Shown: positions 1 through 51,520 of the stretch, piece by piece
How positions within the stretch are numbered: position 1 is the first letter of the stretch
Layout of the letters: each line of letters starts with the position of its first letter
Assembly: GCA_013289585.1 (NCBI GenBank)
Contig: JABCZR010000027.1
Location: forward strand, 1 to 51,520
From: Acidobacteriota bacterium
GTDB lineage: Bacteria; Acidobacteriota; Terriglobia; Acidiferrales; UBA7541
DNA length: 51,520 nt
Direction: 5' to 3'
The notes under the pieces: model-generated
Seen by the model: only the letters and a program-made list of their open reading frames with translations
What the model was told of the DNA's origin: nothing
The model's database searches: none
Made by a program: the position numbers and the translations under genes

Positions 1-1
1 G

Positions 2-130
2 GATACGAGGAGCCTGACGAGTTTCAGCAACGGAGTGTATCTGGTGTGGAATGTATCGGGGCACGTGAAGATCAACGTCACTCTGAATACTGGGATAAAC
101 GCGGTGGTGAGCGGAGTGTTTTTCCACTAG
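2..130 (+). CDS. C-terminal end of a large, probably extracellular protein (5' part outside window)
   Basis: The frame is open from the window edge to TAG at 128-130 and encodes 42 residues. It ends in a beta-rich stretch with the pattern NGVYLVWNVSGHV...AVVSGVFF. From memory, this ending is the C-terminus of many large secreted or Ig-like proteins of Acidobacteria and Planctomycetes. Only the tail is visible, so the enzymatic or binding role of the whole protein cannot be given. It converges with the hydrolase gene on the other strand. Confidence 0.65.
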   Translation, partial: DTRSLTSFSNGVYLVWNVSGHVKINVTLNTGINAVVSGVFFH

Positions 131-172
131 AGAAGACAGCCAGTCCTCGTTTGAGTTTCAGCGAGACGATAA

Positions 173-189
173 GCCCCGTCTTGCGGGGC
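173..189. terminator. Weak hairpin between convergent genes
   Basis: GCCCCG at 173-178 pairs with CGGGGC at 184-189 across a 5-nt loop. It lies between two genes that end towards each other. There is no real T-run on either side, so terminator function is only a guess from position and stem. Confidence 0.3.
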
Positions 190-250
190 CGGATGCCGCA
201 CGGACTGCGGAGCACAAGTTAATCTCAATAAAAATCAATGATTCGTGGCT

Positions 251-1042
251 CTACTGGCTTAGCAGGCTTTTCCAGCGGACCCAGGCGTCGGCGCGGGCCT
301 TCTTGTTGGCTTCGTTGGCATCGGGAGCCTCGCCGGCGCGCATAAAGCCGTGTCCGGCGCCTTCGTAGGTTACCGGGTCGTAAGTCTTGCCGGCGGCCTT
401 CATTTGCGTGATGGTATCGGGGATGGTCGCGTCGATGCGCGCGTCATTCCCAGCATAGAAGCCATAGACCGGTGCTTTGATGCGAGCCATGGCATCTTTT
501 TCAGGCGGCCCGCCGTAGAAAACGAAGGCCGCAGCAAGATCCGCGCGGTTGGTTGCGAATCGGAATGTTTGGCTACCGCCCCAGCAGAATCCGCCAACGA
601 ATAGCTTGCCACTGGAGGCGGGAAGCTTGCGGCCATAGTCGGCCGCGGCATTCAGATCCGCGGTCACCTGATCGGGATTCAGGTGGCTGACTGCCTCCAT
701 CGTTTTGTCCGCGGCAAAATCAGAGCTGCGGCCGCCGTTCGGACCCATGCCGGAGAGCAGATCGGGAGCGACGGCGATGTATCCGGCCGCGGCTACCTGA
801 TCCGCCAGATCCTGCACCCAGTCGGTCATGCCGAAGATTTCGTGAATGATCAGCACGACAGGGGTCTTGCCTTTCGACTCGGGATAGACGACGAAGGTTT
901 CGACCGAACGGCCATCGTGCTTAATGGTGACCCATTCACTGTGGCGCGGAGATCTTTGCAGCGTCGCTTTGGCCCAATCCTGCGCGGAAGCGAGTTGCGC
1001 GGCGCAAAGAAGGAGCATGCAAATTAAAGTGGTGCGTTTCAT
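251..1042 (-). CDS. Exported dienelactone hydrolase family protein (alpha/beta hydrolase)
   Basis: 263 residues. Residues 1-20 form a signal peptide ending in QLASA-Q. The rest is a DLH-type alpha/beta hydrolase: oxyanion-side motif IIHEIFG near 65-71, nucleophile Cys153 in GFCWGGS, acid residue Asp200 in YAGNDARID, and His231 in GAGHGF. Cys-Asp-His is the dienelactone hydrolase triad. The natural substrate is unknown; family members hydrolyse lactones and small esters. The start at 1042 is chosen because the signal peptide begins there and a GGGAGA-type ribosome site precedes it; the frame is open further upstream to about 1312 but without a plausible leader. It is divergent from proS. Confidence 0.88.
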   Translation of the reverse strand: MKRTTLICMLLLCAAQLASAQDWAKATLQRSPRHSEWVTIKHDGRSVETFVVYPESKGKTPVVLIIHEIFGMTDWVQDLADQVAAAGYIAVAPDLLSGMGPNGGRSSDFAADKTMEAVSHLNPDQVTADLNAAADYGRKLPASSGKLFVGGFCWGGSQTFRFATNRADLAAAFVFYGGPPEKDAMARIKAPVYGFYAGNDARIDATIPDTITQMKAAGKTYDPVTYEGAGHGFMRAGEAPDANEANKKARADAWVRWKSLLSQ

Positions 1043-1175
1043 GGCGCGGTGTCTCCCTTGGAGAATATCGCTGGCCGGACACGGCCTGGAAGCGTCCGTT
1101 CGGGCGAGAGGCATGGTAATGCCATGTGGCAAAGCTCGCAAGAGCCAGAAGCGGTCGGGGTGGCTGATAGGCGCG

Positions 1176-1204
1176 TTGACACGCTTGCAGGCGTCCGCTA
1201 CGCT
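1176..1204 (+). promoter_or_regulatory. Putative sigma70 promoter of proS
   Basis: A perfect -35 TTGACA (1176-1181) and a weak -10 TACGCT (1199-1204) are separated by 17 nt, about 55 nt before the proS start. The perfect -35 and ideal spacing support it; the -10 matches the consensus at only three positions. Confidence 0.5.
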
Positions 1205-1223
1205 TTTGAGTTCACATAGCTGA

Positions 1224-2699
<1,476 letters not shown>

Positions 2700-2841
2700 G
2701 CCCGTTCCTTTCCGGGAACATGGCCTGCGCCAACTTCTCGACACTCCTCCATGCGGATGCTAGCGTAAGTAACAGGGGCTTCTGGGCTTCGCCGCACGGC
2801 GAACCTGCAAATTCGGCCGAAACGCCCCGGGAGCTGCGTTC

Positions 2842-3246
2842 TTGAACCTTTTTCGCAATGCAAATCGCCCCATGCTGGCGCAACGTCACTCCGAGCGCGG
2901 GGAGGGCAAACTTAAGGCCATCCTCTTTACCGTGGTCATTGTGCTGATCATCTACTCCGCAGTGAAGATCATTCCCGCGTACGTCTCGGAGTACGAACTC
3001 TCCGACAAGATGCAGGAGCAGGCGCGGTTTGCCGTGGTCAATCGTTACAGCGAGGATCAGATTCGCGACAATATTTTCAAAACCGTGCAGGACCTGGATA
3101 TTCCGGCCAAGAGGGAAGACATCAAAGTAGCCGCCAGCAACGCCATCGTGAAGATTTCGTTGAACTATACCGTTCCCGTGGACTTGCTCTTCTACCACAT
3201 CGATCTCAATTTTTCTCCATCAAGCGAAAACAAGGCCCTGTTTTGA
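2842..3246 (+). CDS. Small membrane-anchored protein, DUF4845-like
   Basis: 134 residues from a TTG start preceded by GGGAG; an ATG at 2872 is the alternative start and would give 124 residues. One transmembrane helix (about residues 25-45, KAILFTVVIVLIIYSAVKIIPAYV) is followed by an extracytoplasmic domain of about 85 residues with alternating helices and strands. The layout (N-terminal anchor, then a ferredoxin-like fold region) resembles DUF4845 proteins, which have no established function. It sits between proS and the penicillin-binding protein on the same strand. Confidence 0.7.
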   Translation: MNLFRNANRPMLAQRHSERGEGKLKAILFTVVIVLIIYSAVKIIPAYVSEYELSDKMQEQARFAVVNRYSEDQIRDNIFKTVQDLDIPAKREDIKVAASNAIVKISLNYTVPVDLLFYHIDLNFSPSSENKALF

Positions 3247-3323
3247 GGCCTCGGATTGGCGCTGCCCCCTTCCTGGCTCTGTGCTGAAGTTGCGACATAG
3301 GGGAACTCTGCCTTTCCTGGGGC

Positions 3324-5963
3324 GTGGTCTTGCGAGACAATAAAAGTTCAGCCCTCGGGAGCACTGGTTTGCGCATTCGCATTCAAAAAGGATTTTTTAC
3401 CTCGGCGATCGGTTTGGCGATCCTCGGCATCGTCTTCGCCATGTTTCTCATCGCCGGCGGAATCTTTACCTACTACTACGTGAAGTACTCGCGCATGATC
3501 GATGCGCGGCTCTCCGGGACCAGCCTGCAAAACACCACGCAGATTTTTTCCGCCCCGGAGCACATCTTCGTTGACCAGGCCTGGGGAGCGGACGATCTGG
3601 CCACCTATCTCACTCGCGTCGGGTACCGGCCGGAGCATGACGATAACGCCCGCGGCCAATTCACCGTCCAGGGGAACACCGTCGATATCCGCCCGTCCAA
3701 ACTTTCCTATTTCGGGGAGAAGAACGCGCTGGCGGTACAGTTTCACGGGAAAACCGTGAAATCCATCAAGCCGCTTTCCGGCGGCCCGGACCTGAACAGC
3801 GCCGAAATCGAGCCGGACCTGATCACCAATCTCTTTGACAGCGCCCGTGAGAAACGGCGCCGAGTCCGGTACGATGACTTGCCTGCAACGCTGGTGGACG
3901 CCATTCTTTCCGCGGAAGACAAGCGATTCTTCGAACATGGCGGTTTTGATTTCATTCGAATCGTGGGCGCAGCGTGGGCCGACGTGCGGCATAGCAGCCA
4001 GCACTACCAGGGTGCGAGTACCATCACCATGCAGTTGGCGCGCACCTTCTTCTTTTCGAACGAGCGGACCTGGCGGCGAAAACTCGCCGAAGCGATGGTT
4101 TCAATCGAGCTCGAGCAGCGCTTTACCAAGCAACAAATTTTTGAGATGTATGCGAATGAGGTGTACCTGGGAAATCGCGGGAGTTTCGGAATTCGCGGGT
4201 TCTCCGAAGCCAGTGTGGCCTATTTCGGCAAGGACCTGCGGCAGTTGTCCCTGGGCGAGTGCGCGTATCTCGCGGGCATCATTCGCGCGCCAAACTTCTA
4301 TTCGTCTGCCGACCGGCATCCCGAGCGCGGGGGCCAGGCGCGTGACCGCGTCCTGACGCAGATGCTGGAGAATAAGTACATCAACGAGGCGGATGTGCAG
4401 GATGGCAAGCGCGCACCGCTGAAAATCGTGCGTACCTCGGTCTCCGGCGGAGACGCGCCTTACTTCGTGGACATGGTGAAGGACCATCTCCTCGACAAAT
4501 ACTCCGAAAACGAACTCTTGAGCCAGAATTTCCGCGTCTACACGACACTGGATCCCGCGCTGCAACGCGCCGCCGTTGCCGCGGTCGATGCAGGGATGAA
4601 AAACGTGGACTTGCTTCTCGCGAAAAAGTACGACAAGTGGCGCCGCGAGAACGCGAAAAAGGGGATCACCGAGCCGATACCGCAGGCGCAGGTAGCCTTG
4701 GTTGCGCTGGATCCTCGCACGGGTGAAATCAAGGCAGTGGTCGGAGGGCGGGATTACGGTCAGAGCCAGCTCAACCACGCTCTCGCGCATCGTCAGCCCG
4801 GCTCGGTTTTCAAACCCTTTGTTTACGCGGCAGCCTTCGACAATGCCGTGGACGGCGTGCAGCCGATCATCACACCCGCGACCACCATCGACGACGAGCC
4901 TACCACCTTCGAGTTCGACGGCAAGGATTACACCCCCAATAACTACGGCGAAAAATTCATGGGGCGCGTGACGGTTCGGGATGCGCTGACGAACTCGCTC
5001 AATGTGGCCACCGTCAAAGTCGCCGAGCTGATCGGCTATGGCCGCGTTGTGCAGGTGGCGCGAAAGATGGGGCTGGGCATGAATATCCAGCCGACGCCTG
5101 CCGTGGCTCTGGGCGCCTACGAAATGACACCGATCGATGTCGCCGCGGGCTACACCACCTTTGCAAACGTAGGCACCCGTGCCGAGCCGCAGTTTCTGCG
5201 GAGCGTGATTGATGCCCAGGGGACAGAAGTCGAAAAATTCACCCCGCAGACCCGTCAGGCTCTCGATCCACGCGTCGCTTTTCTCGTTGATAGCCTCCTG
5301 AAGGACGTGCTGAATCGAGGCACCGGCGCCGGAGTACGCTCGCGTGGTTTCACTCTCCCCGCCGCCGGAAAAACGGGTACCTCCCGGGACGGCTGGTTCG
5401 CAGGCTTCACTTCGAATCTTCTCTGTGTGATCTGGATTGGCTTCGACGACAATCGCGACATCGGATTCACCGGCGGCGCAGTGGCGGCGCCGATCTGGGC
5501 GGATTTCATGATTCGCGCCACGGCCTTGTCGCAATATAAGGACGTAAAAGACTTCACCATGCCGGAAGGCGTGCAGTCGGTGATCATCGACCCGGAATCA
5601 TTACAGCTTGCCACCCCCAACTGCCCGACGACCCGCGAGGAAGTGTACGTCGCGGGTTCAGCGCCAACCCAAATGTGCGAGCTCCACGGCGGTCACAGCC
5701 TGGTTACTTCGACCGGCTCGGTCCTTTCCCACATATTCGGAGGCCAATCCAAGACCGCGCAAACCGACGAGAATGGGCAGCCGGTCACCCCGTACGACCC
5801 GAACCGCCCGCCCAATGCCACGGGCCAGGGTACCCCCGATACTCCTGCGCAGACGGGCGAAAAGAAAAAGAACCCTTTACAGAAGATATTTGGTATCTTT
5901 GGGGACAAGAAGAAGGAACCCGACAAGGCCAAGCCAAAGCCGGAGAAGGGAGACCCGCCATGA
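3324..5963 (+). CDS. mrcA: Bifunctional penicillin-binding protein 1A (class A PBP)
   Basis: 879 residues. It polymerises and cross-links peptidoglycan at the outer face of the inner membrane. Order of parts: short cytoplasmic tail, one transmembrane helix (about 29-55), a UB2H-like region, a GT51 glycosyltransferase with AILSAEDKRFFEHGG (Glu198 catalytic) and GASTITMQLAR, then a transpeptidase with Ser494-x-x-Lys497 (PGSVFKPF), Ser558-Leu-Asn560 and Lys683-Thr-Gly. The last 90 residues are a Pro/Lys-rich tail without a fold. The start is GTG at 3324; a TTG at 3330 is possible. The stop overlaps the next ATG (ATGA), so the following TPR gene is translationally coupled. The symbol follows the E. 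coli name for the class. Confidence 0.95.
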   Translation: MVLRDNKSSALGSTGLRIRIQKGFFTSAIGLAILGIVFAMFLIAGGIFTYYYVKYSRMIDARLSGTSLQNTTQIFSAPEHIFVDQAWGADDLATYLTRVGYRPEHDDNARGQFTVQGNTVDIRPSKLSYFGEKNALAVQFHGKTVKSIKPLSGGPDLNSAEIEPDLITNLFDSAREKRRRVRYDDLPATLVDAILSAEDKRFFEHGGFDFIRIVGAAWADVRHSSQHYQGASTITMQLARTFFFSNERTWRRKLAEAMVSIELEQRFTKQQIFEMYANEVYLGNRGSFGIRGFSEASVAYFGKDLRQLSLGECAYLAGIIRAPNFYSSADRHPERGGQARDRVLTQMLENKYINEADVQDGKRAPLKIVRTSVSGGDAPYFVDMVKDHLLDKYSENELLSQNFRVYTTLDPALQRAAVAAVDAGMKNVDLLLAKKYDKWRRENAKKGITEPIPQAQVALVALDPRTGEIKAVVGGRDYGQSQLNHALAHRQPGSVFKPFVYAAAFDNAVDGVQPIITPATTIDDEPTTFEFDGKDYTPNNYGEKFMGRVTVRDALTNSLNVATVKVAELIGYGRVVQVARKMGLGMNIQPTPAVALGAYEMTPIDVAAGYTTFANVGTRAEPQFLRSVIDAQGTEVEKFTPQTRQALDPRVAFLVDSLLKDVLNRGTGAGVRSRGFTLPAAGKTGTSRDGWFAGFTSNLLCVIWIGFDDNRDIGFTGGAVAAPIWADFMIRATALSQYKDVKDFTMPEGVQSVIIDPESLQLATPNCPTTREEVYVAGSAPTQMCELHGGHSLVTSTGSVLSHIFGGQSKTAQTDENGQPVTPYDPNRPPNATGQGTPDTPAQTGEKKKNPLQKIFGIFGDKKKEPDKAKPKPEKGDPP

Positions 5964-6811
5964 CCTGTATTCGAATGGCGTTTCCAGCAAGTATCCTCCT
6001 CTTTAGTCTTTCCATGCCCTCTGCAGGACAGTCGCTCTTTGAAAATCCCAGTACAGAGGTTGCGCCGCGAATGGGACAATCCCAGCCGCAGTCACAAGCG
6101 CAATCGCCCACGGACCCCGCCGTTATTGTCGTCCGGCCGGAGCTGACGGACGAGCAGCTTGCCGATCTCTATATGGTCCGCAAGGACTACCGGGAAGCGA
6201 CGCTGGTTTACAAGAAGCTGGCGGATCAGAACCCGAAAAATCCGGTGTACCTGAACAAACTCGGCATTTCGTTGCACCAGCAATCGGCACTGGCGCTGGC
6301 GCTAAAATATTATGAGCGCGCCTCGAAAGTGGATCCCACATACGCGGATGCGCAAAATAACATCGGCACGATCTGGTATCAGCGTAAACGGTACGGCAAA
6401 GCCATCAAGGCCTATCAAAAGGCGCTAAACATCCGCAACGACATGGCCGTGCTGTACAGCAATCTGGCCTACGCTTACTTCGGCGACAAGAAATATGAGG
6501 AGGCCATCTCCTCTTTCCGCCAGGCGCTGGCATTGGATCCGCTGCTATTCGAGCACAACAGTTCGAGGAGCGGGTCGCTGTTGCAGGATCGTTCCGTAAA
6601 TGACCGCGGACGTTTTTACTACCTGCTGGCGAAGTCTTTCGCCGAAGCCGGTAACTTGGAACGCTGCATGATCTATCTCCGCAAGGCGAAGGACGAAGGC
6701 TATACGCAGCTCGCGGCAGCAAAATCCGATCCGGCTTTTGCCGCGGTGCTCAAGGAGCCGGGAATCCAGGAGATTCTTGCTCCGAAGCCGCCGGATACCC
6801 ATCAACCCTGA
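5960..6811 (+). CDS. Exported TPR-repeat protein
   Basis: 283 residues. An N-terminal hydrophobic signal (FPASILLFSLSMPSAGQS) leads to a Gln/Ser-rich linker and then four or five tetratricopeptide repeats (about residues 65-200), such as AEL-like helix pairs around YLNKLGISLHQQ and AVLYSNLAYAYFGDKKYEEAISSFRQALALDP. TPRs mediate protein contacts, so an envelope scaffold or assembly role beside the PBP is likely but not shown. The ATG overlaps the PBP stop and follows a strong AAGGGAGA ribosome site within the PBP gene. No enzymatic motif is visible. Confidence 0.85.
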   Translation: MTCIRMAFPASILLFSLSMPSAGQSLFENPSTEVAPRMGQSQPQSQAQSPTDPAVIVVRPELTDEQLADLYMVRKDYREATLVYKKLADQNPKNPVYLNKLGISLHQQSALALALKYYERASKVDPTYADAQNNIGTIWYQRKRYGKAIKAYQKALNIRNDMAVLYSNLAYAYFGDKKYEEAISSFRQALALDPLLFEHNSSRSGSLLQDRSVNDRGRFYYLLAKSFAEAGNLERCMIYLRKAKDEGYTQLAAAKSDPAFAAVLKEPGIQEILAPKPPDTHQP

Positions 6812-6895
6812 CCTTTCCGGCGATTCTCAGATTTACTTGCTTACTGCCTGCGCCAACGCGAAAGGCGTGCTTGCGTCTGCTACAATGCTAGTGAC

Positions 6896-8641
6896 ATGGG
6901 CCGCCATTTCTTCTCCGCGCGTTGCCTAATCCTGCTCTCCGGCTTCGTTGCTGTTGGAACTACAGCCGCCCTCGCACAGCAACCTGCACCCAGGAACCGC
7001 ATTGCCCCGACATCCAGTTATCAGCAAGGCGTATTCCTGGTATTTCCGTTCGAAAACGCTGGTTCGTCGCCGCGGCTGGACTGGCTGGGCGAGGGCCTCG
7101 AAGAATTAACCATCCAGAGGCTGTCCGCTGCGGGCGAGCAGGTGTATTCACACGCGGGGCGCATTACGGAACTCGAGCGCTACGGCCTTCCGCACACCTC
7201 CAAGTTGAGCCGCGCGACCATGCTGCATGCCGCGGAAGATCTCGATGCCGATTTTGTGGTTTTTGGGAAATACACTTCGAATGGCACATCGCTCACGGTC
7301 GAAGCGCGCGTGCTCAAAGTGAATCCCACGTCCCTGCTTGCACCGCTCCCGGAGACCGGCGCTCTCAATACGCTCATGGATTTGAATATGCGGTTGGTGT
7401 GGCGCATGCTCACAACCAGCGATCCGCGCTACCCATTGAGTCTCGCTGAATTCACAAAACGCCAGCGGCCACTTCGCCTCGACGCGTTCGAACACTACAT
7501 CCGCGGGCTACTGGCCACCGAAGATGATGTGCGCTTGCGTGAGTTGCGGGAGGCGGCGAGGCTCGAGCCGGATTGGCCGGACCCGGATTTTGCGCTCGCG
7601 GAAGCCTACTTTGCGCGGCGCGACTGCGATTCGGCGCTGCCATGGTACGCCAAAGTGCCCAAGAAACATGACCGCTATGCGGAAGCGGTTTTCGCCACGG
7701 GTGTCTGCCGCCTGTTGCTTGGCCAACCGGATCGCGCTGAGGAAGTGTTTACTTCGCTCCAGGAAGTATTGCGGAACAACCTCGTTGCCGGGGCGGACCT
7801 GCCGGAAATCCTGAATAACATTGCCGTCGCGCTGGCCCGCCAGGGGAAAGTTCCCGCCGCCCAGGCGGATCTCGCTCGCGCTGCGGAGCTCGATCCTGAC
7901 GAGGATGACTACACGTTTAATTCGGGTTTATTGGCGCTGCAAGCCAATGATGCGGCGGCTGCGGCGAGATTCTTTCGCGAATCCGTGGAACGCGAGCCGG
8001 ACAATCCGGAAGACCGGGCAATGCTGATCTTGTCCCTGGAAAAAGCAGGGAATAAATCCGAGGCGGAGCAGGAGCGGGGAACGGCGATCGAGGCGTTTGG
8101 CCCCAATGGCCTGCCCGCGATTCATCTGGATGCGAAGAATGAATTCGTGTTCAAGCTGATTCGCATCAAGACCGAGCTCGATGTAACCGCTCTCCGCGCG
8201 GGGCTGGAATCCCCCGAATCTGGTTCAGTGGTCGCGGCCTCCGGCGGCTCCGCGGACACACCGGCGGCGCACATTCGCCGCGCGCGTCAGGAGCTTTCCG
8301 CGGGGCATGTGGATGCGGCGGAAAAAGAATTTCGCGCCGCCCTTGCCGGCGATCCCCACAATGCCTCGGCGCTCCAGGGACTGGGAGAAATCGATCGCCG
8401 CCGTGGCAAGCTGGAAGATGCTGTGAAGGATCTTCAAGCCTCGCTGGAAGCGCGGGATTCCGCCGTGGTCCGAACGACGCTGGCGAAAATCTATTTGGAA
8501 CAGAAAAAACCGGATCTTGCGCGCACGGAAGTGGAGCGCGCGCTGAAGCTGGCTCCAAACTATGCGGAAGCGAAACAGCTTCTCGAACACCTGCAGAAGT
8601 TCAACGCAAACCAGAAGAAGCCCGGTGGAGGTGCGCGATGA
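6896..8641 (+). CDS. Exported TPR-repeat protein with TolB-like N-terminal domain
   Basis: 581 residues. A signal peptide (to about residue 28, TTAALAQ-Q) is followed by a domain of about 130 residues beginning VFLVFPFENAG and containing LDADFVVFGKYTSNGTSLTVEARVL. This resembles the TolB N-terminal-like fold that precedes TPR arrays in acidobacterial proteins. At least eight TPR units follow, in two blocks separated by a low-complexity linker near 440-455. The function is unknown; a periplasmic interaction platform is likely. A TACAAT box at 6881-6886 lies only 10 nt before the ATG, which would give a nearly leaderless mRNA. The stop overlaps the nfeD start (ATGA). Confidence 0.82.
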   Translation: MGRHFFSARCLILLSGFVAVGTTAALAQQPAPRNRIAPTSSYQQGVFLVFPFENAGSSPRLDWLGEGLEELTIQRLSAAGEQVYSHAGRITELERYGLPHTSKLSRATMLHAAEDLDADFVVFGKYTSNGTSLTVEARVLKVNPTSLLAPLPETGALNTLMDLNMRLVWRMLTTSDPRYPLSLAEFTKRQRPLRLDAFEHYIRGLLATEDDVRLRELREAARLEPDWPDPDFALAEAYFARRDCDSALPWYAKVPKKHDRYAEAVFATGVCRLLLGQPDRAEEVFTSLQEVLRNNLVAGADLPEILNNIAVALARQGKVPAAQADLARAAELDPDEDDYTFNSGLLALQANDAAAAARFFRESVEREPDNPEDRAMLILSLEKAGNKSEAEQERGTAIEAFGPNGLPAIHLDAKNEFVFKLIRIKTELDVTALRAGLESPESGSVVAASGGSADTPAAHIRRARQELSAGHVDAAEKEFRAALAGDPHNASALQGLGEIDRRRGKLEDAVKDLQASLEARDSAVVRTTLAKIYLEQKKPDLARTEVERALKLAPNYAEAKQLLEHLQKFNANQKKPGGGAR

Positions 8642-10035
8642 CCGGTTGGCTGTACTTGATTCGACGTGTCTCTGAATCTCGGGGATTTCAGTGGCTTGCA
8701 TCGCTTTCACTTCTCGGCATCCTGGTCGCTTCTGCAATCTCTGTATTGCTTCCCGCCGCGACGGCCGACGAACATCCGGCCGGCCCCTTCGTTCAGGAAC
8801 TCACCCTCGATAGCGAAGTTGAGCCCATATTGGCGACGTATATTGACGAAGGCCTCGCGGATGCGGCGAGGCGTCACGCCTCGCTGGTGCTCATCACCAT
8901 GGATACTCCCGGCGGGCTGAGCGATTCGATGAAGGATATGATTCAGCACATTCTTGCGTCGCCCGTGCCGGTCGCGGTTTACGTTTCGCCTACGGGAGCG
9001 CGTGGTGCTTCCGCGGGATTCTACATATTGCTATCGGCGGATATCGCCGCGATGGCCCCAGGGACGCACGCAGGTGCTGCTTCTCCAGTGCTCTCGATCG
9101 GCGGATACGTTCCGCAGATTGACGATGTGCTGCGCAAGAAGATCAACCAGGACGCCATGGCCTTTCTGCGCAGCTTCACGGAAACGCGCGGACGCAATCC
9201 TGTGCTGGCGGAAAAGGCCATCACGGAATCCACGGCGTTTACGGAAAAAGAAGCGCTGAATGGCAAGATGATCGACCTTATCGCAAGTTCGACCGACGAT
9301 TTGTTGCGCCAACTCGACGGCCGGTCGATAACACGCTTCGACGGAACGAAAATAACGCTGGCGCTCAAGGATTCCGTGCGCGCCCCGTTTCAGCTTTCTA
9401 CCCGGCAAAAGTTTCTGGCGCGCATCGTGCAGCCGGACGTCTTTTTCGTGCTGCTGATTCTCGGCGTGCTTGGCCTGTACACGGAGTTCACGCATCCCGG
9501 TGTGATTGCGCCGGGAGTGATTGGCGGAATCTGCCTGATCCTCGCGCTGTATGCCATGCAATTTCTTCCTGTGAATCTTGCCGGCCTATTGCTGATTCTG
9601 CTCGCGCTGGCTTTTTTCATCCTGGAAGCCAAAATGCCAAGTCACGGCGTCCTGGCTCTGGGAGGAGTCGTCTCGATGTTTTTGGGTGCGATCTTTCTGA
9701 TCCGTTCGCCACTCACATCGGGCGGAGTCAGCGTTGGCGTGGCGCTCGCGGCGACTTTGCCATTTGCGCTGCTCACCGTCTTTCTAATGCGGCTGGTCCT
9801 GCGCTCGCGGAAATGGAAATCAGTGACGGGCAAGGAAGAATTGATCGGAGCACAGGGCGTCGCCATCGCGCGTCTGCCGGCGGGTGCCGAGGGAATGATT
9901 CGCGTGCACGGTGAGCTCTGGCAGGCGGAGTCTTCCCAGCCCGTGGAAGAAGGCAGCACTGTCCGGATCTTGCGCGTCGATGGTCTGAAATTATACGTCG
10001 AGCCGGCGGACGCGGCCGTTTCGGTTGCGAAATAG
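8638..10035 (+). CDS. NfeD-type membrane serine protease (ClpP/crotonase-like, S49 relative)
   Basis: 465 residues, the long NfeD form. After an N-terminal membrane signal comes a ClpP-like protease domain: the oxyanion segment ITMDTPGGLSDSM, Ser125 in GARGASAGFYI, and a candidate general-base Lys at 167 or 168 in DDVLRKKINQD. The Ser-Lys spacing of about 42 fits the known NfeD dyad of Pyrococcus PH1510. Four to five transmembrane helices (about 265-390) and a C-terminal OB-fold NfeD domain complete it. In characterised archaeal pairs the protease cleaves the neighbouring stomatin. The next gene here is exactly that SPFH partner, 26 nt downstream. Confidence 0.93.
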   Translation: MTGWLYLIRRVSESRGFQWLASLSLLGILVASAISVLLPAATADEHPAGPFVQELTLDSEVEPILATYIDEGLADAARRHASLVLITMDTPGGLSDSMKDMIQHILASPVPVAVYVSPTGARGASAGFYILLSADIAAMAPGTHAGAASPVLSIGGYVPQIDDVLRKKINQDAMAFLRSFTETRGRNPVLAEKAITESTAFTEKEALNGKMIDLIASSTDDLLRQLDGRSITRFDGTKITLALKDSVRAPFQLSTRQKFLARIVQPDVFFVLLILGVLGLYTEFTHPGVIAPGVIGGICLILALYAMQFLPVNLAGLLLILLALAFFILEAKMPSHGVLALGGVVSMFLGAIFLIRSPLTSGGVSVGVALAATLPFALLTVFLMRLVLRSRKWKSVTGKEELIGAQGVAIARLPAGAEGMIRVHGELWQAESSQPVEEGSTVRILRVDGLKLYVEPADAAVSVAK

Positions 10036-10061
10036 CAATTTTCTGAGTACAGGAGAAAAAT

Positions 10062-10838
10062 ATGGAGATTGGGTTTGTTGGAATTCCGCTGTTTGTCGTT
10101 CTCGGGGTCTTCCTCGTCTGGTTCTGGAATTCGATCTATATCATCAAGGAATGGGAACGCGGCGTTGTACTTCGGCTTGGGCGCCTGATACCGGAAGCAA
10201 AGAGCGCCGGCATAAACCTGGTGTTTTGGCCGATCGAAACGCTCTACCGGATTCCGCTGCGAATTGAGACCTTGGATGTTCCGCCGCAGGACATCATCAC
10301 GCGAGACAACGTTTCCGTGAAGGTCAACGCGGTTTGCTATTTCCGCGTGGTGGACGCCAACCAGGCCCTCTCGCAAGTGCAGAACTACACCTACGCGACT
10401 TCGCAGTTGGCCCAGACCACCATTCGCAGCGTCGTCGGGCAATTCGAACTCGATGAGATCCTTTCCCAACGCGACAAGGTCAACGCCAAGCTTCAGATCA
10501 TTCTCGACACGGACACGGAACCTTGGGGCATCAAGGTCTCCAAAGTCGAGGTGAAACAGGTCGACATTCCCGAGCAGATGCAGCGCGCCATCGCCAAACA
10601 GGCCGAAGCCGAACGCGAGCGCCGCGCAAAGATTATTCACGCCGAAGGCGAATTCGAAGCTTCGCAAAAACTCGCCGACGCCGCGAAGGTTCTCGAAACA
10701 CAGCCCTCTGCCATCCAGCTCCGCTACCTGCAGACACTCACCGAGATAGGTGTCGAGAAGAACACAACGATTGTGTTTCCCCTGCCTATCGATATCATTA
10801 ATCAGTGGACTAAGAATTTAGGGGGACCGCAAAAGTAA
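10062..10838 (+). CDS. SPFH/band 7 (slipin/stomatin-like) membrane protein
   Basis: 258 residues. One N-terminal hydrophobic helix (about 5-25) anchors an SPFH domain with the characteristic WERGVVLRLGRL start and PPQDIITRDNVSVKVNAVCYFRV centre. An Ala/Glu-rich coiled coil (about 165-215, KQAEAERERRAKIIHAEGEFEAS) and an oligomerisation tail follow. Proteins of this kind assemble into ring-like membrane platforms and pair with NfeD proteases. It has an AGGAGA ribosome site. It is probably part of one operon with nfeD, the SPOR gene, lnt and prfB. Confidence 0.95.
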   Translation: MEIGFVGIPLFVVLGVFLVWFWNSIYIIKEWERGVVLRLGRLIPEAKSAGINLVFWPIETLYRIPLRIETLDVPPQDIITRDNVSVKVNAVCYFRVVDANQALSQVQNYTYATSQLAQTTIRSVVGQFELDEILSQRDKVNAKLQIILDTDTEPWGIKVSKVEVKQVDIPEQMQRAIAKQAEAERERRAKIIHAEGEFEASQKLADAAKVLETQPSAIQLRYLQTLTEIGVEKNTTIVFPLPIDIINQWTKNLGGPQK

Positions 10839-10840
10839 GA

Positions 10841-11512
10841 ATGGCTTCTGGGGGAAAACGAGGAGGCGCGGGAGAGCGTGTGCTCGAAAGCCGGCACGTC
10901 ATCGGCTTGTTCATGCTGATGCTGCTGTTTTCGGGCGTGTTCTTTACGCTCGGCTACGTGATGGGCCGCAGCCAGTACGATGGACAAGTGCGCGCCGCCC
11001 TGGACCCGCGTCCGAAACCGGAAGGATCCGCGTCTGGCCATTCGGAACCCGTACCAAAGCGCGCCAATAGGCCCGCGCCCTCCGAAACGAGCACCGACCC
11101 AACTTCGAAACCGAATCCCGATTGGGAGTTTTACGACGCGGGCAAAACGAAGAAGGCCCCTGACGAGTTGAAGCCCGTGGGGACCCCGGCTCCGGCGACT
11201 CCGAATCCCACTCCTGCCGTCGCGCGAACATCCGCGCCAAGCAAGACCGCTGGCAGCCCGTCAAAATCCTCGAGTGCACCGTCCATACCTGCAGGCGAAT
11301 ACACGTTGCAGGTGGCGGCGCTCACAAAAGAAGCCGACGCCGTTGATCTTGCGACTCGGCTGCAAAAGAAAAAATTTCCCGCTTTCGTTCTCTCGCCGCG
11401 CACCGACAAGTATTATCACGTACAGGTCGGCCCCTACGTGGATCAGAAAGCCGCCGAAGCCGCCAGGAAAGGCCTCGAGGGCGCCGGGTTTAAAGCCATC
11501 GTGAAACACTGA
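10841..11512 (+). CDS. SPOR-domain cell-envelope protein
   Basis: 223 residues. It has a short cytoplasmic tail, one transmembrane helix (about 24-45, LFMLMLLFSGVFFTLGYVMG), a long Pro/Ser/Lys-rich spacer (about 50-145), and a C-terminal SPOR domain (about 148-222) starting YTLQVAALTKEADA and ending KAIVKH. SPOR domains bind peptidoglycan stripped of stem peptides, typically at division septa. The start is 2 nt after the SPFH stop, and its own stop overlaps the lnt start (TGATG), implying coupled translation. Confidence 0.92.
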   Translation: MASGGKRGGAGERVLESRHVIGLFMLMLLFSGVFFTLGYVMGRSQYDGQVRAALDPRPKPEGSASGHSEPVPKRANRPAPSETSTDPTSKPNPDWEFYDAGKTKKAPDELKPVGTPAPATPNPTPAVARTSAPSKTAGSPSKSSSAPSIPAGEYTLQVAALTKEADAVDLATRLQKKKFPAFVLSPRTDKYYHVQVGPYVDQKAAEAARKGLEGAGFKAIVKH

Positions 11513-13104
11513 TGGCTGCGGGAAGCTGGCGCACACATCTTCGTCCGGAGCCGGGTACAGAAACCCTCTCAGTCTTGCGCGTCATGATCGCGGCCGCTTC
11601 TGGCGCGGCGCTGTCGCTTTCCTTTACGGGACTCTATCTCAGCATCTACTCGTGGACCTGCGTTGGAATTCTAATCATTACTTTGGTTGGTGCACGTCCG
11701 CGCGTGGCATTCCTCAGCGGATTTCTTCACGCCATCTTTTTTGTTTTTACTTCCGTGCCGTGGATCGCCACCGTTCTTTCGGTTCACGGAGGCCTTTCGG
11801 CAGCCGGCGGTTGGGGCGTCTTGCTATTGATCGCAAGCGTCTGGGGCATTTTGATCGGGACTTTCGGCTGGGCGGTGAATCGCATCTCTCGCCGAAGCAT
11901 TGAGCTGGCGTGCACCGCTGCGCCATTCCTGTGGGTGTCGACGGAGCTTGCTCGCGCCTATCTTCCCGAGATCAGCTTTCCATGGAATCTGCTTGGCTAT
12001 TCGGCGGCAGTAAATCCAGCTCTCGTTCAGGTAACGGCTGCCACTGGAATCTATGGACTCTCTTTTCTAGTAGCAGCGGTCAATGCGCTCCTCGCATGGA
12101 CCGCCGCCTCTGATGCGCTCACCTGGAAGAGGCGCCTCACGATCGCAAGTGCGATTGCCGTAACTCTTCTCCTCCTCGCGTTCTTAGGGCCGCGGATGCT
12201 GCCTGAAGCGCCGGCGCATCATTTGGCACGCGCCGTTCAACTCAATTTTCCCGAAGTACAATCCTACGGAGCGGACTGGTTTCAATCCCACACTTCGGAC
12301 CTGGAAGAAATTGAACGGCTCAGCCTGACTCCTGCCGCGATTCAGCCAGACCTGCTTGTATGGCCGGAAGCCCCCGCGCCATTTTCTTTTCAGGATTTGC
12401 GCTTCGCCAAGATTGCTTCCTTGCTTGCCATCCAATTCAACCGTCCGTTTCTTGCCGGCGCGATTGAATGGAAGCCGCCGGTAGACGCGGCAGACAAAGT
12501 GCCGCACGGCAACCTGGCGCCATATAACAGCGCATTGCTGTTTGACGCGCAGGGCCAGCGCGTCTTCGTCTATGACAAAATCCACCTTGTTCCCTTCGGT
12601 GAGTACGAACCCTTTCCGCTGATTCATCGCGTGGTCACCAGCGTTTCCGATGAAGTCGGCGGCTTTCGCAAGGGGAACCGGTATGTTGTGGGACGTTTGC
12701 CGGGCGGCAATACGTTTGGCGTCTTCATTTGCTATGAAGCCATCTATCCCGGCGAAGTCCGGCGCTTCGCCGCGAATGGCGCACAGCTCTTGATTAACAT
12801 TTCCAATGACGGCTGGTTTGGGCGCTCTGCTGCCGCCGAGCAACATCTTCATATGGCGCGCGTTCGCGCCGTCGAAAACCGCCGCTGGATCATTCGAACG
12901 ACCAACAATGGCTTCACTGTCTCCATCGATCCCTACGGCCGCATTTTTGCGCCGCTTCCGCCGGACGTGCGTGCTTATGCCGACTTGCCCTATGACTTTC
13001 GAACGGACGAGACCATCTACACACGGTTCGGCGACTGGTTCGCCTGGCTCTGCCTGCTGGTTTCCGCTATTCTAGTTGCGAACACTTTTCGAAAGGCAAA
13101 GTAG
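11512..13104 (+). CDS. lnt: Apolipoprotein N-acyltransferase
   Basis: 530 residues. It transfers the third acyl chain from phospholipid to the N-terminal Cys of lipoproteins on the periplasmic side of the inner membrane. There are six to seven transmembrane helices in the first 225 residues, then a nitrilase-like domain with the full catalytic triad: Glu286 (WPEAPAPFS), Lys356 (YDKIHLVPFGEYEPF) and Cys407 (FGVFICYEAIYP). A final transmembrane helix lies near 505-525. Length and motif order match Lnt of Gram-negative bacteria, supporting a diderm host. Confidence 0.96.
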   Translation: MAAGSWRTHLRPEPGTETLSVLRVMIAAASGAALSLSFTGLYLSIYSWTCVGILIITLVGARPRVAFLSGFLHAIFFVFTSVPWIATVLSVHGGLSAAGGWGVLLLIASVWGILIGTFGWAVNRISRRSIELACTAAPFLWVSTELARAYLPEISFPWNLLGYSAAVNPALVQVTAATGIYGLSFLVAAVNALLAWTAASDALTWKRRLTIASAIAVTLLLLAFLGPRMLPEAPAHHLARAVQLNFPEVQSYGADWFQSHTSDLEEIERLSLTPAAIQPDLLVWPEAPAPFSFQDLRFAKIASLLAIQFNRPFLAGAIEWKPPVDAADKVPHGNLAPYNSALLFDAQGQRVFVYDKIHLVPFGEYEPFPLIHRVVTSVSDEVGGFRKGNRYVVGRLPGGNTFGVFICYEAIYPGEVRRFAANGAQLLINISNDGWFGRSAAAEQHLHMARVRAVENRRWIIRTTNNGFTVSIDPYGRIFAPLPPDVRAYADLPYDFRTDETIYTRFGDWFAWLCLLVSAILVANTFRKAK

Positions 13105-13137
13105 CGCCCACACCCGGCGCGCGAATTTCCATTGAGC

Positions 13138-14296
13138 ATGATCCTCGAAGATCTTCAGCACCGCTACGAAGGCCTCAAGCAGCGCATCCATCTTGTGCGG
13201 AGCTATCTTTGACGCGCCGCAGTACCGCGAGCGCCTGAAAACTCTAGAAGCCCGCGTCGCCGATCCCGGTTTCTGGAACGATCAGGAAGCGGCACAGAGT
13301 GTCCTCCGCGAGCGAAAACGCGCCGAAGAGCAGATTGCCGCCGACGAAAAACTCACGTCGATTTCCAGCGACGTCGAAACGTACATCCACCTCGCCCAGG
13401 AAGAAACCAACGTCGAGCAAAAAAACGATTTGCTCAAGGACCTCGACAAGGAACTCAGCGCCGCCGATACTTACATCTCGGAGCTCGAAACAAAAACGCT
13501 TCTCTCCGGCGAGACCGATCACCTCAATGCCATCATGACCATCAAGCCCGGCGCGGGTGGCACCGAATCCCAGGATTGGGCCTCTATCCTTCTTCGCATG
13601 TATCTGCGTTGGGCGGAACGCAAGGGCATGGCCGCCGAACTTCTCGACGAGACTCCGGGCGAAGAAGCCGGCATTAAATCCGCCACCGTCCAATTTTCCG
13701 GCGAAAATGCCTACGGCCTCCTCGCGGGAGAAACCGGAGTTCATCGCCTCGTTCGAATCTCCCCCTTTGATCAGGCCGCGCGCCGTCACACTTCTTTTGC
13801 CTCCGTCTTTGTCATCCCTGAAATAGACGACCGCATTGAAATCAACATTCGCCCCGAAGACCTGCGCGTGGATACCTTTCGTTCCGGCGGCAAGGGCGGC
13901 CAAAACGTCAACAAGGTAGAAACCGCCGTCCGAATCACTCACATTCCCACCAACATCGTCGTCGCGTGCCAGGCCCAGCGCAGCCAGGGCAAAAATCGCG
14001 AGATGGCCATGAAGATGCTCCGCTCCCGCTTGTATGATGAAGAAGTTAAAAAGCGCCAGGCGCATACCGACAAGCTCGACGAGAGCAAGCTGGACATCTC
14101 CTTCGGTAGTCAAATTCGCTCCTACGTGATGCAGCCATATCGCCTGATCAAGGACCACCGCACAAAATTCGAAGTCGGCGATGTGGATCGAGTCATGGAC
14201 GGCGATTTAGATCCCTTTATCCGTTCCTACCTGATGGCCAAAAAGACCAAAGGAAAGCTTGATGTTCTGCCGGACGACGACGGGGAGCTAGCCTGA
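13138..14296 (+). CDS. prfB: Peptide chain release factor 2, expressed by programmed +1 frameshift
   Basis: The reading starts at ATG 13138 and runs 24 codons to CTT (13207-13209), then meets in-frame TGA at 13210. A +1 slip continues at GAC 13211 to the stop at 14296, giving about 385 residues. RF2 recognises UGA and UAA. The continued frame holds SPF in VRISPFDQAARRHTSF (stop-codon recognition) and GGQ at about 253-255 (GGKGGQNVNKVETAVRITHIPT, peptide release). The coiled-coil domain 1 begins right after the slip. The slip lets RF2 limit its own synthesis when abundant. The protein has a slightly longer acidic C-terminus than the E. coli one. Confidence 0.96.
13199..13213 (+). promoter_or_regulatory. 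prfB programmed frameshift site
   Basis: The heptamer-type context is CGGAGC-TAT-CTT-TGA-C. The GGAG element 3-4 nt before CTT acts as an internal Shine-Dalgarno, and CTT slips to TTT on meeting the UGA-C stop. Apart from AGGGGG being CGGAGC here, it matches the E. coli arrangement. Confidence 0.93.
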
Positions 14297-14370
14297 GCTT
14301 TGCCAATGAATGCAGTCAGGAGCCGTTCACGGCACAATTCCGACCGTTTAATCGGCCTGTAAGCTATTTG

Positions 14371-14388
14371 GAATCAATGCGTTGATTC
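14371..14388. repeat. Perfect 7-bp inverted repeat upstream of metK
   Basis: GAATCAA (14371-14377) and TTGATTC (14382-14388) flank TGCG. The right arm overlaps a possible -35 (TTGATT, 14382-14387), with TAATTT 17 nt further on as a -10. An operator over the metK promoter is the natural reading; no regulator can be named. Confidence 0.45.
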
Positions 14389-14488
14389 TTACTCCCGTGG
14401 ATGGTAATTTTGTAAGGATTAGCCAACGCGAATGAACCGCGGAAGCCGCATTGGTGCGCCTGCCGCAAATTACGAAGGAGAACTTGTT

Positions 14489-17054
<2,566 letters not shown>

Positions 17055-17096
17055 CTCTAGTTGTTAATTCCGGCCACTCGGTCGTGTTATCTTCAT

Positions 17097-17132
17097 AGGG
17101 GCGACGGTCGCGGCCGTCGCCCCTGACTTTTT
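17097..17132 (+). terminator. Rho-independent terminator after ahcY, built from a GTAGGGGC-type palindrome
   Basis: AGGGGCGACGG (17097-17107) pairs perfectly with 17114-17124 across a 6-nt loop, and GACTTTTTC follows. The same AGGGGC...GCCCCT layout recurs inside dnaE2 at 37480-37503, so this may be a dispersed palindrome serving as terminator. Confidence 0.75.
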
Positions 17133-17155
17133 CTAATTTCTATTTTCAATTTTCC
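17129..17155. repeat. Heptanucleotide array of the RATTTTC type
   Basis: Successive 7-mers AATTTCT, ATTTTCA and ATTTTCC fill the gap between the terminator and tldD. Related arrays lie at 32414-32452 and 37732-37767. Confidence 0.5.
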
Positions 17156-17170
17156 AGGTGACCGCTTCTG

Positions 17171-18631
17171 ATGTGGGATCTCTGCACCAACGCTCTCGAC
17201 ACCGCCCGCCTGCGCGGTGCCACCTATGGCGACGTGCGCGTGATGCATTTGCGCCAGCGCGACTTGACCACCAAGAACGGCCAAGTCGGCACCCTGTCGC
17301 AGAGCGAGTCGCTCGGCATCGGGATTCGCGCGCTGGCGAATGGCGCCTGGGGCTTCGCCTCCACGGATCGCCTTACACGCGAAGGCGTCGCTGCTTGCGC
17401 CGCGCAAGCCGTTTCCATCGCGAAAGCTTCGGCTCTCGCAAAGCGCTCTGAAGTCGTCATGGCCCCGGAAGAGGCTTACGTCGATAGCTGGCAGAGCCCC
17501 TTTCGAAAGGACCCGTTCGAAATCCCTCTCGAAACACAGCTCACTCTCCTGCTTGCCGCTGACGAAGAAATGCGCCGGGTCAAAGGCGTCACGCTGACCG
17601 AAACGGACATGCAGTTTCGAAAAATCGATTCGTGGTTTGCCTCCAGCATCGGCTCGCGAATTCACCAGCGAAAAGTCATTTCCGGTTGCGGAATCGCCGC
17701 AACTTCTTTTCAGGGCGAAGAAATCCAGAAGCGTTCCTATCCCAATAGTTTCGGCGGCCAGCATGCCCTGCAAGGCTACGAACTCATCGAATCGCTCGAT
17801 TTGATCCGAAACGCGCCGATCATCGCGGAAGAAGCCGCCGCGCTGCACTCCGCCTCGCAATGTCCTGAAAAAGTCGGAACGCTGATTCTGGGCGGCAGCC
17901 AGCTCGGCCTGCAAATTCACGAATCCATCGGCCATCCCATCGAGTTGGACCGCGTTCTCGGCCAGGAAGCCAATTTTGCCGGCACCAGTTTTTTGACGCT
18001 CGATCAGCTGAATCATCTGAAATACGCTTCCAGCATCGTGAATGTCGTCGCCGATGCGCGGCTCGATCACGGCCCCGGCCTCGGCACGTTTGCTTACGAT
18101 GATGAAGGCGTTCCCGCGCAATGCACCGACATCATCAAGGACGGCCAATTCCGCGGCTATCTTTCCAATCGCGAGACGGCGCATCTCGTCGGTTTGAACC
18201 GTTCTTCCGGCACCATGCGGACCGAGAGCTGGAACCGCCTCCCCATGATTCGAATGACCAACGTCAGCCTGCTGCCCGGCACATGGGATTACGACGATCT
18301 CATCGCGGATACCCAGGACGGTATCCTCATGGAGACGAACCGTTCGTGGTCCATCGATGACCGCCGCTATCAATTTCAGTTTTCTACGGAAATCGGTTGG
18401 GAAATCAAAGGCGGAACAAAAGTTCGCATGCTCAAAAATCCCAGTTACAGCGGCATCACCACGGAATTCTGGAATTCGTGTGACGCCATCTGCAAGCTCG
18501 CTCACTGGAATCTTTGGGGCACGCCCAACTGCGGAAAAGGCCAGCCCATGCAGACCATGGGCACCGGCCACGGCGCGTCACCCGCGCGCTTTCGCAACGT
18601 CCGCATCGGAACGGCATTCTCGAACCAATGA
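17171..18631 (+). CDS. tldD: TldD metalloprotease subunit
   Basis: 486 residues. TldD and TldE form a heterodimeric protease that trims unfolded peptides in the cytoplasm; characterised relatives process antitoxin CcdA and microcin precursors. The zinc motif HESIGHP (HExxxH) is intact, in GGSQLGLQIHESIGHPIELDR, followed by the conserved DARLDHGPGLGTFAYDDEGVPAQ region and a C-terminal GGTKVRMLKNPSYSG. The partner gene starts inside its stop codon (ATGA), so equal production is expected. No RiPP precursor is evident nearby. Confidence 0.94.
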   Translation: MWDLCTNALDTARLRGATYGDVRVMHLRQRDLTTKNGQVGTLSQSESLGIGIRALANGAWGFASTDRLTREGVAACAAQAVSIAKASALAKRSEVVMAPEEAYVDSWQSPFRKDPFEIPLETQLTLLLAADEEMRRVKGVTLTETDMQFRKIDSWFASSIGSRIHQRKVISGCGIAATSFQGEEIQKRSYPNSFGGQHALQGYELIESLDLIRNAPIIAEEAAALHSASQCPEKVGTLILGGSQLGLQIHESIGHPIELDRVLGQEANFAGTSFLTLDQLNHLKYASSIVNVVADARLDHGPGLGTFAYDDEGVPAQCTDIIKDGQFRGYLSNRETAHLVGLNRSSGTMRTESWNRLPMIRMTNVSLLPGTWDYDDLIADTQDGILMETNRSWSIDDRRYQFQFSTEIGWEIKGGTKVRMLKNPSYSGITTEFWNSCDAICKLAHWNLWGTPNCGKGQPMQTMGTGHGASPARFRNVRIGTAFSNQ

Positions 18632-20031
18632 AACCGCCGGCCAAAGCTGTGAAAAAATCTTCCAGAAACATCGGCCCCGCTGCGGAGCTTCTCTCCGAGC
18701 GCGAGCTTCGCCGTATCGTCGACGCTGTCCTCCGTCTCGCCCGCTCCACAGGAGCCGAAGAAGCAGAAGTCCATATCGATGAAGTCGCGGACAACCTGAC
18801 GCGCTTCGCCAACAACGGCATTCATCAGAACGTCGCCGAACAAGGCCTGACCGTTTCCATCCGCACCGTTGTGGATGGCCGCACCGCGCGCGCCACAACC
18901 AATCGCATGGAGGAAGATTCGCTCCGCGCCACCATAGAAGCTTCTCTCTCTCTTGCCCACAGCCAGCCGAAAGATCCTCGCATTCTTCCGATGCCCGGGA
19001 AGCAGCGGTATCGCCGCGTGAATCGCTTCGTAAAACAGACCGCCGCTCTCAGCGCCGAAGAGCGCGCCCGCGCCGTTCGCGCGGCCTGCGACCTCGCTAT
19101 CAAGAATGCCCAGGTTGCTGCAGGCATCTTCGCAAGCGGTCAAAGGCAGTCCACTCTCGGCAATTCGCGCGGTTTATTCGCCCCCTATCGCGAAACGCAT
19201 GCGGAATTTTCCATCACCATGCAGCAGGCTCCCGCCGCGAGCTGGGCCAAAGCCAATTTCACCGATTTCCGCGCCTTTGATCCCCAGAAGCTCGCCGCCC
19301 GCGCCAGCGAAAAGGCCCACATGGCCGCGAACGCGCGCGAATTGCCGCCAGGCCGGTACACGGTCATCCTCGAGCCCGCCGCCGTCCTCGATCTCGTCGG
19401 CTTCCTCTTCTACGACTTCGCCGCCACCGCCCTCGAAGACAAGCGCTCCTGCCTCAACGACCGCATGAACACTCCGCTCTTCGGAAAAAACACCAGCATC
19501 GCCGATGACGTTTACCATCCGCTACAACTGGGCGCTCCGTTCGACGGCGAGGGCCTGCCGCGCCAGCGCGTCTTGCTGGTCGACCGCGGCATTCCGAAGA
19601 ATCTCGTCTATTCCCGAGCCGCCGCCAAGGCTGCCCGGAAAACTCCCACCGGCCACGGCTTTGCCCTCCCCAACGAATACGGCGAAGCCCCCATGAATCT
19701 TGTCTTCACCGGTGGCGACTCCTCCGTCGAAAAAATGATCGCCTCCACCGATCGCGGCCTCCTGGTCACCCGCCTCTGGTACATCCGCGAAGTTGACCCC
19801 TACGAAAAAGTCATGACCGGTATGACTCGCGACGGCCTCTTCCTCGTCGAAAACGGCCGCGTCACCTCCGCCGTCCGCAACTTTCGCTTCAACCAATCCC
19901 TCATCGAAATGCTCAATAACGTTGATCTTTTGGGCCCCGCGGTCCGCGCCACCGGCGAAGAAGCCTTCGAAATGGTCGTCCCCGCCATGAAAGTCCACAA
20001 TTTCCATTTCTCCGAAGTCACCAAGTTCTAG
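18628..20031 (+). CDS. pmbA: TldE/PmbA subunit of the TldD-TldE protease
   Basis: 467 residues from the ATG that overlaps the tldD stop. It is the non-catalytic partner: the position equal to the HExxxH zinc motif is replaced (VILEPAAVLDLVGFLFYD). The conserved GAEEAEVHIDEVADNLTRFANNGIHQN start and the tail NVDLLGPAVRATGEE are present. Longer open frame upstream lies within tldD and lacks a plausible start. The downstream gap of about 175 nt shows no clear terminator. Confidence 0.93.
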   Translation: MKPPAKAVKKSSRNIGPAAELLSERELRRIVDAVLRLARSTGAEEAEVHIDEVADNLTRFANNGIHQNVAEQGLTVSIRTVVDGRTARATTNRMEEDSLRATIEASLSLAHSQPKDPRILPMPGKQRYRRVNRFVKQTAALSAEERARAVRAACDLAIKNAQVAAGIFASGQRQSTLGNSRGLFAPYRETHAEFSITMQQAPAASWAKANFTDFRAFDPQKLAARASEKAHMAANARELPPGRYTVILEPAAVLDLVGFLFYDFAATALEDKRSCLNDRMNTPLFGKNTSIADDVYHPLQLGAPFDGEGLPRQRVLLVDRGIPKNLVYSRAAAKAARKTPTGHGFALPNEYGEAPMNLVFTGGDSSVEKMIASTDRGLLVTRLWYIREVDPYEKVMTGMTRDGLFLVENGRVTSAVRNFRFNQSLIEMLNNVDLLGPAVRATGEEAFEMVVPAMKVHNFHFSEVTKF

Positions 20032-20207
20032 CCCAGCTTCTCAGGCGCGAGCGGAACAATGGAATTGCACCCGCATCCACTAGTGGCCAATGGGTCACTT
20101 TCCGATAAGGCAACTTACCCGGAGTCAGTAGGCTTTTGCGGGGCTCGTGGAGTAGAATCCTGCGCATTCGCCCTCAGCAATGTTCAAGCGCTGGATGGAG
20201 GATTCCC

Positions 20208-22151
20208 ATGAAAACCGAAAGACGGGTACTAGCCTCTGGATTGATTCTAGGAGTGTTCATCACACTATTAGTTTCTGCACATGCTTTTGCACAAGAACCG
20301 CCGCCGCCAGCGCAGGAACTTGAGAAAGTCTTTCCCAAGAAACCTCCGTATTCTCCTTATGCAGACCGCCATTTCCCCGAGCGGGTCTATTGGGGCGACA
20401 CGCATCTGCACACATCTTTCTCGATGGATGCCGGTGCTTTCGGATGTCGCTTGACCCCCAGGGACGCTTACCGATTTGCGAAAGGTTATGAGATTACAGC
20501 GTCCAGCGGACAGCCAGCCCGCCTCGCGCGCCCACTCGATTTTTTGGTGGTTGCCGATCACTCTGACGGCTTCGGTTTTTTCCCGTTGCTATTTAGCGGC
20601 GACCCCAAGATCACGGCAGATCCCCAAGGTCGCCGCTGGTACGAGATGCTCCAGAATGGACAAGGAGCCGCTGCAGCCGTCGATATCGTCACATCATTTG
20701 GGAAAGGGACAATCTCCAAGGCTATCATGCCAGTACCCGGCACAACCGCATACCAGGGTGCATGGGAAGAGGTCATCAAAGCAGCGGAGGAGGCCAATGA
20801 CCCTGGCCACTTTACCGCGTTCATCGGGTTCGAATGGACTTCCAACACCGGTGGGAACAACCTTCACCGCAACATCATCTTTCGCGACAACGCGAGCAAA
20901 GCCAGCCTGATTGAGCCCTACACGACTCAGAAGCCTCTGGGTAGCGACAATCCTCGTGACCTGTGGAAGTGGATGAGCGGATACGAAGAAAAAACCGGGG
21001 GCCATGTACTGGCTATCGCGCACAACGGGAACCTCAGCAATGGCCGCATGTTCCCCATCATCGAGTCTTTCACGGGGAAACCGATAGACCGCGAGTATGC
21101 CGAAACGCGCGCTCAGCGCGAGAGGATCTATGAGGTCACGCAGATCAAGGGTGACGGCGAAGCCCACCCTTTCCTCTCACCTAACGACGAGTTTGCGAAC
21201 TATGAACGCTGGGACAAGGGCAACCTCGACCTCACTGAAAAGAAAAAGCCCGAGATGTTGGAGTTCGAGTATGCCCGGGCGGCTTTGAGGAATGGCCTGA
21301 AACTGGAACAGGAGCTTGGTGTCAATCCTTACAAGTTCGGGATGATCGGGTCGACCGACGCCCATACCGGTCTGGCAGCCATCGATGAAGACAATTTCTG
21401 GGGCAAGGTCTCCGCTTCCGAGCCCAGCCCGGAACGCGCGACGCATCCTTTTATTAAGACGGCTAACGCGACCATCATGGGATGGGAACAGACTGCCTCC
21501 GGCTACGCTGGGGTTTGGGCCACCGAAAACACGCGGGAAGCTCTCTTTGACGCTATGCAGCGCAAAGAGGTGTATGCCACCACCGGACCCCGCATGATTG
21601 TCCGCTTCTTTGGCGGCTGGGATTTTGAAAACCGCGATGCTAGCACTCGCAATCCTGCTGTTGTGGGTTACGCCAAGGGCGTTCCGATGGGCGGCGACCT
21701 CTCAAATGCACCCACCGGGAAATCCCCTACTTTTCTCGTCGCAGCACTCAAAGATCCCATCGGCGCTAACCTTGACCGCATCCAGGTCATTAAGGGTTGG
21801 CTCGACGCTAAGGGTGAAACTCACGAAAAAATCTATGACGTAGCTTGGGGAGGCGACCGCAAACCCGACCCCAAGACGGGTAAACTCGCCCCAGTCGGCG
21901 ACACCGTCGACGTCCCGAATGCTACCTACACAAACACAATCGGCGCTTCCGAACTGATTAAGGTGTGGAAAGACCCGGAATTCGATCCGATGCAGCGGGC
22001 TTTTTATTACGTGCGCGTGCTCGAAATTCCCACGCCGCGCTGGACTGCCTACGATGCCAAATACTTCGGGATTACGATGCCGCCTGAAGTACCGATGAAA
22101 GGCCAAGAGCGTGCCTACACCTCGCCTATCTGGTATACCCCAGCGAAATAA
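20208..22151 (+). CDS. Exported DUF3604 protein with PHP-like metal motifs
   Basis: 647 residues from the ATG that follows GGAGGATT. Signal peptide to about residue 29 (VSAHAFAQ-E). The first conserved block is WGDTHLHTSFSMDAGAFG with His66 and His68 (HxH), then VVADHSDGFGFFP, GFEWTS, AIAHNGNLSNG and GSTDAHTGL (DxH). This His/Asp pattern resembles PHP-type metallophosphoesterases, so a metal-dependent hydrolase of the periplasm or surface is inferred. I know of no established substrate. It is followed by a PpiC-like protein and a HupE-like permease in one tight cluster, suggesting shared export, folding and metal supply. Confidence 0.88.
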   Translation: MKTERRVLASGLILGVFITLLVSAHAFAQEPPPPAQELEKVFPKKPPYSPYADRHFPERVYWGDTHLHTSFSMDAGAFGCRLTPRDAYRFAKGYEITASSGQPARLARPLDFLVVADHSDGFGFFPLLFSGDPKITADPQGRRWYEMLQNGQGAAAAVDIVTSFGKGTISKAIMPVPGTTAYQGAWEEVIKAAEEANDPGHFTAFIGFEWTSNTGGNNLHRNIIFRDNASKASLIEPYTTQKPLGSDNPRDLWKWMSGYEEKTGGHVLAIAHNGNLSNGRMFPIIESFTGKPIDREYAETRAQRERIYEVTQIKGDGEAHPFLSPNDEFANYERWDKGNLDLTEKKKPEMLEFEYARAALRNGLKLEQELGVNPYKFGMIGSTDAHTGLAAIDEDNFWGKVSASEPSPERATHPFIKTANATIMGWEQTASGYAGVWATENTREALFDAMQRKEVYATTGPRMIVRFFGGWDFENRDASTRNPAVVGYAKGVPMGGDLSNAPTGKSPTFLVAALKDPIGANLDRIQVIKGWLDAKGETHEKIYDVAWGGDRKPDPKTGKLAPVGDTVDVPNATYTNTIGASELIKVWKDPEFDPMQRAFYYVRVLEIPTPRWTAYDAKYFGITMPPEVPMKGQERAYTSPIWYTPAK

Positions 22152-22164
22152 GGTGGCCATGTTT

Positions 22165-23022
22165 ATGAAATTTATTCGTGAACCGTTATTCCACTTTCTT
22201 CTTCTGGGTGCCGCAATTTTTGCAGTCTACGGTCTTGCGACACGGCACAAAACGGATAAACCAGGGGAGATCGTTGTCACACAGGGTACGCTCGAGAACC
22301 TCGTAACTGGGTTCACGCGTACCTGGCAGCGCCCTCCCACAGAGGAAGAACTCCAAGGGCTTGTGCGCGATTACATTCGCGAGGAAGCCGCATACCGCGA
22401 GGCACTCGCCTTAGGGCTCGACCGGGACGATATGATTGTGCGCCGCCGACTTCGGCAAAAGCTTGAATTCCTTTCGGACGAGTTGGCTACCCGAACCGAG
22501 CCCAGTGACGCAGAATTGCAGAGTTTCCTGCAGATCCATACCGGGTTGTTCCAGTCTGAGCCTCTCTTCTCATTCCGTCAGATTTACTTTAACCCTCAGC
22601 TTCATGGTGGAAATCTTCACGGTGACATGTCTCGCGCTGTCGAAGATTTGGAACGCGCTGGCTCACGTGCCAACACGGCTGATCTTGGCGACTCCTTTCT
22701 TCTGGAGCGAAGCTTCGAGAAACTTTCTCTCTCCGATGTAAAGAAAACATTCGGGGAGCAATTTGCCTCGGCAATTGCGGGTTTACCGCTTGGAGCGTGG
22801 CAGGGACCAATCGAGTCCGGCTATGGCACCCATCTTGTATTTGTTGCACGACGCAGTGAGGCCCGTCTTCCGGCGCTTGATGAGGTACGCGATCAGCTGC
22901 GCCGCGAGTGGTTTGATGCCAAACGTAAAGAGACTACGGATAAGTTTTACCAGGCGATCCTAAGCCGATACAAAGTGAAAATCGAACTGCCCGAGGAGAA
23001 AAAGGTGGCGCAGGTGCACTAA
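22165..23022 (+). CDS. Membrane-anchored parvulin-type peptidyl-prolyl isomerase (PpiC/SurA-like)
   Basis: 285 residues. One N-terminal transmembrane helix (about 8-25, FHFLLLGAAIFAVYGL) anchors a periplasmic chaperone: a helical SurA-N-like part (YIREEAAYREALALGLDRDDMIVRRRLRQKLEFL) and a degenerate parvulin domain (about 130-230, FSFRQIYFNP ... FASAIAGLPLGAWQGPIESGYGTHLVFV). The start at 22165 is chosen because AAGGTGG lies 8 nt before it; ATG 22159 is too close. It begins 13 nt after the DUF3604 stop. Its TAA overlaps the next ATG (TAATG). A folding helper for the upstream enzyme is the likely role. Confidence 0.87.
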   Translation: MKFIREPLFHFLLLGAAIFAVYGLATRHKTDKPGEIVVTQGTLENLVTGFTRTWQRPPTEEELQGLVRDYIREEAAYREALALGLDRDDMIVRRRLRQKLEFLSDELATRTEPSDAELQSFLQIHTGLFQSEPLFSFRQIYFNPQLHGGNLHGDMSRAVEDLERAGSRANTADLGDSFLLERSFEKLSLSDVKKTFGEQFASAIAGLPLGAWQGPIESGYGTHLVFVARRSEARLPALDEVRDQLRREWFDAKRKETTDKFYQAILSRYKVKIELPEEKKVAQVH

Positions 23023-24014
23023 TGCGGCGTTCTTTCGTTTTACTATTCCTCGTGCTCGTCACTTCAAGCGCGGCAAAAGTGTCTGCCCATGAAGTTCGGC
23101 CTGCCTACTTGCAACTCCATCAGACAGGGGTAATCACCTACGACGTTTTCTGGAAAGTTCCAGCGGTAGGCGACAACATGCGATTGAGCCTGTACGTCCG
23201 GCTGCCGCAGACATGCTCCAATCTCAAGCAGCCGCGCGGATTCTTCGCCAGCGGTGCTTACACAGAGCAATGGAGTGTTGCTTGCCAAGGAGGGCTCGCT
23301 GGGTCGACCGTCCGCATTGACGGTCTCACCGCAACCCTTACCGACGCGCTTGTGCGTGTCGAACGCATCGACGGCTCTACTCAGGTTACCCGGATTACGT
23401 CTTCCTCGCCGACGTTCGTCGTGGAGGCCACACCGCGTCGGTTTGAAGTCGCCCGAACCTATCTCGTGCTCGGTATCGAGCATATCCTCACCGGTGTCGA
23501 CCATTTGCTGTTTGTTTCAGGACTCTTGCTCCTGGTTAGCGGGGTGAGGCGGCTGCTCCTAACGGTCAGTGCTTTCACACTCTCACACACGGTCACACTA
23601 ACCCTAGCAACCCTCGGTTTTGTCAACGTGCCTCCCGCTCCTGTTGAGGCGGTCATCGCGCTTAGCATCCTGTTTGTCGCCTATGAAGTGCTTCGCAAAA
23701 AAGAAAATCCCGACGGCCTCGCCCAGCGCAAACCCTGGTTAGTCGCTTTTTCCTTCGGTCTTCTACATGGTCTCGGTTTTGCCGGTGGTCTCAGTGCTGC
23801 AGGCTTGCCAGCAGGGCACATCCCTCTCGCTCTCGGATTCTTCAGTGCAGGTGTCGAAGTTGGTCATTTCTCTTTTGTCGCCGTCGTCTTGATCTTGATC
23901 GCCTCGGTACGGCAATGGACGACAAAGCTCCCCACCTGGTCGTGGCGACTTACGCCCTATGCCATCGGTAGTGTCGCTGCCTACTGGCTCATCGTCCGAC
24001 TTGCGGCATTCTAA
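23022..24014 (+). CDS. HupE/UreJ_2-family membrane protein
   Basis: 330 residues. A cleavable signal (SSAAKVSA-HEVRPAYL) and an extracytoplasmic beta domain of about 110 residues are followed by six or seven transmembrane helices. Family motifs include GIEHILTGVDHLLFV, FTLSHTVTL, VEAVIALSI and FGLLHGLGFAG; the His residues in these helices are possible metal ligands. HupE/UreJ relatives are nickel or cobalt permeases or accessory proteins of hydrogenase and urease, but neither enzyme is present here. Coupling to the DUF3604 metalloenzyme suggests metal supply to it, which is inference. Confidence 0.88.
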   Translation: MRRSFVLLFLVLVTSSAAKVSAHEVRPAYLQLHQTGVITYDVFWKVPAVGDNMRLSLYVRLPQTCSNLKQPRGFFASGAYTEQWSVACQGGLAGSTVRIDGLTATLTDALVRVERIDGSTQVTRITSSSPTFVVEATPRRFEVARTYLVLGIEHILTGVDHLLFVSGLLLLVSGVRRLLLTVSAFTLSHTVTLTLATLGFVNVPPAPVEAVIALSILFVAYEVLRKKENPDGLAQRKPWLVAFSFGLLHGLGFAGGLSAAGLPAGHIPLALGFFSAGVEVGHFSFVAVVLILIASVRQWTTKLPTWSWRLTPYAIGSVAAYWLIVRLAAF

Positions 24015-24209
24015 GGCAACTCTCTGACCGAGAGGAGGCTCCAAATCAAAGCTCTATGGTCAAGTCCTGATTGACGCGGTAACCGGCAACTGACCCACCA
24101 ACCAGACGGACCCCAATTTCCCTTCCCAATCCTTCCTTATCAAGAATTCAATTCAGTCAATCCAAATTCTGCGTTGTACAACCGTGCCCCTCCCCACCGA
24201 TAACTAGAT

Positions 24210-27200
24210 ATGGTTTATCCGCATCGTCGAGGACCGAGCGTAAGACAGGATACCCACCCACGCCCGCCCGCGCCCCGCCACCCCAACTGGGGCCACCCGG
24301 ACCACGACGCTTGCGGCACCGGTTTCATTGCCCGCCTCGGCGGCGCCCCCAGCTACGACATCGTCCAGCATGCACTGACCGCTCTCGAGCGCCTTACCCA
24401 TCGCGGCGGAGTCGACGCCGATGGCGCGAGCGGCGACGGCGCCGGCCTGCTCACCTCGCTCCCCAAGCCCTTCTTCCGCGCCCGCGCGAGAGAACAAGGC
24501 ATCGATCTGCCCCAAATCTTCGCGGTTGGCTTCGCGTTTTTCCCCTCCTCCGAAGCCCAGGAAGCCCGCGCCGCCATCGAAGCCGCCGCCGACACCGAAA
24601 GGCTCCGCGTGCTTGCCTGGCGCCGGGTGCCGGTAAACACCGATTCCCTCGGCCGCCGCGCACTCGAAACCATGCCCGAGATCTGGCAATTCTTCGTCGA
24701 GCCGTTCCATCCCTCGCGCGGAACCGCCCGCTTCGAATGGCGCCTCGCTCTCCTCCGCAAGCGCGCCGAATCGCTTCTACCTTCGCGATCCTATATCTGC
24801 TCGCTTTCTTCCCAGACCGTCGTCTACAAAGGTCTCCTCACGCCGTGGCAGTTCCCACAGTTTTACGAAGACTTGCGCGATCCCTCGTTCGAAACCACTT
24901 TCGCCGTATTTCACCAGCGCTATTCCACCAACACCCAGCCGTCCTGGCACTTGGCGCAGCCCTTCCGTTACGTCGCCCACAACGGTGAAATCAACACCAT
25001 CGTTTCGAATCGCCGCTGGCTCCGTGCCAAACAGTGCGAAATTCGTTCCCGGCTCACGGTAGGTTCCTGGTTCCCCATCCTCGAAGAAAACGTCAGCGAT
25101 TCCGCCAGCTTCGATAACGGCTTTGAACTGAAGCTCCTCGAAGGTCTCACCTCCGAAGAAGCCATGCTCACTATGGTTCCTCCCGCTTTCGAAAAAGACC
25201 CTTTGCTCTCCCGCGATGTCCGCGGCGCACTCACCACGCTCTCCCATCAAAACGAACCCTGGGACGGCCCCGCCGCTCTGGTTTTCTCCGATGGCGAATT
25301 TGTCGGCGCCAAGCTCGACCGCAACGGCCTCCGCCCCATGCGCTACACCCTCACGCATGACGGCTTGCTCATCGCCGGTTCCGAAACCGGTCTCGTCGAT
25401 CTCGAAGAATCGCGCATCGCAGAACGCCAGCGCCTCGGCCCCGGCGAAATGATTCTCGCCAACCCCGCCACCGGACTCTTTTTGCGTTGGCGCGAAATCC
25501 TGAAGCGCCTCGCCATCCAGCAGGCGCGCAACACCGTTCCGCAGCGAAAACTCTCCGCGCCAACCTCTGCTTCGCCTCCTTCTGCCGTCGTGGACAATCC
25601 CAAACGCGTCGCCGCCGCTGCTGGCTGGACCGATGACCAATTCAAGATTCTCTTTTCCGCTCTGGTCCATGGCAAGGAAGCCGACTGGAGCATGGGCGAC
25701 GACGCTCCCCCCGCTTTTCTTTCCGTCCTTCCCAGAACTCTCTGGGACTACTGCAAGCAGCGCTTTGCGCAGGTCACCAATCCGCCGATTGATCCTCTGC
25801 GCGAAACCCACGTGATGTCTCTGGATGTTCACCTCAAAGACGGTGTCACGTTGCCGGGCCCGGTCATCACCTCCGGCCAGTTAATCCATCTCGGCGCCAT
25901 CTTTGGCCCTGTCCAAACTATCGATTTCACTTTTCCTCCTGCAACTGGAGTCCCGGGGGCGCGCTGCAGTTTTGCTCAGCTCTCCACTACCCCTCTGAGC
26001 AGCAGCGGGCGTCCGGGGCTCCTCCTCCTTTCCGATCGCGCAATCAATGCAAACCACGCGCCGTTGCCCGCGCTTCTTGCCACTGCGGCCGTCTGGAAAG
26101 CCATGGTTCGTGAAGGCCTGTGGGACGTCCCCCTCATCGTCGAATCGGCCCAGGTTTTTGACACTCATCACGTAGCCATGCTCGTAGCCGCTGGAGCCAG
26201 CGCGGTCGTTCCCTATCTCGCCGACCAATTTGCCGAATCTCTTGAGCCCGGCGGAGCGGAAAAAATTCGCGTCGCCATGAACGCCGGCCTGCGCAAAGTT
26301 CTCGCGCGCATGGGCGTCTCCACTCTTGCGAGCTACCGTAACAGCCATCTGTTCGAGGTGGTCGGTCTTTCCGAACAGCTCTGCGCCGACGTTTTCGAAG
26401 ACGCCGCCGATTTTCCCGGCCAGAAATCGCTGGACGATCTGCTCGCCGACTATCTAAGTCTGCACAAAAAAGCCTTCTCTGAAAAAACCGATGACCTCTC
26501 GGATTCCGGTCTCTATCGCTTCCGCAAGGGCGCGGAGCTTCACGCGAACTCCCCGGAAATCGTGCGCCGCCTTCATGCTCATGTCCGCGCGCCCGATGCA
26601 AGGAAATATTCCGCGTTTGAAGAATTGGCGGAACTCCAGGGCCCGATCTTCCTCCGCGATCTACTCGACACCATTCCTGACACCGCCGTCCCGCTCGACG
26701 AAGTCGAGCCCCTCGAATCCATCGTGAAACGCTTCAGCACCCAGGCCATGTCCCTAGGCTCACTCAGCCCTGAAGCCCATCGCACGCTAGCTCTGGCCAT
26801 GAATCAATTGGGCGGCCGCAGCAATACCGGCGAAGGTGGCGAGGATCCCAACACTTATCGCTTCGAACCGGCTGCCGCCAACAAGATCAAGCAAGTGGCC
26901 TCGGCCCGATTTGGCGTCACCACCGACTATCTCGTCCATGCCGAAGAACTCGAAATCAAAATGGCGCAGGGCTCCAAACCCGGGGAAGGCGGCCAATTGC
27001 CCGCGCGCAAGGTCAGCGAATACATCGCGCGCATCCGCCACGCAACTCCCGGCACGCCGCTGATTTCACCGCCGCCGCATCACGATATTTACAGCATCGA
27101 AGATCTCGCCCAACTGATCCACGATCTGCGCGCCGTCAATCCCCGCGCGCGCATCGGCGTGAAACTGGTTTCCGGCTCCGGTGTCGGCATCATCGCTGCG

Positions 27201-28601
27201 GGCGTCGCAAAAGCCGGCGCCGACGTCATCACCATCAGCGGCCACAACGGCGGCACCGGCTCTTCGCCGCTCACTTCCATAAAGAACACCGGTCTTCCCT
27301 GGGAAATCGGTCTGCGCGAAGCGCACGACACCCTGGTTCGCGCGGGCCTCCGTTCACGTCTTTCTCTCCGCGTCGACGGTGGCCTGAAGTTCGCGCGCGA
27401 TATCGTTCTCGCCGCCATTCTCGGCGCCGACGAATTTGGTTTCGGCACCGCCTCGCTCCTCGCCATCGGCTGCGTCATGGCTCGCCAATGCCATCTGAAT
27501 ACCTGCCCCGTCGGCATCGCCACGCAGGACGAAACCCTCCGCTCGCGCTTCACCGGCAAACCGGAAATGGTCATCGCCTATTTCCGCTCCCTCGCCGAAG
27601 AAGTCCGCCACCGCCTCGTCCAGCTTGGCGTGCGTTCCCTCGGTGAACTCACCGGCTGGTACGATCGTCTGAGCGCGCGCTCGGGAATGGATCCATTCCT
27701 CGTCGTTCCGATTTCCCCTTCGAATCGCATCGCTCCTCAGCAGGAGCCCGGCCTTCACGTCACCGCGCTCGAAGATTCCATCCATTTCAACGCCTCGCTC
27801 GCGCTGCAGCACGAATCGCAACCCATTCAGAACTCCGATCGCAGCGTCGGCGCCGGCCTCAGCGGCGAACTCATGCGCCGCCGTAACGCCGGCCGCGCCG
27901 CGGTTGACGAACTCAGCCAGGAATTTCACGGCGCCGCGGGGCAGAGTTTTGGCGCGTTTTTGGCCGCAGGCTTAACGCTCAAGCTCACCGGCGAAGCCAA
28001 CGACTACGTCGGCAAAGGCCTCTCCGGTGGCACCATCGCCATCTCAGCAGGACTCGCTGCCTCACGCCGCGGCGACGTTCTTGCCGGCAACACCGTGCTC
28101 TACGGCGCGACCTCGGGCCAGCTTTTCATCGCCGGCCGCGCTGGCGAACGCTTCGCCGTGCGCAACAGCGGCGCCCTCGCTGTCGTTGAAGGCGTCGGCC
28201 AGCACGGCTGCGAATACATGACCGGCGGCGTCGCCGTAATCCTCGGGCCGGTCGGCCTCAATTTTGGTTCGGGCATGACCGGCGGCCTTGCCTACGTCCT
28301 GCGCGCAGAAGCCGAAGACGTCCTCCACCGCGATTTTGTGACCATCGCTGAGACCGACACCGATGAACAGGCCTGGCTGCGCCGTTCACTCGAGGAACAC
28401 GTTCACTTCACGGGCAGTCCGCGTGCCGCGCGCCTGCTCTCTCGCCGTGGCGCTCTGCCCCTGGTCCGCGTCCAGCCCATCCATTTTCAGGGGACCGTCG
28501 AAGCCACCTGGAACCCCATTCTTGTGCAGTTCAAGCACCGTCTCGATATTTTGGCGGCGCCGGTAGCGGCGCCCATCTCACAAACAGCGCTTCACGCCTG
28601 A
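24210..28601 (+). CDS. gltB: Glutamate synthase large subunit
   Basis: 1463 residues. It converts 2-oxoglutarate and glutamine to two glutamate, using FMN and a 3Fe-4S cluster. The N-terminal propeptide (about 34 residues) precedes the glutaminase nucleophile Cys35 in DHDACGTGFIARLGG. Then follow the class II amidotransferase, central and FMN-binding synthase domains (GEGGEDPNTYRFEPAAANKIKQVASARFGV ... SGHNGGTGSSPLTSIKNTGLPWE), cluster ligands Cys1088, Cys1094 and Cys1099 in CVMARQCHLNTCPVGIATQ, and the GXGXG beta-helix. No gltD (small subunit) is beside it; the electron donor must be encoded elsewhere. Confidence 0.95.
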   Translation: MVYPHRRGPSVRQDTHPRPPAPRHPNWGHPDHDACGTGFIARLGGAPSYDIVQHALTALERLTHRGGVDADGASGDGAGLLTSLPKPFFRARAREQGIDLPQIFAVGFAFFPSSEAQEARAAIEAAADTERLRVLAWRRVPVNTDSLGRRALETMPEIWQFFVEPFHPSRGTARFEWRLALLRKRAESLLPSRSYICSLSSQTVVYKGLLTPWQFPQFYEDLRDPSFETTFAVFHQRYSTNTQPSWHLAQPFRYVAHNGEINTIVSNRRWLRAKQCEIRSRLTVGSWFPILEENVSDSASFDNGFELKLLEGLTSEEAMLTMVPPAFEKDPLLSRDVRGALTTLSHQNEPWDGPAALVFSDGEFVGAKLDRNGLRPMRYTLTHDGLLIAGSETGLVDLEESRIAERQRLGPGEMILANPATGLFLRWREILKRLAIQQARNTVPQRKLSAPTSASPPSAVVDNPKRVAAAAGWTDDQFKILFSALVHGKEADWSMGDDAPPAFLSVLPRTLWDYCKQRFAQVTNPPIDPLRETHVMSLDVHLKDGVTLPGPVITSGQLIHLGAIFGPVQTIDFTFPPATGVPGARCSFAQLSTTPLSSSGRPGLLLLSDRAINANHAPLPALLATAAVWKAMVREGLWDVPLIVESAQVFDTHHVAMLVAAGASAVVPYLADQFAESLEPGGAEKIRVAMNAGLRKVLARMGVSTLASYRNSHLFEVVGLSEQLCADVFEDAADFPGQKSLDDLLADYLSLHKKAFSEKTDDLSDSGLYRFRKGAELHANSPEIVRRLHAHVRAPDARKYSAFEELAELQGPIFLRDLLDTIPDTAVPLDEVEPLESIVKRFSTQAMSLGSLSPEAHRTLALAMNQLGGRSNTGEGGEDPNTYRFEPAAANKIKQVASARFGVTTDYLVHAEELEIKMAQGSKPGEGGQLPARKVSEYIARIRHATPGTPLISPPPHHDIYSIEDLAQLIHDLRAVNPRARIGVKLVSGSGVGIIAAGVAKAGADVITISGHNGGTGSSPLTSIKNTGLPWEIGLREAHDTLVRAGLRSRLSLRVDGGLKFARDIVLAAILGADEFGFGTASLLAIGCVMARQCHLNTCPVGIATQDETLRSRFTGKPEMVIAYFRSLAEEVRHRLVQLGVRSLGELTGWYDRLSARSGMDPFLVVPISPSNRIAPQQEPGLHVTALEDSIHFNASLALQHESQPIQNSDRSVGAGLSGELMRRRNAGRAAVDELSQEFHGAAGQSFGAFLAAGLTLKLTGEANDYVGKGLSGGTIAISAGLAASRRGDVLAGNTVLYGATSGQLFIAGRAGERFAVRNSGALAVVEGVGQHGCEYMTGGVAVILGPVGLNFGSGMTGGLAYVLRAEAEDVLHRDFVTIAETDTDEQAWLRRSLEEHVHFTGSPRAARLLSRRGALPLVRVQPIHFQGTVEATWNPILVQFKHRLDILAAPVAAPISQTALHA

Positions 28602-28642
28602 AAGGAAATAGAATCGCTCCGCCTCCGGCAAGAAGAATCCGT

Positions 28643-28648
28643 TATAAT
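28643..28648 (+). promoter_or_regulatory. -10 box TATAAT before the LysR gene
   Basis: A perfect TATAAT lies 20 nt before the ATG at 28669. No convincing -35 is visible at 16-18 nt upstream, which is common for regulated promoters. Confidence 0.45.
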
Positions 28649-28668
28649 CCTTGCCGGGCGTTCTGACT

Positions 28669-29586
28669 ATGGACTTCGATCAACTCACTACTTTCGTATA
28701 CGTCGCTAAACTCAAGAGTTTCTCCCGCGCGGGCCAGAAAGTATTTCGCTCGCAATCCGCTGTCAGCGCGCAAATCCGGCAGTTGGAGCAGGCCTACAAG
28801 GCCAGGCTCCTCGACCGCTCCGCCAAGTCCGTCGAGCTGACTCCCGCCGGTGTCGTCCTATTCGAATACGCCGAAAAGCTTCTTCGCCTGCGCGATGAAT
28901 CGATCCAGTTTGTCGCCGACCGCGGCAACGTCGTGCAGGGCCCCATCGTTTTCGGCGCCAACGAAGCCACCTGCCTCTACTTGCTTCCCAACATCTTTGC
29001 CGAGTTTCAGAAACGCTATCCACTGGTGCACATCAGCATCTACCGCAATTTCAGCCACAAGATTTTGCAGCGCGTCGAAGACGGCTCCGTCGACGTGGGC
29101 ATCGTCACCATGCCTATCAAGTCGCCAACGTTGAAAGTGCATCCCATCTATCGCGACCGTCTGCGTTTCATGGTAAGTGCGCGCAATCCGCTCGCGCACC
29201 GCGCCAAAATCACTCTCGAAGAAGTCGCCGGCCAGCCGCTCATCTTTCCGCGAACCGGTTTTACGCGCCAGGTGCTCGACAAACTCTTCCGGCCCTACCG
29301 CTCGCGCCTCCACGTGGCCATGGAGTTGCCGAGCATCGGCATGATCAAGCGGTTCGTGGCCGCCGATGCCGGCCTCTCCATCATCAGCGAGAGTTTTGCC
29401 AAGGACTATGTCAAAGCCGGCGAAGTGAAGCTGCTTACTGTCGAAGGCGTCGACCTCTGGCGCGAACTCGGCCTCGTCTACCGCCGCGACCGCAGCCTCC
29501 CCCGCGCCGCACAGGCCCTCATCGGCCTCATCCGCGAACACCGCAAACTAGCCGAACCCACCGAGTCCGCAGCCGCCGCCAGCTAG
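28669..29586 (+). CDS. LysR-family transcriptional regulator
   Basis: 305 residues. The N-terminal winged helix is typical (MDFDQLTTFVYVAKLKSFSRAGQKVFRSQSAVSAQIRQLEQAY), with a linker helix and a two-lobed ligand-binding domain (residues about 90-295) related to CbbR/CysB-type regulators. It follows gltB by 67 nt but has its own TATAAT, so it may act on gltB, on itself, or on distant genes; the ligand cannot be read from sequence. The start is placed at the first Met of the conserved helix. Confidence 0.92.
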   Translation: MDFDQLTTFVYVAKLKSFSRAGQKVFRSQSAVSAQIRQLEQAYKARLLDRSAKSVELTPAGVVLFEYAEKLLRLRDESIQFVADRGNVVQGPIVFGANEATCLYLLPNIFAEFQKRYPLVHISIYRNFSHKILQRVEDGSVDVGIVTMPIKSPTLKVHPIYRDRLRFMVSARNPLAHRAKITLEEVAGQPLIFPRTGFTRQVLDKLFRPYRSRLHVAMELPSIGMIKRFVAADAGLSIISESFAKDYVKAGEVKLLTVEGVDLWRELGLVYRRDRSLPRAAQALIGLIREHRKLAEPTESAAAAS

Positions 29587-29610
29587 CTCCGCGATCTTCG
29601 CCCGATCTTC

Positions 29611-30528
29611 ATGGGTCCCGTCATTCAAGTGTCTGGAGTCCGCAAGACCTACGGCAAAACGGTAGCTGTCGACGAAGTGTCCTTCGAAGTCCACGACGGC
29701 GAAATTTTTGGCCTCATCGGGCCCAACGGCGCGGGAAAAACGACCGCCATGGAGTGCATCGAAGGTCTGCGCACGCCCGACCGCGGCAGCATCTCCGTTC
29801 TCGGTCTTGATCCCTTTCGCCAGGTCTACAAGCTGCAGGACCGTATCGGCGTTCAGCTTCAGCAAGCGCAGTTGCAGAAGCGCATCAAAGTGTGGGAGGC
29901 GGTAGACCTCTGGGCTACGCTTTACAAAAAAAAATCGACAGACGGCGAACGCCTCCTCGAACAGCTCGGCCTCATCGATAAGCGCAACGCCTGGTTCATG
30001 AACCTCTCCGGAGGCCAGAAGCAGCGCCTCTTTATTGCTCTTGCGCTGATCAACGATCCGGAAGTGGTGTTTCTCGACGAGCTCACCACCGGGCTGGACC
30101 CGCAGTCGCGGCGGGCCATCTGGGATCTTGTGCGCGGCATCCGCGAGCGGGGCAAGACCGTTTTTTTGACCACTCATCTGATGGAGGAAGCCGAACGGTT
30201 GTGCAACCGCGTAGCCATCATCGAGCATGGACGGATCATCGACATCGATACGCCGGAGAGCCTCGTCAGCCGCCATTGCCCGGAACGCACCGTCGTTCTC
30301 GCGACAGACAATCCTCTCGCGGAAGAGCGCCTTAGGTCGATCCCGGGCATGGAGTCAGTAACCCGCTCTGACTCGCGATTCACCATTCGCGGCCGCGGCG
30401 ATGACCTGGTCACCGAGGTCATTCATTGTCTGTCAGAGAACCACATTCGCGTCTCTGATTTCCGCACCATTCTTCCCAATCTGGAAGACGTTTTTCTGAA
30501 ACTGACCGGTCACTCCATTCGCGAGTAG
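29611..30528 (+). CDS. ABC-2 type exporter, ATP-binding subunit
   Basis: 305 residues. Walker A GPNGAGKTTAMEC, signature LSGGQKQRLF, Walker B VVFLDE, and H-loop TTHLMEEAE are all present. The usual LDEPTTGLDP reads LDELTTGLDP, with Leu in place of the near-invariant Pro after the catalytic Glu. A C-terminal domain of about 80 residues (VVLATDNPLAEERLRSIPG...) is that of DrrA/CcmA-type exporters for drugs, lipids or polysaccharide. The permease follows 8 nt after its stop. Confidence 0.93.
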   Translation: MGPVIQVSGVRKTYGKTVAVDEVSFEVHDGEIFGLIGPNGAGKTTAMECIEGLRTPDRGSISVLGLDPFRQVYKLQDRIGVQLQQAQLQKRIKVWEAVDLWATLYKKKSTDGERLLEQLGLIDKRNAWFMNLSGGQKQRLFIALALINDPEVVFLDELTTGLDPQSRRAIWDLVRGIRERGKTVFLTTHLMEEAERLCNRVAIIEHGRIIDIDTPESLVSRHCPERTVVLATDNPLAEERLRSIPGMESVTRSDSRFTIRGRGDDLVTEVIHCLSENHIRVSDFRTILPNLEDVFLKLTGHSIRE

Positions 30529-30536
30529 GAACGAGC

Positions 30537-31289
30537 ATGATGCTGCGTGGACTCTGGAAACTGACTTGGCTGGAGATCAAGATCTTCATGCGCGAGCCCA
30601 TGGGCGCGGTCGGCGCCATCCTGATCCCCGTTCTGGTTTTCCTCGGGGCGGGCCGGATTGTCGGCGGCAGGCTCCCGCCGCCCACGTTCGCCGCCAGCAA
30701 TTTTATTCACGTGGGTCTCCCGGTTCTTGCATCGCTTTTGATTGCCATCAACGCGGTGATCTCGCTGGTCACCATCATTTCCATCTATCGCGAAGGCGGC
30801 ATCCTCAAGAGGCTCCGCGCCACCCCGCTGCGCCCGCAGACCATCCTTACTGCCCACGTGATCGTCAAGCTGCTGCTCACCGCGGCCACGCTGGCCTTGA
30901 TGGTCCTGGCCGGCAAACGCTACTATCCCGTTGGCGTTCATGCTCCCTTGTTCTCGTTTACCATCGCGCTACTGATCAGCACTTGGAGCATCCTGTCCAT
31001 CGGTTTTCTAATTGCCAGCATCGTTCCCACCGCCCGTTTTGCGCAGCTCATCGGCGGTTTCGTCATGTACCCCATGCTCGGTTTCTCGGGACTCTTCGTG
31101 CCCCTCGCAGCGCTGCCGCCCGTGCTCCACGCGGTGGCCCAAGCGCTGCCGCTAACCTACGCCGTCGCGCTCCTCCAGGGAATCTGGACCGGCGACCCGT
31201 GGTCGGCCCACGTCGGCGACATAGCCGCACTGGCATTAGTTTTTGTCGTTTGCACCGCCCTTTCCACGAAGGTCTTTCGTTGGGAGTAA
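30537..31289 (+). CDS. ABC-2 type exporter, permease subunit
   Basis: 250 residues, six transmembrane helices. It resembles DrrB/ABC-2 permeases: a short N-terminal helix region (WLEIKIFMREPMGAVGAILIPVLVFL) and the signature segment FVMYPMLGFSGLFVPLAALPPVLHAVAQALPLTYAV. It forms the membrane channel with the ATPase just upstream. The substrate is unknown. A second ATG at 30540 is equally possible. Confidence 0.92.
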   Translation: MMLRGLWKLTWLEIKIFMREPMGAVGAILIPVLVFLGAGRIVGGRLPPPTFAASNFIHVGLPVLASLLIAINAVISLVTIISIYREGGILKRLRATPLRPQTILTAHVIVKLLLTAATLALMVLAGKRYYPVGVHAPLFSFTIALLISTWSILSIGFLIASIVPTARFAQLIGGFVMYPMLGFSGLFVPLAALPPVLHAVAQALPLTYAVALLQGIWTGDPWSAHVGDIAALALVFVVCTALSTKVFRWE

Positions 31290-31295
31290 GGTACT

Positions 31296-31317
31296 AGCGC
31301 CGAACCGTGATAAATTT
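31296..31317. repeat. Dispersed 22-nt motif, copy 1
   Basis: AGCGCCGAACC followed by GTGATAAATTT. The same motif with three mismatches stands at 49078-49099. Both copies are just upstream of small genes of unknown function. Confidence 0.4.
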
Positions 31318-31347
31318 CTAGCGAATAGTCAACTGGATGACCAATCG

Positions 31348-31695
31348 ATGGCACGAATCTCAAAAGTACCGGTCGAGAGACATGACGGCAAGGCGACGCT
31401 AGTTCCGCAGCATGTAATTGTGGTTCGGGTCGCGTCCTTCGCGTTCAGGTTCGAGGGCGTTGAGCGCTTGCGAGAGTGTATTAAGTATTATGAGAAAAAA
31501 ACTCGCCCTAGTAGTCGAATTGCGGCTAAGACTTTGGCTGCAGAACTCGGAGAGAATTGGAGAGAACTTCGAGGATGGGAGGTGGAGCGCTGGTTTGAAC
31601 GCCTCCCGATGTATCTGTTAGAAGAGCCCAAACGTCAGAAAGTACTCAAAGCCCTGTCCAGAGCTTTAGCGCTGGCTGAAAGCGGAAAGCTGTAA
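31348..31695 (+). CDS. Small hypothetical protein
   Basis: 115 residues, Arg/Lys/Glu-rich, without signal or membrane segment. I do not recognise the family. Residues 25-115 are probably helical, with RLRECIKYYEKKTRPSSRIAAKTLAAELGENWRELRGWEVERWFERLP looking like a compact helical domain. The frame is open upstream into the permease gene; ATG 31348 gives the most natural start. No clear partner nearby. Confidence 0.6.
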   Translation: MARISKVPVERHDGKATLVPQHVIVVRVASFAFRFEGVERLRECIKYYEKKTRPSSRIAAKTLAAELGENWRELRGWEVERWFERLPMYLLEEPKRQKVLKALSRALALAESGKL

Positions 31696-31741
31696 TTCTT
31701 GTCCGTGGATATAAGATGGCGCAGCAGAGTCAGGAGCAATC

Positions 31742-32182
31742 ATGTCCCATCAAGCACCGCTGAAATACATCTTCTACATTGCCGCCACCCCGGAGAAGGT
31801 GTGGGAAGGCTTTGTGTCGCGGGAATCGAACCGCATCATCTTCGGGGGCGCCGAGCTTCAAGCGGACTTTAAGCCTGGCGGCTCGCTCGCATGGGTGGGT
31901 GCGGGAGCCGACGGCAAGCCCATGACCTACGTTCGAGGGAAAGTCCTGCGGTTTGAGCCGCCAAAAGTTTTTCAGTACACCTTTGCTATGGGCCAAAATG
32001 ATAAGCCGTCACGCGCAACCATCGAACTGCTGCCCGAGACCGAAGCCACCCAAGTAACCGTGACGCATGACGACTGGGCCGAGGATGACGCCACCTACGC
32101 CGCCTGCGCCGATGGATGGCCACGTATTCTTTCCCGCCTGAAGACCCTGCTCGAAACCGGAAAGACCTTCAAGCCCCATTGA
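31742..32182 (+). CDS. SRPBCC/AHSA1-family protein (START-like fold)
   Basis: 146 residues with CAGGAG before the ATG. Motifs YIAATPEKVWEGFVSRESNRIIFGG (start) and the final WPRILSRLKTLLETGK helix are typical of activator-of-Hsp90-homologue-like polyketide cyclase/START domains, which bind small hydrophobic ligands. Members often sit with ArsR regulators, but none is here. A strong terminator follows about 60 nt after the stop. Confidence 0.88.
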   Translation: MSHQAPLKYIFYIAATPEKVWEGFVSRESNRIIFGGAELQADFKPGGSLAWVGAGADGKPMTYVRGKVLRFEPPKVFQYTFAMGQNDKPSRATIELLPETEATQVTVTHDDWAEDDATYAACADGWPRILSRLKTLLETGKTFKPH

Positions 32183-32240
32183 GCCCGCCTGGCGGGTGCC
32201 CGCGTCTCAATTCCGAAAAGCGCCTTTAAGTGGCCGGGTG

Positions 32241-32280
32241 CCGCAGCCTTCGGTTTTAAGGCTGCGGGTTTTGACTTTTC
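32241..32280 (+). terminator. Strong rho-independent terminator
   Basis: CCGCAGCCTT (32241-32250) pairs perfectly with AAGGCTGCGG (32258-32267) over a 7-nt loop, followed by GTTTTGACTTTTC. It ends the SRPBCC transcript. Confidence 0.85.
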
Positions 32281-32303
32281 TTTCTTTGCCCCCACTTTTT
32301 AAT

Positions 32304-32331
32304 TTGACCTCCATTACCCTTGTGGTACAAT
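32304..32331 (+). promoter_or_regulatory. Sigma70 promoter with long leader
   Basis: TTGACC (32304-32309), a 16-nt spacer and TACAAT (32326-32331). The expected transcript starts near 32338, leaving a 140-nt leader before the ATG at 32478. Confidence 0.75.
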
Positions 32332-32349
32332 ATCTTTGTTGACCACTGC

Positions 32350-32380
32350 GCCCCGGCCATGCCGGGGCGTTTCTGTTTTC
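32350..32380 (+). terminator. Attenuator-like hairpin in the leader
   Basis: GCCCCGGC (32350-32357) pairs perfectly with GCCGGGGC (32361-32368) across a 3-nt loop and is followed by GTTTCTGTTTTCC. It sits about 12 nt after the expected transcription start, so it could end transcription early or stabilise the 5' end. A heptad array (CATTTTC, TATTTTC, GCTTTTC, CATTTTC) at about 32414-32452 lies between it and the gene. Confidence 0.55.
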
Positions 32381-32477
32381 CGGCCATCTTTGTAGCGCCA
32401 GCATCTTCCTCCGGACCATTTTCTATTTTCGCTTTTCCATTTTCGACCGTTTCAAATCCAACTTTAAGGAGACTTCT

Positions 32478-32851
32478 ATGTCCTCACGCAGTAAAAAGGA
32501 CCTCGCGTCCTCGTGTCTGTTCACTTTCTCCGATGGCCGCCGTTGCCGCACCCCGCGCACCGGCACCATCTTCACTTCTGCTTTGACCACGCCCCAAAAG
32601 AAGTCCGCGCCCGCGCCGCCGAAACCATCGGCAAGGACCTGGCCTACTTCTTCTCTGGCGACTACCTCTCCGCCAACGATCTCAGCGCCGCCCTCGCCCG
32701 CCTCATCCCCGCCGTCGTTCGTGGCGATATAAAACCCAAGACAGTCCGCACCGTCGCCTACCTCGCCCAAACCCTCCTCCAGTCCATCCCAATCCAGCGA
32801 ACCAATCCACTTACACCCCGCCATCGAACCCGCCTCAACCATCACCGGTAG
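32478..32851 (+). pseudogene. Small acidobacterial-type hypothetical protein, broken by a -1 frameshift
   Basis: The ATG at 32478 follows AAGGAG. The first frame gives MSSRSKKDLASSCLFTFSDGRRCRTPRTG, after which it turns to low-complexity Pro/Ser/Thr. From about 32564 the -1 frame continues with HHLHFCFDHAPKEVRARAAETIGKDLAYFFSGDYLSANDLSAALARLIPAVVRGDIKPKT. The two halves together look like one conserved protein I recall from acidobacterial genomes, with a Cys/His cluster (C-x9-C ... C-x-x-H) that may bind metal. Whether the shift is a mutation, a programmed event or a sequence error cannot be told here. Confidence 0.6.
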
Positions 32852-32950
32852 GTTACCTCGGAATGCCTCCCAACCCGATCGAGAGGATTCAGCCTCTTCC
32901 GCTCCCCGTTCGTCGGCACTACCATCGAACAAACTACCAATAACAACTCA

Positions 32951-32996
32951 TTTAGAATCAGCACTTGCACGCCATCCCGCATCTGCTGATTCTAAA
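32951..32996. repeat. Perfect 13-bp inverted repeat
   Basis: TTTAGAATCAGCA (32951-32963) and TGCTGATTCTAAA (32984-32996) surround a 20-nt loop, in the 284-nt gap between the broken gene and the next reverse-strand gene. No T-run follows, so an operator or recombination site is as likely as a terminator. Confidence 0.6.
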
Positions 32997-33135
32997 CCAC
33001 TTACAAGAACACTAAGTTATTTAGATACAACACTTACAGAAAAACAGGGGGGTGGGCCAGCTGCCGAGTCCGCACTGACAGCCGTTCAAACGAGGCTCAA
33101 CGATCTGATCACTGCTCTCTGATCTGTTCTCTAAC

Positions 33136-34179
33136 CTAATGTACATTAAAATCCAGGCTCGCAATCGCCCGCGCGATCACATTCTCCTGGATCTGAATCA
33201 GGTCCGTGTCCGCGTAGGTCATTCCCAGTATCGTAAGGATATCTTTGCCGCGCGAGACGACCACCAGCTTTCCCGACCAATCGTGCTCATCCGCGGTCCC
33301 GCGGTATTGATACTCCACTGCCGGCAGTCCGCCGACCACCGTCTTGCGTTGCGAAATTCGCTGGTACTTCGCATAAACATCATGCAGCCGTCGTTCGACT
33401 CCCGCGGCAGCTGCGTCCAGCGGTTCTTTCGTGCTTTCTTCTCCAACCACCATCAGCGTGGATTCGTTCGACGTGCCCATGGCCACGATGGCGTTCGGTA
33501 GCGCGCTGCGTGCCTCTTCGATCATGCTCCAGCTGGGCGCTTTGTACATGCGAAAGCCGTGCGTGAAATTCGTGTAGAGATTGCCCTGGATTTCTTCGCG
33601 ATTCGCCGGTACTTCGGGCTCTTTCGAAGGAGCCGGCGCCGCGCCGCTTGCCGTTGAGCTATTTGCGGGCGCGTTTGCGGATCCTTTGATTGCCGGCGCC
33701 GTTACATTCCCTGCGGGAGTACCGGCCGGCAGCTCGGGCTTGGCCGCCACATTCGTAACCTTCGGCGCAGCTTTATCTGTTTTTTTCGGCGTGCTCGGGC
33801 TCGCGGTCTTTTCGCCGGTGTTTGTCGCTGTTGTCGCCGCGTCCGCCGAAGATGCAACCGTCGGTTCCGCCTGTGGTTGGGAATCGCCTGCGGGCTTTGG
33901 CGTAACCGGAGCAACATCCTTCTTCGCGGCCGGTTGTGGTTCCGGTTTTGACGCTGGCGTCGACGGAATAATCTTCGCAATCTTGTCTTTTTCGACCAGG
34001 ACGAATCCGTAGTCCGTCTTGACCTTGAACATGTTGTCTTCGTAAGCCACGATCACGCCGTACAGCTTCTTGCCATCCTTGAGCTGAATCTCGTCTGCGC
34101 GCGCGGTTAGCGCATGCGCGGAAATCATCAGCAGGAATGCGGCAGCGAAGAAGGCCCCGCGCTTGTGGAAGACAGTCAT
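33136..34179 (-). CDS. Exported periplasmic protein with Sm-like N-terminal and variable linker
   Basis: 347 residues. Signal peptide to about residue 28 (HALTARA-D). Residues 28-75 (EIQLKDGKKLYGVIVAYEDNMFKVKTDYGFVLVEKDKIAKI) form a small beta domain like those that bind or sense surfaces in acidobacterial proteins. An Ala/Pro/Thr/Lys linker (about 80-195) leads to a C-terminal domain of about 140 residues (NFTHGFRMYKAPSWSMIEE...) resembling PsbP/DUF1795-like folds. The function is unknown. The start is set at the signal peptide; the frame is open further upstream without a leader. Confidence 0.75.
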   Translation of the reverse strand: MTVFHKRGAFFAAAFLLMISAHALTARADEIQLKDGKKLYGVIVAYEDNMFKVKTDYGFVLVEKDKIAKIIPSTPASKPEPQPAAKKDVAPVTPKPAGDSQPQAEPTVASSADAATTATNTGEKTASPSTPKKTDKAAPKVTNVAAKPELPAGTPAGNVTAPAIKGSANAPANSSTASGAAPAPSKEPEVPANREEIQGNLYTNFTHGFRMYKAPSWSMIEEARSALPNAIVAMGTSNESTLMVVGEESTKEPLDAAAAGVERRLHDVYAKYQRISQRKTVVGGLPAVEYQYRGTADEHDWSGKLVVVSRGKDILTILGMTYADTDLIQIQENVIARAIASLDFNVH

Positions 34180-34217
34180 GGAGAAATTATCCCGCCGCCA
34201 CCGGTGCGCTGCAACCT

Positions 34218-34538
34218 TCACTCGCCGCGTGGTGTCCGTCGTGCTACCTCCAGCAGCAGCGCCCGGAGCCGCGCCAGATGCCGCTCCAATTCGTCGATCG
34301 CCGCGCTCAGCCGCGCACGCAATGGTTCCGGCAACTGTGCGTGTGTCTGCTGCAGGGCCAGCGCCTCGGCCACCACGCGAATCTGCTTGCGGCTCCGTGG
34401 GTTCAGCCGCTCCCACAGCCTCCGCTTGCCGCTGCGGTTTCGCCCCAGCCACTCTTCGCCGCTCCCCGCCGGCCGCCCCGCCTCCGGCTCCGCTATCGGC
34501 GCAGTATTTTGCTTTCTTGGACGAATCATGAAATTCAT
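34218..34538 (-). CDS. Small hypothetical protein
   Basis: 106 residues with AAGGTG before the ATG. Basic N-terminus (MIRPRKQ), a Gly/Arg-rich middle, then a likely helical pair (VVAEALALQQTHAQLPEPLRARLSAAIDELERHLARLRALLLEVARR) that could form a coiled coil. I do not recognise the family. Its upstream region is a heptanucleotide array next to the dnaE2 stop. Confidence 0.55.
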   Translation of the reverse strand: MNFMIRPRKQNTAPIAEPEAGRPAGSGEEWLGRNRSGKRRLWERLNPRSRKQIRVVAEALALQQTHAQLPEPLRARLSAAIDELERHLARLRALLLEVARRTPRGE

Positions 34539-34550
34539 ATCATCACCTTC

Positions 34551-34597
34551 ACTAGTCACCAGTCACTAGTCACCAGTCACCAATCACCGCTCACTTC
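34551..34597. repeat. Heptanucleotide array of the GTGACTG type
   Basis: On the plus strand: ACTAGTC, ACCAGTC, ACTAGTC, ACCAGTC, ACCAATC, ACCGCTC, six units that read GTGACTG-like on the minus strand. It spans the gap after dnaE2 and overlaps its last codons. A sister array lies inside dnaE2 at 37397-37440, in the opposite direction. Confidence 0.8.
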
Positions 34598-37500
34598 TTC
34601 AACGCTTCCAGCTTCTCCCCCTTGATCTGCCCATCCGGCTCCACGCGCCCCGTCACGCGCATCGTGCGCGTCTCGAACACCAGGCCGCCATAGCGGTCGT
34701 AAGCGTCGGGGAAGAGCACCACTTCATACACGCCGCGCTGATCCTCCAGCGTCACGAACATCATGTTGCGGTAATTTTTTGTTCCCACATGGCGGTAGGT
34801 CACGACCCACCCGCACAGCGTCACACGCTTCCCCCGCAGCCCTGGCAATTCGTTGCTCCAGACTTCGCCGTTGCGCGGCAAAAAATCCAGCGGATGCCCG
34901 CTCACGCAAACTTCCAGAATCTCCCGCTCGCACCGCAGCTTCTGTTCCAGCGTGTACTGTGGGACAGACATTCTTGTCTGTCCGCTTTTTTCCTCCGGCG
35001 GGAATAGAACCGGGATGAATCCCTGTTTTGTCTTCATTGCAACCGATGCCCGTGTTTCTGCACTTTTGTCCGCCTGCAACAGGTTCCACTGCCACAGCAT
35101 TTCCGGCCGCGTCCTCTGGCCTGTTTCATCGCCGGTTTCATCGAATGCTCCGCACTTGATCAGCGCGTGGATTTCATCGCATTCCACCGGCACGCGCCGC
35201 AGAAAATCTTCGAGCGATCGAAACGTTCCGTTTTCTTCCCGCGCCTGCACGATCGCCGTCATCGTTTCGACGCGCAATCCTTTTACCTGCATCAATCCGA
35301 CGCGCAGCGCGCGTTGTCCGCGGCCGTCTTCCGCCGTGTATTCCATCCGCGAATGATTCACCGACGGCAGCCGCACCGCGATGCCCCAGCGCTTGGCCTC
35401 TTCCACATAGGCCGACACGTGATAGAACCCTGCGCCCGCGCTGCACATCGCCGCAAGAAATTCCACCGTGTGGTGCGTTTTCAGATACGCCATGCGGTAC
35501 GAGATATCCGCATACGTTGCCGCATGCGCTTTGCAAAATCCGAAGCCCGCAAACTTTTCCACCATCATCCAGGTTTCTTCGCGCTGGGTGGCGGTCAGTC
35601 CCATCATCCCCGCTGCTAGCAGAAATTTCTCGCGCAAGCGTGTGTGGTCGCTGCGTCCGGAATATTTCACGGAGGACCGCCGCACCAGATCGGCTTCGGC
35701 CAATGTCATGTCTCCGAACGCCTGCGAAATCTGCATCACCTGTTCCTGGAAAATACACACGCCAAGCGAGTCACCTAGAATTTTCTTGAGCGCTGGATGC
35801 GCGTATACAATTTCCTCCTCTCCGCGCAGCCGCTTCACAAATAATTCTTTCGAACCATACTCCGCTGCTCCTGGACGGATCAGCGCCAGCGCCTGCGCAA
35901 TTTCCTCCAGCGTCCGCGCCGCCATCATGCGCAGCAGCCCGCGCATCGCCGGCGACTCGATCTGAAAAACTCCCATCGTTCGTCCCGTGGCGATAACCTC
36001 GCAAGTCTCCGGATCGTTTTCTGGGATCGCATCAAAATCAATCTCTCGCGCTTTCGGTCTCGGTGTCACTCCGTCCGGCGCAACAATGTTTTTTCCCTTT
36101 GCTTCCTTTACCTCCTTTCTCTCCTGAACTTCCTTTTTCTCGATGTTGTCCAGCGCCAGCGCCATCGTCGTGAATCCGCGCTGGCCCAGCAGATCCATCT
36201 TGATCAGCCCGAGCGCCTCGATGGCGTTCATGTCGTATTGCGTCACCACGATCCCTTTCGTCGCGCGTTCCAGCGGCGTCAGCCGCGTCAACGGCCGCGC
36301 GGAAATCACCGTCCCGCAGGGATGAATCCCCAGATGCCGCGGCGCATCATCGAGCCGCAACGCCACTTGCAGAATGGTTTTCCACGGCTCGTCGTCCACG
36401 GGAAGATCCTGGCATTCCGGCAAATCGCGAATCGCCGTCAGAATTTCGCGCACCGGCCGGTGCGGCAACCGCTTCGTGAAGCGATCCACTTCGCCCGGCG
36501 GCACGCCGAAAGCTTTCGCCACTTCGCGCACCGCCAGCCGCGCGTGCATGGTGATAAAACTTCCGATCATCGCGACACGGGGCTCTTGCCGAGCCCCCGC
36601 GACGTGTTCGGCGCCCCAGTGTTCGTAGACGTAATCGAGCAGCTCGTCGCGCCGCGCGCCGCAAATATCGATGTCGATGTCCGGGCAATCGCCGCGCTGC
36701 TCGTTCAAAAATCTTTCGAAGTACAGCCCCCACCGTATCGGGCACACCCGCGAAATTCCCAGGCAGTACGTCACCATCGAACTGGCCGCCGAGCCGCGTG
36801 CCACCGCCGGAATCCCGCGCCGCCGCGCTTCCTCCACGATGTCCCACACCAGCAGAAAATACGGCGCCAGATGCAGTTTTTCGATGACTTCGAGTTCGTG
36901 CGTGAGCCGCGAAAGAACTTCCGGGTGCAGAGGTTTGTAGCGTTTTCGCGCGCCATCAAAACTCAGTTTCCACAAATAGGAAAACGCAGATTCGCCCTCC
37001 GGCACGCTGAATTCCGGAAAAATAGTTTTTCCCAGTTCGAGCTGTAAATTGCAGCGGTCGGCGATCTCCAGCGTCGCGCGCAGCAATTCCGGATGATCGG
37101 GGAAAAGTTTTTGCATTTCCGCCGCTGGCTTGAACCATGCTTCGCCGGTCGTGATTTCCGGCGCCGCGACGGTCGTCAGCAATCCGCCTGTTCGAATGGC
37201 ATTCACCGCGCGATGATGCAGGTGCTCCTCGGGCCGCAGAAAGTGCACGTTGTTTGTCGCCACTAACGGCACGCTAAGTTCGCGCCCGATCTGTTCGGCT
37301 TCGCGCAGCGTTCGCCGATCTCCCGGTGACAAAAGCTGCACTTCGATGTACAAGCGGTCGCCGAAAATCTCTTTGAGGCGTGAAAAGGGATTGGTGGCTC
37401 GTGACTGGTGACTGGTGATTGGTGACTCGTGACTCGCGCCAGCCGATCTCTGCTCGTGTGCATCGGCCCCTTGTCGAGCAGGGGCACGATGTATCGTGCC

Positions 37501-38058
37501 CCTACGGTTGTTCGTATCAAGCAATCTTACCGGTATCGGGCACAGCGCGATCACGCCGCGGCCGTGTTCCGCTAATTCCTGCAACGTCACAGGCCGGCCA
37601 CCTTCTTTTCCGGCCGCCGCAGCCGCATCCCGCGTCAGGTTCGTCGTGCCCAAATGGCGCAGCGTCACGAGCTGGCACAAATTGCTGTAGCCGTCCATGT
37701 CCGCCGCCAGCAAGGTTATTTGGAAGCTTTGCGAATTTCGAATTTCGCTTTTCGAATTTCGAAATGCGTCGTTCGAAACAGCAAATTCGACATCCAGTAC
37801 TACGCCGACGATCGGCTTGATGCCCGCTTTTTGCGCCGCCTTATAAAACGGCACCGCCGCATACAAACCATTCGAATCCGTCAGCGCCACCGCCGGCATC
37901 TTCTGCTCCACCGCAGCGGCGATGATCTCTTCGGGCGAACCCACGCCCCGCAAGAACGAATAGTGACTGTGACAATGCAAATGTACGAACACGGAAGCCC
38001 CGGCCCGGAAAGGGAAGAAGGCATGCCCGCTTTTCAGCAGGCATGCTCGTTCATTCAA
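34591..38058 (-). CDS. dnaE2: Error-prone DNA polymerase III alpha (DnaE2/ImuC-type)
   Basis: 1155 residues. A PHP domain (HLHCHSHYSFLRGVGSPEEII) is followed by the DnaE polymerase core (ARGSAASSMVTYCLGIS, DIDIDICGARRDELLDYVYEHWG), helix-hairpin-helix and a C-terminal OB fold (VTLCGWVVTYRHVGTKNYRNMMFVTLEDQRG). Such polymerases serve damage-induced translesion synthesis with a Y-family partner, which is the next gene upstream. In-frame insertions coded by intergenic-type repeats are seen at about residues 95-110 (FRNSKSEIRNSQ), 183-225 and 1020-1035. All frames stay open, so the protein seems to tolerate them. No ImuA is adjacent. Confidence 0.93.
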   Translation of the reverse strand: MNERACLLKSGHAFFPFRAGASVFVHLHCHSHYSFLRGVGSPEEIIAAAVEQKMPAVALTDSNGLYAAVPFYKAAQKAGIKPIVGVVLDVEFAVSNDAFRNSKSEIRNSQSFQITLLAADMDGYSNLCQLVTLRHLGTTNLTRDAAAAAGKEGGRPVTLQELAEHGRGVIALCPIPVRLLDTNNRRGTIHRAPARQGADAHEQRSAGASHESPITSHQSRATNPFSRLKEIFGDRLYIEVQLLSPGDRRTLREAEQIGRELSVPLVATNNVHFLRPEEHLHHRAVNAIRTGGLLTTVAAPEITTGEAWFKPAAEMQKLFPDHPELLRATLEIADRCNLQLELGKTIFPEFSVPEGESAFSYLWKLSFDGARKRYKPLHPEVLSRLTHELEVIEKLHLAPYFLLVWDIVEEARRRGIPAVARGSAASSMVTYCLGISRVCPIRWGLYFERFLNEQRGDCPDIDIDICGARRDELLDYVYEHWGAEHVAGARQEPRVAMIGSFITMHARLAVREVAKAFGVPPGEVDRFTKRLPHRPVREILTAIRDLPECQDLPVDDEPWKTILQVALRLDDAPRHLGIHPCGTVISARPLTRLTPLERATKGIVVTQYDMNAIEALGLIKMDLLGQRGFTTMALALDNIEKKEVQERKEVKEAKGKNIVAPDGVTPRPKAREIDFDAIPENDPETCEVIATGRTMGVFQIESPAMRGLLRMMAARTLEEIAQALALIRPGAAEYGSKELFVKRLRGEEEIVYAHPALKKILGDSLGVCIFQEQVMQISQAFGDMTLAEADLVRRSSVKYSGRSDHTRLREKFLLAAGMMGLTATQREETWMMVEKFAGFGFCKAHAATYADISYRMAYLKTHHTVEFLAAMCSAGAGFYHVSAYVEEAKRWGIAVRLPSVNHSRMEYTAEDGRGQRALRVGLMQVKGLRVETMTAIVQAREENGTFRSLEDFLRRVPVECDEIHALIKCGAFDETGDETGQRTRPEMLWQWNLLQADKSAETRASVAMKTKQGFIPVLFPPEEKSGQTRMSVPQYTLEQKLRCEREILEVCVSGHPLDFLPRNGEVWSNELPGLRGKRVTLCGWVVTYRHVGTKNYRNMMFVTLEDQRGVYEVVLFPDAYDRYGGLVFETRTMRVTGRVEPDGQIKGEKLEALKK
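34962..34983. repeat. Palindromic repeat inside dnaE2 (ACAGACA type)
   Basis: GGACAGACA (34962-34970) and TGTCTGTCC (34975-34983) flank a 4-nt loop. It encodes the SGQTRMSVPQ stretch near residue 1025, which does not look like DnaE core sequence. Confidence 0.8.
37397..37440. repeat. Heptanucleotide array inside dnaE2
   Basis: Units GTGGCTC, GTGACTG, GTGACTG, GTGATTG, GTGACTC, GTGACTC on the plus strand. Read in the dnaE2 frame it encodes SHESPITSHQSRAT, a stretch without fold. Confidence 0.8.
37480..37503. repeat. Palindromic repeat inside dnaE2 (AGGGGCACGAT type)
   Basis: AGGGGCACGAT (37480-37490) and ATCGTGCCCCT (37493-37503) form perfect 11-bp arms around two bases. In the gene it encodes RGTIHRAPAR. 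It resembles the terminator palindrome at 17097. Confidence 0.85.
37732..37767. repeat. Heptanucleotide array inside dnaE2 (GAATTTC type)
   Basis: GAATTTC, GAATTTC, GCTTTTC, GAATTTC, GAAATGC in succession. It encodes FRNSKSEIRNSQSF in the PHP-domain region. Confidence 0.7.
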
Positions 38059-38100
38059 AGATTCAACTGAGGTAGGGAAGGGAGGAAAAGCTTCAGCAAA

Positions 38101-39579
38101 CTACCGCGACAAACAGGGCGTTGAGAGGACCAGGCCGTTGGGCTTGGTGGCGTAATGTTCGCGGAGTTCGAGGCCGTTGCCGTAGAAGACGGCGTTCCAG
38201 CCGTAGCGGCCGCGGACGGAATCGAGGCCGCGATTCAGATACCAGCGGCGATTGGCGTTGGTGTCGAAGAGTTCGTTTTGTCGGCGGTCGGTTTCGAGGT
38301 TGGTTACGCTGACGCCGACGAGGCGGACGGCCACGCGGCGCGTGAACAATTTGTCGAAGAGATCTTTTGCGGCGGCGAGCAAGGCGCGCTCGTCGTTCGT
38401 TGGTTTGCTGATGCGCACCGCTTGATGCGCGGAAAAGTGATCCACATAGCGGATGCGCAGGCCGATGGTGCGCGCTTGCTTGCCGTACTCGCGGAGGGTC
38501 GAGCCGATGCGCTCGCTCAAATATTCGATGAGGCCGCCGAGAAACTCCGTATCAATCGTCCCGCCTTCAATGGTGGTCTCGCGCGAAACCGATTTCGGCG
38601 TCGAAGGCAGCAGCACTTCGCGTCCGTCCAGCCCGCGCGCGCGCTCCCAGACCTGCTGGCCAATGACCTCGCCGAAAGCTGCCTGCAGCGCCAGTTTCGG
38701 CACTTCGCGCAATTGGCCGATGGTGGTGACGCCGCGCTCGGCCAGCATTCCGGCGTGCACGTGGCCGATGCCGCATAATTTCTCCACCGGCAGCGGCGTC
38801 AGGAAGGCTTCCTCCTCGCCGGGAGCGACGATGCGAAACCCGCGTGGGCGTTCCAGCCGCGACGCGATGGATGCCACTACTTTCGTACGCGCCGCGCCAA
38901 CCGAAACGCTCAAGCCCGTGCGCTTCAAGATCTCCATCTGCAGCCGGCGCAGCGTTCCCGGAAAATCCGGATACAGCCGCTCCGTCCCGGCAAAGTCCAG
39001 GTAAAAATCATCCAGCGCCGCGGTTTCCACCGCCGGCGTATACGTTTCCAGAATGCGCCGCACGCGCTCGGCATAATCCGCGTAGTGCTCGTACTGCCCC
39101 GGCACAACGATGGCTTTCGGGCAAATGCGCAGCGCTTCGCGAAAGCCCATCGCCGTTCGAACGCCGAGGAATTTTGCTTCGTAGCTCGCCGAAGCCACAC
39201 AGCCGCGCCCCACCAGCACGGGCTTCCCGCGCAGCCTGGGATTCAGCACCTGCTCGACGGACGCGAAAAACGCGTCCACATCCACGTGCACGATGTTGGA
39301 AGTTTTGGGGGTCGAATTTTTGCATAACCCCAGCCACGCCCAGCCCGACCACGGATTTCGCTCCGCCGCCGTTTCCTTTTGCGGCGTTTCCGAAGAACCC
39401 GCAGGGCTATTAAAGCCCTGCGCTACAGTTTCCTGCTCCGTGTCCGCCTCATGCGGCGCACGATGGGATTCGCAGGAAGCTCCGGAGTTTTCCTGCGCGG
39501 CGATTTGCCGTGCAGCTTCGCTTGCTTGCAGGACCTCAACCGCTGGGTTGGGGAATACGCTTTCGACACAGACGTCCAT
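38101..39579 (-). CDS. Y-family DNA polymerase (DinB/Pol IV-like)
   Basis: 492 residues from an ATG preceded by CAGGAG. A 95-residue N-terminal extension without fold precedes the catalytic start NIVHVDVDAFFASVEQVLNPRLRGKPVLVG. Palm, thumb (GIGHVHAGMLAERGVTTIGQL) and little-finger regions follow. The second metal-binding motif reads ALDDFYLDFAGTERLY: the usual SIDEAYLD Asp-Glu is Asp-Asp. The tail lacks an obvious beta-clamp motif. It lies 42 nt upstream of dnaE2 on the same strand, so the two polymerases are probably co-expressed for translesion synthesis. No LexA box was recognised upstream. Confidence 0.9.
   Translation of the reverse strand: MDVCVESVFPNPAVEVLQASEAARQIAAQENSGASCESHRAPHEADTEQETVAQGFNSPAGSSETPQKETAAERNPWSGWAWLGLCKNSTPKTSNIVHVDVDAFFASVEQVLNPRLRGKPVLVGRGCVASASYEAKFLGVRTAMGFREALRICPKAIVVPGQYEHYADYAERVRRILETYTPAVETAALDDFYLDFAGTERLYPDFPGTLRRLQMEILKRTGLSVSVGAARTKVVASIASRLERPRGFRIVAPGEEEAFLTPLPVEKLCGIGHVHAGMLAERGVTTIGQLREVPKLALQAAFGEVIGQQVWERARGLDGREVLLPSTPKSVSRETTIEGGTIDTEFLGGLIEYLSERIGSTLREYGKQARTIGLRIRYVDHFSAHQAVRISKPTNDERALLAAAKDLFDKLFTRRVAVRLVGVSVTNLETDRRQNELFDTNANRRWYLNRGLDSVRGRYGWNAVFYGNGLELREHYATKPNGLVLSTPCLSR
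39401..39421. repeat. Palindromic repeat inside the Y-family polymerase gene
   Basis: GCAGGGCT (39401-39408) and AGCCCTGC (39414-39421) flank ATTAA. It encodes part of QGFNSPAGSS in the N-terminal extension. Confidence 0.8.
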
Positions 39580-39902
39580 GGCGGCTCCTGTTAACTGTGA
39601 CCGCACCAGCGGTCAACGCAGGGAAGCGGGATGCATATACTGTTTCCGAGTGAGAGCCGATGGTTTCGCTCGGCTCGGGATCGAGGGATCGTCTTGCAGC
39701 CGACCCCTCACCCCGCTTACGGCTCGGAACTTTCAACGGGCGGCGGCCGACTCGTGAGAGCCAGATCGGCAATGGAGGCGGCGCGCCACCCGTTTCCCGT
39801 TTCCTCTACCGCCCCGGACTATAGGCGAACAAAAAGCGAAAGTCAAGGATATGTTTGACGGGTAACGGGCCAAGCTTCTAGATCTGTTAGTGATGTGATT
39901 AA
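39580..39902. other. Gene-poor stretch upstream of the polymerase pair
   Basis: No coding frame with a ribosome site, tRNA or clear LexA-type operator is visible. The segment must contain the promoter for the minus-strand polymerases, but no box stands out. Confidence 0.4.
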
Positions 39903-40315
39903 ATGCCGCACATGGGCGCCCGCGAAACCTCCCTCAACAATGCTACCTTCATCCACAAGTATGGCTTCGGGCTTGGGTTTTGTGGAATGGCAGTGTTCCT
40001 ATTCAACAGAGAGCATCCGTATGGTACGGGTTTCGTATGTCTGGGGTTCTTCATATTAGGGGCTTTTTTTCTGAGCGTGGGGCGAGTTCAGCCAGAAAAA
40101 AATGCATTGAAATATCGAAGATGGTTTCGCTGGCACGCAGTTTCGTATTCCGAATCCTGGAATGCGGTGAGTCTTGGGTGTACGGCTATATCAGCCTCCG
40201 CCATTATGTATTCCCTTGGGGAAGCATTTACTTCGTGAGAGCGAATGCTTCTGATTCACTATTCGGATTGGACAAAGAGGTCATTTCCTCCATACGCTCA
40301 AAAGCTCATATCTGA
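39903..40315 (+). pseudogene. Two-helix membrane protein with PH-like tail, broken by a -1 frameshift
   Basis: The first frame gives two transmembrane helices (YGFGLGFCGMAVFLF and GTGFVCLGFFILGAFFLSVG) and WFRWHAVSYSE. At about 40154 the sense moves to the -1 frame: ILECGESWVYGYISLRHYVFPWGSIYFVRANASDSLFG, ending at 40315. The joined product of about 137 residues has the layout of small membrane-anchored bacterial PH-domain-like proteins. One missing base explains it. Confidence 0.6.
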
Positions 40316-40405
40316 ATTGTTTGTTTGCAAAGGTCCTGCGCCCGAGTTTTTCCGCGATTTCTTTCTCTCCGATCTCGCGCGAATCAGAGTATAGTATTGC
40401 CTGCA

Positions 40406-40419
40406 ATATGATATCATAT
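40406..40419. promoter_or_regulatory. Palindromic operator of the PIN/RHH module
   Basis: ATATGATATCATAT is a perfect 14-nt palindrome 5 nt before the toxin ATG at 40425, placed over the expected -10/start region. Autorepression by the RHH antitoxin is the likely use. Confidence 0.6.
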
Positions 40420-40424
40420 AAGAT

Positions 40425-40847
40425 ATGAAGGTGGTTTTGGATACGGACGTCATCGTGGCCGGCATGCGCAGCCCGGGTGGGGCGTCCGCAGAAATTCTCC
40501 GCAAGGCGCGGCAAGGCAGAGTGACGCTCCTGGTGAGCGTCCCGCTGGCCATGGAATATGAGGCCATTTGTTCAGAAGCAGAGCATCGGCTGGCGGCAGG
40601 GCTGAGTGAGCGCGAAGTGGAGATATTCCTGGATGCCGTGGTGGCGATGGCAGAGCCCGTGGAAACACATTTTCTCTGGCGGCCGCAATTGCGCGACCCT
40701 GGCGATGAGATGGTTTTGGAAGCGGCAATCAACGGACGGGCCGATCTCCTGGTCACATTTAACGTGCGGGATTTTGGAACCGTGCCGTCGCGCTTTGGGG
40801 TTGAACTAATGATTCCCCGTGAGGCGCTCGAAAGGATACGACAATGA
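40425..40847 (+). CDS. PIN-domain toxin (COG1569-type)
   Basis: 140 residues. It opens with MKVVLDTDVIVAGMRSPGGASAEIL, the COG1569 PIN start, with acidic residues Asp6/Asp8, Glu44, the RDPGDEMVLEAAI cluster and TFNVRDF. PIN proteins are Mg-dependent ribonucleases. The antitoxin gene follows and overlaps by ATGA, a toxin-first order that is less usual. Confidence 0.9.
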   Translation: MKVVLDTDVIVAGMRSPGGASAEILRKARQGRVTLLVSVPLAMEYEAICSEAEHRLAAGLSEREVEIFLDAVVAMAEPVETHFLWRPQLRDPGDEMVLEAAINGRADLLVTFNVRDFGTVPSRFGVELMIPREALERIRQ

Positions 40848-41110
40848 GTGAGACGAAGACTTATCTGCTGCGCTTGCCTCGTTCGTTAAAGAAGGCCGTG
40901 GAGCAGCAAAGCAAAGAGGATGGGACGAGCATCAATCAGTTTGTCGCCACCGCAGTGGCGGAAAAGATCTCCGCGTTGCAAACGGCGGAGTACTTCGCCA
41001 GCCGCGAAGCCCGCGCGGACTTCAAGGCTTTTGACAAGCTGATGAGACGCCGCGGCGGCAAGCGGCCGCGTGCCGGCGATGAGCTGCCAACCCGCACTAA
41101 AGACGAATAA
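40844..41110 (+). CDS. Ribbon-helix-helix antitoxin
   Basis: 88 residues. KTYLLRLPRSLKKAVEQQSKEDGTSINQFVATAVAEKISAL is an RHH DNA-binding domain of HicB/Arc type, followed by a basic toxin-binding tail. It should neutralise the PIN toxin and bind the upstream palindrome. Start overlaps the toxin stop. Confidence 0.88.
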   Translation: MSETKTYLLRLPRSLKKAVEQQSKEDGTSINQFVATAVAEKISALQTAEYFASREARADFKAFDKLMRRRGGKRPRAGDELPTRTKDE

Positions 41111-41127
41111 AAAAACGAAAGGCGAAA

Positions 41128-41165
41128 AATAGCCCTGCCCTTCATTGCCGAAGAGCAGGGCTATT
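41128..41165. terminator. Bidirectional terminator between convergent genes
   Basis: AATAGCCCTGC (41128-41138) pairs perfectly with GCAGGGCTATT (41155-41165). The minus direction continues into TTTTTCGCC and the plus direction into GCTTCACTTTTC. It can end both the antitoxin and the Cys4-protein transcripts. Confidence 0.8.
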
Positions 41166-41168
41166 GCT

Positions 41169-41459
41169 TCACTTTTCTGCTTCCTTCACCGGGGGGTGTT
41201 TGACCTCTCCCAGTGAAAGCTTGGTTACGAAGCCGTAGCGGCTTGCATCCGGCTCCGGTTCGGCCACCGCGATACGGCGGTCGGCGTAGTCGGTACACTC
41301 ACGCACGGCAAAAGGCACGAGTCCGTTCGGGGTAATCATTCGGCAGAAGATTTCTTCCTCTTTTGCACGGAAACCCTTGCGGACAGTACCCCACGTGCAC
41401 GTTGCGCAAAGCCCAGCGCCCGCGTTTGCAGTAAAAAACTTCCACCGAATAACGGTCAT
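41169..41459 (-). CDS. Small Cys4 protein, paralogue 1
   Basis: 96 residues after AAAGGAGGAAGC. Core: LCATCTWGTVRKGFRAKEEEIFCRMITPNGLVPFAVRECTDYADRR. The spacing C-x2-C-x18-C-x16-C suggests a zinc or iron-sulfur site. It shares the pattern KGFRAxExEIFCR...F-V-x2-C-x-x-Y-x-DRR with the protein at 41984-42220, so the two are duplicates. A C-terminal tail (YGFVTKLSLGEVKHPPVKEAEK) follows. No characterised family comes to mind. Confidence 0.75.
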   Translation of the reverse strand: MTVIRWKFFTANAGAGLCATCTWGTVRKGFRAKEEEIFCRMITPNGLVPFAVRECTDYADRRIAVAEPEPDASRYGFVTKLSLGEVKHPPVKEAEK

Positions 41460-41551
41460 GCTTCCTCCTTTCTGGGCCGTAGAGGCCGGTTTTGATGAAA
41501 TATTGGAAATCCATGCGCTCTTATTCTCTCGCCTTCTCGCGCGCTTATTCT

Positions 41552-41797
41552 CTACTCGCGGAAAAAAGTAGGCGCGGTTGGTGCCGTCGTATTTGCCGGT
41601 GCGCAGGCAACAACGCTTGAAAGCAGCGGCCGGAGCCACACGGGCACAGGTCGTTGCGGCCGAGTTTTTCGACGAGTTCTTTCTCGCCGTGAACCACTTG
41701 CGTTCCGCGCTTCACTTTGGTTTCGGACGGATAACCCTTCCGGCGTTTACTGCTGCGCTCGAAAGCAGTGTTCTTCGTTGAAATGTTCGTTTCGCAT
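41552..41797 (-). pseudogene. SEC-C-motif protein with multiple frame breaks
   Basis: ATG at 41797 has a perfect GGGAGG site, but its frame closes after 16 codons. The recognisable SEC-C zinc motif, [14 protein letters not shown], is split by one extra T in a TTT run (41620-41622): [10 protein letters not shown] in one frame, [19 protein letters not shown] in the next. A further extra T in a T6 run (41562-41567) would restore the natural FFRE-stop end. SEC-C motifs bind zinc and occur at the ends of SecA and in small adaptor proteins. It sits between the two Cys4 paralogues. Confidence 0.65.
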
Positions 41798-41839
41798 GAC
41801 AGCCTCCCGTAGAAATCTGGAAATTCGGCACAGCAGAAA

Positions 41840-41866
41840 GCCGCACCTCCGTTTGGAGGGTGCGGC
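41840..41866 (-). terminator. Hairpin after Cys4 paralogue 2
   Basis: GCCGCACC (41840-41847) pairs with GGTGCGGC (41859-41866); on the minus strand TTTCTGC follows. It is a weak intra-operon terminator at most. Confidence 0.45.
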
Positions 41867-41872
41867 CTCTGC

Positions 41873-42220
41873 TTACTCTTGCATCTTCGGTTTAACAGAA
41901 GCTGCGGGGATGATTTCCGCATCATCCCCTTCGATCTCCCAGAACTGCTTGGCCGTGACGAAGCCGATGGTGCGGCCTGCCTTTTAGGTCAAGAGAATCC
42001 AGGCGATCTGCTCCATATCGCGCTTGCTAGGAATTCGCCGGTCATCATAAGAATTGCACTGGCTCACGGGAAATCGCACCAGCCGATCGTCCGCGAGATA
42101 CCTGCAGAAAATCTCTTTTTCCGACGCGCGAAACCCTTTCACGATGTGGGCCCAACGACAGGTCCCACACAAGGTTTCGGCTCCCTGCGGGGTGCCGTCC
42201 TTGACTTTGATGGTGACCAT
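41873..42220 (-). pseudogene. Small Cys4 protein, paralogue 2, with in-frame stop
   Basis: The ATG at 42220 gives 78 residues to TAA at 41984: VTIKVKDGTPQGAETLCGTCRWAHIVKGFRASEKEIFCRYLADDRLVRFPVSQCNSYDDRR and a short tail. All four Cys are kept. Past the TAA the same frame stays open for 36 codons ([25 protein letters not shown]...) to a second stop at 41873, and GFVTAKQ parallels GFVTKLS in paralogue 1. The original protein was therefore about 115 residues; the shorter form may still be functional because the Cys4 core is complete. Confidence 0.65.
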
Positions 42221-42613
42221 GACTTTCTCTTTTCTAAGAAGCGCTTCAGCGCTTCGGGACGTGCTCCTGTTGTTCGAACGCATTGCGTACGCACACCAGG
42301 AACGATGACTCGCGCGAATCGCAAGATTCGCGCGACAATGCGGCACACTTGGCCGCTCAACGCTGAAATAACTTAAAATGTCGCCGGAAGAGAAGTGGGC
42401 TAGCCGAAGAGAGCAGACGACGCCCATTCGCTGCCGCGACTAAGTCGCTCCGGCAACGCCGCAAAACGGCCTATATGTTTCATCCGTTGCATGGGACGCA
42501 GTCCTCCTTAGGACAGACCGGAAGATGCCACAGAAAACGTTCTACGGAAAATAGAAAAAATTAATCGCAAACAGGGAAAGTATAAACCGACCCATTTTCA
42601 CTTTTGGCGGGGG
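42221..42613 (-). ncRNA. Highly structured 5' leader of the Cys-rich operon
   Basis: This 393-nt gap has no gene but several strong hairpins: GAAGCGCT/AGCGCTTC (42238-42255, 2-nt loop), TGCGTACGCA (42285-42294), an 11-bp stem TCGCGCGAATC/GATTCGCGCGA with GCAA loop (42310-42335), and TGCCG-CGAC/GTCG-CGGCA (42432-42455). A -10-like TATACT on the minus strand near 42585 would put all of them in the leader of the 42220 gene. It matches no riboswitch class known to me. Confidence 0.4.
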
Positions 42614-42955
42614 CTAGGCCGAAGTGTCGGCCATGGCGAGCTCTTTTTCAACGATTTCTTTGCGGGTCTGCACGAATTTGGTTTTGGCTTCGATGCCCAG
42701 CCGTCCGGCGTAGTGAAGCAGCTTGTCAACGCTCTTGTTGGCGATTTTCCCGTTGAGCAGTTCGCTCACGCGGGGCTGAGGTTCTCCGAGGATCACCTGG
42801 AGGTCCTTCTGTGAATAGTTCTGCGAGTATTTCAGGATGGCCTGATACAGTTCGGCCTTGAACTTGAGAGCCGTTGCCTGCTCGGGAGAAAAGCCAAGGT
42901 CGTCAAGCACGTTTCCGTGCGTTACATGGGTGGGCTTATTCGATACGTTTTTCAC
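42614..42955 (-). CDS. XRE/HigA-type antitoxin
   Basis: 113 residues. A helix-turn-helix lies in LKYSQNYSQKDLQVILGEPQPRVSELLNGKIANKSVDKLLHYAGRLGIE, as in HTH_37/HigA proteins. It overlaps the toxin gene by 20 nt and should repress the pair's promoter and neutralise the toxin. Confidence 0.88.
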   Translation of the reverse strand: MKNVSNKPTHVTHGNVLDDLGFSPEQATALKFKAELYQAILKYSQNYSQKDLQVILGEPQPRVSELLNGKIANKSVDKLLHYAGRLGIEAKTKFVQTRKEIVEKELAMADTSA

Positions 42956-43319
42956 GGTTCTTCTCCTCGGCCATACGCGATTTCACCGCTTTGAACCGCT
43001 GCCTGGCCTTCTGAAAATCTTTTTTCGGCATCTCGCGGCTTTTCTTTTCGAAGCAGTGAAGAACGTAAATCACGTCTTCGATCCTCGATAGATAAACGAC
43101 GCGGTACCAAGTGCTCTCATCCTGGTCGCGCAGCTCGAAGACGCCCGGACCAATCGAAGCCAGTGGTCTATAGTTCCTTGGCCGCTCGCCTTGCTGGAGT
43201 TGCCACAGCTCAAATCCGAAATTCTCCGTGACCGTTTGCGGGAAGGACTTAAGGACTTCCCGGGAATCGCCTTCCCAAGCGACGGAAGCGAGTTTGGGTT
43301 TTTCGTCCTCGCTGCGCAC
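42936..43319 (-). CDS. HigB/Gp49-like toxin
   Basis: About 127 residues from GTG at 43319. The fold pattern (SREVLKSFPQTVTENFGFELWQLQQGERP ... ELRDQDESTWYRVVYLSRIEDVIYVLHCFEKKSREMPKKDFQKARQRF) is that of RelE-superfamily Gp49-like mRNA interferases, with the C-terminal FxKKs...D-xxxA-xxR motif. The GTG is chosen because the promoter-like TGGACA/TATATT places the transcript start near it; TTG at 43337 would overlap the -10. Toxin precedes antitoxin, as in higBA. Confidence 0.85.
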   Translation of the reverse strand: MRSEDEKPKLASVAWEGDSREVLKSFPQTVTENFGFELWQLQQGERPRNYRPLASIGPGVFELRDQDESTWYRVVYLSRIEDVIYVLHCFEKKSREMPKKDFQKARQRFKAVKSRMAEEKNREKRIE

Positions 43320-43324
43320 AAGGC

Positions 43325-43355
43325 AAATATACAACAAAATGTATATTTTGTCCAG
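43325..43355 (-). promoter_or_regulatory. Promoter/operator of the HigBA-like pair
   Basis: On the minus strand TGGACA (43355-43350) and TATATT (43331-43326) are 18 nt apart. AAATATAC (43325-43332) and GTATATTT (43341-43348) form a perfect inverted repeat over the promoter, and ACAAAAT/ATTTTGT (43334-43351) forms a second. Both suit autorepression. Confidence 0.6.
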
Positions 43356-43361
43356 GGCGGA

Positions 43362-44261
43362 CTAAACGGAGGAAGCCTGCGAGGACGCGGCCAGGTCCGC
43401 GCTGCTGACGCACACCTCACTTCCGTGGAGGATGCAGGTTTCCCCCTGATCGTGAACGTCGCGGCGAATCGACCTGATCCTCAGAAGCGCTCCCGACGTC
43501 AGGGCTTTGGCCATCAGGGGCTCGAGAAGCGGATCCCGCGCACTGATGCAGGAAAAAATCGCCAGCACCGTGACGACTTCCGCGGAGAAGCCGCCGCGCT
43601 CGTGAACGATTTTGGCCATTACGCCTTGCCCCAAAGTCGGCGTGACGGCCACGGTGAGCGGGACCACGAGGCGGCCTCGGTCTCTGAGTCTCCGCAGCCA
43701 CTGGGGATGGGGATGCGTTGTTCCCGCGTTGATCAACATTGCGTCGCACTCGCCCGGATCAAAGGTTGCGCCATCCCCGGCATGCACCGTCACATTGGAA
43801 TAGCCGGAAAGATTTTCTTTGGCGCGGGCCGCAAGTCCAGGGTGCAGTTCAATTCCCACCACGCCGCCCGTTGGCCCGACGACCTCGGCCATAATCGCGG
43901 TGTAATAGCCCACGCCGCATCCCAAGTGGTAAACGCGGTCGCCCGGCTTCAAATCCAGGGCGTTGATCCAGCGGCCCAGGGCGCTAGGCTGACCGTTGTT
44001 GATGTCGCGAGAGACATCGAGCGCTGCCACCAGGTTGTGATAGAGGTCGCGCGGGTCCTCGGTCGAGTAGTAGGAGGTGCCCACTTTGCCTGTCAGGGAC
44101 AAGGCCCGCTGTTCGGGGGAGCCAAGTTGCCACGGCGGAGGACCGAGGTACTTTTCGCGCGGGACAGACGCGTAGGCTTCCACCAACGCGGGCGAATTGA
44201 TGTTGGCAGCGAATCGAATTTCCTGCGCGTAAAAACGGCGGCAATCTTCAACGGTCATCAT
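43362..44261 (-). CDS. Protein-L-isoaspartate O-methyltransferase-like enzyme
   Basis: 299 residues. The SAM site VYHLGCGVGYYTAIMAEVVG, the early MTVEDCRRFYAQEIRFAANINSPALVEAYASVPREKYLGP, and the later CDAMLINAGTTHPHPQWLRRLRDRGRLVVPL match the PCMT family, which methylates isoaspartyl residues for repair. The usual substrate-side motif is partly changed (TSYYSTEDPRDLYH), so another methyl acceptor is possible. The start is set at 44261, where a GAGG site precedes. Confidence 0.82.
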   Translation of the reverse strand: MMTVEDCRRFYAQEIRFAANINSPALVEAYASVPREKYLGPPPWQLGSPEQRALSLTGKVGTSYYSTEDPRDLYHNLVAALDVSRDINNGQPSALGRWINALDLKPGDRVYHLGCGVGYYTAIMAEVVGPTGGVVGIELHPGLAARAKENLSGYSNVTVHAGDGATFDPGECDAMLINAGTTHPHPQWLRRLRDRGRLVVPLTVAVTPTLGQGVMAKIVHERGGFSAEVVTVLAIFSCISARDPLLEPLMAKALTSGALLRIRSIRRDVHDQGETCILHGSEVCVSSADLAASSQASSV

Positions 44262-44352
44262 GAGATGGAACCTCGGAACGAGATAAAAGGAATACGCGTA
44301 CCCGGCAGGCAAAATTACGTGTCAGAAACCGTGCATTCGTGTCGATGATGCT

Positions 44353-45129
44353 TCACGCCCTTTTGTTTTCCTGGAGGATGTTGCCGCCGTCGACGACCAG
44401 CACTTGTCCCGTGATATAGGATGCTTCGGGCGAGGCGAGGAAGCAGACCGCGGCAGCGACTTCCTCAGGAGTGCCGGCGCGTCCCAGCGGGGTGTGCAGC
44501 CCGGCAACTTTTTCGGACTCTGTCGTGGAGGCCGTGGCGATCCACCCGGGGGCCACACCGTTAATGGTGATTCCGTCGAGGGCGGTTTCCAGCGCCACGG
44601 CCCGCATCATACCGTCCATGGCGGCCTTGGCGGCGCCGTAGGCCGCTGAGCCCGAGTTGCTGACCACCGGGCCGGTCACCGAAGTGACATTCACGATTCG
44701 CCCATATTTCTGCTGCGTCATTCCCGGTAAAACAGCGCGGGTCATTCGAAACGCCGTGTGCAATGTAATGGCAATCTGGTTCTGCCACTCCGCAAAAGAA
44801 GTTTCCCGCAAGGGCTTACTTTCCGTCGGCCGTCCGGTCTGGGCCATTCCTGCGTTATTCACCAGAATATCGATGCGCCCCGCGCGCGATAGAACCGAAT
44901 CGACGAAACGCTGCACCTCGGTTTCCACGGTAAGATCAGCAATAAAGGAAAGGACCGCTTCGCCGTCAGCATCGAGTTCCCGCGCGCGGGCGTGAATGCG
45001 GTCCGTGGTGGAGGTAATTACGATGCGCACACCCTCCGCGTGAAGCCGCCGTGCCACTGCAAATCCAATTCCTTCGGCGCTTCCCGCACCGGTAATCACC
45101 GCCGTCTGGCCGCGTAACGTAGCCATCAT
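44353..45129 (-). CDS. Short-chain dehydrogenase/reductase (FabG-like)
   Basis: 258 residues. Rossmann motif TGAGSAEGIGFAVAR (TGxxxxxGIG), NNAG, and catalytic Ser-Tyr-Lys in VTSVTGPVVSNSGSAAYGAAKA. The N-terminal charge pattern (TSTTDRI after the second strand) suggests NADP preference. The product could be a 3-oxoacyl or another ketone/alcohol; the context gives no substrate. GGGGAA precedes the start. Confidence 0.92.
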   Translation of the reverse strand: MMATLRGQTAVITGAGSAEGIGFAVARRLHAEGVRIVITSTTDRIHARARELDADGEAVLSFIADLTVETEVQRFVDSVLSRAGRIDILVNNAGMAQTGRPTESKPLRETSFAEWQNQIAITLHTAFRMTRAVLPGMTQQKYGRIVNVTSVTGPVVSNSGSAAYGAAKAAMDGMMRAVALETALDGITINGVAPGWIATASTTESEKVAGLHTPLGRAGTPEEVAAAVCFLASPEASYITGQVLVVDGGNILQENKRA

Positions 45130-45194
45130 CCCATATTCCCCGCGCCGCATCATACATCGGGGAGGGCTGCAAGAAATCCTTCAACCTTTAGTTT

Positions 45195-45791
45195 TTACTC
45201 CAGGTGTACTGTCGGCTTGATAGTCCCTTTTTCTTTCGCCACTTTCAGGAGCTCGGGATAAAACTGTACAAAAGAGTGTTCCACCGCCGCGTTCTGTTCG
45301 TGGCACTGCCAGCAACCGTTCTGGCCCGGAGTGCTCGCGCTGGCGATCTTTTCTCCGGAATTGAATCCGAAGTAAGCCCATTTTTCAGCGAAGCGTTTTT
45401 CATCTTTGACTTCGACGTCCAGTCCCATGAAGTCCTTCTGATAGTTGCCGTGCTTGTTGATCGAGCCTTGGGAAGTCGAGCCATAGAGTTCCAGAACAAA
45501 TATGGTTTTGTCCGGCCATGTTCCGTGCTGCAGGTAGTAGTCGTAGGAAACCGGATTGACAAAAACATTCGTAAACATCTGCATGCTGTCACTGGCCTTC
45601 TGGGAATAGCTCATCCCCAAGCCGGAAGAGACGTACACCCAGCGCCGGTAGCCTTCGGGACGCACCAGTTTTCCATCCGCCGCGAACTGTGGCCCGGGCG
45701 TTGCGGGCTGCGACGTCTGGCTGCGGCCCACACGAATCGAGATCGCGGCGATTGCCAGTCCCATGAAAACAACCACGAGAATTCTTTTCAT
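45195..45791 (-). CDS. Exported cytochrome P460 family protein
   Basis: 198 residues. A signal peptide (MKRILVVVFMGLAIAAISIRVGRSQ) is followed by the P460 beta-fold (RPEGYRRWVYVSSGLGMSYS) and a C-terminal CWQCHEQN heme c site. P460 proteins oxidise hydroxylamine or bind NO in nitrogen metabolism, but many non-nitrifiers carry this form without known function. GGAG precedes the start. A -10-like TATACT lies on the minus strand at 45875-45870. Confidence 0.88.
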   Translation of the reverse strand: MKRILVVVFMGLAIAAISIRVGRSQTSQPATPGPQFAADGKLVRPEGYRRWVYVSSGLGMSYSQKASDSMQMFTNVFVNPVSYDYYLQHGTWPDKTIFVLELYGSTSQGSINKHGNYQKDFMGLDVEVKDEKRFAEKWAYFGFNSGEKIASASTPGQNGCWQCHEQNAAVEHSFVQFYPELLKVAKEKGTIKPTVHLE

Positions 45792-46133
45792 AAAGCTCCC
45801 CCCTCGGAAGTTCAACCTGCCGGGCAGACCAAACATGCGCAGATCGCACTATGTCGCGTCACGCCATAGAGTATAAACGAATGGTTCAGTGTTTTGTTTC
45901 AAGATTTTTTTGCGCTGCGGGCTTTGCGATCGTTGTTTTTATTGGCGTGAGGGTAGTGCCGAATCGCCGATCCCACTCAGGCCGGCTATTTCAGGTATGG
46001 CTACTCACTTACGTACTGCGAGGCGGCGGCCGGGTGGGCAGGTGCTGGATTGGCCTCTCATCCTCGCGGTTCTCTTGCCGCTTACCGCGCGGAGGGCTAC
46101 GGTTGCATTAGAGGATTTCTTAAGGAGGGATTC
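45792..46133. other. Intergenic stretch between divergent genes
   Basis: No convincing gene. It holds the start region of the P460 gene and, near 46123, the AAGGAGG site of the next plus-strand gene. A short open frame at 45851-46111 lacks a ribosome site and looks like chance. Confidence 0.45.
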
Positions 46134-46835
46134 ATGACCGTCGCGATTCCCCCTGCGGATCAAAGCGAATTTGCGCCAGCGGCCACGGCAAAACCGAGCC
46201 TGTGGAAACAGATCTTTCGGATCGTACGCTGGACGACCTACGCATTTGCCTTGATCACTCTCATTCTGCTGTTCCACAAATCGGCTCCGCCACCGGTCGA
46301 AACTAGTCCCCAGGCCGCGGCGCGCGCAGAAGAAAAATTTGAAGCAGTAGAGAGTGCCGTGGCCAACGGTCAGGCTGCAACATTGCGCCTAGACGAAACG
46401 GAATTGAATTCCTATCTTTCCACACACCTGAGCTCCGCAGGCAACGGAACCCCGAACGCGCGGCCGCCGGAGACGCCCCAGAACTCGCCGAACGGCGCGA
46501 GCCCCTCGCCGCAGGAAGTCGAACAGATGCGTTCGAATGTGAGCGACTTCAAAGTTCAATTGATCGACGACCGAGTAAAGGCGTACGTGGTGTTCAATGT
46601 CCATGGCAAGGACATGACGCTCCAGTTGGAAGGGAAGCTGGGGACGCAGAACGGTTACTTACGATTCGAACCGCTCAGCGGGCAGATTGGATCGTTTCCG
46701 ATCCCGCAATCCGCCCTGGAATCCGCCGTGCAACGGATGATGGATTCGCCGGAAAACCGGGAGAAACTGAAGCTGCCCGCAGAAATTTCCGATTTGCGCA
46801 TCCAGAATGGCGAAATCGTAGCGAGCTATAAGTGA
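46134..46835 (+). CDS. Membrane-anchored hypothetical protein
   Basis: 233 residues after TTAAGGAGGGATTC. One transmembrane helix (about 34-52, TTYAFALITLILLFH) is followed by an extracytoplasmic domain with a Pro/Asn-rich loop (about 100-130) and a beta-rich part (NVSDFKVQLIDDRVKAYVVFNVHGKDMTLQLEGKLGTQNGYLRFEPLSGQIGSFPIPQSALESAVQRMM). The pattern resembles lipid- or polymer-binding LmeA/DUF2993-like tails; that is a guess from shape. No partner is evident. Confidence 0.65.
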   Translation: MTVAIPPADQSEFAPAATAKPSLWKQIFRIVRWTTYAFALITLILLFHKSAPPPVETSPQAAARAEEKFEAVESAVANGQAATLRLDETELNSYLSTHLSSAGNGTPNARPPETPQNSPNGASPSPQEVEQMRSNVSDFKVQLIDDRVKAYVVFNVHGKDMTLQLEGKLGTQNGYLRFEPLSGQIGSFPIPQSALESAVQRMMDSPENREKLKLPAEISDLRIQNGEIVASYK

Positions 46836-46971
46836 GAACGCGCTGAACGGTTGAAAGAAGCCACCGCTGCGCTCTTGTGCGCTTTCGACGAAACTGCCGC
46901 TTCCAAGATAGTTATCCCGAAACTCAAATCCAAACGATGCTGGGAATGCCAGTCAGGCAGCGGGGGCATTG

Positions 46972-46977
46972 TATAAT
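46972..46977 (+). promoter_or_regulatory. -10 box TATAAT before the FAD enzyme gene
   Basis: A perfect TATAAT 22 nt before the start at 46999. The -35 region is poor (TGCCAG). Confidence 0.45.
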
Positions 46978-46998
46978 TACAGTCTTTGCGAGGAGCGG

Positions 46999-48924
46999 AT
47001 GCCCTGCATGACGGATGAAAAACAAGATCGTGAAATGGGAATGGGGCGCGAAATCACGCGCCGCGATTTTCTGAATGGCGTTGCGGTTGGCGTGGGAGGC
47101 ACTCTCGTTGGTGCCGGCATCGCCCCGGAGGCACTGCTCGCTGCCGGAGCGCTCGATGAATTCGCGCCGGAAAAAGCGCCGGACTACTACCCGCCCGCGA
47201 AGATGGGGATGCGCGGAAATCACGACGGGACATTCACGTTTGCCCATCGGATGCGCGACGGAGAAGCCGCGGATTCCTTCGGAGAAGCCGTTAATACTGG
47301 AGAGAAATACGATCTCGTGGTAGTTGGCGGAGGCATCAGCGGCCTCGCCGCTGCGTATTTTTACAGGAAGAGCGCCGGGAACAACGCGCGCATTCTGATC
47401 CTCGACAATCACGATGATTTCGGCGGGCACGCCAAGCGCAATGAGTTTCGCGCCGGCGGCCGCACTTTGCTGAGTTATGGCGGAACGCAATCGATCGAGA
47501 GTCCCGGCAAGTATAGCCAGGTTGCAAAGCAACTGCTTGCGGAACTGGGAATTAAGACGGAGCGCTTTTACAAAGCTTACGACCAGAAATTGTATTCGAA
47601 AATGGGGACGGCCGCGTTTTTCGACAAGGAGACGTTTGGCGAAGACCGCCTCGTCACGGGGATGAACTCCACGCCATGGCCGGAGTTCCTGGCCCAAGCC
47701 CCTCTCTCGGACGCCGTAAGGAAAGATATCGCGCGGGTTTACACGGAGAAAAAAGATTATCTTCCGGGATTGTCGCCGGAGCAAAAAATCGCCAAACTCT
47801 CGAAGATCAGCTACGGCGAATACCTCACCGCGCATTGCAAGCTGATTCCCGCGGCGCTTCCGTTTTTCCAGACGTTCACGCACGACCTCTTCTGCATCGG
47901 TATTGAGTCCGTCTCGGCGATGGCTTGCTACGAAGCGGGGGACGACTATGGCTCGTTCACGTACGCCGGTTTTCAGAGCCTGGGATTGCCTCAACGCGAG
48001 AAAGAAGAGCCGTACATTTTTCATTTTCCCGATGGAAATTCCTCGATCGCAAGGCTGTTGGTCCGCTCGTTGATTCCGGAAGCGGTTCCGGGATCGACGA
48101 TGGAGGATGTGGTCACTGCCTTGGCCGGCTATTCGAAACTGGATCAGACCGGTGCCGCGGTTCGAATCCGATTGAACAGCACGGCCGTACACGTGCAGCA
48201 CGCCGGTGGCGGAAGCACAACGAAGGATGTGCAAGTTGCCTACGTGCGCGGAGGCAAGCTACAAACCGTGGCGGCAAAAAATTGTGTTCTGGCCTGCTAT
48301 AACGGAATGATTCCCTACATTTGCCCCGAACTGCCCGAGAAGCAAAAAGAAGCGCTCTCCTATCTCGTAAAAGCGCCGCTCGTCTATACCCACGTAGCGT
48401 TGCGAAACTGGACGGCGTTCGCGAACCTGAATGTGCACCACATCGCGGCTCCCGGTGCATACCACACGTACACCGCGCTGGATTTTCCCGTGAGCCTGGG
48501 GCAGTACAGTTTCTCGAGCAACCCCGATGAGCCCATTGTGCTGTTCATGCTGCGCACACCGTGCAAGCCTGGGCTGCCGCAGCGCGAACAGAATCGCGCG
48601 GGACGCGCTGAATTGATGCAGACGCCCTTCCCAACATTCGAAAGGAACATTCGCGGCCAATTGGCACTCATGCTCGGTGGCGCGGGATTCGATTCCGCCA
48701 GGGACATCGAGGGCATTACGGTGAATCGCTGGGCGCACGGCTATGCGTTCACTCCCAATCCGCTTTTCGATCCCGATTGGAAAGTAGGCGAAGAGCCCTG
48801 GGTCATTGGCCGCAAACCATTCGGGAAAATCGCCATTGCGAATTCGGATTCGGGCGCAAGTGCGTATACCGATGTGGCTATCGACCAGGCCTGGCGCGCC
48901 GTCGGGGAAATCCTGCAAAGCTGA
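46999..48924 (+). CDS. Tat-exported FAD-dependent oxidoreductase
   Basis: 641 residues. A twin-arginine signal ([34 protein letters not shown]) predicts export of the folded protein. The FAD-binding GxGxxG is in [20 protein letters not shown], followed by [13 protein letters not shown] and [14 protein letters not shown], an amine-oxidase-like/spermidine-dehydrogenase-like pattern. A C-terminal FAD motif ([32 protein letters not shown]) closes the fold. Substrate is unknown. GAGGAG stands 3 nt before ATG 46999; ATG 47008 is the alternative. It is the last intact chromosomal gene before the tRNA junction. Confidence 0.9.
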
Positions 48925-48986
48925 TCGTTGCTGAGTTTCCAGAGCCGAGATTTGGGCCTGAGAGAGAAGTGCATCGGTTTGATTGG

Positions 48987-48992
48987 TATAAT
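48987..48992 (+). promoter_or_regulatory. -10 box TATAAT of the truncated tRNA gene
   Basis: TATAAT ends 8 nt before the first base of the tRNA fragment at 49001, the normal distance for a tRNA promoter. Confidence 0.55.
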
Positions 48993-49000
48993 GGCTTCAC

Positions 49001-49018
49001 GCGCCCGTAGCTCAGCTG
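49001..49018 (+). pseudogene. 5' fragment of a tRNA gene (tRNA-Arg-like)
   Basis: GCGCCCGTAGCTCAGCTG is the acceptor 5' strand, the U8-A9 link and the D-stem/loop start of a tRNA, and looks like tRNA-Arg. From 49019 (AACTAAGACC) the sequence no longer follows any tRNA. The fragment keeps its promoter, so it marks a recombination or insertion boundary. Confidence 0.65.
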
Positions 49019-49077
49019 AACTAAGACCCGAAGACTCCAAAATCTAGTTGTCCGGTAAGCACGACTTATCGGGAGTT

Positions 49078-49099
49078 GGCGCCAAACCATGATAAATTT
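49078..49099. repeat. Dispersed 22-nt motif, copy 2
   Basis: GGCGCCAAACC followed by ATGATAAATTT, three mismatches from the copy at 31296-31317. Here it also forms GCCAAA/TTTGGC ends. Confidence 0.4.
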
Positions 49100-49388
49100 G
49101 GCTTCGTAAAGCTCAGTCCCGACGATGGATTTTTGTCGACGTTTACTGGAGGGCTGCCGTTCATGAAGAAATTGCTCTTGGTAGTTCTCTTTCTGAGTAT
49201 CACAAGCAGCGCTTTCGCTCAGAATCGAACTCACCCATATGAGCTAAATGGCGATTGGGCGGGAATGAGTCTTACTAATTTCAAGCTGAACCATCCGCTG
49301 GCCGAGTGTCAAAAAGATTTTCCTGATAAGTCTGCAATTTGCATCCAGTGGGATAGCGTCGCCATTTTTGGGGCGATTGCCCATGTCG

Positions 49389-49512
49389 CTCGGTCAAAAC
49401 CTAGCCAGGGTAGTGTTCCGGCTGATCTAACCGAGCCAGCGATTTTAGCTTTTGTTTTCAATACAAGGTGGGTTCGAGCTGAGTGTTGCGTCGACCCATT
49501 GAGACCACCGCG
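49389..49512. repeat. 124-bp inverted repeat, left arm
   Basis: By eye it matches the reverse complement of 51204-51327 with three mismatches. Within the arm the motif AACC-T/G-AGCCAG occurs twice. The arm opens with CTCGGTCA and closes with GACCACCGCG. Confidence 0.9.
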
Positions 49513-49579
49513 CTTGCCGGACAAGTGGCTGATCCTTAACAGGCTGAGATATTCTGTGGCATACTTTGGCCTCGAATCG

Positions 49580-49596
49580 GGACACCTGAGGTGTCC
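49580..49596. repeat. Short palindrome before the DUF1232 gene
   Basis: GGACACC and GGTGTCC flank TGA (7-bp stem). Operator or leader hairpin; no T-run. Confidence 0.5.
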
Positions 49597-49647
49597 GGGC
49601 TCGTTGGGGCTGCTGTAATGGGCGCGACGATCCTGGAAGGTCCATCC

Positions 49648-50043
49648 ATGAAAGAGAAAGCAGTTCTTACTTTTGAACAGGCAAAGATAAAGGCCGAGTC
49701 GTATGTTCGGCGCAAAGGCAAACTACTCGGGCTTCTTGAGAAAGCAACTCGCAAATCAGCGCAATGCTATGAATTTCTTCTTGCCCCTTGGGAAAGCTTG
49801 CAGATATTTCTTCGCCTCCTTCGTGCCCAGCTCGCGGGCAGGTTTTCCGCGCCAGCCAACTCGATTCTCATGATCGTCGCCGCAGTCATCTACTTTGTAA
49901 GTCCGTTTGATCTTATTCCTGATTCCATTCCGGTACTCGGATTGATAGACGACGCATCCGTGCTCACCTTCGTGGCCAGGTCAAACCTTACTGTGATCAG
50001 TAATTTCCGTAAGTGGGAAACTGTCTCTGGCAAAACGGTGTAA
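49648..50043 (+). CDS. DUF1232/YkvA-family small membrane protein
   Basis: 131 residues. An N-terminal helical part (LTFEQAKIKAESYVRRKGKLLGLLEKATRKSAQ) is followed by the DUF1232 hairpin: one or two hydrophobic helices with IVAAVIYFVSPFDLIPDSIPVLGLIDDASVL. The signature SPFDLIPDxIPVLGxIDD is exact. Function is unknown. The start follows a GGAAGG site. It lies between the two arms of the 124-bp repeat. Confidence 0.88.
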   Translation: MKEKAVLTFEQAKIKAESYVRRKGKLLGLLEKATRKSAQCYEFLLAPWESLQIFLRLLRAQLAGRFSAPANSILMIVAAVIYFVSPFDLIPDSIPVLGLIDDASVLTFVARSNLTVISNFRKWETVSGKTV

Positions 50044-50225
50044 GTAAGCCGGTTGCCACTTAGAACATCCCTGTATCAGAGCCACGCATTACCACTTACT
50101 TGGACGATTAACGCTGTCAGCTCAACCGGTCAAATGAAGTCCTGGTACGGGACTTATCCGATCAGGCGACTAACCAGGATTTGGACAAAGCAAGCGCGCG
50201 CTCAGGGCGGAGTTCGTGTTGCTTC

Positions 50226-50980
50226 CTAGATGTGAGATCCGATGGTCCGGTCGAGCAACGCGGCGAAGGCGTGCCAAGCGGGGGTCATTCCTATAGGGAC
50301 TGCGAGGGCGACGGATACGAAGACAAACGGCGCGGCCCACATGGTGGAGCGGTGAATGCGGCGGATAGAGACGAGTTCGTAGACGATGAGAATGAGAAGC
50401 AGGGTGACGGCTCCAGCGGCGGGCGGAAGTCCGATGCGGGCCCAGGGGAAGCGTCCGAGGGCTGCGGCAACAAGATCCATTGTGGCGACCAGAATGAGAC
50501 GCTTATGCGCGTCGGGCCTGCGCCGGGCGCGCCAGGAAGCGTAGATGACGATAGTGAAGCCGACGATGCCGATCAGTGGGATGGCAGCGGAAACGGCGGG
50601 GTCGGGCCGATCTCCACTCCACGATGAAGCGCGTCAATGGCCGCGATCACGCCGAGCACGATCATAATCGGGGGAAGGCAGAAGGCGACGGTACCGAAGG
50701 AACGATGCCATTCGACGCGGCGAGCGGAGATGAGGGCGGCCTGCACGACGAACAGCAGCATCCAGAGAGTGAAGACCGCGCCGTGGACGTGAAGGATGGG
50801 GCTGGGAAGCGGTGCGCGCATCATGCCGGCCTGGAAGTAAGTTGGCGAGAAGCCGATGTAGACGCAGACGCAGAGCAGGATCGCCATGCCGCTGTAGAAG
50901 ACGCGTTCGACAGTTCGATTGACAGATCCATACGCGGGCTTTTGGCCGGATGCAGGCCCAAAGATGGCGTCGGTTGCCAA
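50226..50980 (-). pseudogene. Multi-helix membrane protein broken by a single-base deletion
   Basis: The first frame from ATG 50980 has three transmembrane helices (VFYSGMAILLCVCVYIGF, AVFTLWMLLFVVQAALIS, VAFCLPPIMIVLGVIAAIDAL) and ends soon after GVEIGPTP. With one more C in the C4 run at 50601-50598 the frame continues AVSAAIPLIGIVGFTIVIYASWRARRRPDAHKRLILVATMDLVAAALGRFPWARIG and on to 50226 with further helices. The joined product of about 250 residues is one protein. The HAHKRLILL-type His segment resembles small heme or quinone membrane proteins, without proof. Confidence 0.7.
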
Positions 50981-51203
50981 TGTCTTCTCCTTTTGCCGGT
51001 GGATGGGTGCAGGCTCGCCCGAGATCGATTAGCATGGAAGATATCAGCAATGGGGGAGTTTCACGAAGGTATTTCGCCGTGAGTCTCTCAGGCTTCCTGT
51101 GCCATTCACACCGCTATCACCAATCTGTCTACTGAGAGAGGTTTCGCCGGGAATCGTGCCCGAGTGACGAGCCACCCGGAAGCAATGCTCAAGTCCTGGT
51201 AAA

Positions 51204-51327
51204 CGCGGTGGTCTCAATGGGTCGACGCAACACTCAGCTCGAACCCACCTTGTATTGAAAACAAAAGCTAAAATCGCTGGCTAGGTTAGATCAGCCGGAA
51301 CACTACGCTGGCTAGGTCTTGACCGAG
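51204..51327. repeat. 124-bp inverted repeat, right arm
   Basis: Reverse complement of 49389-49512 with three mismatches and equal length. It stands directly before the IS110-like left end. Confidence 0.9.
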
Positions 51328-51422
51328 TACAGCCAAACAGATGGGTTCTTCCGAGGCAGCATTGCCAAATCAACGCATTGGATGGTGTTGCAGCGACCGG
51401 TTGAGCTGGCACGACGCAATAT

Positions 51423-51475
51423 AAAAGGGCGTCCCTTTTGGAGTAGGGTTTTGAGTGTTCGGCTCGAACCCCTCC
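51423..51475 (+). ncRNA. Structured non-coding left end of an IS110-like element (bridge RNA candidate)
   Basis: Two hairpins: AAAAGGG/CCCTTTT (51423-51439, loop CGT), and a longer one from GGAG (51440) through GGGTT and GAG to CTC, AACCC and CTCC (51475). IS110-group elements are known to encode a bridge RNA in the non-coding DNA just before the transposase. Position and structure fit, but the RNA limits are unknown. Confidence 0.4.
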
Positions 51476-51494
51476 AGAAAGGAGCGCCCTGTAT

Positions 51495-51520
51495 ATGGAT
51501 AGCGTGAAGTATATCGGCAT
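51495..51520 (+). mobile_element. Start of an IS110-family transposase (continues past window end)
   Basis: After AAAGGAGCGCCCTGTAT the ATG at 51495 gives MDSVKYIG, then the window ends. IS110 transposases begin with this M-x-x-V-K-Y-I-G-(M/I)-D-V-H pattern, whose first Asp is part of the DEDD catalytic set. Only eight codons and a partial ninth are visible, so the assignment is likely but not certain. Confidence 0.6.

Follow-up and report, generated by a model that had tools for sequence, protein, structure and literature searches.

Short palindromic repeats of the GTAG type (REPs) have very probably inserted into the genes for a DnaE2-like polymerase and its Y-family partner, persisting where loops of the two proteins tolerate changes in length. 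The genes lie in a 51,520-nt stretch of acidobacterial DNA (hereafter, the window). Such palindromes are usually intergenic; in these soil Acidobacteria they appear to have settled repeatedly in floppy loops of two polymerases and can be traced through a genus. Across many relatives, several places of one gene hold REPs, and its close paralogue, the replicative DnaE, provides a built-in control, so that tolerance and selection become separable. The case shows a route from non-coding mobile DNA to protein sequence in loops, along which the REP type may change in place. The three palindromes of the preliminary description are all present, and its reading of them as intergenic-type short repeats lying in frame in both polymerase genes holds; open coding frames contain all three, and the copies of two families (A and B) are mostly located between genes. 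The palindromes are not perfect, as had been stated, but hairpins with loops of 2 to 5 nt, the third (palindrome C) being re-measured at 39400-39422 with 9-bp arms and a 5-nt loop. They are among 10 hairpins (arms ≥9, loops ≤8) in the window.

Table 1. Coordinates of the polymerase genes, palindromes and variable loops in the window.
Feature	Position	Strand	Description
DnaE2-like second DnaE-type (C-family) DNA polymerase, 1155 aa	34591..38058	-	Pfam PHP, DNA_pol3_alpha, finger, HHH_6, OB
Y-family (DinB/Pol IV-like) polymerase, ~100 aa N-terminal extension	38101..39606	-	Pfam IMS (residue 108 on), IMS_HHH_1, IMS_C
REP family A hairpin, site 4	34962..34983	-	9-bp arms, 4-nt loop; encodes GQTRMSVP
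Decayed partner REP of the window's A pair	35008..35031	-	codon-level comparison, L032 vs L033/L035
Site 3 variable loop (KKEVQERKEVKEAKGK...)	36055..36132	-	REP-A pairs here in L034, L035 and L046
In-frame short tandem repeat, GTGACTGG-type, site 2	37401..37436	-	encodes part of SHESPITSHQSR
GTAG-tagged family B REP, site 2	37480..37505	-	hairpin 37480-37503, 11-bp arms, 2-nt loop; encodes RRGTIHRAP
Site 1 variable loop (FRNSKSEIRNSQSF)	37723..37767	-	AT-rich, repeat-like TTCGAATTTCG DNA
Palindrome C with GTAG tag, Y-family N-terminal extension	39400..39426	-	encodes VAQGFNSPA
Palindrome 3' of ahcY	17097..17124	.	only outer 6 bp agree with family B; without GTAG

The DnaE2-like protein passes the cut-off of TIGR00594 (superfamily polc) and scores 643.9 bits, below the cut-off of 939 bits, with the error-prone subfamily model NF004225 (NCBIfam), hence the label "DnaE2-like"; the name rests on its being a second DnaE and on the adjoining Y-family polymerase, the gene of which is located directly upstream. 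A separate DnaE, at G000 C3, is 36% identical to it. Most NCBIfam Pol IV models score the Y-family protein under their cut-offs. An AlphaFold model of the DnaE2-like protein, of no more than moderate quality (mean pLDDT 64.7) and with low confidence elsewhere in the protein too, drops below a pLDDT of 50 at 95-108, 177-219, 650-672 and 999-1066, with which the REP sites coincide. Interruption of conserved domains, as had been proposed, is not supported: the inserts lie in stretches that vary among orthologues and are modelled with low confidence, although the Pfam PHP boundaries enclose two of the four variable places. A GTGACTGG-type unit recurs right after the dnaE2-like stop codon, near 34556-34580.

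In the window's own genome, family A has 20 sites at ≤2 mismatches, compared with 0 for a reversed-pattern control, and 35 after pooling with a second search; 2 of the 35 are inside genes and the other 33 are intergenic or lie at gene ends, as judged by a home-made gene caller trained on 14 window ORFs, including dnaE2 and dinB. A few of the non-intragenic REP sites (e.g., L007, L014, L107, L117, and L026) overlap called gene ends. The GTAG/CTAC tag is found on 28 of the 35 sites, having mutated to GTGG in the window's polymerase copy, and for 16 of the 35 hairpins a partner lies no more than 120 bp away. Family A therefore displays the REPIN arrangement of two inverted REPs with a short spacer; the pair in the L033 dnaE2 gene is intact, whereas its left half has decayed in the window, where L033 and L035 retain GTAGGACAGGCATTCCTGCCTGTC. 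Residues shared by orthologues lacking the palindromic DNA, which according to the preliminary description would speak against mobile repeats, were not observed in the case of A, as the two orthologues that share the residues, L033 and L035, both have REP DNA there, with one arm mutated in L035.

Family B (GTAGGGGC...GCCCC) occurs at 8 places at ≤2 mismatches (control, 0), 1 of which is inside genes. The genomes used are drafts, the named records being mostly metagenome-assembled. In seven of them, GTAGGGGC..GCCCC has at least 67 places outside dnaE2; 60 plus 4 more (L164, L174, L023, and L025) were classified, and 10 of these 64 are inside genes, among the matches listed. The remaining three are L146 (hairpin listed as non-coding or gene-edge), G035 C34:19423 (just upstream of a dnaE2-like gene), and G041 C129:118. 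The window copies of B and C carry the GTAG tag. The end tag and the mostly intergenic location of GTAG-type REPs are both found, as is dispersal in multiple copies for A and B, and not for C, of which an exact-pattern search of 36 genomes of the genus, like the searches of its own genome, recovered only palindrome C itself; the genome-wide copies anticipated by the preliminary description thus exist for two of the palindromes, and the lack of them for C is an outcome that the description had named as refuting its proposal. Relatives differ in the repeat they carry, although they hold a GTAG-tagged palindrome at the place of C. The likeness that the description saw between the 37480 palindrome and the one at 17097, which does follow a real ahcY gene (15558-17054), is confined to the outer AGGGGC/GCCCCT.

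A RAYT-type gene on G000 C8 has a REP-A hairpin at both ends, the arrangement of a REPtron (a RAYT flanked by the same REP). Its protein is above the cut-off of Pfam Y1_Tnp and just under that of NCBIfam REP_Tyr_transpos (78.4 vs 80 bits). The latter is passed by the C20 RAYT (110.6), within 1.5 kb of which no REP-A hairpin was found.

Using hairpins with arms ≥9 and loops ≤6, we counted 43 hairpins in 34 DnaE2-like genes (112.4 kb, the window's own gene included), whereas codon-shuffled versions averaged 3.95, an approximately eleven-fold excess, although the 43 represent far fewer events because the genes are related. By contrast, the replicative DnaE (DnaE1) of 20 genomes (71.7 kb) displays no excess, with 2 hairpins vs 2.95 after shuffling. 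Four variable loops, amounting to 12.5% of the protein length, hold 30 of the 43 hairpins, in 21 of 33 genes, a concentration for which the binomial p value treats hairpins as independent; the other 13 hairpins are outside the loops, and 12 of the 33 genes have no loop hairpin. The broken gene L059 was included in the shuffle count (34 rows) and left out of the loop count and of both trees, and L060 was left out of one tree. Among Y-family polymerases (23 rows), the N-terminal extension has 7 hairpins in 5.4 kb and the core 2 in 27.3 kb. A 400-kb sample of the window's own genome contains 20 hairpins in 329 kb of coding DNA, one of them GTAG-tagged; of the 17 hairpins that are non-coding or at a gene edge, no more than 2 have GTAG/CTAC, a point against the REP reading.

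The four DnaE2-like loops carry differing REP types in different relatives, and the distribution of REP pairs at sites 3 and 4 is discordant with the trees: L035 has both, its sister L046 and also L034 have only that at site 3, and L032/L033 only that at site 4. L036 and L047 have common flanks (AGCAACCGTAGGGGC...GCCCCTAC) around the cores ACGATATATCGT and GCAGCATGCTGC, respectively, an apparent change of type in place. Because the flanks and frame remain constant while both arms change together, we infer that a site can change its REP type. At site 2, 16 rows have complete pairing of the inner 5 pairs, and 26 changes are two-sided; these counts used a single codon phase and rows picked for palindromy (16/34 and 13/30), so that the paired fraction is biased upwards, and a frame-free hairpin list was made as a check. 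The other 18 of 34 rows are below the palindromy threshold.

A tenable, if not favoured, account of arm co-variation at a fixed site is local hairpin-templated correction (quasipalindrome correction) of one old insertion, with no exchange with other REPs. It agrees with the constancy of frame and site across the frame-free list, with the flanks conserved in several rows, and with the main cores differing by transition pair changes, for which ACGACATGTCGT and ACGGCATGCCGT are possible intermediates. The cores are, however, also dispersed subtypes, the intragenic core being identical to one elsewhere in its own genome in 7 of 10 genomes, among the matches listed (compared by eye), a match of limited weight because most of the ten genomes contain the common cores. 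We consider it rather doubtful that the loops (four in DnaE2-like proteins, one in PrmC, and the Y-family extension) are standing docking sites at which REP subtypes are exchanged with flanks and frame kept; if so, the REP/RAYT system would act as a slow cassette that keeps rewriting disordered parts of proteins.

In-frame REPs are not restricted to polymerases. PrmC and PurL of the window's own genome hold them as well, as do TrpS and an enzyme resembling MtaB in relatives, and also a helicase; PrmC has a further recurrent REP-bearing loop. A restriction to rarely used polymerases is therefore rejected, and the earlier proposal that REPs are tolerated here because the polymerases are rarely used is not supported. 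L189 is near the N-terminus of its ORF, the true start of which may be downstream, and L203, a pattern match in a reverse-transcriptase-like ORF that is not REP-palindrome-like, was counted as chance. The breadth of affected genes, with PrmC, PurL, and TrpS among them, also makes it improbable that the REP-encoded loops were selected for altering polymerase activity or partner contacts, as the strong concentration in DnaE2-like genes relative to replicative DnaE and the bias towards replication and repair genes described for other bacteria in the available text of PMC3733652 might suggest; moreover, sequence and REP type vary widely among relatives, some of which lack loop hairpins, and the segments are of low predicted confidence in the AlphaFold model. 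Still less probable is an mRNA or DNA hairpin under selection (for pausing, stability, or as a gyrase site): the site 2 pairing with its two-sided changes would fit, but comes from rows picked for palindromy, about half of all rows fall below the threshold, and positions, families, and numbers of hairpins vary among relatives. Chance palindromes in GC-rich coding DNA, which some hairpins in conserved parts resemble (e.g., CGCACCGGCCGGTGCG in PHRPVR), are scarcely credible in view of the excess over codon shuffles and the sequence identity with dispersed repeats, a chance origin being ruled out for A and B and possible for C alone.

Under the preferred reading, insertion of REPs into length-tolerant loops, A would be a half-decayed head-to-head pair (REPIN), B a single REP, and C a lone REP-like relic, with insertion into both polymerase genes having probably occurred in ancestors of this species. 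Judging from sequence, RAYT-type transposition is the likely source. No precise pair of empty and filled REP sites was isolated and movement itself was not observed, both of which count against mobile REPs. As several frames of a REP are open to translation, REPs would survive in loops, linkers, or extensions whose length is free to vary, where they may be near neutral; loop tolerance together with weak constraint could then have concentrated them in both genes.

GTAG REPs and their intragenic copies were the subject of a 2013 study, reportedly by Di Nocera et al. Its available text describes GTAG REPs as tagged, RAYT-linked hairpins that form dimers and are mostly intergenic, with intragenic copies favouring replication and repair genes, DnaE2 among those named; it voices a mutator idea for REP-bearing polymerases, leaves open whether the presence of REPs in repair polymerases is accidental or has a cause, and mentions Acidobacteria once in the main text, in relation to TIRYT-type transposases (PMC3733652). 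Intragenic REPs, including those of DnaE2, are thus already published, and the present elements are alike in tag, hairpin, dimers, RAYT link, intergenic majority, and intragenic replication and repair copies. Relative to that text, they differ in occupying four separate loops and the Y-family partner, in genus-wide turnover, in the explicit DnaE1 control, and in the PrmC loop; the additions are a recurrence in several loops throughout a genus, set against a control, and an apparent switch of REP type with site and frame unaltered. As in the REPINs and RAYT transposons covered by the available part of PMC3116915, two inverted REPs are separated by tens of bp, and a RAYT-type gene bears the REP in question. 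Whereas REPs were named for their extragenic location (PMC8049555, as far as available), here a REP pair is translated. The palindromic elements of Rickettsia, as described in the available portions of PMC10969869 and PMC3733652, are likewise in-frame palindromic repeats in many unrelated proteins, but are approximately 150 bp long (PMC10969869), a length not reached by the present elements, which measure 22-30 bp singly or approximately 75 bp as a pair, belong to another lineage, are GTAG-tagged, and are accompanied by a RAYT-type gene.

The window is contig C27 of a 4.73-Mb draft genome whose close relatives are Acidobacteria, many labeled gp2 and one Candidatus Acidiferrum. The DnaE-type protein is 36% identical to the DnaE encoded on contig C3 and, in a profile search, fell under the NCBIfam error-prone cut-off; as it is nevertheless a second DnaE in the genome, we refer to it as DnaE2-like. 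The 3 palindromes reported in the preliminary description as perfect are real and in frame, but they are hairpins with loops of 4, 2, and 5 nt (A, B, and C, respectively).

Polymerase genes and other genes carrying REPs (short dispersed palindromes)
Feature	Location	Strand	Remarks
Y-family polymerase gene	38101-39606	minus	upstream of DnaE-type gene
DnaE-type, DnaE2-like gene	34591-38058	minus	follows Y-family polymerase gene
PurL, window's own genome	L164:1220-3025, G000 C1	minus	2 REP-like in-frame peptides, ARAQHAAPLQ and SVGAQHVAPLL
Helicase, MrfA Zn-binding domain	L008:1202-3022	minus	in-frame REP-A (SVGQTFLSVRSS)
RAYT-type gene	L031, G000 C8 ~64940-65530		REP-A at both ends

Alignment of orthologues revealed 4 variable places in the DnaE2-like protein, near residues 95-115, 170-227, 642-670, and 993-1036 (sites 1 to 4), with hairpin B at site 2 and hairpin A at site 4. 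In an AlphaFold model of moderate quality, pLDDT is below 50 at residues 95-108, 177-219, 650-672, and 999-1066, as well as in other stretches. Alongside GTGACTGG-type repeats and REPs that belong to several families, the loops contain repetitive peptides of the KEVKEIKEV or SKNEIRN type. At site 4, orthologue L033 carries an intact pair, GTAGGACAGGCATTCCTGCCTGTC - spacer - GGACAGACAAGAATGTCTGTCC, of which the window has kept the right half, the left half having decayed; at site 3, L034, L035, and L046 carry a REP-A pair, whose left half carries mutations in L034 and L046. GTGACTGGTGA repeats occur within the dnaE2-like gene (37401-37436) and just past its stop codon (34556-34580), and recur at the dnaE2-like loci of several relatives. 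In genome G029 (L059, L084), the gene lacks its middle, and the leftover pieces are not in one frame.

The 34 DnaE2-like rows contain 43 hairpins (arms ≥9, loops ≤6) compared with a mean of 3.95 after codon shuffling, although, the rows being related, such counts are not independent events. The 4 loops represent 12.5% of the length but hold 30 of the 43 hairpins, the other 13 lying outside; loop hairpins are present in 21 of 33 genes and absent from 12. Replicative DnaE ORFs from 20 genomes yielded 2 hairpins (2.95 when shuffled). Among 23 Y-family rows, several incomplete at the 5′ end, the extension has 7 hairpins in 5.4 kb versus 2 in 27.3 kb of core. Sampling 400 kb of the window's own genome gave 20 hairpins in 329 kb of coding sequence (1 GTAG-tagged, in the helicase) and 17 in 71 kb of non-coding sequence, gene edges included (2 GTAG-tagged).

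Further genomic copies, including an intragenic one, were indeed found for family A: 20 sites with up to 2 mismatches, and 35 after pooling with the GGACAGGCAGGAATGCCTGTCC variant, with no matches in reversed-pattern controls. The GTAG/CTAC tag is present at 28 of the 35 sites, and 16 have a partner hairpin within 120 bp. According to a home-made gene caller, 33 are intergenic or at a gene end (at least 4 of them overlapping a called end) and 2 are intragenic, in the DnaE2-like and helicase genes. At the RAYT-type (REP-associated transposase) gene, one REP-A lies a few bases 5′ of the start codon and another spans the 3′ end, the C-terminus GGRTDIPVCPS thus being REP-encoded. The family B pattern GTAGGGGC...GCCCC matched in all 10 genomes searched (reversed control, 0-4 matches per strand). 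A perfect GTAGGGGC...GCCCCTAC palindrome is found just upstream of the dnaE2-like gene of G035 (C34:19423-19450). By contrast with the expectation of further copies, family C is single-copy in the window's own genome, and its exact pattern had no match in the remaining 35 genomes of the genus set (36 in all). At the position of C, GTAG-tagged palindromes whose arms or loops differ occur in the Y-family genes of L062, L064, and L084, and that of L078 has a decayed one. The L062 N-terminal extension contains an in-frame 32-bp perfect palindrome, TTGTAGTGGCGCAGCTAGCTGCGCCACTACAA, seemingly another REP family.

The REP type appears to have changed in place at site 2. Counting one codon phase only, 16 of 34 rows have a B-like palindrome there, read as R-R-G-x-x-x-x-A-P or a variant; in a frame-free list, every B-like site-2 hairpin is in the same phase, and the A-like hairpins of L056 and L060 are in another. 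L036 and L047 have their flanks and outer arms in common, but the cores are ACGATATATCGT and GCAGCATGCTGC, respectively. Among rows chosen for palindromy, pairing holds in all 80 cells for the inner 5 pairs, and 10 pairs show 26 two-sided changes versus a shuffle mean of 9.1 (maximum 17). This pattern fits local hairpin-templated correction as well as exchange with other REPs.

Outside dnaE2, 10 of 64 GTAGGGGC..GCCCC places among the matches listed for 7 genomes fall within ORFs called by the home-made caller (9 of 60 in one set and 1 of 4 in another). Nine of the 10 are REP-like, in PrmC (3 genomes), PurL (2), TrpS, an MtaB-like radical-SAM protein, the N-terminus of a TPR protein, and a protein without Pfam match; the window's own genome contributes both a PrmC and a PurL to this list. 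The G055 PurL (L211) has 1 REP-like in-frame peptide, at a different place. In PrmC, palindromes with at least 10 of 15 pairs occupy a single loop, preceding the NPPY motif, at 13 of 30 loci (L239-L268) and are REP-like but of differing type. The frame-free list places 10 PrmC loop hairpins in one phase (GAxxxxP or variant); 3 hairpins in this stretch (the second of L250, and those of L255 and L256) are off that phase and differ in sequence. The proposed restriction to rarely used polymerases therefore does not hold, since PrmC, PurL, TrpS, the MtaB-like protein, and the helicase also harbor REPs. Because these and other proteins hold REP-like inserts, loop tolerance of REPs is general, the 2 polymerases being a marked case rather than the sole one.

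This kind of event is already known: the main text of PMC3733652 (2013) describes intragenic REPs from several species, many of them in genes for replication and repair, with DnaE2 named, and proposes that linkers or loops may tolerate them, while also suggesting a mutator role; its sole mention of Acidobacteria concerns TIRYT-type transposases. Going by that text, intragenic GTAG REPs in DnaE2 are common to both studies, and what is added here is the taxon, the many sites in this lineage, the paralogue control provided by replicative DnaE, PrmC and PurL as hosts, and the apparent in-place change of REP type.
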